Positions 1 to 38,528 of a stretch of DNA of 38,528 nt are shown here, piece after piece. The position numbers were made by a program, and so were the translations under genes. The DNA is from a bacterium (lineage in GTDB: Bacteria > Vulcanimicrobiota > Vulcanimicrobiia > Vulcanimicrobiales > Vulcanimicrobiaceae): assembly GCA_028869385.1 (NCBI GenBank), contig JAGWSR010000108.1, forward strand, positions 1 through 38,528, given 5' to 3'. Within the stretch, counting starts at the first letter, position 1; every line of letters starts with the position of its first letter. A model generated the notes under the pieces. It was not told the origin of the DNA and searched no databases. It saw nothing but the letters and a program-made list of their open reading frames with translations.

Positions 1-294
1 CGCTGCAAAGCAGCCGCGCCCACCCAAATCACCAGCCCACCACCCAAGCCAGCCAACACGCGTCGTTCGCGTGGGCGTTTCGGGCGGTGGGGTTCCGGCG
101 CGGGGCGTCTGAGAATCGGCCGGAGCCAGGATGGCGAGAGGCCGATTTCAGCGAGTAGCTATTTCCCATGGATGGGAAATAGCGGGCGTCCCCGCGGCGC
201 AACCCCACCGCCCGAAACGCCCACGCGAACGACGCGTGTTGGCTGGCTTGGGTGGTGGGCTGGTGATTTGGGTGGGCGCGGCTGCTTTGCAGCG
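1..294. repeat. Giant inverted repeat, 94-bp perfect arms around a 106-bp core
   Basis: Bases 1-94 are the exact reverse complement of 201-294. Similarity continues weakly a few bases further in. The core (95-200) holds two nested hairpins: aatcggcc at 114-121 with its complement at 139-146, and an 11-bp stem at 158-168/173-183 with a 4-base loop. The left arm may extend beyond the window edge. The right arm ends 17 bases downstream of the stop codon of the minus-strand gene at 312. Short ORFs inside are not credible genes. The layout (long terminal inverted repeats, short non-coding core, about 300 bp) resembles a MITE-like non-autonomous element. An extreme 3'-end structure is the alternative. 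Target-site duplications cannot be judged because the left flank is missing. Confidence 0.85.
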
Positions 295-311
295 CGCCTT
301 GCGGTGCGGGG

Positions 312-1070
312 CTAGTGCGCGGCGGCGATGAGGTGTTCGGCTAGGGCGATGTCGGTGACGCGGTCTACGTTTACGCCGGATTCGGGGTGGGGGGAGATGA
401 TGGCGCGGGCGGGGGCGCCTAGGAGGGTGGTGGCTCGGGATTCGGCGGCTTGGATGGTGAGTTGGCGTAGGGCGAATTTGGCGAGGGTGGGGAGGCCGAA
501 GATGCCGGCGAGGGCGAGGGGGTTCTTACGGGCGGCGCCGAGGCGTTCGATGAAGGCGGTGAGGGCGGGGAGTACGCGGGGTTTGATCGCGATGAAGGCT
601 CCGCCGCAGTAGGTGCCGTCTTTGAAGCGTGCCCAGGTGTGCGGGATCGTGGGATAGGCGCGTTCGTGGGCGCTGCGTTCGATGCACTCGTAGCCGATAT
701 CGGGGTCGAGGGCGTGGGCGCGCGCGATGAAATCTTCGACGGCGGCGGCGGTGAGGATCGGGAGATCGGAGGCGCTGACCAGCACGAGGTCGTCGGCAGG
801 GAGCTCGGCGAGGCCGTTTGCGAGGCTGGTGCGGATCTTCTCGCCGTCGGGGCGGCGTTCGTCGGCGATCGCGAGGGCGGGGTGCGCGTGTGCGGCGATG
901 GGCGCTACGACGATGATGCGCTCGATGCCGCGGCTCGCGCGCAGTGCGCGCAGCGTGCGCTCGACGAGCGTCACTCCCGCGATCTCGACGAAGGCTTTGT
1001 TCGGCGCTCCCGCTTGCGTGCGCGCGACATCGTCGGGCGGGCCGCCGGCGAGCACGACGGCCGTCGTCAC
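312..1070 (-). CDS. MobA-like NTP transferase (nucleotidyltransferase family)
   Basis: About 252 residues with the N-terminal nucleotide-binding signature AVVLAGG, then PNKAFVEIAG (the lysine expected in NTP-transferase folds), a mid-protein SASDLPILT resembling the metal-binding Asp motif of MobA-like enzymes, and a C-terminal NVDRVTDIALAEHL typical of the family. The substrate cannot be told. It sits directly after ispE, which raises the idea of an IspD role, but the IspD signatures (PKQ, HDAARP) are absent, so MobA-like is safer. I chose the GTG at 1070 because it forms a GTGA overlap with the ispE stop, as in several other pairs here, and leaves a short N-terminus before the LAGG motif. 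A GTG at 1088 would add six residues. Confidence 0.75.
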   Translation of the reverse strand: MTTAVVLAGGPPDDVARTQAGAPNKAFVEIAGVTLVERTLRALRASRGIERIIVVAPIAAHAHPALAIADERRPDGEKIRTSLANGLAELPADDLVLVSASDLPILTAAAVEDFIARAHALDPDIGYECIERSAHERAYPTIPHTWARFKDGTYCGGAFIAIKPRVLPALTAFIERLGAARKNPLALAGIFGLPTLAKFALRQLTIQAAESRATTLLGAPARAIISPHPESGVNVDRVTDIALAEHLIAAAH

Positions 1071-1936
1071 GCGATCTCTCCGCGCCACGCGGTGACCGGA
1101 GCAATGCGCGTCGGAAAGCGTGCGTAGTCGGCGTCGAGATTCATACGCTCGGCGATGGCGGCGATGCTCGCGCGGTCGCGTGCGATGGTGAAGACCGCGG
1201 AACCCGAGCCCGAGAGCAGCGCGTTGCTCGCTCCGGCGGCGCGCAACGCGTCGAGCGCGCGCGCGACCTCCGGCGCCTCCGCCGCGATCACGTCGTTGAA
1301 ATCGTTACTCATGCGTCGCTCGACCTCGTCGAAGTCACCGCGCTGCAGCGCGGCGAGCGCCGCGAGCGAGTCCGATCCGGAGCGCGCGCGCGTCGGGCGC
1401 GGATGCGCGTCGAGTGTGGCGTAGGCCGCCGCGGTCGAGACGGCGACGGGCGGTTTGACGACCAAGACATGCCACGGCGGCAGCGCGCCGACGGCGGTGA
1501 CGCGCTCGCCGGTGCCTTCGACGAGTGCTCCGGAGCGGGCGAGAAAGAAGGGGACGTCGGAGCCGAGCGAGCGAGCGACGGCGAGCCAATCGTGCGCGTA
1601 GCGGCGCCCGAAGGCGCCCTCCATCGCGGCGAGGAGCACGCTTGCGGCGTCGCTCGAACCGCCCCCGAGGCCCGCTTGCGATGGGATCCGCTTGTGGAGC
1701 GTCACGGCCACGCGCGCGCCGTCGTCCACGGCGCGGCAGGCGCGTACGACGAGGTTCCGATCGTTCTCGAGCTCCGCGTCGTCGCATGAAAACGAGAAGG
1801 CGTCGGCGGGCTCGATGCCCAGCGTGTCGGCGAGTTCGAGCGGCACCATGAGGCTTCGCAGCGCGTGGTAGCCGTCGTCGCGGCGCTGCAGCACTTCGAG
1901 CGTGAGATTGATCTTGGCGGGGCAGGTGATCTTCAT
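1067..1936 (-). CDS. ispE: 4-diphosphocytidyl-2-C-methyl-D-erythritol kinase
   Basis: GHMP kinase of the MEP isoprenoid pathway; phosphorylates CDP-methylerythritol with ATP in the cytoplasm. From the ATG at 1936 the protein is 289 residues, the usual length. It starts KITCPAKINLTLEV with the catalytic Lys at residue 8. The glycine-rich ATP loop PSQAGLGGGSSDAAS spans about 85-99, the catalytic Asp is in LGSDVPFFL (about 127), and the C-terminal GHMP motif is LLSGSGSAVF. The reading frame stays open upstream to 2023, but that would overlap the divergent gene at 2002 and add about 29 non-conserved residues, so 1936 is preferred. It is followed by the NTP transferase with a 4-base overlap. Confidence 0.95.
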   Translation of the reverse strand: MKITCPAKINLTLEVLQRRDDGYHALRSLMVPLELADTLGIEPADAFSFSCDDAELENDRNLVVRACRAVDDGARVAVTLHKRIPSQAGLGGGSSDAASVLLAAMEGAFGRRYAHDWLAVARSLGSDVPFFLARSGALVEGTGERVTAVGALPPWHVLVVKPPVAVSTAAAYATLDAHPRPTRARSGSDSLAALAALQRGDFDEVERRMSNDFNDVIAAEAPEVARALDALRAAGASNALLSGSGSAVFTIARDRASIAAIAERMNLDADYARFPTRIAPVTAWRGEIA

Positions 1937-2001
1937 CGGAAGCAACCGTGCTATTCGTTCGTCACGAAGGGGCGCCTGCGCGAAGCGCGTAGCAACGGAG
2001 C

Positions 2002-4458
2002 ATGGGGCCGAGTTACGACGCACAGCAGAACGAATTCTGCGCGTACGTCCTACACGAATCGCAGACGCCGTACGGAATGCTGCTCGGCAACTATAAATCC
2101 TACGCGCAATCGACCGCCAAGGGCGGGATTCGCGGACTGTGGGACGCCGACACCGATCTGATCATCTTCGGCACGCATCACATCGCCTATCGCATCTCCG
2201 GATCGGATCGCACGCTCTTTCCGCATCAGATCGAGCGCGAATTCACGTTCGTTCCCTACGCGCAGATCGCCGAATTCACGCTCGAGAATCGCGTGCACGT
2301 CACCGAAGCGTTCTACGTGCCGTTCGGACCGGAGTTCGAGCGAACCGTCTCCTTCGTCGTGGACGTAACGCTCTACAATCCGGGCGCGACCGAGCTCGAT
2401 ATCACGCTCTTTCCTTGGGCGATGCTCGTCGGACAACGGTTTTACGGCGAACCGGAAGCCGAAGTCTCGGCCTGGTCCGAGGGCGATTTCATCGCTTCGC
2501 GCAACGTGCAGACCGGCGCCGAGCGGTGGTGGGGCGCGTCGCGCGCTCCGCACGCGGCCGATATTTCGGTGCGCGAGCAAGTGCTGGTCGAGAACATGCG
2601 TAACGGCTCGCTGCTCGGCGACGACGTGCCGAGTTTCGACGAGGTGAGCCCGGAGCTCGCGCGTTACGTGAGCCGCCGCATCTTCGGCGCCTTCGAGTAC
2701 CGCATCTCCATCGCTCCCGGCGCGCGCGAATCGCTGCGCCTCGCGGTCGTGTACCACAAGGACGGAACGGCGAAGAGCCGTCCGGTGCTCGAAAGGCTGC
2801 TCGCCGACGAGCGCGCGCTGCACGACACGCAACGCTACTACGCCGAGCGCCTCGCCGACGCGCGCTTTCTCACGCCGTCGCCCGCGATCAGCCGCGGCGT
2901 GGTGTGGGCTAAGGCCAACATGCTGCGCATCGTCAAGGAGTATCCGCACGGCTGGGGTTCGACGAACTCGCCGCCGTCGGATATCTTGGTCTCGCGCGAT
3001 ACGTCGTGGTTCGTCCACGGCTTCGACTACTTCATGCCGCAGTTTAGTCGCGACGCGCTCGAGGTCTTCAACGATTTCGTCGACGAGTCCGGACTCATGA
3101 TCGAGTACGTGCGAGGCGTCAACGGGTACAAGACCGCCTACGATCTCAATATCAACGACGACACCCCGCTGCACCTGATCGCGATGTTGCACCATTACAA
3201 CGCGACGCTCGACGATGCGTGGGTGCGCGACCGCGTCGCGCTCGTCATCAAGCTCGCCGACTACATGCTCTCGCAGCGCGACGATCAGGGGCTGCTCTTC
3301 TGTCGCGCCAAGGGCGTGGATATGTACGGCATCTCGTCGTGGCGGAACATCATCCCGTACTATACGCTCGATGGAGCGGTGACGGAGATCAACGCCGAGG
3401 GCGTCTTCGCGCTCGAAGCGGCGGCGATGCTCTGCGCGGTGGCGGGCGATTCCGATCACTGGTCGCGCTACGCGCAAGAGGCGCAGAATCTGCGTGCCGC
3501 GATGATGGAGTATCTCTTCAACAGCGATACCGGCGCGTTCGTGCTGAATTACGATCAGGACAAGAACTACCAAGACAACTTCACTGCCGACGAAGTCTTT
3601 CCGGTGCTCTTCGACGTCGCCAATCCCGACGAGCGCCGCGCGATCCTCAAACGTCTGCTCGAAGCCGACTTCGTGACGCCGGTGGGATTGCGTACCATCT
3701 CCACGGCCGACGCGTGGTACTTTCCCTCGTACGGATTCGGACTGCTCGGCGGCGTCTGGCCCGACCTGACGCTGTGGTTCGCCGTATCGCTCGCGCGCAA
3801 CGGCTTCGTCGCGGAGTGCGCGCGCTTTCTCGACGCGATCTACGAGACGATGGAGGTCGGCAGCGCGCGCAATACCGTGCCGGGCGAGTTCGCGGAGTGG
3901 TTCGACGGCGGTTCGTTCGCCAATCGCGGCATGTACCTCTCGCCGTGGACCGGCGCGAAGTATCTCTGGGCGGTGGCCGAGACGGTCGGCGGACTCGACG
4001 GTTATCGCACGAGCGGACGCCCACACCTCGTACCGCTTCGACCCGAAGGGTGGCAATGGGTCGCGGCCGCGCGCGTGCATTGGGGCGGGCGGCGCTGCAG
4101 CTACGTGATCGATCTCAAAAACGACGCGATCTACGGCGACATGCCCGAACTCTCGGCCGAAGAGCCCTTCGCGTGCATCTACGCCGGACGCGACGTGAGC
4201 CATGAGGTGCGCGTCTCGCCCGTCGAGATCGGAGCGGTCGCGTTCGAAGATGAGGGCGGTGCGGTGCGCATCTTTCTCTGTAACATGCTCGATCGCGAAC
4301 GCACCGTTCACGTGGATTTTCGCGGGCGCGCGGCGCGCGTGGCGATGAAGGCCGGCGAACTTCGCGAGGTGCAGATGATCGGAAAGGCGACCGATCGTAA
4401 GGCGCGCGCGACGAAGCTCGACGTCGTGCCGCTCGCCGGCGGCCGCGTTCGCGCGTGA
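2002..4458 (+). CDS. Six-hairpin glycosidase, amylo-alpha-1,6-glucosidase/debranching-type
   Basis: An 818-residue protein without a signal peptide. The N-terminal third (about 1-280) looks like the beta-sandwich that precedes (alpha/alpha)6-barrel glycosidases. The rest reads as the barrel, with aromatic and acidic clusters such as SRDTSWFVHGFDYF, NINDDTPLHL, WPDLTLWFAVSLARNGF and PGEFAEWFDGGSF. A C-terminal beta domain follows. This matches glycogen debranching enzyme C-terminal/GH63/GH133-like families, so I infer hydrolysis of alpha-glucosidic bonds in intracellular glycogen or an oligosaccharide. Exact specificity is not readable. The ATG at 2002 has only a weak upstream GGAG. Its stop overlaps the next gene (GTGA), coupling it to a sugar-1-phosphate nucleotidyl/phosphorylase enzyme. 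Confidence 0.7.
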   Translation: MGPSYDAQQNEFCAYVLHESQTPYGMLLGNYKSYAQSTAKGGIRGLWDADTDLIIFGTHHIAYRISGSDRTLFPHQIEREFTFVPYAQIAEFTLENRVHVTEAFYVPFGPEFERTVSFVVDVTLYNPGATELDITLFPWAMLVGQRFYGEPEAEVSAWSEGDFIASRNVQTGAERWWGASRAPHAADISVREQVLVENMRNGSLLGDDVPSFDEVSPELARYVSRRIFGAFEYRISIAPGARESLRLAVVYHKDGTAKSRPVLERLLADERALHDTQRYYAERLADARFLTPSPAISRGVVWAKANMLRIVKEYPHGWGSTNSPPSDILVSRDTSWFVHGFDYFMPQFSRDALEVFNDFVDESGLMIEYVRGVNGYKTAYDLNINDDTPLHLIAMLHHYNATLDDAWVRDRVALVIKLADYMLSQRDDQGLLFCRAKGVDMYGISSWRNIIPYYTLDGAVTEINAEGVFALEAAAMLCAVAGDSDHWSRYAQEAQNLRAAMMEYLFNSDTGAFVLNYDQDKNYQDNFTADEVFPVLFDVANPDERRAILKRLLEADFVTPVGLRTISTADAWYFPSYGFGLLGGVWPDLTLWFAVSLARNGFVAECARFLDAIYETMEVGSARNTVPGEFAEWFDGGSFANRGMYLSPWTGAKYLWAVAETVGGLDGYRTSGRPHLVPLRPEGWQWVAAARVHWGGRRCSYVIDLKNDAIYGDMPELSAEEPFACIYAGRDVSHEVRVSPVEIGAVAFEDEGGAVRIFLCNMLDRERTVHVDFRGRAARVAMKAGELREVQMIGKATDRKARATKLDVVPLAGGRVRA

Positions 4459-5342
4459 TTCGCGACTCGATCACCGGCGAGTACACGCTCGTCGGCGCGA
4501 CGCGCGGCGCGCGGCCGAACGAGTATCGCGACGGACCCTCGCTCGGGTGTCCCTTCTGCCCCGGCAACGAGGCGCAGACGCCGCCCGAACTGGCGCGCAT
4601 CGGCGAGCGCGAGTGGCGCGTGCGCGCGTTTGCGAACAAGTATCCCGCCGTCGTACCGCCCGAGGGTGCGCACGAAGTGATCGTGGATGCGCCGACGCAC
4701 GATGTGGAGATCACGCGCGAGGGCATGGAGATGTGGCGCGAACGCTACGGCGCGCTGCGCGAGCGGTTCCCCCACGGTTGGCCGGTGCTCTTCAAGAATC
4801 GCGGGGCCTATGCCGGAGCGACCATCCTGCATCCGCACACGCAAGCGATCGCGGTCGCGCGGCGCCCCGTGCGCTGGGAGGCGATGACGCAGGCAGCTCG
4901 CGCGGGCGCTGGCTGCCCGTGGTGCGCGGAGATCCACGCGGCGCGCGAGCGCGGGCTCGTGGTGGCCGAGCACGACGCGGCAATCGCCTACGTGCGTGAG
5001 AACTCGCGGTTCGGTTGGGCGCTCACGCTCGCGCCGCTCGAGTGCTCGCTCTCGCTCGATCGCGCGAGCGAGGCGGCGTGGACGGGGGCGGGCGCATTGC
5101 TCGCGGCGGCGGTCGAGGTGCTGCTCGGCAACCTCGGGGCGGCGTCGCCGTTCAACGTGCTCGTCCCGAGCGATCCGCACGCCGCTCCGGGAACCTTTCA
5201 CTGGCACCTGGAGCTCGTGCCGCGCCTCGCCACCCTGGCCGGATTCGAGCTTGCCAGCGGAATGTTCATCCGTTCGGCGCTCCCGCAGGAGTCGGCGGAG
5301 CGCTGGCGCCGAATGTTCACCCTCCCGCATGGACCCCTCTAA
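4455..5342 (+). CDS. GalT-family (HIT-like) hexose-1-phosphate uridylyltransferase / ADP-glucose phosphorylase-type enzyme
   Basis: A 295-residue member of the galactose-1-phosphate uridylyltransferase branch of the HIT superfamily. It has the zinc-type pair CPFC at 32-35, the catalytic LHPHTQ at 125-130 (His nucleophile at 128), a second CPWC pair at 154-157, and a C-terminal FHWHLELVPR typical of the family's second domain. The family transfers a nucleotide between sugar-1-phosphates. A plant homologue acts as ADP-glucose phosphorylase, which would suit the neighbouring glycogen-type glycosidase. GalT and that alternative cannot be separated by eye. The GTG start at 4455 overlaps the upstream stop. 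No galK or galE is visible in the window. Confidence 0.8.
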   Translation: MIRDSITGEYTLVGATRGARPNEYRDGPSLGCPFCPGNEAQTPPELARIGEREWRVRAFANKYPAVVPPEGAHEVIVDAPTHDVEITREGMEMWRERYGALRERFPHGWPVLFKNRGAYAGATILHPHTQAIAVARRPVRWEAMTQAARAGAGCPWCAEIHAARERGLVVAEHDAAIAYVRENSRFGWALTLAPLECSLSLDRASEAAWTGAGALLAAAVEVLLGNLGAASPFNVLVPSDPHAAPGTFHWHLELVPRLATLAGFELASGMFIRSALPQESAERWRRMFTLPHGPL

Positions 5343-5799
5343 ACGCTTTCCCACCCTCGTCATGGCCGCCGGTGTGGTCGTGCTCCTGATCGCCATCGCG
5401 TTCGGCGAGCGCATGGGCGACCGCGTCTTCACGCGTACGAGCGAGCACGGCAGTCTCGAGACCACGCCGCTGATCACGCCGGTCCCGGCGGCCACCACGG
5501 CGCCGTTCGGCCCGGATTGGAAGGGCTCGCAGACGCTCGCCGCCGCACCGGATCCCGGATTCCCCGATCCGCGCATCCCGCCGAAACCGCTGCCCACCGC
5601 GCCGCCGGCGGCCACCCCCACGCCGAAGCCGCGCTGGACGCCCAATCCCAAGATTCCCATTTGGGATCAGACCCCGCCGCCGAGCGGCGCCGCGTCCGCG
5701 ACGCCGAGCCCCACGCCGGCCGGCACCGGCGCGGCCGCTTCGGCATCGCCCGTGCCGGCAACATCGACCGCGGTTAACGAGGCGAGTCCGCAACCGTAA
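5329..5799 (+). CDS. Proline-rich single-pass membrane protein, unknown
   Basis: A 156-residue protein starting at the ATG at 5329, which overlaps the GalT-family gene by 14 bases in another frame. A short positively charged N-terminus (MDPSKRF) precedes one hydrophobic segment at about residues 9-25, then a long low-complexity Pro/Thr/Ala tail to the C-terminus. This suggests an N-terminally anchored protein with a disordered extracytoplasmic region. I recognise no domain. The overlap with the upstream gene and the uninterrupted reading frame support it as real. Function is unknown. It could be a cell-envelope spacer protein. Confidence 0.6.
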   Translation: MDPSKRFPTLVMAAGVVVLLIAIAFGERMGDRVFTRTSEHGSLETTPLITPVPAATTAPFGPDWKGSQTLAAAPDPGFPDPRIPPKPLPTAPPAATPTPKPRWTPNPKIPIWDQTPPPSGAASATPSPTPAGTGAAASASPVPATSTAVNEASPQP

Positions 5800-5811
5800 G
5801 ACTTGTCTCTA

Positions 5812-5848
5812 ATGTCTCCATTGGAAACCCCTGATAGGATGGAGACAT
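5812..5848 (+). promoter_or_regulatory. Perfect 10-bp inverted repeat overlapping the pdxS ribosome-binding site and start
   Basis: atgtctccat (5812-5821) and atggagacat (5839-5848) are exact complements separated by 17 bases. The right arm contains the GGAG Shine-Dalgarno sequence and the first two bases of the pdxS ATG at 5847. In RNA this would hide the ribosome-binding site. In DNA it could be an operator. Which applies cannot be decided from the sequence. Confidence 0.55.
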
Positions 5849-6737
5849 GGAAGAGAAGGGCACCCTCACCGTCAAGCGCGGGCTCGCGCAAATGCTCAAG
5901 GGCGGCGTCATCATGGACGTCGTTACCCCCGAACAGGCCGTCATCGCGCAGGAAGCCGGCGCGGTCGCCGTCATGGCGCTCGAACGCATTCCGGCCGAGA
6001 TCCGCGCACAGGGCGGCGTGGCGCGCATGAGCTCGCTCGAACTGATCCAGGGCATCATGGACGCCGTCACGATTCCGGTGATGGCCAAGGTGCGCATCGG
6101 TCACTTCGCCGAGGCGCAAGTGCTGCAGTCGATCGGCGTGGATTACATCGACGAATCCGAAGTGCTCACGCCCGCCGACGATCTCTACCACGTTGACAAG
6201 CACGCCTTCACCACGCCGTTCGTTTGCGGCGCGCGCGATCTCGGCGAAGCGCTGCGGCGCGTGACCGAAGGCGCGGCGATGATTCGCAGCAAGGGCGAGG
6301 CCGGCAGCGGCAACATCGTCGAAGCCGTGCGTCACATTCGCGCGATCAGAGATGCGATCTCGACGTTGACCACCGTGCCCAAAGAAGAGCTCGTGGCGCG
6401 CGCGCGCGATATCGGCGCGTCGTACGAACTCGTGCGCGAAGTCGCCGAGACGGGCAAGCTCCCGGTGGTGCTCTTCTGCGCGGGCGGCGTATCGACGCCG
6501 GCCGATGCGGCGCTCATGATGCAACTCGGCGCCGAGGGCATCTTCGTGGGCAGCGGCATCTTCAAGTCGAACGATCCCAAGAAGTTCGCGCGCGCCATCG
6601 TCGATGCGACCACGCATTACAACGATCCGAAGATCGTCGCCGACGCATGCCGTTCGCTCGGCATGGCCGACGCGATGCCCGGCATCGACCTCCGCAAACT
6701 CCCCGAGTCGGAACTCCTCGCCACCCGAGGCAACTAA
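5847..6737 (+). CDS. pdxS: Pyridoxal 5'-phosphate synthase, lyase subunit PdxS
   Basis: Makes PLP from ribose 5-phosphate, glyceraldehyde 3-phosphate and ammonia, together with PdxT, in the deoxyxylulose-independent vitamin B6 route. The 296 residues match the family length. The (beta/alpha)8 barrel carries both catalytic lysines exactly where expected: Lys81 in MAKVRIGH and Lys149 in [12 protein letters not shown]. Asp24 lies in IMDVV, and the phosphate-binding glycines are in [12 protein letters not shown] and [11 protein letters not shown] good GGAG precedes the ATG inside an inverted repeat. The stop overlaps the pdxT start as TAATG. PLP made here would serve BioA, BioF and the decarboxylase encoded later in the window. 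Confidence 0.98.
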
Positions 6738-7399
6738 TGCAGAGTGGTGCGGCTCAGGGCGAAGCCCTGAACGCCAAGGGTTCGGCGAAGCCGAACCTGG
6801 TTGGCGTGTTGGCGCTGCAGGGTGACGTGGTCGAGCACGTCGCGGCGCTGGAGCGCGCCGGCGCGCAGGCGATCGCCGTGAAAACGCCCGCCGATCTCGA
6901 GCGCGTCGCGGCGCTCGTGATCCCGGGCGGTGAGTCGACGACGGTCGTGCGCTTGCTCGACCGCTTTGGCCTGGTCGAGCCCATCAAGGCTCGCGTGCGC
7001 GCCGGAATGCCGCTCTGGGGCACGTGCATGGGGATGATCGTCGCGGCGCACGACGTGGCGGGGATGGAGCAGCCGACGCTCGATCTCATCGACATCACCG
7101 TGCGTCGCAACGCGTTCGGGCGCCAAAACGATTCCGCCGAGATTCCGATGGTGATCCCGGCCCTCGGATCGCAGCCGTTTCCGGCGATCTTTATTCGTGC
7201 GCCGTGGATCGAGCGCGTCGGGCCCTCGGTCGAGTTGCTCGCCGAGCGCGACGGGCACGGCGTGATGGTCCGCTCCGGTAACGTGCTCGGCACCTCGTTC
7301 CATCCCGAGCTCACGAGTGACCCGCGCGTGCACGCGTACTTCCTCACAATGGTCGCCGAAGCGGCAAAACACGTAGGGAAGGCCTCCTCCGCCGCGTAA
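6737..7399 (+). CDS. pdxT: Pyridoxal 5'-phosphate synthase, glutaminase subunit PdxT
   Basis: Class I glutamine amidotransferase that supplies ammonia to PdxS. The core motifs are present: VGVLALQGDV at about 22-31, IPGGEST (62-68), the nucleophile Cys97 in LWGTCMGM, FGRQNDSAEI, and the catalytic pair His189/Glu191 in FHPELT. The usual protein begins within a few residues of the GVLALQGD strand. This one has about 20 extra N-terminal residues encoded by two tandem hairpin sequences (6754-6797). The ATG at 6737 overlaps the pdxS stop, which supports the start, and no other ATG lies between it and the core. The extension may be a translated extragenic palindrome. Confidence 0.95.
   Translation: MQSGAAQGEALNAKGSAKPNLVGVLALQGDVVEHVAALERAGAQAIAVKTPADLERVAALVIPGGESTTVVRLLDRFGLVEPIKARVRAGMPLWGTCMGMIVAAHDVAGMEQPTLDLIDITVRRNAFGRQNDSAEIPMVIPALGSQPFPAIFIRAPWIERVGPSVELLAERDGHGVMVRSGNVLGTSFHPELTSDPRVHAYFLTMVAEAAKHVGKASSAA
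6754..6797. repeat. Twin short palindromes with GAA loops inside the pdxT 5' end
   Basis: tcagggc-gaa-gccctga (6754-6770) and ggttcggc-gaa-gccgaacc (6779-6797) are two perfect stems of 7 and 8 bp, each with a GAA triloop, 8 bases apart. They resemble a REP-type extragenic pair but lie in frame within the coding sequence and explain the extra N-terminal residues of PdxT. Confidence 0.6.
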
Positions 7400-7412
7400 G
7401 TTTCCCTCTACG

Positions 7413-7706
7413 ATGAGTTCGCAGGCGGCCGCACCGGACGTGAACACGTCTGGTTTTCAGGGGCAGATCCCCCCACTCGAACCGTTGCTCACCGAGGTGA
7501 TCGCAACGCTCGCGTTAGCCGCGCACGCCTATCTCGCGGACGAGGACGGCCGGGAGCCCGATCACGCCTCGGCCGAAGCCGCGATCGATGTCGCGACCTC
7601 GGCCTTCGAACGGGTCAAAGAAAGGTTGCGGCCCGACGAACGGTTAGCCATCACGCAGATGCTGACCGAAACCCGAATGATCTTCGTGCGAAAGCGAGGC
7701 GTATGA
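7413..7706 (+). CDS. DUF1844-like small helical protein
   Basis: A 97-residue acidic, alpha-helical protein. After a variable N-terminus the pattern LLTEVIATLALAAHAYL, then AAIDVATSAFERVKERLRPDE and TETRMIFVRKRG, follows the DUF1844 layout (hydrophobic helix, ID-x-hydrophobic helix, LTPEE-like turn, final helix with R-hydrophobic-F-V). Function of the family is not known to me. It starts 13 bases after pdxT and probably ends the pdxST transcript, because its stop codon lies in the loop of a strong terminator. Confidence 0.6.
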   Translation: MSSQAAAPDVNTSGFQGQIPPLEPLLTEVIATLALAAHAYLADEDGREPDHASAEAAIDVATSAFERVKERLRPDERLAITQMLTETRMIFVRKRGV

Positions 7707-7726
7707 CGCCTCGCTTTCTTCGTTCT
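7691..7726 (+). terminator. Rho-independent terminator of the pdxST unit
   Basis: An 11-bp perfect stem (aaagcgaggcg, 7691-7701, and its complement 7707-7717) with loop TATGA is followed by the T-rich tail tttcttcgttctt. The TGA of the upstream gene forms the last bases of the loop, so the hairpin is half coding. Confidence 0.85.
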
Positions 7727-7767
7727 TACCGATCTTCGCCGCCCACCCGTGCTAGAGGAGAGCGATC

Positions 7768-8298
7768 GTGAGCGACGTGCTCGTTTTGAATTTCACGTAT
7801 GAAGCGCTGAACATCACGAGTTTCCAGCGCGCCGTCAAGTTGATCTTCGCCGGAAAGGCCGAGATCGTCCACAACCGCGACCGGATTCTCGCTTCGCGCA
7901 CGTACGAGATGCGCATGCCCTCGATCATCAGGATGCTCTACTACATCCGGCGTCCGATGCAGAAGGTGGCGCTGACGAAGAAGAACGTGCTGATTCGCGA
8001 CGATCACACCTGCCAATACTGCGGGCTGCACGGCGAGAAGCTGATGACCGTGGATCACATCGTGCCGAAGAGCCGCGGCGGCCCTTCGACGTGGGAGAAC
8101 TTGGTCTGCGCGTGCATGCGCTGCAACAATCGTAAGAACAACCGTACCCCCGACGAGTGCAACATGAAGCTGCGCAAGAAGCCGCGCCAGCCCAAGTACA
8201 TCCCGTGGATTCAGATCAAGCGCAACACGTTGCCGGACGAGTGGGGCAAGTTCTTGTTTCTCTACAACGTCTCGATCGACGAACGGGTCGAAGGGTAG
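7768..8298 (+). CDS. HNH endonuclease family protein
   Basis: A 176-residue protein with a clear HNH nuclease core at about 83-125: zinc pair in CQYCG, the metal/catalytic VDHIVPKSRGG, then the ENLVCACMRCNNRKNNRTP segment holding the Asn and the second CxxC pair. The N-terminus (VLVLNFTYEALNITSFQRAVKLIFAGKAEIV) is typical of a widespread chromosomal HNH family found in Cyanobacteria and other phyla whose role is not established. It is not linked to a methylase here. The GTG start at 7768 is supported by a strong AGAGGAGA six bases upstream. It is transcribed independently after the pdxST terminator. Confidence 0.85.
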   Translation: MSDVLVLNFTYEALNITSFQRAVKLIFAGKAEIVHNRDRILASRTYEMRMPSIIRMLYYIRRPMQKVALTKKNVLIRDDHTCQYCGLHGEKLMTVDHIVPKSRGGPSTWENLVCACMRCNNRKNNRTPDECNMKLRKKPRQPKYIPWIQIKRNTLPDEWGKFLFLYNVSIDERVEG

Positions 8299-8351
8299 AG
8301 GCTCCGCAACTACCTGCAACCCCCGCCCTTCGCCGCGGCATCTAGCCCTTC

Positions 8352-9353
8352 ATGACGACGATGCGTGCGATCGCTATGCGCGAACCCGGCGGCCCCGACG
8401 TGCTCCACGTCGTCGAGGCGCCGCTTCCCCAATTGCGGAGCGCCCACGATATTCGCGTGCGCCTGCACGCCGCGGCGCTCAATCCGGTCGATTACAAGAT
8501 CCGCTCGAACGGCGGCTACGGTTCCAATCCGGTGCTCGGTTGCGACGGTGCCGGTGTCGTCGAATCGGTCGGCGAGGCCGTGACGCGCTTTGCGCCGGGC
8601 GACGCCGTGTACTTCATGAACGGCGGTTACGGAACGGAGCAGGGAACCTACGCGCAGTTCGTCGTGCTCGACGAGCGGTACGCGGCCCACAAGCCGTCGT
8701 CGCTCGACTTCGTGCAGGCGGCGGCGGTCCCGCTCGTGCTGATCACGGCGTGGGAGGCGCTCTACGAACGCGCGGACCTACGCGAAGGCGATCGCGTCGT
8801 CGTGCAAGCGGGCGCGGGCGGCGTGGGACACATTGCGGTGCAGCTCGCCGCGCTCGCCGGCGCACGGGTCGCGGCGACGGTCAGCGGCCCCGAAAAGGCC
8901 GCGCTGGCCCGTGGACTCGGAGCGGAGCACACCATCGATTACCGGCGCGACGACGTCGCGGCGTCGGTCGCCTCGTGGAGCGCGGGGCGCGGAGCCGACG
9001 TGGTGTTCGACACCGTCGGCGGCGCGACGTTCGACGCGAGCCTCGCGCTACTCGGGTATTACGGTACGCTCGTGACCTGCGTCGCGCGCGCCTGGCCGAG
9101 CGGCGATCCGTCGCAGGCGATGCAGCGCAACCTTCGCGTCGCCTTCACCTGGATGCCCGCACCGCAGGTGTTCGGCCTGCACGAAGAGCGCGTGCGGCAG
9201 ACGACGATTCTTCAACGCGGCGCCGAGCTGTTCGATGCCGGCAAACTGCGCGTCGTCGTGGGCGCGACCTATCCGCTCGAGGAAGCGGCAGCGGCGCACG
9301 AGGCGCTGCAGAGCGGTCGCGTGACCGGCAAGGTCGTGCTGACCGTCGCGTGA
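8352..9353 (+). CDS. NADPH:quinone oxidoreductase-like MDR-family enzyme
   Basis: A 333-residue medium-chain dehydrogenase/reductase. It has a GroES-like N-terminal domain (ALNPVDYKIRSNGG; GCDGAGVVESVG; FAPGDAVYF), then a Rossmann domain with the nucleotide motif VVQAGAGGVGHIAVQLA (about 155-171) and GLGAEHTIDYR. The structural-zinc cysteines of alcohol dehydrogenases are missing, which places it with the quinone oxidoreductase/crotonase-reductase branch. NADPH is the likely donor. The physiological acceptor is unknown. Start is ATG 8352 or ATG 8361; no Shine-Dalgarno is evident at either. It converges with the lipoprotein gene ending at 9364, leaving only 10 bases. Confidence 0.85.
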   Translation: MTTMRAIAMREPGGPDVLHVVEAPLPQLRSAHDIRVRLHAAALNPVDYKIRSNGGYGSNPVLGCDGAGVVESVGEAVTRFAPGDAVYFMNGGYGTEQGTYAQFVVLDERYAAHKPSSLDFVQAAAVPLVLITAWEALYERADLREGDRVVVQAGAGGVGHIAVQLAALAGARVAATVSGPEKAALARGLGAEHTIDYRRDDVAASVASWSAGRGADVVFDTVGGATFDASLALLGYYGTLVTCVARAWPSGDPSQAMQRNLRVAFTWMPAPQVFGLHEERVRQTTILQRGAELFDAGKLRVVVGATYPLEEAAAAHEALQSGRVTGKVVLTVA

Positions 9354-9363
9354 GCGGCTTCGC

Positions 9364-10209
9364 CTAGGGGCAGGCGAGCACGTACGCGTCGAGCGCCGGG
9401 TGTTTGAGCAGCGCGTAGAATCCCGCGCGCTTGGCGGCGGGGCAGTAGGTGTTGGTAAAGGTCGCAGCCGACGTGGCGTCGGTATATTCGACGGTGAAGA
9501 CGGCCTTGCCGGCGGCGCGCATCGGCGCGAGCAGCCCGCACGATCCTTGCGCCCAGCAACTCTCCTCGAGTCCGAAGTCGAAATCGGGAAGAAGCTGCGC
9601 GAGCTGATCGGCGTCGTTCTTCAACGCGACCGAGAGCGCGCGTGCGTGGGCGAGCGACGCGATCCACGCGTTGTAGGCGAGTTGATCGTTCGCCGTGAGC
9701 GGAAAGCCCGTGTCGTTTTGATAGCCGTCGACGTTATCGGGTTCGACCGCGTCGAAGCCCTTGCTCTTGCACAGGTCGAAGCGCGCGGTCATGATCGGCG
9801 CGAGGAGCGAGATCTGACGGATGTCGAGCCAATTCTCGTTGGGGTAGCCCGCGTATTGCTTGCCGATCACCGATGCCGGAAAGGCAGACGCATCGGGGCG
9901 AAAGTTTTCCCACGAGCCGACGTCGATGTAGCACACGACGTGTTTGCCGAGGCCGTGGAGGAGCGCCACGTCGGCGGAACTCGCGCTGAAGGCGTCGAGA
10001 TCGTAGATCGTGGCGCCGGACGACGTGTCGAGCGCGGTCGAGAGAATCCATTGAAACGAGTCGCTCGTCGAGGGCACCCAGGCCGGAGCGCTCGTCGGCG
10101 TCGTCGTCGGTGACGTCGGTACTGCCGCGGGCGGAGAGGCTGCGGTTCCCGACGCACCGCCCCCGCAGGCGACGAGCGCGAACAGCAGCACGAGCGAGCG
10201 GAGCTTCAT
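9364..10209 (-). CDS. GH114/TM1410-like glycosidase lipoprotein
   Basis: A 281-residue lipoprotein. The signal peptide ends in the lipobox LVAC-G (Cys at about 15), followed by a Ser/Thr/Pro-rich linker and then a TIM-barrel of the endo-alpha-1,4-polygalactosaminidase (GH114/TM1410-like) type. Diagnostic segments are FQWILSTALD, HVVCYIDVGSWENFRPD (about 90-106), NENWLDIRQ, AVEPDNVDGYQN and LKNDADQL. It presumably acts on amino-sugar polysaccharide at the cell surface, although family specificity is poorly defined. The ATG at 10209 begins 2 bases after the photolyase stop, so it is the last gene of a three-gene minus-strand run despite no obvious functional link. Confidence 0.8.
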   Translation of the reverse strand: MKLRSLVLLFALVACGGGASGTAASPPAAVPTSPTTTPTSAPAWVPSTSDSFQWILSTALDTSSGATIYDLDAFSASSADVALLHGLGKHVVCYIDVGSWENFRPDASAFPASVIGKQYAGYPNENWLDIRQISLLAPIMTARFDLCKSKGFDAVEPDNVDGYQNDTGFPLTANDQLAYNAWIASLAHARALSVALKNDADQLAQLLPDFDFGLEESCWAQGSCGLLAPMRAAGKAVFTVEYTDATSAATFTNTYCPAAKRAGFYALLKHPALDAYVLACP

Positions 10210-10211
10210 GG

Positions 10212-11744
10212 CTAGAGCGTGCCTCCCTCGGCGAGACGAGTACGCAGATCGCGAGCGCGCCGCGCGATGGCCTCGCGCTTGCGTTCGTCCATCTTTTCCC
10301 ACGAACGCACGATCATATGCATGCGCTGGTTGTCGGCGAAGCGAGCGTGGTTGCGACCGATGAAATCCCAATAGAGCGTGTTGAAGGGGCAGGCGCGTTC
10401 GCCGGTTGCATCCTTGCGATCGTATGCGCACGAGCCGCAGTAGTCGGACATCTTGTCGATATAGTTCGCCGAAGCCGCGTACGGCTTCGTGCCGACGACG
10501 CCGCCGTCGGCGTGCAGCGTCATGCCGATGACGTTCGGCACCATGACCCAGTCGTATCCGTCCACGAACATCGCCCAGAACCAATCGTTGAGCTCTTGCG
10601 GGTTGACGCCGGCGATCAAACCGAAATTCCCGAGGATCATCAGGCGCGGAATATGGTGCGTCCAGCCGCTCGCGTGCACGGCGTCGAGCACGTCGCGCAT
10701 GCAGGACATCGACGTCTCGCGCGTGCGGTAGAAGGCCGGCAGCGGAAGCGTCGCGTCGAGCGCGTTGCGCGTGCGATATTCGGGCATGAAGCGCCAGTAG
10801 ATCTGCCAGATGAATTCGCGCCAGCCGATCAACTGCCGAACGAAGCCTTCGGCCGACTGCAACCGCACGGTGCCGGCACGGTAGGCGGCTTCGGCCATGC
10901 GCGCGAGTTCGAGCGGATGCAGGAGGCCCACGTTGATCGCCGCCGAGAGGCGCGAATGATTGAGCGTGCGTTCGCCCGCGATCATGGCGTCCTCGTGCGG
11001 TCCGAACCCGTCGAGGCGATGTTCGATGAAATCGCGCGCCGCCTCGAGCGCATCGGCGCGCGTGACCGGCAGATCCCACGCTCCGATCTCGCCCGGATGA
11101 TCGCCGAAGTGACGTTCGACCATCGCGATAACGTCGCGCGTGCTCGCATGCACGGGCGGCACGTACGGCGGCGTGAAGTGCATGCCCGCGCGCGGCGGTT
11201 CGCGATTCTCCGCGTCGTAATTCCATGCGCCGCCCTCGGGCTCGCCGTCGGCGCCGAGCAGTAGGCCGGTCTTTCGGCGCATCGCGCGATAGAAGATCTC
11301 CATGGTGAGCCGCTTCTTGCCCGCGAAGAGCGCGTCGAATTCGGCTTTGGTGGAGATGAAGTTCGCGTGCGGCGTGACCTCGAGTTCGAGGCCTCGTTCC
11401 CGCACGAGCGCCGAAAAACGCCGCGCCGGAACGTACTCCGATTGCTGCATCATGCGAACGCGTCGCGGCGCGAAGCGCGCGACGTGATCGTCGAAGGCCT
11501 TCGCGAAGTCGGGCGACTCGCGATGGTAGTCGACCGTCCAGCCGTCGCGTTCGAGTTCGGCGGCGAAGGCGCGCATCGTGGCGTAGATGAGCACCAGCTT
11601 TCGCTTGTGATAGCGGATCAGTTTCGCGCGCGCGACCGATTCGATCATCAGCACGACGGCGTCCGCTCGATCGATGCCTTCGAGCGCGGAGTTGAACGGC
11701 GAGCATTGATCGCCGGTGATCCAGATGCTTGTGCGGCCGGTCAC
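10212..11744 (-). CDS. FeS-BCP photolyase (deoxyribodipyrimidine photolyase-related, PhrB type)
   Basis: A 510-residue cryptochrome/photolyase of the bacterial iron-sulfur (6-4) class, which repairs UV photoproducts using FAD and light. The N-terminal DPRP domain begins SIWITGDQCSP. Four cysteines at 348, 436, 439 and 452 (in SMSCMRD, YCGSCAYD and RACPFNTLYWDF) match the spacing of the 4Fe-4S ligands of Agrobacterium PhrB almost exactly. The FAD region includes GWREFIWQIYW and WTHHIPRLMILGNFGL. I chose GTG 11744 because it forms a GTGA overlap with the upstream monooxygenase stop. The frame is open further upstream only as an overlap. Co-transcription with a FAD monooxygenase and a GH114 gene is notable. 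Confidence 0.92.
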   Translation of the reverse strand: MTGRTSIWITGDQCSPFNSALEGIDRADAVVLMIESVARAKLIRYHKRKLVLIYATMRAFAAELERDGWTVDYHRESPDFAKAFDDHVARFAPRRVRMMQQSEYVPARRFSALVRERGLELEVTPHANFISTKAEFDALFAGKKRLTMEIFYRAMRRKTGLLLGADGEPEGGAWNYDAENREPPRAGMHFTPPYVPPVHASTRDVIAMVERHFGDHPGEIGAWDLPVTRADALEAARDFIEHRLDGFGPHEDAMIAGERTLNHSRLSAAINVGLLHPLELARMAEAAYRAGTVRLQSAEGFVRQLIGWREFIWQIYWRFMPEYRTRNALDATLPLPAFYRTRETSMSCMRDVLDAVHASGWTHHIPRLMILGNFGLIAGVNPQELNDWFWAMFVDGYDWVMVPNVIGMTLHADGGVVGTKPYAASANYIDKMSDYCGSCAYDRKDATGERACPFNTLYWDFIGRNHARFADNQRMHMIVRSWEKMDERKREAIARRARDLRTRLAEGGTL

Positions 11745-13240
11745 CGTACCGCTGCGACCGGCAGTGGGAGCATTCCGCAGAACGCGCGCCGCCAAGCGGC
11801 TTCGATCTTCTCGAACGTGGGCTTCTCGACGACGGCCGCCACGCAGCCGTCGGGGCGCACGACGAGCACGACCGGCAGCTTCACGTGCCAGCGCTTCGGC
11901 GCGACGGGAACGCGCACGTGCGGCAGATCGAGCGGAAAGTCACCCGCGACCACGAGCATGGCCTGGCCGCCGCGCCGGTGATTGATGCGCGTGCCGTCAG
12001 GCAGGCGAAGATCGTCGATGCGCCGTCCGGCGAGCGGATGGCGCGCGTCTACGAGCGGCGACTTGGTGTAGCGACCGCTCAGCATACCGAGCGCGCGACA
12101 GAGCTTGCGCTGCATGCCGCGCCCGCGGACCGCGCGCCACATCGTGCGTGCCGCGAGTTGTTTGGTGCGAGGCGAGAAGCCGAGCGCGACGCGCGTGAGG
12201 CGATCGGTGTAGCGCTCGATGGTATCGGTGACCATCTCGCGGCGCTCCACGTCGTAGCTTTCGAAGAGCGCTGGGTCGCGGTCGCCGTCGCGCAGCGTCA
12301 GCGCGAGCTTCCACGCCAAGTTGGCGGCGTCTTGAATACCCGCGTTCATGCCCTGGCCCCCGGCGGGGCTGTTGAGGTGCGCGGCGTCGCCCGCGAGCGC
12401 CACGCGCCCAACGACGAAGCGTTGCGCGTGACGACGATGGATGTTGAAGATCGAACTCCAGATCGTCGTCGTTGCGACGTCACCGAAGACCATGCGCAAC
12501 CGTTCGCGATGTGCAGCCTCGGAGAGTGCGCGTTCCGGATCTTCGTCTTTGCCGACCGAGGCGATCACGCGCCAGGTGCGCGGCGCGAAGCGAATCGCCG
12601 CGCAGATGCCCGGCTGATCGATGCGCACGCGCGCGAGCGCGTCCTCGCCGAGATCGTCGGCGAGGACTTCGTCGCTCAGCACGATGCGCGAATCGTACGT
12701 CATGCCTTCGAGCGAGAGGCCGAGCGCGTGCCGCACGATGCCGTGCGCGCCGTCGCATCCCACCACGTACGCACCGCGCAGCGTACGCTCGCCGCCGTCC
12801 TGCGCGTATGCGACCTCCACGTAGCGCGCGTCGGGACGCAGCGCCGTCACCTCCGCGCCGAGGCGCATATCGCAGAGCGGATGTGCGGCGACGAGGCGCC
12901 GCAGCACCGTCTCCGTGTCGTTTTGCGGGAGCACGATCACGCCCGGATCGTCCACCACGTCGTCGACGGCGGAGAAGTCCACCGAGAGGAGCGTCGCGTC
13001 GGTGCAGGCGTTGAGCGCGCGGAACGTGGTGACGAAGTTGCCCGCCGCGCGCACGGCGTCGTACACGTTCCAGTCGCGAAGGATCTCCTGGGTGCGCGGC
13101 CAGATGACGACGGCGCGCGATTCGCGCACGGGCTCGAGCGCGCGCTCGAGGAGAATCGAACGAACGTCGTAGCGCGCCAGAGCAAGCGCGAGCGCGAGGC
13201 CGACAGGGCCTCCTCCCACGATGATTACCGGCGCGTCCAC
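11741..13240 (-). CDS. FAD-dependent aromatic-ring monooxygenase (PheA/TfdB/UbiH-like)
   Basis: A 499-residue class A flavoprotein hydroxylase. It has the dinucleotide fold VIIVGGGPVGLALALALARY at the N-terminus, a mid DG motif (YVVGCDGAHGIVRHALG), and the FAD ribityl motif RVALAGDAAHLNSPAGGQGMNAGIQDAANLAWKL. A shorter-than-usual C-terminal thioredoxin-like end (GQAMLVVAGDFPL) follows. It likely hydroxylates an aromatic substrate with NAD(P)H and oxygen; the substrate is not inferable. The GTG at 13240 is preferred because GGAGAGG lies 11 bases upstream and it avoids overlapping bioA. An ATG at 13273 would overlap the bioA start by 15 bases. Confidence 0.85.
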   Translation of the reverse strand: MDAPVIIVGGGPVGLALALALARYDVRSILLERALEPVRESRAVVIWPRTQEILRDWNVYDAVRAAGNFVTTFRALNACTDATLLSVDFSAVDDVVDDPGVIVLPQNDTETVLRRLVAAHPLCDMRLGAEVTALRPDARYVEVAYAQDGGERTLRGAYVVGCDGAHGIVRHALGLSLEGMTYDSRIVLSDEVLADDLGEDALARVRIDQPGICAAIRFAPRTWRVIASVGKDEDPERALSEAAHRERLRMVFGDVATTTIWSSIFNIHRRHAQRFVVGRVALAGDAAHLNSPAGGQGMNAGIQDAANLAWKLALTLRDGDRDPALFESYDVERREMVTDTIERYTDRLTRVALGFSPRTKQLAARTMWRAVRGRGMQRKLCRALGMLSGRYTKSPLVDARHPLAGRRIDDLRLPDGTRINHRRGGQAMLVVAGDFPLDLPHVRVPVAPKRWHVKLPVVLVVRPDGCVAAVVEKPTFEKIEAAWRRAFCGMLPLPVAAVR

Positions 13241-13258
13241 GCGAAGTTCGCCCTCTCC

Positions 13259-14446
13259 ATGACTCACGTCCATTCCCGGCTCTGGCTTCCGTTCACCCAG
13301 ATGCAGTCCTTCGATGCGGCCTCGCGTACTTTCGTGCGCGGGGAGGGCAACGCGCTCGTGGACGCGCGCGGCGCTCGCGTCTACGACGCGGTGAGCTCGA
13401 TCTGGACGATCGTGCACGGGCACGGGCACCCCGCCATCGTGGAGGCGATCGCCGCGCAGGCCGCGCGGCTCGATCATGCGACGACCCTCGGCGCGACGAA
13501 TCCCGTCGCCGAAGAGCTGGCGGAGCGCCTCTGCGAACTCAGCGGCATGCAGTACGCGTTCTTCGCGAGCGACGGTGCGAGCGCGATCGAGGCCTCGCTC
13601 AAGATGGCGCTGCAGTATTGGCAGCACCGCGGCGAGCCGCGGCGCACGCGCTTTCTGCGCTTGGTCGAGAGCTACCATGGCGACACGGCCGGTGCGATGA
13701 GCCTCTCCGACATCGCGGTCTTCAAGTCGCGCTTCGGCGCGGTGCAGTTCGAGAGCATTCCCTTCGCCGATGCAGCAGACGTGCTGCGCGACGACGTCGC
13801 GGCGGTGATCGTGGAGCCGATCGTACAGGCGGCGGCGGGCATGCGCATCGTACCGCGCGAGCGTTACGCGGCGTTGCGAGCCTGCACGCCGCTCGTGATC
13901 GTGGACGAAATCGCGACGGGCTTCGGACGCACGGGAACGATGTTCGCCTTCGAACAGCTCGATCTCCGACCCGACATCGTCTGCGTGGGCAAGGGCATCA
14001 CCGGCGGGGCCCTCGCGCTCTCGGCGACGCTCGCGACCGCCCGCATTTACGATGCCTTCTTGGGTGCGCCAGACGAGCGCAAGCAGTTCTTTCACGGGCA
14101 TTCGTATGCGGGCAATCCGATCGCGTGCGCGGCCGCCCTCGCGTCGTTGCGACTCTTCGAACGCGAAGGAACGCTCGAACGAGCCGCGGGCATCGCGGCG
14201 CGTTCGGCGGAGCGCTTGCGCTCGCTCGCGACGCATCCGCGCGTTCGCGAGACGCGTCAGGCGGGAACGATGATCGGCGTCGAATTGCGCGAGCCGGGCA
14301 GCGGCTGGCCGACGGGCAACGCCCTCTACGAACACGGAATCTTCACGCGGCCGATCGGCGATACGGTGCAGTTCGTTCCGCCGCTTTCGTCGAGCGACGC
14401 CGACGTGGATGCGTTCTTCGACGCGCTCGAGGCGGTGCTCGCGTGA
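13259..14446 (+). CDS. bioA: Adenosylmethionine-8-amino-7-oxononanoate aminotransferase
   Basis: PLP enzyme that converts KAPA to DAPA in biotin synthesis. It is 395 residues, slightly shorter than typical. It starts with the family hallmark LWLPFTQM and carries SSIWTIVHGHGHP, the PLP-phosphate motif SDGASAIEASLKMALQYW, YHGDTAGAMSLSD, VIVDEIATGFGRTG, and the Schiff-base lysine at about 245 in CVGKGITGG, followed by FFHGHSYAGNP. The ATG at 13259 has no Shine-Dalgarno and the divergent gene starts only 18 bases away, so its promoter must lie inside the monooxygenase coding sequence. It opens the bioA-F-D-B run; bioF overlaps its stop. Confidence 0.95.
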   Translation: MTHVHSRLWLPFTQMQSFDAASRTFVRGEGNALVDARGARVYDAVSSIWTIVHGHGHPAIVEAIAAQAARLDHATTLGATNPVAEELAERLCELSGMQYAFFASDGASAIEASLKMALQYWQHRGEPRRTRFLRLVESYHGDTAGAMSLSDIAVFKSRFGAVQFESIPFADAADVLRDDVAAVIVEPIVQAAAGMRIVPRERYAALRACTPLVIVDEIATGFGRTGTMFAFEQLDLRPDIVCVGKGITGGALALSATLATARIYDAFLGAPDERKQFFHGHSYAGNPIACAAALASLRLFEREGTLERAAGIAARSAERLRSLATHPRVRETRQAGTMIGVELREPGSGWPTGNALYEHGIFTRPIGDTVQFVPPLSSSDADVDAFFDALEAVLA

Positions 14447-15543
14447 GCTACCTCGACCGCTTGAACGAATCGCTCGCGGCGATCCGCGCGCGCGGCCGGT
14501 ACCGCAGCCTGCGTTCGCACCAGCTCGAAAACGCAATCGATTTCTCGTCGAACGACTATCTGGCGCTCGCGACCGACGCGCGCGTGGCGCTCGCGCTCAA
14601 GCAGAGACAGCGCGTGGGCTCGGGCGGCGCGCGTCTGCTCGGCGGACGCCATCGCGAGCACTCGATGCTCGAAGAGGAACTCGCATCGTGGCTCGGTCGC
14701 GAACGCGCGCTGCTCTTTTCGTCGGGTTATCATGCGGCGCTCGGTGCGGTGACGGTGCTCGCGAGCGCGGTGCATCGCATCTACTCCGACGAGCTCAACC
14801 ACGCGTCGCTCATCGACGGCATGCGGTTGGCGCGCGCGCCGCGCAGCATCTATCCGCACGCGGCCCTGCCGCCGAAGGACGAACGCGAACATCCCGCGTT
14901 GATCGTGACCGAGTCGATCTTCAGCATGGACGGCGACGCGGTGGATCTACACGCGCTGCTCGCCGACTTGCACGACGACGACGTGCTGCTCGTGGACGAA
15001 GCGCATGCGCTCGGCGTCGTCGGGCCCGAGGGTGCCGGACTCGCGTACGGCCTCGACGACCCGCGCGTGGTCGTGCTCGGAACGCTCTCGAAATCGCTCG
15101 GCGCGCACGGCGGCTTCATCGCCGGTCCGGCCGTCGTCATCGAGGCGCTCGTCAATATGGCGCGCACGTTCATCTTCGACACGGCGTTGCCGCCCGCGAT
15201 CGCCCTCGCGGCGCGCGTGGCGATCAAGATCGCGCGCGTTGAAGAAGATCGTCGCGAGCGGCTGCATGCGAGCGTGCGCCACCTGCGCGCGGGGCTCGAC
15301 GCACTCGGAATCGCAACCATCACCGATCCCTCGCCGGTCGTTCCGGTGGTGCTCGGGAGCGAAGAGCGCGCGGTTCGCGTGGCGGAGGAACTCGCCGCGC
15401 TGCGCCTGATCGCACCCGCGATTCGTCCGCCCACCGTGCCCGTCGGCAGTTCGCGCCTGCGGCTCTCGCTGCGCGCCGATCTTTCGACCGATCACGTCGA
15501 CCTGCTCGTTCGGAGTCTGCAACGATGCCTCGCTACTTCGTAA
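14443..15543 (+). CDS. bioF: 8-amino-7-oxononanoate synthase
   Basis: PLP-dependent alpha-oxoamine synthase that condenses pimeloyl-ACP (or -CoA) with alanine to KAPA. It is 366 residues. Motifs are FSSNDYLALA, GSGGARLLGGRHREHSMLEEELA, SDELNHASLIDG, ESIFSMDGDAVDL, LLVDEAHALGVVG, and the PLP lysine at 217 in GTLSKSLGAHGG. The GTG start at 14443 overlaps the bioA TGA, implying translational coupling, and the 3' end overlaps bioD by 19 bases. No gene for pimeloyl-precursor synthesis (bioC/bioH, bioW, bioI) is visible nearby. Confidence 0.95.
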   Translation: MSYLDRLNESLAAIRARGRYRSLRSHQLENAIDFSSNDYLALATDARVALALKQRQRVGSGGARLLGGRHREHSMLEEELASWLGRERALLFSSGYHAALGAVTVLASAVHRIYSDELNHASLIDGMRLARAPRSIYPHAALPPKDEREHPALIVTESIFSMDGDAVDLHALLADLHDDDVLLVDEAHALGVVGPEGAGLAYGLDDPRVVVLGTLSKSLGAHGGFIAGPAVVIEALVNMARTFIFDTALPPAIALAARVAIKIARVEEDRRERLHASVRHLRAGLDALGIATITDPSPVVPVVLGSEERAVRVAEELAALRLIAPAIRPPTVPVGSSRLRLSLRADLSTDHVDLLVRSLQRCLATS

Positions 15544-16178
15544 CCGGAACCGATACCGACGTCGGCAAGACGCGCGTCACCGCGGCGCTCGCGCTCGCGC
15601 TGCGCGAGGCCGACATGGCGCCGACCGTCGTGAAACTCGTGCAGACCGGCCTCCCGCCCGGCGTGCCCGGCGACGCCGCGAACGCCGCGGCCCTCGCGGG
15701 GACGCGCTCGCTCGAACTCGCGCGCTTCGAGAAGCCCGCCGATCCGTGGTCGGCGGCGCTCTCGCAGGGCGCCGCCGAGGTGCACGCGCGCGAACTCGTG
15801 GATGCGCTCGCGCCGCTCACGGGCGCGGTCGTCGCCGAGGGCGCGGGCGGGCTGATGGTGCCGCTCAACGCACGCGAGCACTTCGGTCACGTCGCCGTGC
15901 TCGGCGGCTTCGATGCGATCTTGGTCGTAGGGCTGCGCTTGGGCTGCCTGAATCATGCGCTGCTCACGATCGCCCAATGCAACCAAGCCGGGGTGCCGCT
16001 CGCCGGAGCGGTGCTCACCGAGCGCTGGGGACCGACCGAGCCCGACTACCGCGCCGACGTGCTGCGCACGTTGCAGGGAAAAGTGCGTGTCTTCGGGATT
16101 TTGCCATTCGACAACGACGAAGCCGCGTCGGTCCGCGAGGGCGCGCGGCTCTTTGACGCCCTGGTACGAGGACAGTAA
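15525..16178 (+). CDS. bioD: Dethiobiotin synthetase
   Basis: ATP-dependent carboxylase that closes the ureido ring of dethiobiotin from DAPA and CO2. The 217 residues fit the family. The P-loop FVTGTDTDVGKT is at 5-16, the conserved KLVQTG segment holds the catalytic Lys at about 37, and EGAGGLMVPL (about 106-115) is the substrate/metal loop. It begins inside the bioF 3' end and is followed five bases later by bioB. Confidence 0.95.
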   Translation: MPRYFVTGTDTDVGKTRVTAALALALREADMAPTVVKLVQTGLPPGVPGDAANAAALAGTRSLELARFEKPADPWSAALSQGAAEVHARELVDALAPLTGAVVAEGAGGLMVPLNAREHFGHVAVLGGFDAILVVGLRLGCLNHALLTIAQCNQAGVPLAGAVLTERWGPTEPDYRADVLRTLQGKVRVFGILPFDNDEAASVREGARLFDALVRGQ

Positions 16179-16183
16179 CTCCC

Positions 16184-17167
16184 GTGTCTCACTCGACGAT
16201 CCAAGCCGCACGCATGCGCGTGCTCGATCAAGCTCTGCCCGCCGATCGGCAACTGCTCGAAGCGCTCGCGGTGCTCCCCGACGCCGACGTTCCCGATCTG
16301 CTCGCGCTCGCCGATGAGGTGCGCGAGAAGTACTGCGGCAACGGCATCGCGGTCGAGGTGCTGTACAACGCGAAGAAGGGCGGCTGCTCCGAAGATTGCC
16401 ATTTCTGCTCCCAGAGCGCGCGCTTTGCGACCGAGGTGGATGCCGAGCCGTTCTCGAGCGTCGAGGGCTTCGTCGAAGCGGCGCGCGAGGCGCATCTGCG
16501 CGGCGCGAGCGAGTTCTGCGTGGTCGTCGCGGTGCGCGGCCCTTCGACCAAGCTGCTCGACCGCGTCTGCGAGGCGGTGAAGCTGATCAAGGCCGAGCTT
16601 CCGCTCAAGGTCGCCGTCTCGCTCGGGATTCTCACCGAGCCGCAGATCGCGCGCTTGGTCGAGGCGGGCGTGGACAAGGTCAATCACAACCTCGAGACCT
16701 CGCGGCGCTACTTTTCCTCGGTCTGCACCACGCACACGTTCGAAGAGCGCATGACGACGCTCGAACTCGTGCGCAAGCACGACCTGGAGGTGTGCTGCGG
16801 CGGCATCATCGGCATGGGCGAGACGGTCGAGGACCGGATCGATTTTCTGTGCACGCTGCAGCAACTCGAACCCGAAGAGGTGCCGATCAACTTCTTGAAT
16901 CCGCGCCCCGGCACGCCGTTCCAGGATCGCTCGCTGGTCGAGCCGATCGAGGCGCTGCGCTTTGTGGCGATGGCGCGCCTGGCGCTGCCGAAGGCGCTCG
17001 TGCGCTTCGCGGGCGGCCGCGAGATCACGCTCCAGGGCCTCCAGGACCTCGGCATGCGCTCGGGTGCCAGCGGCATCGTGCTCGGCAACTACTTGACGAC
17101 GAGCGGGCGCAACGACGAAGATGATTTCGCAATGTTGAATCGCCTCGGCTTCGAGGTCATGGCCTAG
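16184..17167 (+). CDS. bioB: Biotin synthase
   Basis: Radical SAM enzyme that inserts sulfur into dethiobiotin. It is 327 residues. The 4Fe-4S/SAM motif is GGCSEDCHFCSQSAR (Cys 68, 72, 75). Further conserved parts are KVNHNLETSRRYF, SVCTTHTFEERM, EVCCGGIIGMGE with candidate 2Fe-2S cysteines, NFLNPRPGTPF, and VRFAGGRE with the conserved Arg. The GTG start at 16184 follows bioD closely. It ends the biotin run; a hairpin lies in the 143-base gap before the next gene. Confidence 0.97.
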   Translation: MSHSTIQAARMRVLDQALPADRQLLEALAVLPDADVPDLLALADEVREKYCGNGIAVEVLYNAKKGGCSEDCHFCSQSARFATEVDAEPFSSVEGFVEAAREAHLRGASEFCVVVAVRGPSTKLLDRVCEAVKLIKAELPLKVAVSLGILTEPQIARLVEAGVDKVNHNLETSRRYFSSVCTTHTFEERMTTLELVRKHDLEVCCGGIIGMGETVEDRIDFLCTLQQLEPEEVPINFLNPRPGTPFQDRSLVEPIEALRFVAMARLALPKALVRFAGGREITLQGLQDLGMRSGASGIVLGNYLTTSGRNDEDDFAMLNRLGFEVMA

Positions 17168-17251
17168 CAGTGGTCGAGACGCTGGAGCGCGCGCTCATGC
17201 GCGCGCTTGCGCGCGCGACCTTCGTGACGGCGCATCACTCGGCGAGCGCAA

Positions 17252-17278
17252 AGGGGTAACGCTTCGGCGTTCACCCCT
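17252..17278 (+). terminator. Hairpin with TTCG loop after the biotin genes
   Basis: aggggtaacgc-ttcg-gcgtt(c)acccct forms an 11-bp stem with one bulged C and a stable C(TTCG)G tetraloop. It follows a run of alternating GC at 17195-17218. There is no T-tract, so it may be a weak terminator, a transcript-end stabiliser or a leader structure of the decarboxylase gene 33 bases downstream. Confidence 0.5.
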
Positions 17279-17310
17279 CATTACGCGTTCAATCCCGAGC
17301 GGAGTGCCCC

Positions 17311-18792
17311 GTGGACCAAACCAAAGCTCCCTATTTTCAAGCGCTGCTGGAGTACGTCGACTCCGGCGTTCAGCCGTTTCATACGCCCGGCCACATGCAG
17401 GGCCACGGCGCCGATCAGGCGTTCCGTGAGTTCGTCGGCGACAACATCCTCGCAATTGACTTAACACCCATGCCGGGCATTGACGATCTCTTGCAGCCGA
17501 TGGAGGCGATCAAAGAGGCGCAAGAGCTCGCGGCCGAGGCCTACGGGGCCGATCACACGTTCTTTTTGATTAACGGCTCGACCAGCGGCAATCAGTGCAT
17601 GATGATGACCGCGGTGAATCCCGGCGAGAAGATCGCCGTGCCGCGCAACTCGCACAAATCGATGCTCGGCGGTCTGGTGATGAGCGGCGCGCATCCGATC
17701 TACATGCAGCCCGCGGTCGATCAAGAGATGCACATGGATAACTCCGTCACGCCGGAGACCGTGGAGCGCACCCTCGACGAACATCCCGACCTCAAGGCCG
17801 TCTATCTCGTCTCGCCGACGTACTACGGCGTCGCGGCGGATCTCGTCGCGATCGAGCGCATCGTGCACGAACGCGGCAAGCTGCTGCTGGTGGACGAAGC
17901 GTGGGGCCCGCACTTCAAGTTTCATCCCGCATTGCCGATCTCGGCGACCGAAGCAGGCGCCGATATGTGCATCAACTCGACGCACAAGATGCTCTCGGCG
18001 TTCTCGCAGTGCGCGATGCTGCATCAGATCGGCGATCGCGTGCGCCTGGACCGGCTCAAGGCCGTGCTCAAGATGTTCCTCTCCACCTCGCCGAATCTGC
18101 CGATGGTCGCCTCGCTCGACGTGGCACGCCGTCAGATGGCGACCGAAGGCCCGGCGTTGCTCTCGCGCACGATCGAACTCGCCGAAGAAGTGCGCCGCCG
18201 CTTGAACGAGATCGACGGCATCTATTCATTCGGCGAAGAGCTGCAAGGGCGCGAAGGCGTGTACGACCTCGATCCGACGAAGGTGACGGTGCGCGTGACC
18301 GGACTCGGCTATACGGGGTACGAGGCCTCGGAGATTCTGCGCAAACGCTACAACATTCAGGTGGAGCTAGCCGACCTGTTCAACGTCGTCGCGCTCTTCA
18401 CGATCGGCACCACGCGCGAGGCGGCCGAACGCTTCGTGTATGCGTTCGAAGAGTTGGCGCGCGACGATCGCGCCGTCGATATGTACGCCCCATCGGGCAT
18501 TCTCGATCAGCGCATGACGCGCGGCACCTATCAGCTTCCGGCGATTCCCCCGATGCGCATGCTGCCCCGCGACGCGTTTCTCGCCGACACCGAGTTCGTG
18601 CCGTTCAAAGAGTCGGCCGGCCGCATCTGCGCGGAGACGATCTCGCCCTACCCGCCGGGTATCCCCGTGCTCTCGCCGGGCGAAGAGATCACCCCGGAGC
18701 TCATCGACTACCTTCGCCTCGAGATTCGCGCGGGCGTGCGCATTCAGGGGCCCTACGACGACGAGCTCAAGATCATTCGGGTGGTGCAGTAA
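17311..18792 (+). CDS. speA: Orn/Lys/Arg decarboxylase (SpeA-like arginine decarboxylase, fold type I)
   Basis: A 493-residue PLP-dependent basic amino-acid decarboxylase of the short, Bacillus SpeA-like type, the first step to agmatine, cadaverine or putrescine. It shows PFHTPGHMQG, LINGSTSGNQCMMM, PRNSHKSMLGG, LLVDEAWGPHF with the PLP Asp, and the Schiff-base Lys at about 226 in STHKMLSAFSQ. The C-terminal domain includes SAGRICAETISPYPPGIPVLSPGE. Arginine is the likeliest substrate by family, but lysine or ornithine cannot be excluded. The GTG start at 17311 has GGAG seven bases upstream. mtnP (25310) elsewhere in the window is consistent with polyamine synthesis from decarboxylated SAM. 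Confidence 0.88.
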   Translation: MDQTKAPYFQALLEYVDSGVQPFHTPGHMQGHGADQAFREFVGDNILAIDLTPMPGIDDLLQPMEAIKEAQELAAEAYGADHTFFLINGSTSGNQCMMMTAVNPGEKIAVPRNSHKSMLGGLVMSGAHPIYMQPAVDQEMHMDNSVTPETVERTLDEHPDLKAVYLVSPTYYGVAADLVAIERIVHERGKLLLVDEAWGPHFKFHPALPISATEAGADMCINSTHKMLSAFSQCAMLHQIGDRVRLDRLKAVLKMFLSTSPNLPMVASLDVARRQMATEGPALLSRTIELAEEVRRRLNEIDGIYSFGEELQGREGVYDLDPTKVTVRVTGLGYTGYEASEILRKRYNIQVELADLFNVVALFTIGTTREAAERFVYAFEELARDDRAVDMYAPSGILDQRMTRGTYQLPAIPPMRMLPRDAFLADTEFVPFKESAGRICAETISPYPPGIPVLSPGEEITPELIDYLRLEIRAGVRIQGPYDDELKIIRVVQ

Positions 18793-18909
18793 CCCCCGTT
18801 CGCGATTCAGAGCAAGGCACAAGAATGACCGTGCTATTGCGTGGTCGTTGCTTTGCGCTTTCTCGGAGGAGCCTGTTGTGAATCGTTCACGCGTTTTACC
18901 CTACGGCGC

Positions 18910-19031
18910 GCGTTCGACGGATTCGGCATCTACGGGCGCGACGGGGTCGGCTCTTCCACGGCGTCGAGCAGTGCATCTATCACAACGACGTCACGACCGA
19001 GTACCCGTTCACGCTCGGGTGCTTCCGCGGA
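18910..19031 (+). pseudogene. Decayed YHYH-domain protein fragment (frameshifted)
   Basis: Two frames each hold half of a recognisable domain. Frame 1 at 18910-18945 reads AFDGFGIYGRDG. Another frame from about 18957 reads HGVEQCIYHNDVTTEYPFTLGCFRG (written here as HGVEQCIYHNDVT then TEYPFTLGCFRG). Together they match the YHYH-domain pattern (DGFPIYGP ... YHYHVT..YPY.lGCyrG), with YHYH changed to YHND and the usual LDxCNGH stretch missing. No intact start or signal peptide is present. The rest of 18793-19067 holds no credible gene. Confidence 0.5.
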
Positions 19032-19067
19032 GCCCGTCGTGGGCTACGAACGTGCGACCGTCGCGAA

Positions 19068-19100
19068 AACGAGAGCCCGGCTCACCGCCGGGCTCTCGTT
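19068..19100. terminator. Strong bidirectional terminator hairpin
   Basis: A 14-bp perfect stem (aacgagagcccggc, 19068-19081, and its complement 19087-19100) with loop tcacc. On the minus strand it is followed by GTTTTCG, giving a T-run 27 bases past the stop of the SGNH hydrolase gene. On the plus strand the tail (cgctgtttgc) is weaker. Confidence 0.8.
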
Positions 19101-19126
19101 CGCTGTTTGCGGGTCCTAGTGGGTCG

Positions 19127-20011
19127 TCACGACGGCGAGGGGCTGGCAGATGGTGTGGCGAGTGGTGCGGGAGATGCGAACACGTGCTCATATGCGCAGT
19201 CGCGTTTACCCGATTCGCCATTCATTGCACGCAGAAAATCCTCGGCGATTGCCGCGTGACCGCGATCGGTCGGGTGTACATCGTTCGGCGTCGTGTAATT
19301 TGTAATATCGTAGAGCCTCGGATCGCAGTTGAGGTCGGCCACGATTACGTTTTGACTGACGATCGAGCGATTCATGGAGTTGACGAGAGCCGTAAGCGCC
19401 AAGCGATAGGTTAAGTACGGCTCGAAATTGAGATGCGTGATGCTGCCCTTGTCTGCCGGGTTGATCACCGTGCCGACCACGATCGTAGCGCGCGGTGCGC
19501 GAGTCCGCACCGCGTCGATAAGATCGTGCATATCGCGACGCCAGTCTCGAGCGACGTCGTCAAACGTGTGTCGCATCGTGGCGATATTGGAAAGATTTGG
19601 CTTTAATGTTTGCTCGGCCATCCAGAGATCGTTCGTGCCTATGTAAATGGTGACGATCGTCGTTGTGCGTGGAATGCGTGGAACCTCGGCGTCGAGCAGG
19701 CCGATCATAGGTGAATATCGCTTGTCGTTTGAGGTGTGCCCGAGAAAGAACGAATTCGGTTCCGGGATGAGCGACTCGCCGATGATCCCGAGATTCGTCC
19801 ACGACCGAGCTCCGAGTGCTTTTGCTAGCACGGCACCGTAGCTTGTCTTCGCCCGATCGGAAGCGTTGCCACCCCAAGTAATCGAGTCGCCAATCGTCGT
19901 CAGTACGGTGTTGCTTACCTGAGGCGCTGGGGGTTGAGAACTCGGCGAAGCGAGTGACGTCGCGCCAAAGAGCGGCAATGCTAAGATCGTAAATACTAGT
20001 TTTGCCTTCAC
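19127..20011 (-). CDS. Secreted SGNH/GDSL-type hydrolase
   Basis: A 294-residue protein with an N-terminal signal peptide (KLVFTILALPLFGATSLA). The SGNH blocks are clear: GDSITWGG (block I, Ser nucleophile, about 42), LGIIGES (block II Gly), YIGTNDLW (block III Asn) and NDVHPTDRGHA (block V Asp/His). It is probably an esterase or lipase acting outside the cytoplasm, perhaps on acylated polysaccharide. The C-terminal Ser/Pro-rich tail is low complexity. The GTG start at 20011 has GGGAGA about 12 bases upstream. Codon choice is visibly less GC-rich than the neighbours, which together with the adjacent gene remnant suggests an acquired patch. Confidence 0.85.
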   Translation of the reverse strand: MKAKLVFTILALPLFGATSLASPSSQPPAPQVSNTVLTTIGDSITWGGNASDRAKTSYGAVLAKALGARSWTNLGIIGESLIPEPNSFFLGHTSNDKRYSPMIGLLDAEVPRIPRTTTIVTIYIGTNDLWMAEQTLKPNLSNIATMRHTFDDVARDWRRDMHDLIDAVRTRAPRATIVVGTVINPADKGSITHLNFEPYLTYRLALTALVNSMNRSIVSQNVIVADLNCDPRLYDITNYTTPNDVHPTDRGHAAIAEDFLRAMNGESGKRDCAYEHVFASPAPLATPSASPSPS

Positions 20012-20207
20012 GTGGACGATGGTCTCCCGTGAGGCGAGTTCTACCTTCTAATAAAAGCACCAATAGGACTTAATACTTGCCTTTATTTAACCATAGTCAT
20101 TGAGTCGCGCTTTTGGCGCGGCTTGCGGCTCCTGCGTGCGCTCCAAGGCGGAGCAAGGTCCACCTTCCACAGCATCTTGGGTGCAACAAAAGGGGCAGAC
20201 CCGAGAT
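20012..20207. other. Divergent intergenic region, AT-rich half and hairpin-rich half
   Basis: 20012-20100 is distinctly AT-rich (taatacttgcctttatttaa) and probably carries promoters for both flanking genes, though no box is convincing. 20101-20207 is in frame with the downstream gene but has no recognisable protein similarity and contains small hairpins (gctcc..ggagc at about 20140-20154). I see no known RNA family or riboswitch in it. Confidence 0.4.
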
Positions 20208-21794
20208 ATGGGAAAGTCCCAGGTACAACCCACTGGGAAGCGAGGGTCACTGTTGGCGGTTAAAGCGCAGTCCGTCTCCCCGAGTTGGGAGCTCTCCCAA
20301 CTCCTCGACATCTTCCCCCTGCCCATCCGGCAAGCGCTCGTTCGACTCCCCAACCTCGAAGAGATCATCGAAGTCGTCCTCGACCTGGGCCGCCCGCCCG
20401 AGGCCCGCTTTGCGACGGATTTTCGGTACCTCTCCGAGACGCCGGTCTCGAACGAGGACATCGCACACGTCTGCTCGCGTATCTCGCAGTTCGGCGGGGA
20501 TAACCGCGCCGGCATCGAGCAGACGCTGCATCGCATCAGCGCGATCCGCAATCGGCAAGGAAAGATCGTCGGTCTCACCTGTCGCGTCGGCCGTGCCGTG
20601 TACGGCACGATCGACATTCTGCTGGACGTGCTGCGAAGCGGCAAGTCCATCTGTCTGCTCGGGCGACCGGGCGTCGGCAAGACCACGATGCTGCGCGAGT
20701 GCGCGCGCATTCTCTCCGAAGATCGTAAGCGTGTCGTGATCGTGGATACGTCCAACGAAATCGCGGGCGATAGCGATATTCCGCATCCGGGCATCGGGCT
20801 CGCGCGGCGCATGCAAGTGCCGGATCCGGCGCTGCAGCACGGCGTGATGATCGAAGCGGTCGAGAATCACATGCCCGAAGTCGTCGTCATCGACGAGATC
20901 GGCACCGAAGCCGAAGCCTCCGCGGCGCGAACGATCGCCGAGCGCGGCGTCGCGCTGATCGGCACGGCGCACGGGCAGACGCTCGAGAATCTGCTGATGA
21001 ATCCGACGCTCTCCGACCTGCTCGGCGGCATCAGCGCGGTCACGCTCTCCGACGAAGAGGCGCGCCGCCGCGGCACGCGCAAGACCGTCCTCGAGCGCAA
21101 GGCTCCGCCGACGTTCGACATCTTGGTCGAGATTCAAGATCGCGATCGGCTCGCGATTCACAAAAACGTCGCCGAGGTCGTCGACGCGCTCCTGCGCGGC
21201 TATCAGCCGCAGCCGGAGATTCGTCAGCGCACCGCGAGCGGCGACGTGGCGATCGTGCAAGAGGCGGATACCGAATCCATGCCGCATCTCGCCGACGCGT
21301 ACGATCATCACGATCACCACGACGAAGCGCTCGACAAACCGATGCTCATCTTCCCGTACGGCGTTTCGCGCAACAAGATCGAGCGCGCCGTGCACAACCT
21401 CCGCGTGAACGCGGCGATCGCGCGCAACTGGGACGAAGCCGATGTCGTGCTCACGCTCAAGACCCTCGAACGCAAAGGCCAGCCGAAGCTCAAGCAGATC
21501 GCATCCGATAACGTCCCGATCTACTCCATCAAGACCAACACGACCACGCAGATCCAAACGGCGCTGCGCGACGTGTTCAACCTGGGGTCGATCGATCACG
21601 AAGAGATCGCGCTGCGTGAGGCCGAGGAGGCCGTGTATCAGGTGTTGCTGACCAATCAAGGCATCGAGCTCACGCCGCAGACCTCGTACGTGCGGCGCAT
21701 GCAGCATCAGTTGGCGGAGAAGTACCGGCTGCAATCGCGCAGCACCGGGCTCGAACCCAATCGTCGCGTGCGGATATTCAAACTGCCGGAATAA
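20208..21794 (+). CDS. Ycf45-like AAA ATPase with C-terminal R3H domain
   Basis: A 528-residue protein from the ATG at 20208. It has a SpoIIIAA-like AAA domain: LDIFPLPIRQAL, GGDNRAGIEQTLHRISAIRNRQGKI, CRVGRAVYGT, Walker A LGRPGVGKTTML, VIVDTSNEIAGDSDIPHPGIG, Walker B EVVVIDEIGTE, then ERGVALIGTAHG and TVLERKAPPTF. A His/Asp-rich linker, a second alpha/beta region and a final R3H single-stranded nucleic-acid-binding motif (SYVRRMQHQLAEKYRL...PNRRVRIF) follow. Cyanobacterial and plastid homologues are Ycf45; the function is unsettled. Homologues begin shortly before the LLDIFP segment, so a TTG at 20253 with GAGGG upstream is an alternative start. The frame is open to 20100. Confidence 0.88.
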   Translation: MGKSQVQPTGKRGSLLAVKAQSVSPSWELSQLLDIFPLPIRQALVRLPNLEEIIEVVLDLGRPPEARFATDFRYLSETPVSNEDIAHVCSRISQFGGDNRAGIEQTLHRISAIRNRQGKIVGLTCRVGRAVYGTIDILLDVLRSGKSICLLGRPGVGKTTMLRECARILSEDRKRVVIVDTSNEIAGDSDIPHPGIGLARRMQVPDPALQHGVMIEAVENHMPEVVVIDEIGTEAEASAARTIAERGVALIGTAHGQTLENLLMNPTLSDLLGGISAVTLSDEEARRRGTRKTVLERKAPPTFDILVEIQDRDRLAIHKNVAEVVDALLRGYQPQPEIRQRTASGDVAIVQEADTESMPHLADAYDHHDHHDEALDKPMLIFPYGVSRNKIERAVHNLRVNAAIARNWDEADVVLTLKTLERKGQPKLKQIASDNVPIYSIKTNTTTQIQTALRDVFNLGSIDHEEIALREAEEAVYQVLLTNQGIELTPQTSYVRRMQHQLAEKYRLQSRSTGLEPNRRVRIFKLPE

Positions 21795-21811
21795 CGGCCG
21801 AGGTAGACGAT

Positions 21812-21850
21812 CGCAGGCGGGATGTACAGAAACTGTGCATCCCGCCTGCG
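21812..21850. terminator. 18-bp hairpin with AAA loop between convergent genes
   Basis: cgcaggcgggatgtacag (21812-21829), loop aaa, and ctgtgcatcccgcctgcg (21833-21850) pair along their full length with a single G-T wobble. It sits 18 bases after the R3H gene stop and 36 bases after the stop of the minus-strand gene at 21886. There is no T-tract on either side, so termination would be atypical. It may instead protect both 3' ends. Confidence 0.6.
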
Positions 21851-21885
21851 CTATGCGACGACGGAACGGCGCTCCATGGTATCTC

Positions 21886-22266
21886 TCATCGCATCGTGGT
21901 GCAGCGCAACTCGACTCCGTTGATGAACTCGAGCGCGAATCCGTCATTGGTGAAGGTCAGAAAGCCATCGAGCTGCGTGCCCGGGGCAGCGATGTGCATC
22001 ATCCCGCCGAATCCCGCGTCTGGCCTGGCGGTCTTGGCGTTGACGCGATAGCTGCCGTCCCCGCCGGTTCCGTCCGAATAGGTTACGTGCACGTGACCCT
22101 GCCCGTCGAAGACCCACGTGCCGCTGCGCGACCCGGCATCGGTACAGCTGAACGTTCCGGAAACGGTTGAATCGTCGCCGGCAACCGCGGGGGCCGTGCA
22201 CAACGCGCAAAGCGCGCAAAGCAGCGCCGCCGAAAGAGAGAACCACACGCTCATTCGTACCTTCAT
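21886..22266 (-). CDS. Small secreted protein, unknown
   Basis: A 126-residue protein with a clear signal peptide (SVWFSLSAALLCALCALCTAPAVAG, cleavage after AVA likely). The mature part is beta-rich and Gly/Asp-rich (GTFSCTDAGSRSGTWVFDGQGHVHVTYSDG, FLTFTNDGFALEFINGVELRC). Two cysteines near the ends of the mature domain could form a disulfide. No family is recognised. The ATG at 22266 overlaps the stop of the upstream PilZ gene by four bases, so the two are probably co-transcribed. Confidence 0.7.
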   Translation of the reverse strand: MKVRMSVWFSLSAALLCALCALCTAPAVAGDDSTVSGTFSCTDAGSRSGTWVFDGQGHVHVTYSDGTGGDGSYRVNAKTARPDAGFGGMMHIAAPGTQLDGFLTFTNDGFALEFINGVELRCTTMR

Positions 22267-22952
22267 AGCAGGGTGATCTGGCCGTCTTCGGAGATGAGAA
22301 AGCGCGTGTCGTAGGCGACCATCTCGTCGCCCTTCTTGACGCGGCTGTGCACGTTGAAGCGATGCGCCGGCTTCTGCCCCGCACGCTTCACGAGCCCGCC
22401 GTAGAAGAGCTTGAGCAGCGGCGTCTGCCCCGGTTTCGGCGCGTCCAATTTGTTTTGGGTGACGAGCATCGTAACGATCTTCTCCTGTAGCGCGAGCGGC
22501 AGCAGACGGTAGGCGTCGTCAACCTTCTCGCTGATTTCCTGATTCTGCATCTTGCGACGATCGGGTTCGGGCTCGTCGTTGACGTAGCGCACGATGGTGT
22601 CCCAATGGTCGGCTGCGACGCCGAGGAACGTCACCATGTAGCGGTTCCAGGTCTTCCCCTGATGCTGCACCTGGTCGTTACGCACGGCTTTGACGCGCAG
22701 CGGAATCTTCGTGTCTCGAATCGCCGCAACGACCGTGTACTCGGTCGCCGTCACGGGCTGCTCGATCAGATACATGAGCCCGTTCGGCGAGATCTCCACG
22801 CCGACGGCTTGCACGCGCGTGCTCTCGTCCTTCGGATTCGGCTGGTACCAGAGGTGAAACGCGCCGGAACGGCGCTTGTACTGACGCCGATCGCCGGCGC
22901 GTCCAAGAAACCATTCGATCATGTCGCCGAACATCGAACCGCCAAAAGACAT
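22263..22952 (-). CDS. PilZ-domain protein (candidate c-di-GMP receptor)
   Basis: About 229 residues. The c-di-GMP signature is recognisable: RxxxR in RRQYKRR (about 22-28), and, 25-30 residues later, a (D/N)xSxxG-like motif, GVEISPNGLMY, with Glu in the first position. The domain continues IPLRVKAVRNDQ and RYMVTFLGVAADHWDTIVRYV. The C-terminal 100 residues have no family I recognise. Starts at 22952, 22934 or 22922 are possible; I took the longest that does not overlap tmk. The gene is divergent from tmk with 31 bases between starts. Confidence 0.7.
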   Translation of the reverse strand: MSFGGSMFGDMIEWFLGRAGDRRQYKRRSGAFHLWYQPNPKDESTRVQAVGVEISPNGLMYLIEQPVTATEYTVVAAIRDTKIPLRVKAVRNDQVQHQGKTWNRYMVTFLGVAADHWDTIVRYVNDEPEPDRRKMQNQEISEKVDDAYRLLPLALQEKIVTMLVTQNKLDAPKPGQTPLLKLFYGGLVKRAGQKPAHRFNVHSRVKKGDEMVAYDTRFLISEDGQITLL

Positions 22953-22983
22953 GCAATGCAGCTCCGTCGAAGATTCGTCGGCG

Positions 22984-23592
22984 ATGTTCATCACCGTCGA
23001 AGGCATAGAGGGCTGTGGCAAGAGCACCCTGCTTGCCGGCCTGTCCGAGCGTTTACGCGACCGAGGCCGAGAAACCATCGTCACGCGCGAGCCCGGCGGA
23101 AGCCCGGCGGGGGACGCCGTTCGCGCGATCTTTCTCGACCCGTCGCTCTCGCTTGCGCCGCTCACCGAGGCACTGCTCATCAACGCCTCGCGCGTGCAGC
23201 ACGTGCTCGAGACCATCGAGCCCGCCTTGCGGCGAGGCGCGGTCGTGCTCTGCGACCGTTTCGTGGATTCGACCCTCGCCTATCAAGGTTACGGTCGCGG
23301 CATCGCGCTCGACCTTTTGCGCGGTATCTGCGATGCCGCGACGGGCGGACGGGAGCCGGATGCGACGTTCATTCTCGACGTCCCGATCGCGATCTCTCGG
23401 GCGCGCGTCGCGTCGCGACGTGGCGGGCTCGACCGCCTCGATCACGAGGCCGATGCCTTTTACGAGCGCGTGCGAGCCGGCTATCTCGACCTCGCGCGCT
23501 CGCACCCGCGCTACCGCGTGATCGACGCAACGAAGAGCGCCGCCGAGGTGCTCGCCGACGCGCTCGCCGCCGTGGAGGCGCGCATCGCATGA
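22984..23592 (+). CDS. tmk: Thymidylate kinase
   Basis: Phosphorylates dTMP to dTDP. The 203 residues fit the family. P-loop EGIEGCGKST (about 6-15), TREPGGSPAGD, the DR motif CDRFVDSTLAYQGYGRG, and the lid region VASRRGGLDRLDHEADAFYERVR. The ATG at 22984 is chosen because the protein then starts MFITVEGIEG as usual; the open frame upstream (to 22921) overlaps the PilZ gene. Its stop overlaps the holB start (ATGA), the classic tmk-holB order. Confidence 0.97.
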   Translation: MFITVEGIEGCGKSTLLAGLSERLRDRGRETIVTREPGGSPAGDAVRAIFLDPSLSLAPLTEALLINASRVQHVLETIEPALRRGAVVLCDRFVDSTLAYQGYGRGIALDLLRGICDAATGGREPDATFILDVPIAISRARVASRRGGLDRLDHEADAFYERVRAGYLDLARSHPRYRVIDATKSAAEVLADALAAVEARIA

Positions 23593-24635
23593 GCGAACTG
23601 CACTTCGACGTGGTCGGCTGCGACGGGCCGAAGGCGTATTTCGGGCGCCTCGACCGCGAACGCATCGCGCACGCCTATCTCTTCACCGGTGCGCCGGGCG
23701 TCGGAAAGAAGAGCTTCGCGCGGCGGCTCGCACAGTCGCTGCTCTGCGAGGCTCCGAAGTCCGGCGTGCTCGGCTACGACGGCACTTGTGCCTCGTGCCG
23801 CCTCTTCGCCGGGAGCGAGTCCGCGCGCCACCCCGACTTTCTGGAGCATACCGGCGTGCTGAAGATCGGCGACAGCGACGCGGCGATGGGCTTTTACGAA
23901 GGCGAGGAGCTGACCGCGCGCGATCTCGTGCGGCAACTCTCCATGCAATCGTACAGCGGCGGCCTGCGCGTGCTGCTGCTCGGCGACATCGACTTCGCCA
24001 CCCATCACGCGGCGAACGCGTTGCTGAAGTTCTTCGAAGAGCCGCCGCGCGGGGTGATTCTGCTGCTCACCAGCTCGACGCCCGGGCGCCTGCTCGTGAC
24101 GATTCGATCGCGCCTGATCGAACTCCGATTCGCTGCGCTCGCACAGGCACAAGTACGCGAGATTCTGCTGCGGATGGGCTACGACGACGAGCGCGCCGCG
24201 CTCGGCGCTTCACTCGGGCAGGGAAGCGTGACGCGCGCGATCGCCGCGCTCGGCGACGACGACGCGTCCTTGCGCGCGCAGGTTGCGGCATGGTTCTTCG
24301 CGGTCGTCGAGGGGCGCACGCCGGCGGAGGGCTGGGCCTCGCGCGACGCGCTCGACGAAGGGCTCGAAGTACTGAAGTCGCTCGTTCGCGATTGGACGGC
24401 GCTCAGCGCGGTGAGTTCGGAAGCGAGCCTGCTCGCCGTGGACTACGGCAGCGAACTTCGCGCGCTTCCGGCGATCGCCACGCCCGATGCATTCGCGATT
24501 CTGAGCAAGCTCGACGACGCGCAGCGCCTGGCGCGCACGAACGTGAGTCCGCAGATGGTGAGCGAGATCGTCCGCATGGCGCTCACCGGCGCCGCGCTCA
24601 CCAGAAGCCGCGAAACGCGATCGAGTCGTACGTGA
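23589..24635 (+). CDS. holB: DNA polymerase III delta' subunit
   Basis: Clamp-loader subunit, 348 residues. AAA+ features are AYLFTGAPGVGKKSFARRLAQSLLC (Walker A), the zinc module CASCRLFAGSESARHPDF (with an upstream Cys), GDIDFATHHAANALLKFFEEPP (delta'/tau signature, the EEPP turn) and LLLTSSTPGRLLVTIRSRL. The ATGA overlap with tmk supports the start. The 3' end overlaps the convergent membrane-protein gene by 38 bases, so no terminator fits between them. Confidence 0.93.
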   Translation: MSELHFDVVGCDGPKAYFGRLDRERIAHAYLFTGAPGVGKKSFARRLAQSLLCEAPKSGVLGYDGTCASCRLFAGSESARHPDFLEHTGVLKIGDSDAAMGFYEGEELTARDLVRQLSMQSYSGGLRVLLLGDIDFATHHAANALLKFFEEPPRGVILLLTSSTPGRLLVTIRSRLIELRFAALAQAQVREILLRMGYDDERAALGASLGQGSVTRAIAALGDDDASLRAQVAAWFFAVVEGRTPAEGWASRDALDEGLEVLKSLVRDWTALSAVSSEASLLAVDYGSELRALPAIATPDAFAILSKLDDAQRLARTNVSPQMVSEIVRMALTGAALTRSRETRSSRT

Positions 24636-25302
24636 CGGCGAAGGGGAAGGCCAGATACGCGAGGACGATCGCTCGCACGAGCGCGAGCGAGATCTCGTAG
24701 CCGAAGAGCCCGAGGTGCGCGCCGACGAAGACGGTGAACCACTGCGGCACGAGGATCCAGCCGATCACGAACACGACCGCGAGCACGATGCACGGCACCA
24801 CATTGTCGCGCACCGCGCGGAACGATCCCGAGATCGCGAGGCTGCCGGGCAGCCCGCCGATCGCCGCCGCCGGGATCGTGAGGATGAGGAAGAAGTAGGC
24901 GACCAATTGCAGCACGATCGAGACGATGCCGCCCGCGATGCTGCCGATGTAGGCCGCCGCAAATGCCAAGAATTGAAAGCCGATCGCGGCGAGGATGATG
25001 CCCGAGGCCTTGCGACGACCCTCTTCCCAGGCGTCGTCGAAGCCGCTCTTGTAGCCGCGCGCGACGTTGTTCGCCTGGATGACCGCCACGCCGAAGGCGA
25101 AGAGATAGACGATCTGCACGATCATCTGGAAGATGCCGTTGCCGAGCCCGCCGAGCGGATCGGTCACCATGCCGCTCCAATGCGAGAAGAGCACGTCCAC
25201 GACGGCGGCGAGCAACGGAAGCGCGAGGATCGACGGGTGCGTCGCGAGGTACGCGAACGCACGCGCGTAGATGCCGAGATCGAGTCGTTGCCCGCCGCGC
25301 AT
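24598..25302 (-). CDS. Multi-pass membrane protein, unknown
   Basis: A 234-residue integral membrane protein with about six hydrophobic segments (around residues 23-42, 60-76, 97-115, 118-152, 168-185 and 205-225). The loop VARGYKSGFDDAWEEGRRKASG between helices 2 and 3 resembles small integral membrane families with a soluble helical loop, but I cannot name one. It follows mtnP on the same strand with 7 bases between them, so it is likely co-transcribed. The last 38 bases overlap holB tail to tail. Confidence 0.75.
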   Translation of the reverse strand: MRGGQRLDLGIYARAFAYLATHPSILALPLLAAVVDVLFSHWSGMVTDPLGGLGNGIFQMIVQIVYLFAFGVAVIQANNVARGYKSGFDDAWEEGRRKASGIILAAIGFQFLAFAAAYIGSIAGGIVSIVLQLVAYFFLILTIPAAAIGGLPGSLAISGSFRAVRDNVVPCIVLAVVFVIGWILVPQWFTVFVGAHLGLFGYEISLALVRAIVLAYLAFPFAVTYDSIAFRGFW

Positions 25303-25309
25303 CGTCAGC

Positions 25310-26107
25310 TTACGCTCGCGCGCCCTTGAGCGCGTGCTGGCACGAGCAATCGGCGGCGATATCGATGTTCGCGATGATCTTGCCGATGGCGTTCTTCACG
25401 CGCTCGTTGTTCTTGGCGAAGACTTCCATGACTTCGTGATGCGAGACCGGCGCGATGCCCTCGATTCCGACGTCGTAGTCGGTGATGAGCGAGATGTTCA
25501 CATAGCACATCTCGAGTTCGCGCGCGAGATAGGCTTCGGGATACTGCGTCATGTTGATGACTTCCCAGCCTTGGTTCTGGAACCACTTGGATTCCGATCG
25601 CGTCGAGAAGCGCGGGCCCTGGATCACGACGACGGTGCCGGTCTCGTGCGTGTCGATGTCGAGCGACTTCAGCGCCTGGATCGCGATAGGGCGCAGCGTC
25701 GGGCAGTACGGATCGGCAAAGCTGACGTGCGTGGTGATGGGGCCGTCGTAGAACGTGTCCTTGCGCCCGCTCGTGCGGTCCACGAGTTGATCGCAGACGA
25801 CCATCGAGCCCGGCTTGACGTGCTTCGCGAGCGAGCCGCAGGCGTTGGGTCCGATGATGTACTTGACGCCGAGGCTCTTCATCGCCCACGCGTTCGCGCG
25901 ATAGTTGATCGACTGCGGCGGGAAGCGGTGATCCTTACCGTGGCGCGGCAGAAATGCGACGCGCTTGCCGGCGATCTCGCCGAGTGCGATGCGATCGCTG
26001 GGCTGCCCGTACGGCGTCTCGATCCACACTTCGCGTGCGTTCTCGATCAACGAGTAGAAGCCCGAGCCGCCAAACACGCCGATGTCGGCGCGAAGTTCTC
26101 CGTCCAT
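25310..26107 (-). CDS. mtnP: S-methyl-5'-thioadenosine phosphorylase
   Basis: Cleaves methylthioadenosine, a by-product of polyamine synthesis and SAM use, to adenine and methylthioribose-1-phosphate. It is 265 residues of the PNP/MTAP phosphorylase fold: IGVFGGSGFYSL (phosphate Ser/Thr loop), FLPRHGKDHRFPPQSINYRANAWAMKSLG, IGPNACGSL, VVIQGPRFSTRSES, and LITDYDVGIEG with the Asp typical of 6-aminopurine specificity. The ATG at 26107 has GGAGA five bases upstream, which decides it over the ATG at 26119. Confidence 0.93.
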   Translation of the reverse strand: MDGELRADIGVFGGSGFYSLIENAREVWIETPYGQPSDRIALGEIAGKRVAFLPRHGKDHRFPPQSINYRANAWAMKSLGVKYIIGPNACGSLAKHVKPGSMVVCDQLVDRTSGRKDTFYDGPITTHVSFADPYCPTLRPIAIQALKSLDIDTHETGTVVVIQGPRFSTRSESKWFQNQGWEVINMTQYPEAYLARELEMCYVNISLITDYDVGIEGIAPVSHHEVMEVFAKNNERVKNAIGKIIANIDIAADCSCQHALKGARA

Positions 26108-26158
26108 GCTCTCCTGCATTCTGTGCTGGTCTTGAGGGGTAATGTGACGTCGTCGTGA

Positions 26159-26188
26159 TTTCGAGGTGAAGGGTCGGTCCCCTCGAAA
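26159..26188. promoter_or_regulatory. Inverted repeat in the mtnP / substrate-binding protein divergent region
   Basis: tttcgagg (26159-26166) and cctcgaaa (26181-26188) are perfect complements separated by 14 bases. It ends 9 bases before the ATG of the lipoprotein gene. Operator or 5'-UTR hairpin are both possible. Confidence 0.35.
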
Positions 26189-26197
26189 ATCGTTGCC

Positions 26198-27814
26198 ATG
26201 CGCGTGCTGTGTGCGATCTTTGCCGGAGTGCTGCTCCTCGCCGGGTGCTCGCGCGAGGTGCACGGCCTCGCCGGAGGGCGCCACCCGTGGACGATCCCGC
26301 ACGTGCTGCGCATCGCCGACATCGCCGAGCCCGATAGCCTCAACCCCTACCTCTCGCAGATGGACATCAGCTACGATCTGAGCTCGCTCGTGTATTCGTA
26401 TCTGCTGGTCTCCGACGATCGCGGGCGACTCGTGGGCGACCTCGCGACCGAGGTGCCGACGCTGCGTAACGGCGGCATCTCCGCCGATGGGCGTACCTAT
26501 ACGTACCATCTCCGGCACGGCGTGCGCTGGCACGACGGTGCGGCGTTCACCGCGCGCGACGTCGTGGCGTCGTGGCGAGCGGTCGTGGCTCCGCAGAACC
26601 TCACGATCTATCGCGACGGCTACGACCGCGTAGCCTCGATCGATACACCCGATCCGTACACCGTCGTGGTGCATTTGCGCGAGCGCTATCCGCCATTCGT
26701 CACGCAGTTCTTCGCGCCGCTGCAAGAGGGCGGGAAGCCGATTCTGCCCGCGCACATCCTCGCGCGCGGAAACTTTAATCGCGGCGAACTCTCGCGTACG
26801 ATGATCGGCACGGGGCCGTTCAAACTCGCCTCGTGGCGGCACGGCGAGGGCATGACCTTCGTGCGCAACGACCGCTACTTTCGCGGTCGCCCGAAGCTCG
26901 CGCGCATCGAGTTCTCGGTCGTTCCGAGCGCGCAGACGCTGCTCACGCAGGCGCGCACGCACGCGCTCGATATGATCGTGACGCCGGCCGCGGTGCTCTA
27001 CCCGCAGTATCGCACGCTGGACGGTTTCACCGTGGGTACCGCTCCGTGGAATCAACAGGTACTGGTCGTCATCAACGGCGGCAAACCCGGACTCGACGAG
27101 GTCGCCGTGCGGCGCGCGCTCTCGTTCGCGATCGACCGCGACGGCGTCATTCGTACGATCACGCACGGAGTCGGCGAACCGGCGCGCGACGCGATCGCGC
27201 CGACGGCGATCGGCTACGTGCGTCGCCCCGCGCTTCCGTACGACATCGCTGCGGCGAACGCGCTGCTCGATCGCGCGGGTTGGCGCCGCGGCGCCGACGG
27301 CGTGCGCGAAAAGCATGGCGTACGGCTCGCATTCACCATGGCGACGGTTGCCGGGAATGCGACCTACGAACGTATCCCGATCCTGATGCAGCAGACGTTT
27401 CGCGAGATCGGCGTCGCGCTCGCGATTCGCGCCTACCCCTACGAGCAGATATTCTCGACCGACGGACCGATCGATCGCTACACCTACGACATGGCGATCT
27501 ACGGCAGCACGCTCTCGTGGGATCCGGATTCACACGTCTATTACGGATGCGACGAATGGTTTCCGAAGGGGCAGAATTTCTACCGTTACTGCAACGCCGC
27601 ATACGACCGCGCCGAGCGCGAAGGTCTCGCGACCGACGATCCCACCGCCCGCGCGCACATCTACGCGCGCGCCGACGCCGTGCTGTGGAACACCGCCGCC
27701 TATCTCCCGCTCTTCGAAGCACGCCGCATCCTCGTGCACAACTCCGATCTCCGCGACTACCGCCCCAACCCCACCGCCACCCCATGGTGGAACGCCTGGC
27801 AATGGGACATCTAA
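26198..27814 (+). CDS. ABC transporter substrate-binding lipoprotein, family 5 (peptide/nickel type)
   Basis: A 538-residue SBP_bac_5 protein. The signal peptide has a lipobox, LLLAGC-S (Cys at 17), so it is membrane-anchored. Family signatures are ADIAEPDSLNPY, ADGRTYTYHLRHGVRWHDGAAFTARDVVASW (the diagnostic block), SRTMIGTGPFKLASW, ARTHALDMI, VAVRRALSFAIDRDG and YDMAIYGSTLSWDPD. It likely binds oligopeptides or a similar ligand. No permease or ATPase genes are adjacent, so it is an orphan binding protein here; a repeat cluster begins 14 bases after its stop. Confidence 0.9.
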   Translation: MRVLCAIFAGVLLLAGCSREVHGLAGGRHPWTIPHVLRIADIAEPDSLNPYLSQMDISYDLSSLVYSYLLVSDDRGRLVGDLATEVPTLRNGGISADGRTYTYHLRHGVRWHDGAAFTARDVVASWRAVVAPQNLTIYRDGYDRVASIDTPDPYTVVVHLRERYPPFVTQFFAPLQEGGKPILPAHILARGNFNRGELSRTMIGTGPFKLASWRHGEGMTFVRNDRYFRGRPKLARIEFSVVPSAQTLLTQARTHALDMIVTPAAVLYPQYRTLDGFTVGTAPWNQQVLVVINGGKPGLDEVAVRRALSFAIDRDGVIRTITHGVGEPARDAIAPTAIGYVRRPALPYDIAAANALLDRAGWRRGADGVREKHGVRLAFTMATVAGNATYERIPILMQQTFREIGVALAIRAYPYEQIFSTDGPIDRYTYDMAIYGSTLSWDPDSHVYYGCDEWFPKGQNFYRYCNAAYDRAEREGLATDDPTARAHIYARADAVLWNTAAYLPLFEARRILVHNSDLRDYRPNPTATPWWNAWQWDI

Positions 27815-27828
27815 CCCTCCCCGCGCGT

Positions 27829-28113
27829 GTGTCACCCTGAGCCTGTCGAAGGGCCGCACGTGTCACAATGAGCGCCCCGTGTCACCCTGAGCTTGTCGAA
27901 GGGCCGCACGTGTCATCCTGAGCCTCACCGTGTCATCCTGAGCCTGTCGAAGGGCCACCCGTGTCACAATGAGCGCCACGTGTCATCCTGAGCTTGTCGA
28001 AGGATGCATCGCGTGTCGTGCCCTCGCCCTTCGACAAGCTCAGGGTGACACGGTGAGGCTCAGGGTGACGTGGAGAAAGGCACGCTCGCCCTTCGACAGG
28101 CTCAGGGTGACAC
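27829..28113. repeat. Cluster of CCTGAGC(C/T)TGTCGAAGG-type dispersed repeats, both orientations
   Basis: Full units of about 25 bases in the forward orientation lie at 27829-27853, 27879-27903, 27930-27954 and 27980-28004. Partial forward units (gtgtcacaatgagcg or gtgtcatcctgagcc) lie at about 27860, 27910 and 27961. Reverse-orientation units lie at 28027-28051 and 28089-28113, with a partial at 28056. The core is CCTGAGCCTGTCGAAGGG. Another copy is at 38204-38228. The forward and reverse blocks could fold against each other. Nothing coding is credible here. Confidence 0.9.
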
Positions 28114-28134
28114 GGAGGGGGTCGGGAGCGGGCG

Positions 28135-28452
28135 TTAGCTGAGGATTTTGATGAAGGTGTCGGTGAGGCGGTTCATTTCCGTTTGGTCGATTGCGCCGCT
28201 CTTGCCGGGGCGCAGGCATTGGGCCATGCTGGCGGTCATAAGTTGGATCGTGGCGCGCTCGAGTGCGGCTTTGGCGGCGCCCATTTGGTGTGCGATCGCG
28301 TGGCAATCGCGCCCTTGCTCGATCATGCGATGCACGGCGCGGACCTGACCTTCGACGCGGCGTAGGCGCGCGAGGATCTCGGCGGTCGTCGCGGGCTCGA
28401 GTTGGAGCTTTCCTTCAGGCGACTCCGGATGTTCGCGCGGTTTTCTCGGCAT
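28135..28452 (-). CDS. CsoR-family repressor, CstR-like (thiol-sensing, no metal His)
   Basis: A 105-residue CsoR/DUF156 all-helical regulator: EILARLRRVEGQVRAVHRMIEQGRDC-HAIAHQM then AALERATIQLMTASMAQCL (quoted in part). Cys50 and Cys79 occupy the two family cysteine positions. The histidine that completes the Cu(I) site of CsoR, four residues before the second Cys, is Ser75 here. Two Cys without His is the pattern of CstR, which senses persulfide by forming Cys-Cys sulfur links. The neighbouring sulfide:quinone oxidoreductase supports that reading. The ATG at 28452 lies about 7 bases after a predicted -10 box, so the message may be leaderless. It probably represses itself and the divergent operon. 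Confidence 0.82.
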   Translation of the reverse strand: MPRKPREHPESPEGKLQLEPATTAEILARLRRVEGQVRAVHRMIEQGRDCHAIAHQMGAAKAALERATIQLMTASMAQCLRPGKSGAIDQTEMNRLTDTFIKILS

Positions 28453-28456
28453 GGGG

Positions 28457-28511
28457 ATACTGTACCCCGTATGAGGGAGTCCTTGCAATACCCTAGGGGG
28501 TATGGTATAAG
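28457..28511. promoter_or_regulatory. Divergent promoter with CsoR-type operator(s)
   Basis: Plus strand: -35 TTGCAA (28483-28488), 17-base spacer, -10 TATAAG (28506-28511), ATG 7 bases later at 28518. Minus strand: the same TTGCAA is its own complement and serves as -35, with TACAGT (28464-28459) as -10 at 18 bases, and ATG at 28452. The plus spacer contains ataccctagggggtat (28488-28503), a G/C-tract inverted repeat with ATAC/GTAT ends that is typical of CsoR-family operators. A second, looser ATAC-N8-GTAT lies at 28457-28472 over the minus -10. Confidence 0.65.
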
Positions 28512-28517
28512 CGAGCC

Positions 28518-28760
28518 ATGAGTATCTCGAATCCGCTCCTCGTCCCGGCCCGCGAACGCGGCTGGAAAGTCGAAGCCGCCGTGCGCGGCATCGCCGGAAC
28601 GCTCGTCCTCGCAAGCGTCCTCTTGGCGCTTCGCGACGTGCGGTGGCTCTGGCTTACCGCCTTCGTCGGCGCGAACTTATTGCAGTCGTCGCTCACCGGC
28701 TGGTGTTTGATGTCGAACTTTCTCGCGATGCTCGGCGTCGGGCGCAACGCGCGTGCGTAA
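28518..28760 (+). CDS. DUF2892 (YgaP-type) inner-membrane protein
   Basis: An 80-residue protein with an amphipathic N-terminal helix (ARERGWKVEAAVRGIAGTLVLASVLLAL) and a second hydrophobic helix ending in TGWCLMSNFLAMLGVG, the characteristic DUF2892 ending (TG-x-C-x-hydrophobic...LG). In YgaP this domain is the membrane anchor of a rhodanese. Here it stands alone, without a sulfurtransferase. The ATG at 28518 has no Shine-Dalgarno and lies about 7 bases after a predicted -10. It is the first gene of the RND/SQR operon and overlaps the next gene by 8 bases. Confidence 0.85.
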   Translation: MSISNPLLVPARERGWKVEAAVRGIAGTLVLASVLLALRDVRWLWLTAFVGANLLQSSLTGWCLMSNFLAMLGVGRNARA

Positions 28761-29895
28761 GCTCGCAATCGCGGTGCTCGCCGTAGCCGGCACGCTCGCG
28801 TCGGGGTGCGCTTCGCACGCCGGCGACGCCGCCGATGCGCAGAGCGTTCCCGTCACCGTCGCCGTCGCGCGCGACGCGTCGTTCGCGGCGCCACTCGAGC
28901 TTTCGGGTTCGCTGACGGCGGTGCAAAACGTGACGCTCGGAGCCGCCGCGGCCGGACGCATCGTGCGCGTGAACGTGCGCGTCGGCGACCGCGTTCGGGC
29001 GGGCGAGGTGCTGGCGCAAGTCGATCCGAGCGCGTACAGCGCGCAGTATGCCGGCGCCCAGGCGGGTGCGGGCGCAGCCGTCGACAGCGAGCGCGCCGCG
29101 GGCGCCGCACTCGAGCAGGCTCGCAGTCGTATGAATCTCGCGCAGAGTACGGCGCGTCGCATGAACGCACTCTACGCCGCGGGAGCGATCTCGAAGCAGC
29201 AGCAAGACGAATCGCAAGCGAGCGCCGCCGCGTCGCAGGCGGCGTATGCGCAGGCGCAGGCGAGCCTTGCGGCGGCGCGCGGACTCGCGGCGCAGGCGCA
29301 AGCGGGCGTCGCGGCCGCGGCCGTTCCGCTCGGTGAGACGGCGATCGCCGCACCGTTCGACGGCGTGGTCACGCAGAAGCTCGTCGAGCCCGGTGCCGTG
29401 GTCGGAGCCGGAAGTCCCGTCGTCGCCGTGCAGAACACGAGCGATCTCGAACTCGACATCGCCGTTCCCGAAGATCGCGTCGCCGCGCTCGTGCCGGGCA
29501 CGCGCGTGGCGGTACGCGTCGATGCGCTCGGCAGCGATGCCCTCGGCGGCCGCGTCCGCGCGATCGTTCCGTCGCAAGATCCGGCGCTCCGCTCCGCAAC
29601 CGTGCGCGTCGGCGTCGAACCGCACGCGGGACTGCTCCCGGGCATGTTCGCGCGCGTCAGTATCGCCGGTGCGCCGCAGCGCGGCGTCGGCGTTCCGATG
29701 AGCGCGCTCGTCACGCGTGCGGGCCAGTCGGGCGTCTTTGCCATCGTCGATAAGACCGCGAGTTTCGTGCCCGTGCAAACCGGCGCATCGCAGCACGGTC
29801 TGATCGCCGTGACGGGCATCAAGGCCGGGACCCAAGTTGCCGTGAGCAACGTCGCGCGTCTCACCGAGGGTTCGTCCGTGAGCGTGCAGCCGTAA
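28753..29895 (+). CDS. RND efflux periplasmic adaptor (membrane fusion protein)
   Basis: A 380-residue HlyD/AcrA-type lipoprotein. The lipobox is TLASGC-A (Cys at about 19). The order is lipoyl half (LELSGSLTAVQNVTLGAAAAGRIVRVNVRVGDRV), a long Ala/Gln-rich coiled-coil hairpin (about 100-190), the second lipoyl half (TAIAAPFDGVVTQKLVEPGAVV), beta-barrel (LELDIAVPEDRVAALVPGTRV) and the membrane-proximal domain. It links the inner-membrane pump to TolC. The GTG at 28753 overlaps the DUF2892 gene. The stop overlaps the pump start (TAATG), so the pump is coupled to it. Confidence 0.93.
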   Translation: MRKLAIAVLAVAGTLASGCASHAGDAADAQSVPVTVAVARDASFAAPLELSGSLTAVQNVTLGAAAAGRIVRVNVRVGDRVRAGEVLAQVDPSAYSAQYAGAQAGAGAAVDSERAAGAALEQARSRMNLAQSTARRMNALYAAGAISKQQQDESQASAAASQAAYAQAQASLAAARGLAAQAQAGVAAAAVPLGETAIAAPFDGVVTQKLVEPGAVVGAGSPVVAVQNTSDLELDIAVPEDRVAALVPGTRVAVRVDALGSDALGGRVRAIVPSQDPALRSATVRVGVEPHAGLLPGMFARVSIAGAPQRGVGVPMSALVTRAGQSGVFAIVDKTASFVPVQTGASQHGLIAVTGIKAGTQVAVSNVARLTEGSSVSVQP

Positions 29896-32800
29896 TGAAC
29901 GCACCGAACCTTCCCGGGCGCATCGCGCGCTACTTTCTCCAGTCCAAGCTCACGCCGGCGATCCTCGTCGCGATTACCGTCTGGGGATTGATCGCGATCT
30001 TCCAGACACCGCGGCAAGAGAACCCGCAGATCACCATGCCCGCCGCCACCATCGTGACCCGCTATACGGGCGCGACGTCGGAAGAAGTGCAGCGCCTCAT
30101 CACGGAGCGCGGGGAGCGCGTGCTGCAAGAGGTGCCCGGCATCGAGCACATCTATGCGACGTCGACGCAGGATGCGTCCATCCTCACCGTGCTCTTTCAC
30201 GTCGGCGACGATCCCACCAAGTCGTTCGTTAACCTCTACGATCAAGTTTTCGCGCATCTGAACGAACTGCCGCCCGGTGCGTCGCAGCCGCAGATCACGC
30301 CGCTCTCGGTCGACGATATTCCGATCGTGGTGCTCGCGCTCCACGGTCGCAACTACGATCGCGGCGAACTCACCCGCGCGGCCGAACGGCTCGTGGACGC
30401 CATTCGACCGATCGACGGCGTCTCGACGATCGCCACGTACGGCGCTCGTCCGCGCGAGGTAAACGTCACGCTCGACCCGACGAAACTCGCCGCCTACGGT
30501 CTCTCGCCCGTGCAACTCGCGCAAGCGCTCGGCGTCACCAATCTGAGCGCCCCGGTCGGCACGCTGCGCGACGGCGCGAGTGAGATTACCGTGCACGCGG
30601 GGACACCGTTTTCGAGCTTGGAGCAAGTCCGCTCGCAGATCGTCAACGTCAGCAACGGGCAGCCCGTCACCCTGGGCCAAGTTGCCGACGTCACGCTCGG
30701 CTACGCACCCGAAGAGACGAAGACGCAGTTCGGCTACGGCGGCGCCGCGCGCGTCGCCGACAAGAGCGCGCAGCCGTCGGTGAGCATCGCCATCGCGAAG
30801 AAGGCAGGCAGCAACGCGGTTGCCATCGCGAACCGCATTCTCGCGGCGGTGAAGGCGACCGACCTGCCACCGGGCGTCGAAGTCACCGTCACCCGCAACG
30901 ACGGCGATAAGGCGAATCTCGCGGTCAACGAATTGATCGAACGTCTCGCCGAGGCGATCGCGATCGTCGTGCTGCTGTTGCTCGTACTCGGTTGGCGCGA
31001 AGCGCTGATCGTCGCGACGGCGATTCCGCTCACGCTGTTCGTCACGCTCGGCGTAGGCATGCTCACCGGGCAATCCATCAACCGCATCACCCTCTTCGCG
31101 CTGATCCTTGCGCTCGGGTTGCTGGTGGACGACGCGATCGTGATTGTGGAGAACATCCACCGGCACTTTCACGCCGAGCCGAATCGCCCGCGCGCCGAAT
31201 CCACGGTGCGCGCCGTGGCCGAGATCGGCAGCCCGACGACGCTCGCGACGGTCACGGTCATGCTCTCGTTTTTGCCGATGCTTTTCGTGACGGGAATGAT
31301 GGGGCCGTACATGCGGCCGATTCCGCTCAACGTACCGGTCGCCATGATCGCCTCGCTCTTGATCGCCTTCGCGATCACGCCGTGGGTCGCGATGAAGCTC
31401 CTCGGCAAGAGCAAAGCAAAGGTCGAACACGGCGTTCCGCGCTTCGTACGTCCGTTCCGCAGCTTTCTCGCGCGAATGCTCGACGACGCGCGTCTCGGCA
31501 AACGGTTTCTCGCGGGGTTGCTGATCGCGTTCGCGCTCAGCGCCGCCCTTCCGGTGGCTACGCTCGTGAAGTTCCGCATGTTGCCGGATGCGAACGAAAC
31601 CTCATTCCTCGTGGCGATCGATGCGCCGCCGTCGAGCACGGTTGCGCAGTCGACGGCCATCGCCGACGCGGTCGGCGCGCGCCTCGCGCAGTATGCCGAG
31701 GTGGAGAACTACCAAGTCTTCTCCGGCGTCAGTTCCGTCCCCGATCTCGCCGCGTTGTTGCAGGGAACGGTCTTTCGCAACGCGCCGAATCAATCCGACA
31801 TTCGCGTGAATCTCCTACCGAAGCACGACCGCCGCGTTCAATCGGCGCCGTTCGTCGCACAGGTTCGACCCGAATTGCAGAAGATCGCCGCGTCGTACGG
31901 TGCAAGCCTGCGCATCCTGCAGGTGCCGCCCGGACCGCCCGTGCGCGATACGATTCTCGCAAAGATCTACGGGCCCGATCCGGAGGTTCGCCGCGCGATC
32001 TCGTCGCGGATCATCGGGATGATGCAGCACGAAGCGGGCGTCGTGGACATCGATCCGAGTTTCAAGGCCTTGCCCTCGGCGGTGCAGTTGCAGTTCGACG
32101 CGCGCAAAGCGGCCCTCGCCGGCGTGGATGCCGCGACGATCGCGCAGACGCTCGGCATGGCGCTGCACGGCGCGAGCGTCTCGACGCTCCACACGCCCGA
32201 CGACACCCGGCCGGTCGGCATCTTCCTGCGCTTCGCGCCGCAGTATCGGCGCGATGCGGCCGCGCTCGGCTCGATCATGATCCCCACGCGCAGCGGCGGC
32301 CTCGTACCGCTCTCCGCCGTCACGAACGTGGTGGCGACCGACGTCGCGCAGCCGCTCTATCGCGACGACTATGAAAACGTGAGCTACGTCGGCGCCGACA
32401 TGGCCGGACGGAGTTCGACCTACGCGGTCATCAGCATGGCGCTGCAACTCGCGCGCCATCCTCTTCCGGCAGGCTATCGCGTGGATTGGGGCGGCGAGTG
32501 GCACCTGACCAACACCGTCTTCGCCGATCTCGGACGCGCGATGCTGATCGCGTTCATCCTGATCTACTTCCTGCTCGTCGCGCGCTTCCGTTCGTTCCGA
32601 ACGCCGCTCGTGGTGCTCGCCGCGGTGCCGCTCGCGGTGATCGGCGTGCTGCCGGGCTTTGCCCTGCTCGCGCCCTTCGGGATCTACTTCTCGGCGACCG
32701 CGATGATCGGGTTGATCGCGCTCATCGGCATCGTCGTACGAAACTCGATCATTTTGATCGAGTTCATCGAGGATAAGCGCAAAGAGGGCGTGCCCCTGCG

Positions 32801-33332
32801 CGATGCACTCGTCGATGCGGCGACCGCGCGAACTCGGCCGATCTTTCTCACCGCGGCGGCGGGCGTGCTCTCGTCGATCGTCATCGCGGCCGATCCCGTG
32901 TGGAGCGGTCTCGCATGGGCGCTCGTCTTCGGCATGACCGCATCGGCGGTGCTCTCGGTGCTTGCGATCCCGCTCATCTACAGCCGCCTTGCGAGCAGCA
33001 GCGTTGGTGCGGAGGCGCAGAGCGAGCAACTTCCGCTCGAACAGCGCGCGCTGGCGAGTTTCGTCGCGTTTCCCGAACTCGACGGGTTCGTGCTCGAAAC
33101 GCCGACGTTGCCGCGCATGCTCGAAGGCGAGAGCGTCGAGCTCGACGCCGAGGTATTTCGAGGCGAAGGCGACGGCGTGGATGCGGTGGCGCACCTCATC
33201 GGAAGCTTCCGCGTGGAGCGCTCGCGCATCGCATTCTCGAGCGCATACGGTACGCTGCAGGGCCAGCAATATCTCACCCTACGCTCCGCCAACGGAAATC
33301 CGCCGGCATGGAGGCCGCTCGAACATGCGTAA
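29895..33332 (+). CDS. RND efflux permease with extra C-terminal domain
   Basis: A 1145-residue resistance-nodulation-division pump with 12 predicted membrane helices and two large periplasmic loops. TM4 carries the proton-relay Asp pair in LALGLLVDDAIVIVENIHRH. The TM10-region motif is GLIALIGIVVRNSIILIEFIEDKRKEG. The usual RND protein ends soon after IPLIYSRL (about residue 1030). This one continues about 113 more residues (EQLPLEQRALASFVAFPELDGF ... ISRF-type alpha/beta sequence, with FRVERSRIAFSSAYGTLQGQQYLTL) predicted to be cytoplasmic. The extension has no family I recognise. The substrate is not inferable from sequence. It overlaps the tolC-like gene by 8 bases. Confidence 0.93.
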   Translation: MNAPNLPGRIARYFLQSKLTPAILVAITVWGLIAIFQTPRQENPQITMPAATIVTRYTGATSEEVQRLITERGERVLQEVPGIEHIYATSTQDASILTVLFHVGDDPTKSFVNLYDQVFAHLNELPPGASQPQITPLSVDDIPIVVLALHGRNYDRGELTRAAERLVDAIRPIDGVSTIATYGARPREVNVTLDPTKLAAYGLSPVQLAQALGVTNLSAPVGTLRDGASEITVHAGTPFSSLEQVRSQIVNVSNGQPVTLGQVADVTLGYAPEETKTQFGYGGAARVADKSAQPSVSIAIAKKAGSNAVAIANRILAAVKATDLPPGVEVTVTRNDGDKANLAVNELIERLAEAIAIVVLLLLVLGWREALIVATAIPLTLFVTLGVGMLTGQSINRITLFALILALGLLVDDAIVIVENIHRHFHAEPNRPRAESTVRAVAEIGSPTTLATVTVMLSFLPMLFVTGMMGPYMRPIPLNVPVAMIASLLIAFAITPWVAMKLLGKSKAKVEHGVPRFVRPFRSFLARMLDDARLGKRFLAGLLIAFALSAALPVATLVKFRMLPDANETSFLVAIDAPPSSTVAQSTAIADAVGARLAQYAEVENYQVFSGVSSVPDLAALLQGTVFRNAPNQSDIRVNLLPKHDRRVQSAPFVAQVRPELQKIAASYGASLRILQVPPGPPVRDTILAKIYGPDPEVRRAISSRIIGMMQHEAGVVDIDPSFKALPSAVQLQFDARKAALAGVDAATIAQTLGMALHGASVSTLHTPDDTRPVGIFLRFAPQYRRDAAALGSIMIPTRSGGLVPLSAVTNVVATDVAQPLYRDDYENVSYVGADMAGRSSTYAVISMALQLARHPLPAGYRVDWGGEWHLTNTVFADLGRAMLIAFILIYFLLVARFRSFRTPLVVLAAVPLAVIGVLPGFALLAPFGIYFSATAMIGLIALIGIVVRNSIILIEFIEDKRKEGVPLRDALVDAATARTRPIFLTAAAGVLSSIVIAADPVWSGLAWALVFGMTASAVLSVLAIPLIYSRLASSSVGAEAQSEQLPLEQRALASFVAFPELDGFVLETPTLPRMLEGESVELDAEVFRGEGDGVDAVAHLIGSFRVERSRIAFSSAYGTLQGQQYLTLRSANGNPPAWRPLEHA

Positions 33333-34617
33333 ACTTCCCGTCATCGCGATGGCCTTCGGGCTCGCGTTCGGCGCGCTGCCGCTCGTCGCAAACGCGGCAA
33401 CGCCGCTCTCGCTCGATACGGCCGTCGCGCTCGGCCTCAAGCAGAACCTGGAGTATGCACGATCGCTAGCGCACGTCGATGCGATCGCAGCGCAATTTCG
33501 CCAGGCGCGCGCGCCGAAGGCGCCGTCGCTCGCACTCCAAGATACCTACCAATACGTCAATCCGGTCGCCGCGCTCAGCACGCCGATGGGCGCGATTCCC
33601 TTCAGCACGGTCAACGCCACGAACGTGCCGTTGCTCGCGTTGCAATACACGCTCTTCGACGGCGGCGCGACGGCGGCGCGAGCGAGCGCGGCCGCGGCGG
33701 GACTCTCGGCAGCCGAAGCGAGCGCGCAGGAGGCGCGCGGAGCGACGATCGCGCGCGTTTCGAAGGCGTATTACGATCTCGCCGCGGCGCTGCAGCTTCA
33801 GAGCGTCGCCGAACGGGGCGTCGCGGTGGCGCAGGCGCACGAGCGCGATGCCCGGACGATGCTCGCCGCCGGAACGATTCCACGCGCGGATCTGCTGCGC
33901 GCCCAGGCCGAGCTTGCGAGCGAGCGCGTCAATGCCATCCAGGCCGACAACGGCGTCGATCTCGCGCGCGTCGCACTCGACAGCGTGCTCGACGTACCGC
34001 TCGATACCGTCTACACGCCGACCGAACCGCTCGACGCGCCGCCTCCGCGTGTGGCGCTTGCGTCGCTGCTCGTATCGGCCCACAGCGCACGCGGAGAACT
34101 CGCCGCCGCGCGCTTCGCGGTGGATGCGGCTCGGCACGCCATTACGGCGGCGCGCGCGGGCGGCGTGCCGCAGGTCAAGGCGACGATCGCCGACGGCAAC
34201 ACCCAGCCGGCGGTGGTAGGCGGCTACCACAACCAGTTCTCGCTTGGACTCTCGGCGGTCTGGACGCTCTTCGACAACGGGTATACCGCCGGGCGCGTCG
34301 CCGAGGCCGATGCGGGACTGCACGATGCGCAGTTGAGTCTCGCGCAGATGCAAAACGGCGTTGACGTCGAGGTGCGCGAGGCCTACCTGAACCTGAACGA
34401 AGCAGCCGCGCGCGTCGAGGCGGCGCGCGACCTCGTCACCTACAGCGACGAGAATTTGCGCCTCGCGCAGGTGCGCTACCGCGGCGGCGTCGGTACCGCG
34501 CTCGAGCTGCAAGACGCCGAGTTGCGCGATCGCACCGCGCAGCAAACGCTCACTCAAAGCGAAGCCGCCTTGCGGCAGAGCGTCGTCCAACTGCGTTACG
34601 TCGCAGGGCTCTTATGA
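33325..34617 (+). CDS. TolC-family outer-membrane efflux protein
   Basis: A 430-residue outer-membrane channel. The signal peptide (VIAMAFGLAFGALPLVANA) precedes two OEP repeats rich in long Ala-rich helices: LDTAVALGLKQNLEYA, LQYTLFDGGATAARASAAAAGL, AYYDLAAALQLQSVAERG, and in the second half LSAVWTLFDNGYTAGRV, VREAYLNLNEAAARVEAARDL and VRYRGGVGTALELQDAE. It completes a tripartite pump with the two genes upstream and implies a diderm cell. The ATG at 33325 lies within the 3' end of the pump gene. The next gene follows after 18 bases with a strong GGGAGGA. Confidence 0.93.
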   Translation: MRKLPVIAMAFGLAFGALPLVANAATPLSLDTAVALGLKQNLEYARSLAHVDAIAAQFRQARAPKAPSLALQDTYQYVNPVAALSTPMGAIPFSTVNATNVPLLALQYTLFDGGATAARASAAAAGLSAAEASAQEARGATIARVSKAYYDLAAALQLQSVAERGVAVAQAHERDARTMLAAGTIPRADLLRAQAELASERVNAIQADNGVDLARVALDSVLDVPLDTVYTPTEPLDAPPPRVALASLLVSAHSARGELAAARFAVDAARHAITAARAGGVPQVKATIADGNTQPAVVGGYHNQFSLGLSAVWTLFDNGYTAGRVAEADAGLHDAQLSLAQMQNGVDVEVREAYLNLNEAAARVEAARDLVTYSDENLRLAQVRYRGGVGTALELQDAELRDRTAQQTLTQSEAALRQSVVQLRYVAGLL

Positions 34618-34635
34618 CGACGCCGGGAGGACTCG

Positions 34636-36057
34636 ATGAATATCCTCATCCTCGGTGCGGGGTTTGCCGGTCACACGGCAGCCCTGCATCTCTCACACCT
34701 GGTTCGCGATACGGCGCAGATCACGGTCGTCGCCCCAAATAATCGCTTCACGTGGTTTCCGAGTCTGATCTGGGTCGGCACCGGTACGATGGCGCCCGAG
34801 CGCGTGCATTTCGAACTCGCGCCGGTGTACGAAAAACTTGGCATCACCTACGTTGGCGGACGAGCCGAGATCGTCGCGCCGGACGACCGCACGGTGACGG
34901 TACGTCTCCCGAACGGATCCACGCAGACGATCGCGTACGATTTTCTCCTGAACGCGACGGGCCCGTACCTCAATTTCGAGGGAACGCCGGGATTGGGCCC
35001 CAAGTGCGGCACGACACAGAGCGTCTGCTCGGTGGAACACGCGACGGCGGCGCGGGACGCCTATCTCGAGAGCGTCCGCGCGATGGAGCGCGGTCAACGG
35101 CAGCGACTCGTCGTCGGCGTGGGGCATCCCGCCGCCACCTGCGAGGGCGCGGCGTTCGAATACGTGATGAATCTCGACTGGGATCTTCGTAATCGCGGCT
35201 TGCGCGATAAGGCCGATCTCGTGTGGCTCACGAACGAGCCCGATCCGGGCGACTTCGGCGTGGACGGCGTGGAGGCGAAGAAGCGCGGGAGCGTGGTGAC
35301 GGGCAAGGCGCTCGTGCAGATGCTCTTCGACGAGTCCAAGATCAAGCCGATGATCGCCGCCGGTGTTACGAAGGTCGAACAGGGCACGATCACCTACGAT
35401 CAAGTCGGCGTGGATCCAGGGACGCTCGACTACGATTTCGCGATGCTGATTCCGCAATTTCGCGGCATCCCGCTCAAGTACGTCGCGCACGACGGGAGCG
35501 ACATCACCGAGAAGATGACGTTGCCGAACGGCTTCATGCGCGTGGATGCCGACTATTCGGCGAAAGCCTACGACGAATATCGCGCTCACGATTGGCCTGC
35601 GTTGTACCGATCGCCGTCGTACGACAACGTGTACGCGGCCGGCATCGCGTTCGCGCCCCCGCATCCGATTTCGAGAGGGAAGAAGACGAATGCCGGTACG
35701 GTGATCCAAGCCACCCCGCCGCGCACGGGGATGGCCTCGGGGATCATGGGGCGCACCGTCGCGTACAATATCGCCGATCAAATCGCGGGTCGCGAACCAT
35801 CGCATCACGCGCGCATGAGCGAGATGCCCGCCGCCTGCATCGCCTCGATGGGCAAATCGATCTGGAACGGCTCGGCGGCCTCGATCATCATGGTTCCGGT
35901 GGTGCGAGACTTCGAGAAGTATCCCGAGTACGGTCGCGACATGGATCTGTGCGATCTCGACGTCGGCATCGGCGGCGCATGGACGAAGCGCCTGTTGCAC
36001 GACGCCTTCATGTGGAAGCTGCAAGCCAAACCCGGCTGGCAGATGATACCGGAGTAA
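34636..36057 (+). CDS. sqr: Sulfide:quinone oxidoreductase-family flavoprotein
   Basis: A 473-residue two-dinucleotide-fold flavoprotein. The FAD motif is NILILGAGFAGHTAALHL at the N-terminus. Cysteines sit in the SQR-type contexts: Cys124/Cys131 in GPKCGTTQSVCSVEHA, Cys169 in ATCEGAAFEY (counterpart of the CFGPAYE motif) and Cys401 in AACIASMG. It ends in an aromatic/basic segment (WTKRLLHDAFMWKLQ) that could insert into the membrane. It is predicted to oxidise sulfide to polysulfide/persulfide and reduce quinone. A GGGAGGA five bases before the ATG is the best ribosome site in this operon. It is longer than classical SQRs, so a divergent SQR-like enzyme is possible. Confidence 0.85.
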   Translation: MNILILGAGFAGHTAALHLSHLVRDTAQITVVAPNNRFTWFPSLIWVGTGTMAPERVHFELAPVYEKLGITYVGGRAEIVAPDDRTVTVRLPNGSTQTIAYDFLLNATGPYLNFEGTPGLGPKCGTTQSVCSVEHATAARDAYLESVRAMERGQRQRLVVGVGHPAATCEGAAFEYVMNLDWDLRNRGLRDKADLVWLTNEPDPGDFGVDGVEAKKRGSVVTGKALVQMLFDESKIKPMIAAGVTKVEQGTITYDQVGVDPGTLDYDFAMLIPQFRGIPLKYVAHDGSDITEKMTLPNGFMRVDADYSAKAYDEYRAHDWPALYRSPSYDNVYAAGIAFAPPHPISRGKKTNAGTVIQATPPRTGMASGIMGRTVAYNIADQIAGREPSHHARMSEMPAACIASMGKSIWNGSAASIIMVPVVRDFEKYPEYGRDMDLCDLDVGIGGAWTKRLLHDAFMWKLQAKPGWQMIPE

Positions 36058-36063
36058 CGAACG

Positions 36064-36171
36064 ATGGGAAAATTCTGGCGTACGTTCTGGCCCTATCAGT
36101 TCTGGCGCTTCATCGTCATCAACACAAAGATGTTCGCCATCGCCCGAGGCTGGATCGGCCCCGCGCATTAA
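36064..36171 (+). CDS. 35-residue aromatic small membrane-type protein
   Basis: A short reading frame six bases after the SQR stop, with GGAG nine bases before its ATG. The peptide begins MGKFWRTFWPYQFWRF and continues IVINTKMFAIARGWIGPAH. It has four Trp, five Phe, several basic residues and a hydrophobic middle, consistent with one amphipathic or membrane helix. Its position, ribosome site and non-random composition argue that it is a real gene co-transcribed with sqr, perhaps a membrane partner or anchor of SQR. No family is claimed. Confidence 0.55.
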   Translation: MGKFWRTFWPYQFWRFIVINTKMFAIARGWIGPAH

Positions 36172-36251
36172 TGGGAGAAAAGACCCAGGGGTGTGATCGT
36201 CGCATGTGGTGAACGAGGGCAGCCTCCCACTTTTCCACGTCGAGGCATGCG

Positions 36252-38177
36252 TTGACGAAGACCGCCTATTTCCTCATTGCATTCGCATCATGCGCCCTGC
36301 TTAGTGCTTGCGGAGGTGGCGGTGGGGGAGGCAGTACGCTGCCGAGCACCCCGAGCGCTCCTCAGCCTACGCCAACGACATCGGCATCGCTCATGCCGGG
36401 CCAATATGTCGTGCAGGCAACGCCAACAACGGTTCCATTTTCGAGCGGCGGATTCACTGGGACTCTGGCACTGCCTGGGGCTGCGCCGCTACCGGGTGCA
36501 AGCCCCGGAGCGGGACTTGGGCTCGTTACCGTGACGGTGACGACCGCGCCGCCCGCCGGCGTTCCGGTTCTCCAACGCGGCATCCATTCGCAGAAATTCC
36601 CCGTACGATTTGCGACCGGCTCCAATACGCCGCTCATGTACATCAGCCTGACCTTCACGCAGCCGATTCAGTTGGGCGGGGTTCCCGGGGTTACGTTGAC
36701 CGCACCGTCGAGCAATGCGTACCTTGGCGAAAACGTGTACCTTGGATCGTATGAGCCGCCGCCCTCGAATCTTTGGGGATCTGTCGCGGGACCGGCGGTG
36801 GTCACTGGTGCGACGGCGCGATTGGACATCGTCTATAGTGGATCAATTTCGGTGGCCGCGCTACATCCGGTGACCTTTGCCGTCTACGAAACGGGCCCAG
36901 CCAGTTTGAGCCTTTCCCTTGCGAATCCGTTGGTGATGGGAGCGCCCTCGACCGACCAGGTCGCCATATCGGTTCGCGATCAATACGGGGTTTCGATTAC
37001 CGGGGGGCTCAAGGTGCCGATTCAGCTTACGAGTGACGACACGACCGGACGAACCGCGTTAACGGCCTCAGTATTTTCGAACGCCTCGCAAACTGCGCCA
37101 CTCGTGTTCGATGGCAAGGGCGTCCGATTCACGTTGACGGCGTCAGAAGGTGCGCTGCAGACACAGTTCGCGTGCGTTTCAAGCCTCCCGAAGGAAAATC
37201 TCGTGTCGGGATTGGCTCAGTCGAATGGAGTCGTGGGAGATGCCGCATTTGGACCGGACGGAAATTTTTGGACGACTTTTAGCGGCAACTACGGTTCCAG
37301 CGTTATAGCGAAAATTTCGCCGACCGGGAACGTCACGAGTTATACCGACACAACGCCGACGGTGATTGACCAAGGCAACGCACCAATTGCAGCTGGGTCG
37401 GACGGTAACATCTGGACGACGTTTTTCGATCAAAGTTACTTCTCCGGTGTGCTGATTCGCGTCACGCCTAGCGGCGCAATCAGTGAGTTTCCGGGTCCAC
37501 AGTCAATGCAGCAGGGAAGTAGTGATATCGGTCAATTGGTTCTTGGCCCGGATGGTGCAATGTGGTTCACACTGAGCGCATCGGACCCTTATGTCGCCGA
37601 TAGCGTCGGTATCGGACGCGTTGATATGAGCGGGCACGTTTCCGTGGTCGCCGCGACGACGAACGCTCCGACGAGCCTCGTCTCCGGGCCGGACGGAAAT
37701 CTGTGGTTTCAGGATGGTGCGAATATCGATAAGCTCACGACCTCCGGAGCGCTCACGAAATATACATTGCCCGGCGCAACGGCGACTCCGTCAAGATTCG
37801 TTGTCGGCCCGGATGGGCAGTTCTGGATGCCGTTTGCGTATGGCACGAAGACGCTCGTCGAGTTTTCGACGTCGGGCGCGGTTGTCGCCACGCACGATCT
37901 ACCGAGTACGTTGAATCCGACGATCGAAAGTGTCATCGCGAGTGGAAATTACGTCTATTTCACGGACTCGCAGTCCGAGAGCGTGGGCCGAATCGATGTG
38001 CTCGGCAATACGACGTGGTATCCAACCTACTCCGGCCTCGTTAACGGGTTTCAGGGCCCGCTCTATATCGTCAAAGGTCCGTCGAACTCGCCGTATCTCT
38101 CATCGCAGGTTGTTTTGAACGAGTCGCCGCTGCAATTTGGTGCCGGTCTCACACCGCTCGATCTGACGCTATGGTAA
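36252..38177 (+). CDS. Lipoprotein with streptogramin-lyase/NHL-like beta-propeller
   Basis: A 641-residue lipoprotein. The signal peptide has the lipobox LLSAC-G (Cys at about 20), then a Gly stretch and a Pro/Thr linker. The middle (about 60-320) is beta-rich and Ig-like (VTVTVTTAPPAGVPVLQRGI; VAISVRDQYGV). The C-terminal half is a propeller with repeated blade motifs GPDGNFWTT, GSDGNIWTT, GPDGAMWFT, GPDGNLWF and GPDGQFWMP. It is a surface protein of unknown ligand; the lyase active site cannot be confirmed. The start is TTG at 36252, with GAGG six bases upstream and no ATG in frame before the signal peptide. Base use is less GC-rich than the flanking operon. Confidence 0.8.
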   Translation: MTKTAYFLIAFASCALLSACGGGGGGGSTLPSTPSAPQPTPTTSASLMPGQYVVQATPTTVPFSSGGFTGTLALPGAAPLPGASPGAGLGLVTVTVTTAPPAGVPVLQRGIHSQKFPVRFATGSNTPLMYISLTFTQPIQLGGVPGVTLTAPSSNAYLGENVYLGSYEPPPSNLWGSVAGPAVVTGATARLDIVYSGSISVAALHPVTFAVYETGPASLSLSLANPLVMGAPSTDQVAISVRDQYGVSITGGLKVPIQLTSDDTTGRTALTASVFSNASQTAPLVFDGKGVRFTLTASEGALQTQFACVSSLPKENLVSGLAQSNGVVGDAAFGPDGNFWTTFSGNYGSSVIAKISPTGNVTSYTDTTPTVIDQGNAPIAAGSDGNIWTTFFDQSYFSGVLIRVTPSGAISEFPGPQSMQQGSSDIGQLVLGPDGAMWFTLSASDPYVADSVGIGRVDMSGHVSVVAATTNAPTSLVSGPDGNLWFQDGANIDKLTTSGALTKYTLPGATATPSRFVVGPDGQFWMPFAYGTKTLVEFSTSGAVVATHDLPSTLNPTIESVIASGNYVYFTDSQSESVGRIDVLGNTTWYPTYSGLVNGFQGPLYIVKGPSNSPYLSSQVVLNESPLQFGAGLTPLDLTLW

Positions 38178-38187
38178 GCCTGACAAC

Positions 38188-38228
38188 GTGTCACCATGAC
38201 TACGTGTCACCCTGAGCCTGTCGAAGGG
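38188..38228. repeat. Outlying copy of the CCTGAGCCTGTCGAAGGG repeat
   Basis: A partial unit (gtgtcaccatga, 38188-38199) is followed by a full unit at 38204-38228, identical to the first unit of the 27829 cluster. It lies 26 bases after the lipoprotein stop, in the same end-of-gene setting as the main cluster. Confidence 0.85.
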
Positions 38229-38308
38229 TGACCACGGACTTCCCGGGCGCTCAAGCATCGCGCAACCCCACCCGATTGCGCGACGTGCATGCGGTGTGCG
38301 CTATGCGC

Positions 38309-38338
38309 AAAAGCGCCGCTCCGAAAGGGGCGGCGTTT
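38309..38338. terminator. Bidirectional terminator with GAAA tetraloop
   Basis: aaa(g)cgccgctcc-gaaa-ggggcggcgttt forms a 12-bp stem with one bulged G and one G-T pair. The plus tail is tttcgtttta and the minus tail begins with TTTT. It lies 4 bases past the stop of the minus-strand VOC gene and also ends the plus-strand side. Confidence 0.75.
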
Positions 38339-38342
38339 CGTT

Positions 38343-38528
38343 TTATCCTGCGACGAGTTCGATGCGATTGCCGAACGGATCGTCGATGTACGCTCGGCGT
38401 TGCGCGGGTAGATCATCCTCGCGCACTTCGACGTCGTGCGCGCGTAAATGCGCGAGGAGAGCGTCGTAGTCGCCGCAGCGCAGCCCCGGATGCGCCTTTT
38501 GCGCCGGGCGAAAATCGGTCTCGACCCC
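38343..38528 (-). CDS. VOC/glyoxalase-superfamily protein, C-terminal part (cut by window edge)
   Basis: The last 61 residues of a gene that starts beyond the right edge. The frame reads ...ETDFRPAQKAHPGLRCGDYDALLAHL, then HDVEVREDDLPAQRRAYIDDPFGNRIELVAG and stop. The ending Y-I-D-D-P-F-G-N-R-I-E-L is the hallmark final strand of glyoxalase/bleomycin-resistance (VOC) proteins, with the metal-ligand Glu. Substrate is unknown. A stem with a T-run on this strand follows its stop directly. Confidence 0.8.
   Translation of the reverse strand, partial: GVETDFRPAQKAHPGLRCGDYDALLAHLRAHDVEVREDDLPAQRRAYIDDPFGNRIELVAG

Follow-up and report, generated by a model that had tools for sequence, protein, structure and literature searches.

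The DNA stretch analysed here (38,528 nucleotides, hereafter the window) carries an operon that we read as a probable sulfide or sulfane-sulfur stress operon (probability about 0.6), in which a thiol-sensing repressor would control a sulfide:quinone oxidoreductase (SQR) and an RND pump that would export a product derived from sulfane sulfur. The window belongs to a genome of 3.08 Mb, of which near relatives carry the name Candidatus Eremiobacterota. The repressor gene is divergent from a series that runs DUF2892, adaptor, RND permease, TolC, SQR and a 35-aa protein (Table 1). A preliminary description of the same DNA had named all of these genes, and all are found in the sequence. The 8-base overlaps that it gave for DUF2892/adaptor and RND/TolC and the 18-base gap between TolC and SQR are borne out, whilst the adaptor and RND genes overlap by 1 base (TGATG) and not by 3, and the small open reading frame does not overlap SQR by 8 bases but begins 6 bases past the SQR stop codon and in frame with it. 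A consensus scan for a sigma-70-like promoter found none.

Table 1. Features of the operon and its surroundings in the window, with loci in other genomes that are discussed in the text (window positions unless a locus is named).
Feature	Positions	Strand	Evidence or remark
CsoR-family repressor, 105 aa	28135-28452	-	PF02583, 72.8 bits; Cys50/Cys79, Ser75
Operator-like inverted repeat TACCCTAGGGGGTA	28489-28502	.	between divergent genes; TACCCN4GGGTA form
DUF2892, YgaP-like transmembrane domain, no rhodanese domain	28518-28760	+	PF11127, 42.4 bits
RND periplasmic adaptor, lipoprotein (LASGC)	28753-29895	+	TIGR01730, 188 bits, above cut-off
RND permease, HAE-1 type	29895-33332	+	PF00873, 561 bits
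RND C-terminal extension	32997-33329		residues 1035-1145
TolC-family outer membrane channel	33325-34617	+	PF02321, 160 bits
SQR, 473 aa	34636-36057	+	Cys131/Cys169/Cys401; phmmer to A. ferrooxidans SQR
35-aa small protein MGKFWRTFWPYQFWRFIVINTKMFAIARGWIGPAH	36064-36171	+	profile match after SQR; partner of SQR clade
REP-like repeats (GTGTCACCCTGAGCCTGTCGAAGGGC)	27829-28126		inverted and direct
Virginiamycin B lyase-like (Vgb) lipoprotein	36252-38177		
100-aa protein, Bacteroidota-type loci	L053 16425-16733; L062 4879-5178; L064 7166-7465; L069 17343-17672		
CoA-disulfide reductase with rhodanese domain	L132 3233-4858		

Two further features flank the operon in the window: a cluster of repeats just downstream of the repressor gene, and a Vgb-like lipoprotein gene downstream of the operon that is apparently unrelated to it.

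The operon is conserved. Six further genomes of the Eremiobacterota keep its gene order, with proteins that are 44-90% identical, so the arrangement is more than chance; conservation in relatives had been set beforehand as a check on the preliminary description. The full order of repressor, DUF2892, adaptor, RND, TolC, SQR and small protein is repeated in L032, L033, L070 and L073. In L075, DUF2892 was not detected and a DUF302 gene is inserted between TolC and SQR, and L035 holds the portion from adaptor to small protein only, its contig beginning within the adaptor gene. The Eremiobacterota genomes that bear names are metagenome assemblies.

The search covered 98 genomes, including that of the window. 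SQR, counted at an identity of at least 63%, is present in 16/98, and the pump, counted where an RND permease of at least 46% identity shared its contig with a repressor gene or came with a shared operator site, in 24/98. The pump is present in 13 of the 16 genomes with SQR versus 11 of the 82 without it (p 2e-7, kinship uncorrected). Within the 24 pump genomes SQR lies in the operon in seven, elsewhere in six, and is absent from 11. The pump can thus be kept where this SQR is wholly missing, and SQR is an optional member of the pump operon. The constant core consists of repressor, adaptor and RND permease, with DUF2892 and TolC as the usual additions. DUF302 genes are frequent in pump operons that lack SQR (L118, L119, L120, L126), and in L121 a cytochrome c gene, cydAB and DUF302 stand between pump and repressor. 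DUF302 genes also lie in or adjoin the pump operons of L075 and L144; in these various loci they sometimes take the place of SQR. Genes of this family have been found in sox clusters (PMC5037610, PMC11034169).

The inverted repeat between the divergent genes is the single TACCCN4GGGTA site of the whole window genome. An exact site is found at the repressor gene in 23/24 pump genomes, which hold one to three sites each, and 20 of the 21 repressor loci tested have a site upstream of the gene, if a shortened variant in L130 is counted; the exception (L109) is not linked to a pump. Of ten pump-free genomes, eight have no site, and the other two have a single one with a different core. In L121 the site falls between repressor and DUF302. 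In two genomes (G026 and G057), SQR is on a separate contig and the site TACCCATAGGGGTA occurs 95 nt upstream of it; as the two belong to one genus, they count as one event. Since the same site precedes an SQR gene on a separate contig, a regulon in which pump and SQR are joined in trans is supported for this genus, in keeping with the shared control proposed earlier, and the repeat is best called a putative operator that the repressor would contact. An operator before SQR genes away from the pump was also sought in L071, L072, L076, L078, L079 and L080 and was not found there. The form of the site is common to CsoR-family repressors generally and, taken alone, does not identify the signal.

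The repressor is the sole PF02583 protein of the window genome. Its Cys50 and Cys79 occupy the positions of CsoR Cys36 and Cys65 and are kept in the pump-linked homologs, and the position of the copper-ligand histidine is taken by Ser75, with serine in all pump-linked repressors (about 20 different sequences), so that the Cys-His-Cys Cu(I) site of CsoR is broken by a change of histidine to serine. Most unlinked paralogs of the same phylum have HxxxC or an FrmR/RcnR-like end. The cysteine pair and the lost copper histidine support the description of the repressor as CstR-like, as first proposed. In a CsoR-family tree, one of the checks that had been suggested, the pump-linked repressors form a clade (99/98 support), which, in an alignment of 87 columns with long branches, has L099 and chain 7mq1 of S. 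pneumoniae as its neighbours (92/88) and is separate from the CsoR, InrS and FrmR/RcnR-like groups. The PDB names 7mq1 as CsoR; we take it to be CstR, and on that footing the tree weakly sides the repressor with CstR. Copper and formaldehyde were both considered as signals for the repressor and were rejected on the ligand pattern.

Two rival explanations concern the family of the regulator. If the operon exported copper or another metal and its regulator were a metal sensor of the CsoR type, this would account for a CsoR-family protein and a TACCC-type operator such as copper operons have, but this reading is very improbable: the histidine ligand is serine in all pump-linked homologs, the RND permease scores 316 bits to the CusA/CzcA model of metal (HME) pumps, against a cut-off of 701, and 493 bits to the HAE-type model RND_permease_2, the adaptor has one cysteine (that of the lipobox), three histidines and five methionines, and the operon holds no copper genes. 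An FrmR-like response to formaldehyde, to which a weak match to the FrmR model could point (33.5 bits versus a cut-off of 133), has a negligible chance of being correct, as the repressor clade is separate from the FrmR/RcnR-like paralogs and the operon lacks a formaldehyde dehydrogenase.

The assignment of the SQR is supported by fold and by cysteines, and the identification made earlier holds. The protein matches the SQR of A. ferrooxidans (phmmer E 8e-39), and Cys131, Cys169 and Cys401 align with its Cys128, Cys160 and Cys356, so that all three catalytic cysteines are present; they are invariant in 21 homologs. In the FAD-binding GxGxxG motif, G7, G9 and G12 are invariant in the alignment. 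The AlphaFold model (pLDDT 88.6) has the SQR fold, its best PDB matches being SQRs, with that of A. ferrooxidans first (E 1e-40). By fold and cysteines the protein is a real SQR, presumably active. Relatives at 41-49% identity occur in Chlorobiota, Chromatiaceae, Campylobacterota, Bacteroidota, Anaerolineae, Bacillota, Hydrogenothermaceae and other groups. Type VI (SqrF), which has a short one-helix C-terminal domain and a Val-Cys-Ile motif (PMC9666304), was weighed on account of the Chlorobi and Chromatiaceae relatives and rejected; the window SQR has 72 residues past Cys401 and the motif Ala-Cys-Ile.

Matches to a profile of the 35-aa protein lie directly downstream of SQR and on the same strand in 38/38 loci of this SQR clade with a complete SQR; 17 of them, together with the window, went into the profile, and the remaining 21 are independent of it. 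A conserved and unannotated small protein accompanies this one SQR clade over many phyla. The small proteins that follow this clade are 35-70 aa long (L032-L070 among them). The same profile had no match near the SQR-like genes of plasmid loci L138-L151, and the 35-aa protein itself matched nothing in Pfam or NCBIfam. Its mean hydropathy of about 1 does not make a clear transmembrane segment, and it has an aromatic core that surrounds a Q-x-x-R motif, with N-x-K after it, which suggests a helix at the membrane surface. It may be a small subunit or an anchor of SQR. A model of SQR read through into the small protein gave the small part at low confidence.

The permease has an HAE-1 relay (D412, D413, R949, R979 and T986) that is invariant among aligned homologs; it corresponds to the AcrB-type relay of Asp-Asp, Lys, Arg and Thr, in which Arg949 replaces the lysine (Lys940 of AcrB). 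Many Eremiobacterota pumps carry a C-terminal extension, which is absent from L070, L075 and other phyla. The extension (1036-1145) is modelled as beta-rich at a pLDDT of 70.5, and its comparison with the PDB gave no match.

Relatives of the permease are tied to sulfur genes in many phyla, which bears out the link between pump and sulfur drawn in the preliminary description. An SQR-family gene lies within 10 kb of 21/54 plasmid relatives (E 1e-100) versus 0/60 ordinary RND pumps, sampled from 1422 records (Fisher p 1e-8, the records not being independent). The count of 21/54 is an underestimate, since annotated loci of Paracoccus and Salinivibrio have additional FAD oxidoreductases and sulfur genes beyond those in the search output. 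Annotated neighbours of the pumps include ArsR, rhodanese, DUF2892, a metallo-beta-lactamase (MBL) protein resembling persulfide dioxygenase (PDO), YeeE, DUF302, DsbA and cytochrome bd. In the pump tree, whose outgroup is far and whose rooting is unsure, the Eremiobacterota pumps, L131 and a Pseudanabaena pump from a locus with rhodanese, cydAB and an FAD oxidoreductase form one clade (100/98), and Bacteroidota, proteobacterial, cyanobacterial and Bacillota pumps form a second, largely sulfur-linked clade (100/99). Three pumps from lipid/AarF loci without sulfur genes stand apart, and this branch of the RND subfamily is a point against sulfur export.

Three side observations concern these relatives. 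Loci of the Bacteroidota type hold an unannotated 100-aa protein, with no Pfam match, between RND and DUF2892. L053 is filed as Comamonas, yet its pump groups with Bacteroidota, which a binning error may explain. In L132, from a distant relative within the phylum of the window, a CoA-disulfide reductase with a rhodanese domain is encoded near a related RND pump and an ArsR gene.

A broad drug or electrophile pump, with a non-sulfur substrate, could also be placed under a thiol-sensing repressor, SQR having been added because one switch answers to electrophiles and to sulfane sulfur alike. Several findings are compatible with this: the nearest solved relatives of the permease, TriC and MexK, are drug pumps, 11 pump genomes are without SQR, and sulfane sulfur can induce an ordinary multidrug pump in the MexR/MexAB system (PMC9495516). 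We nevertheless hold it doubtful, given that the subfamily, unlike ordinary RND pumps, adjoins sulfur genes in many phyla, occurs with sensors of two families, ArsR and CsoR, that are unrelated to each other, and is often accompanied by DUF302 where SQR is missing from the operon. Alternatively, the operon could protect the cell from cyanide and similar poisons of respiration: SQR and rhodanese would yield thiocyanate, cytochrome bd would sustain respiration and the pump would export a by-product. This might explain why cydAB repeatedly adjoins these loci and why plasmid loci have rhodanese partners; it is quite unlikely, as no cyanide-specific gene was noticed among the listed loci and cydA of the window genome is on another contig.

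Our preferred reading remains a sulfur stress operon, but one part of its earlier form is not supported. It had been suggested that efflux may replace the usual downstream steps. Outside the operon, the window genome has five rhodanese-domain matches, one cydA (cytochrome bd) gene, two DUF302 genes and weak MBL matches that may or may not be persulfide dioxygenase. Because rhodanese genes exist elsewhere in this genome, replacement of rhodanese and dioxygenase by efflux is not supported; in Paracoccus, moreover, the neighbours of a related pump are YeeE, a sulfur transferase and a PDO-like MBL protein, and some of the pump operons have no SQR.

In the mechanism that we propose for the sulfur stress operon, the CstR-like repressor would bind TACCCTAGGGGGTA and thereby hold the promoter region between the divergent genes. 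On oxidation of sulfide inside the cell, a per- or polysulfide would modify Cys50 and Cys79, across subunits as in CstR, and the modified repressor would leave the DNA, allowing the operon to be made. SQR, probably accompanied at the membrane surface by the 35-aa protein, would oxidise sulfide into the quinone pool and release sulfane sulfur as polysulfide or thiol persulfide. The DUF2892 protein and the RND-adaptor-TolC assembly would then clear a product derived from sulfane sulfur out of the periplasm or inner membrane and release it outside the cell, with polysulfide, elemental sulfur and organic persulfide as candidate products; this substrate is the most conjectural element of the scheme. 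A coupled sulfur-export machine, in which SQR and the small protein hand sulfane sulfur to the DUF2892 protein and tripartite pump for release of polysulfide or elemental sulfur, seems unlikely. It would amount to a dedicated export route for the SQR product, for which, to our knowledge, there is no agreed transporter.

 The operon suggests that some bacteria pump out, besides oxidising, the reactive sulfur made from sulfide. If this is true, the usual SQR-rhodanese-dioxygenase scheme lacks an export branch by which many Gram-negative bacteria detoxify sulfide, an RND subfamily annotated as multidrug gains a definable physiological role, and the question of how oxidised sulfur exits the cell envelope becomes directly testable.

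The general idea of a sulfur-responsive repressor acting with an RND pump is already published for the ArsR family: Li and colleagues wrote that the apparent targets of ArsR repressors of the sulfane-sulfur type include genes for RND pumps, which probably transport sulfur compounds (PMC12423496). Our literature search found no paper that joins a CsoR-type repressor, DUF2892, RND and SQR, and what is new here is the CstR-like wiring, the operator in trans and the small protein directly downstream of an SQR clade. As with SqrR, BigR and sHdrR (PMC12423496), a thiol-sensing repressor is encoded beside SQR, rhodanese and RND pump genes, but the repressor here has a CsoR fold, not that of ArsR, and both the operon layout and the SQR clade are different.

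In the CstR regulon of Staphylococcus aureus and in that of YrkD in Bacillus licheniformis (PMC9918477), SQR is likewise under a repressor of the CsoR family that conserves two cysteines and lacks the copper histidine. Their clusters contain rhodanese, TusA/DsrE and PDO genes without an RND pump, whereas the core here is RND-adaptor-TolC with DUF2892. YgaP shares the DUF2892 transmembrane domain but combines it with a rhodanese; the operon protein has PF11127 only, and a rhodanese is either encoded by a gene of its own or missing from the operon. The permease resembles TriC and MexK in its HAE-1 architecture, these being the nearest solved structures by sequence, and differs from them in having arginine where AcrB has Lys940, in its sulfur-gene context and in the C-terminal extension seen in Eremiobacterota. 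The window SQR, finally, has the fold, FAD motif and three catalytic cysteines of the type I enzyme of A. ferrooxidans, but it shares about 27% identity with that enzyme, is 473 aa long, belongs to a separate clade, has aspartate at the position of His198 and is followed by the small downstream protein.
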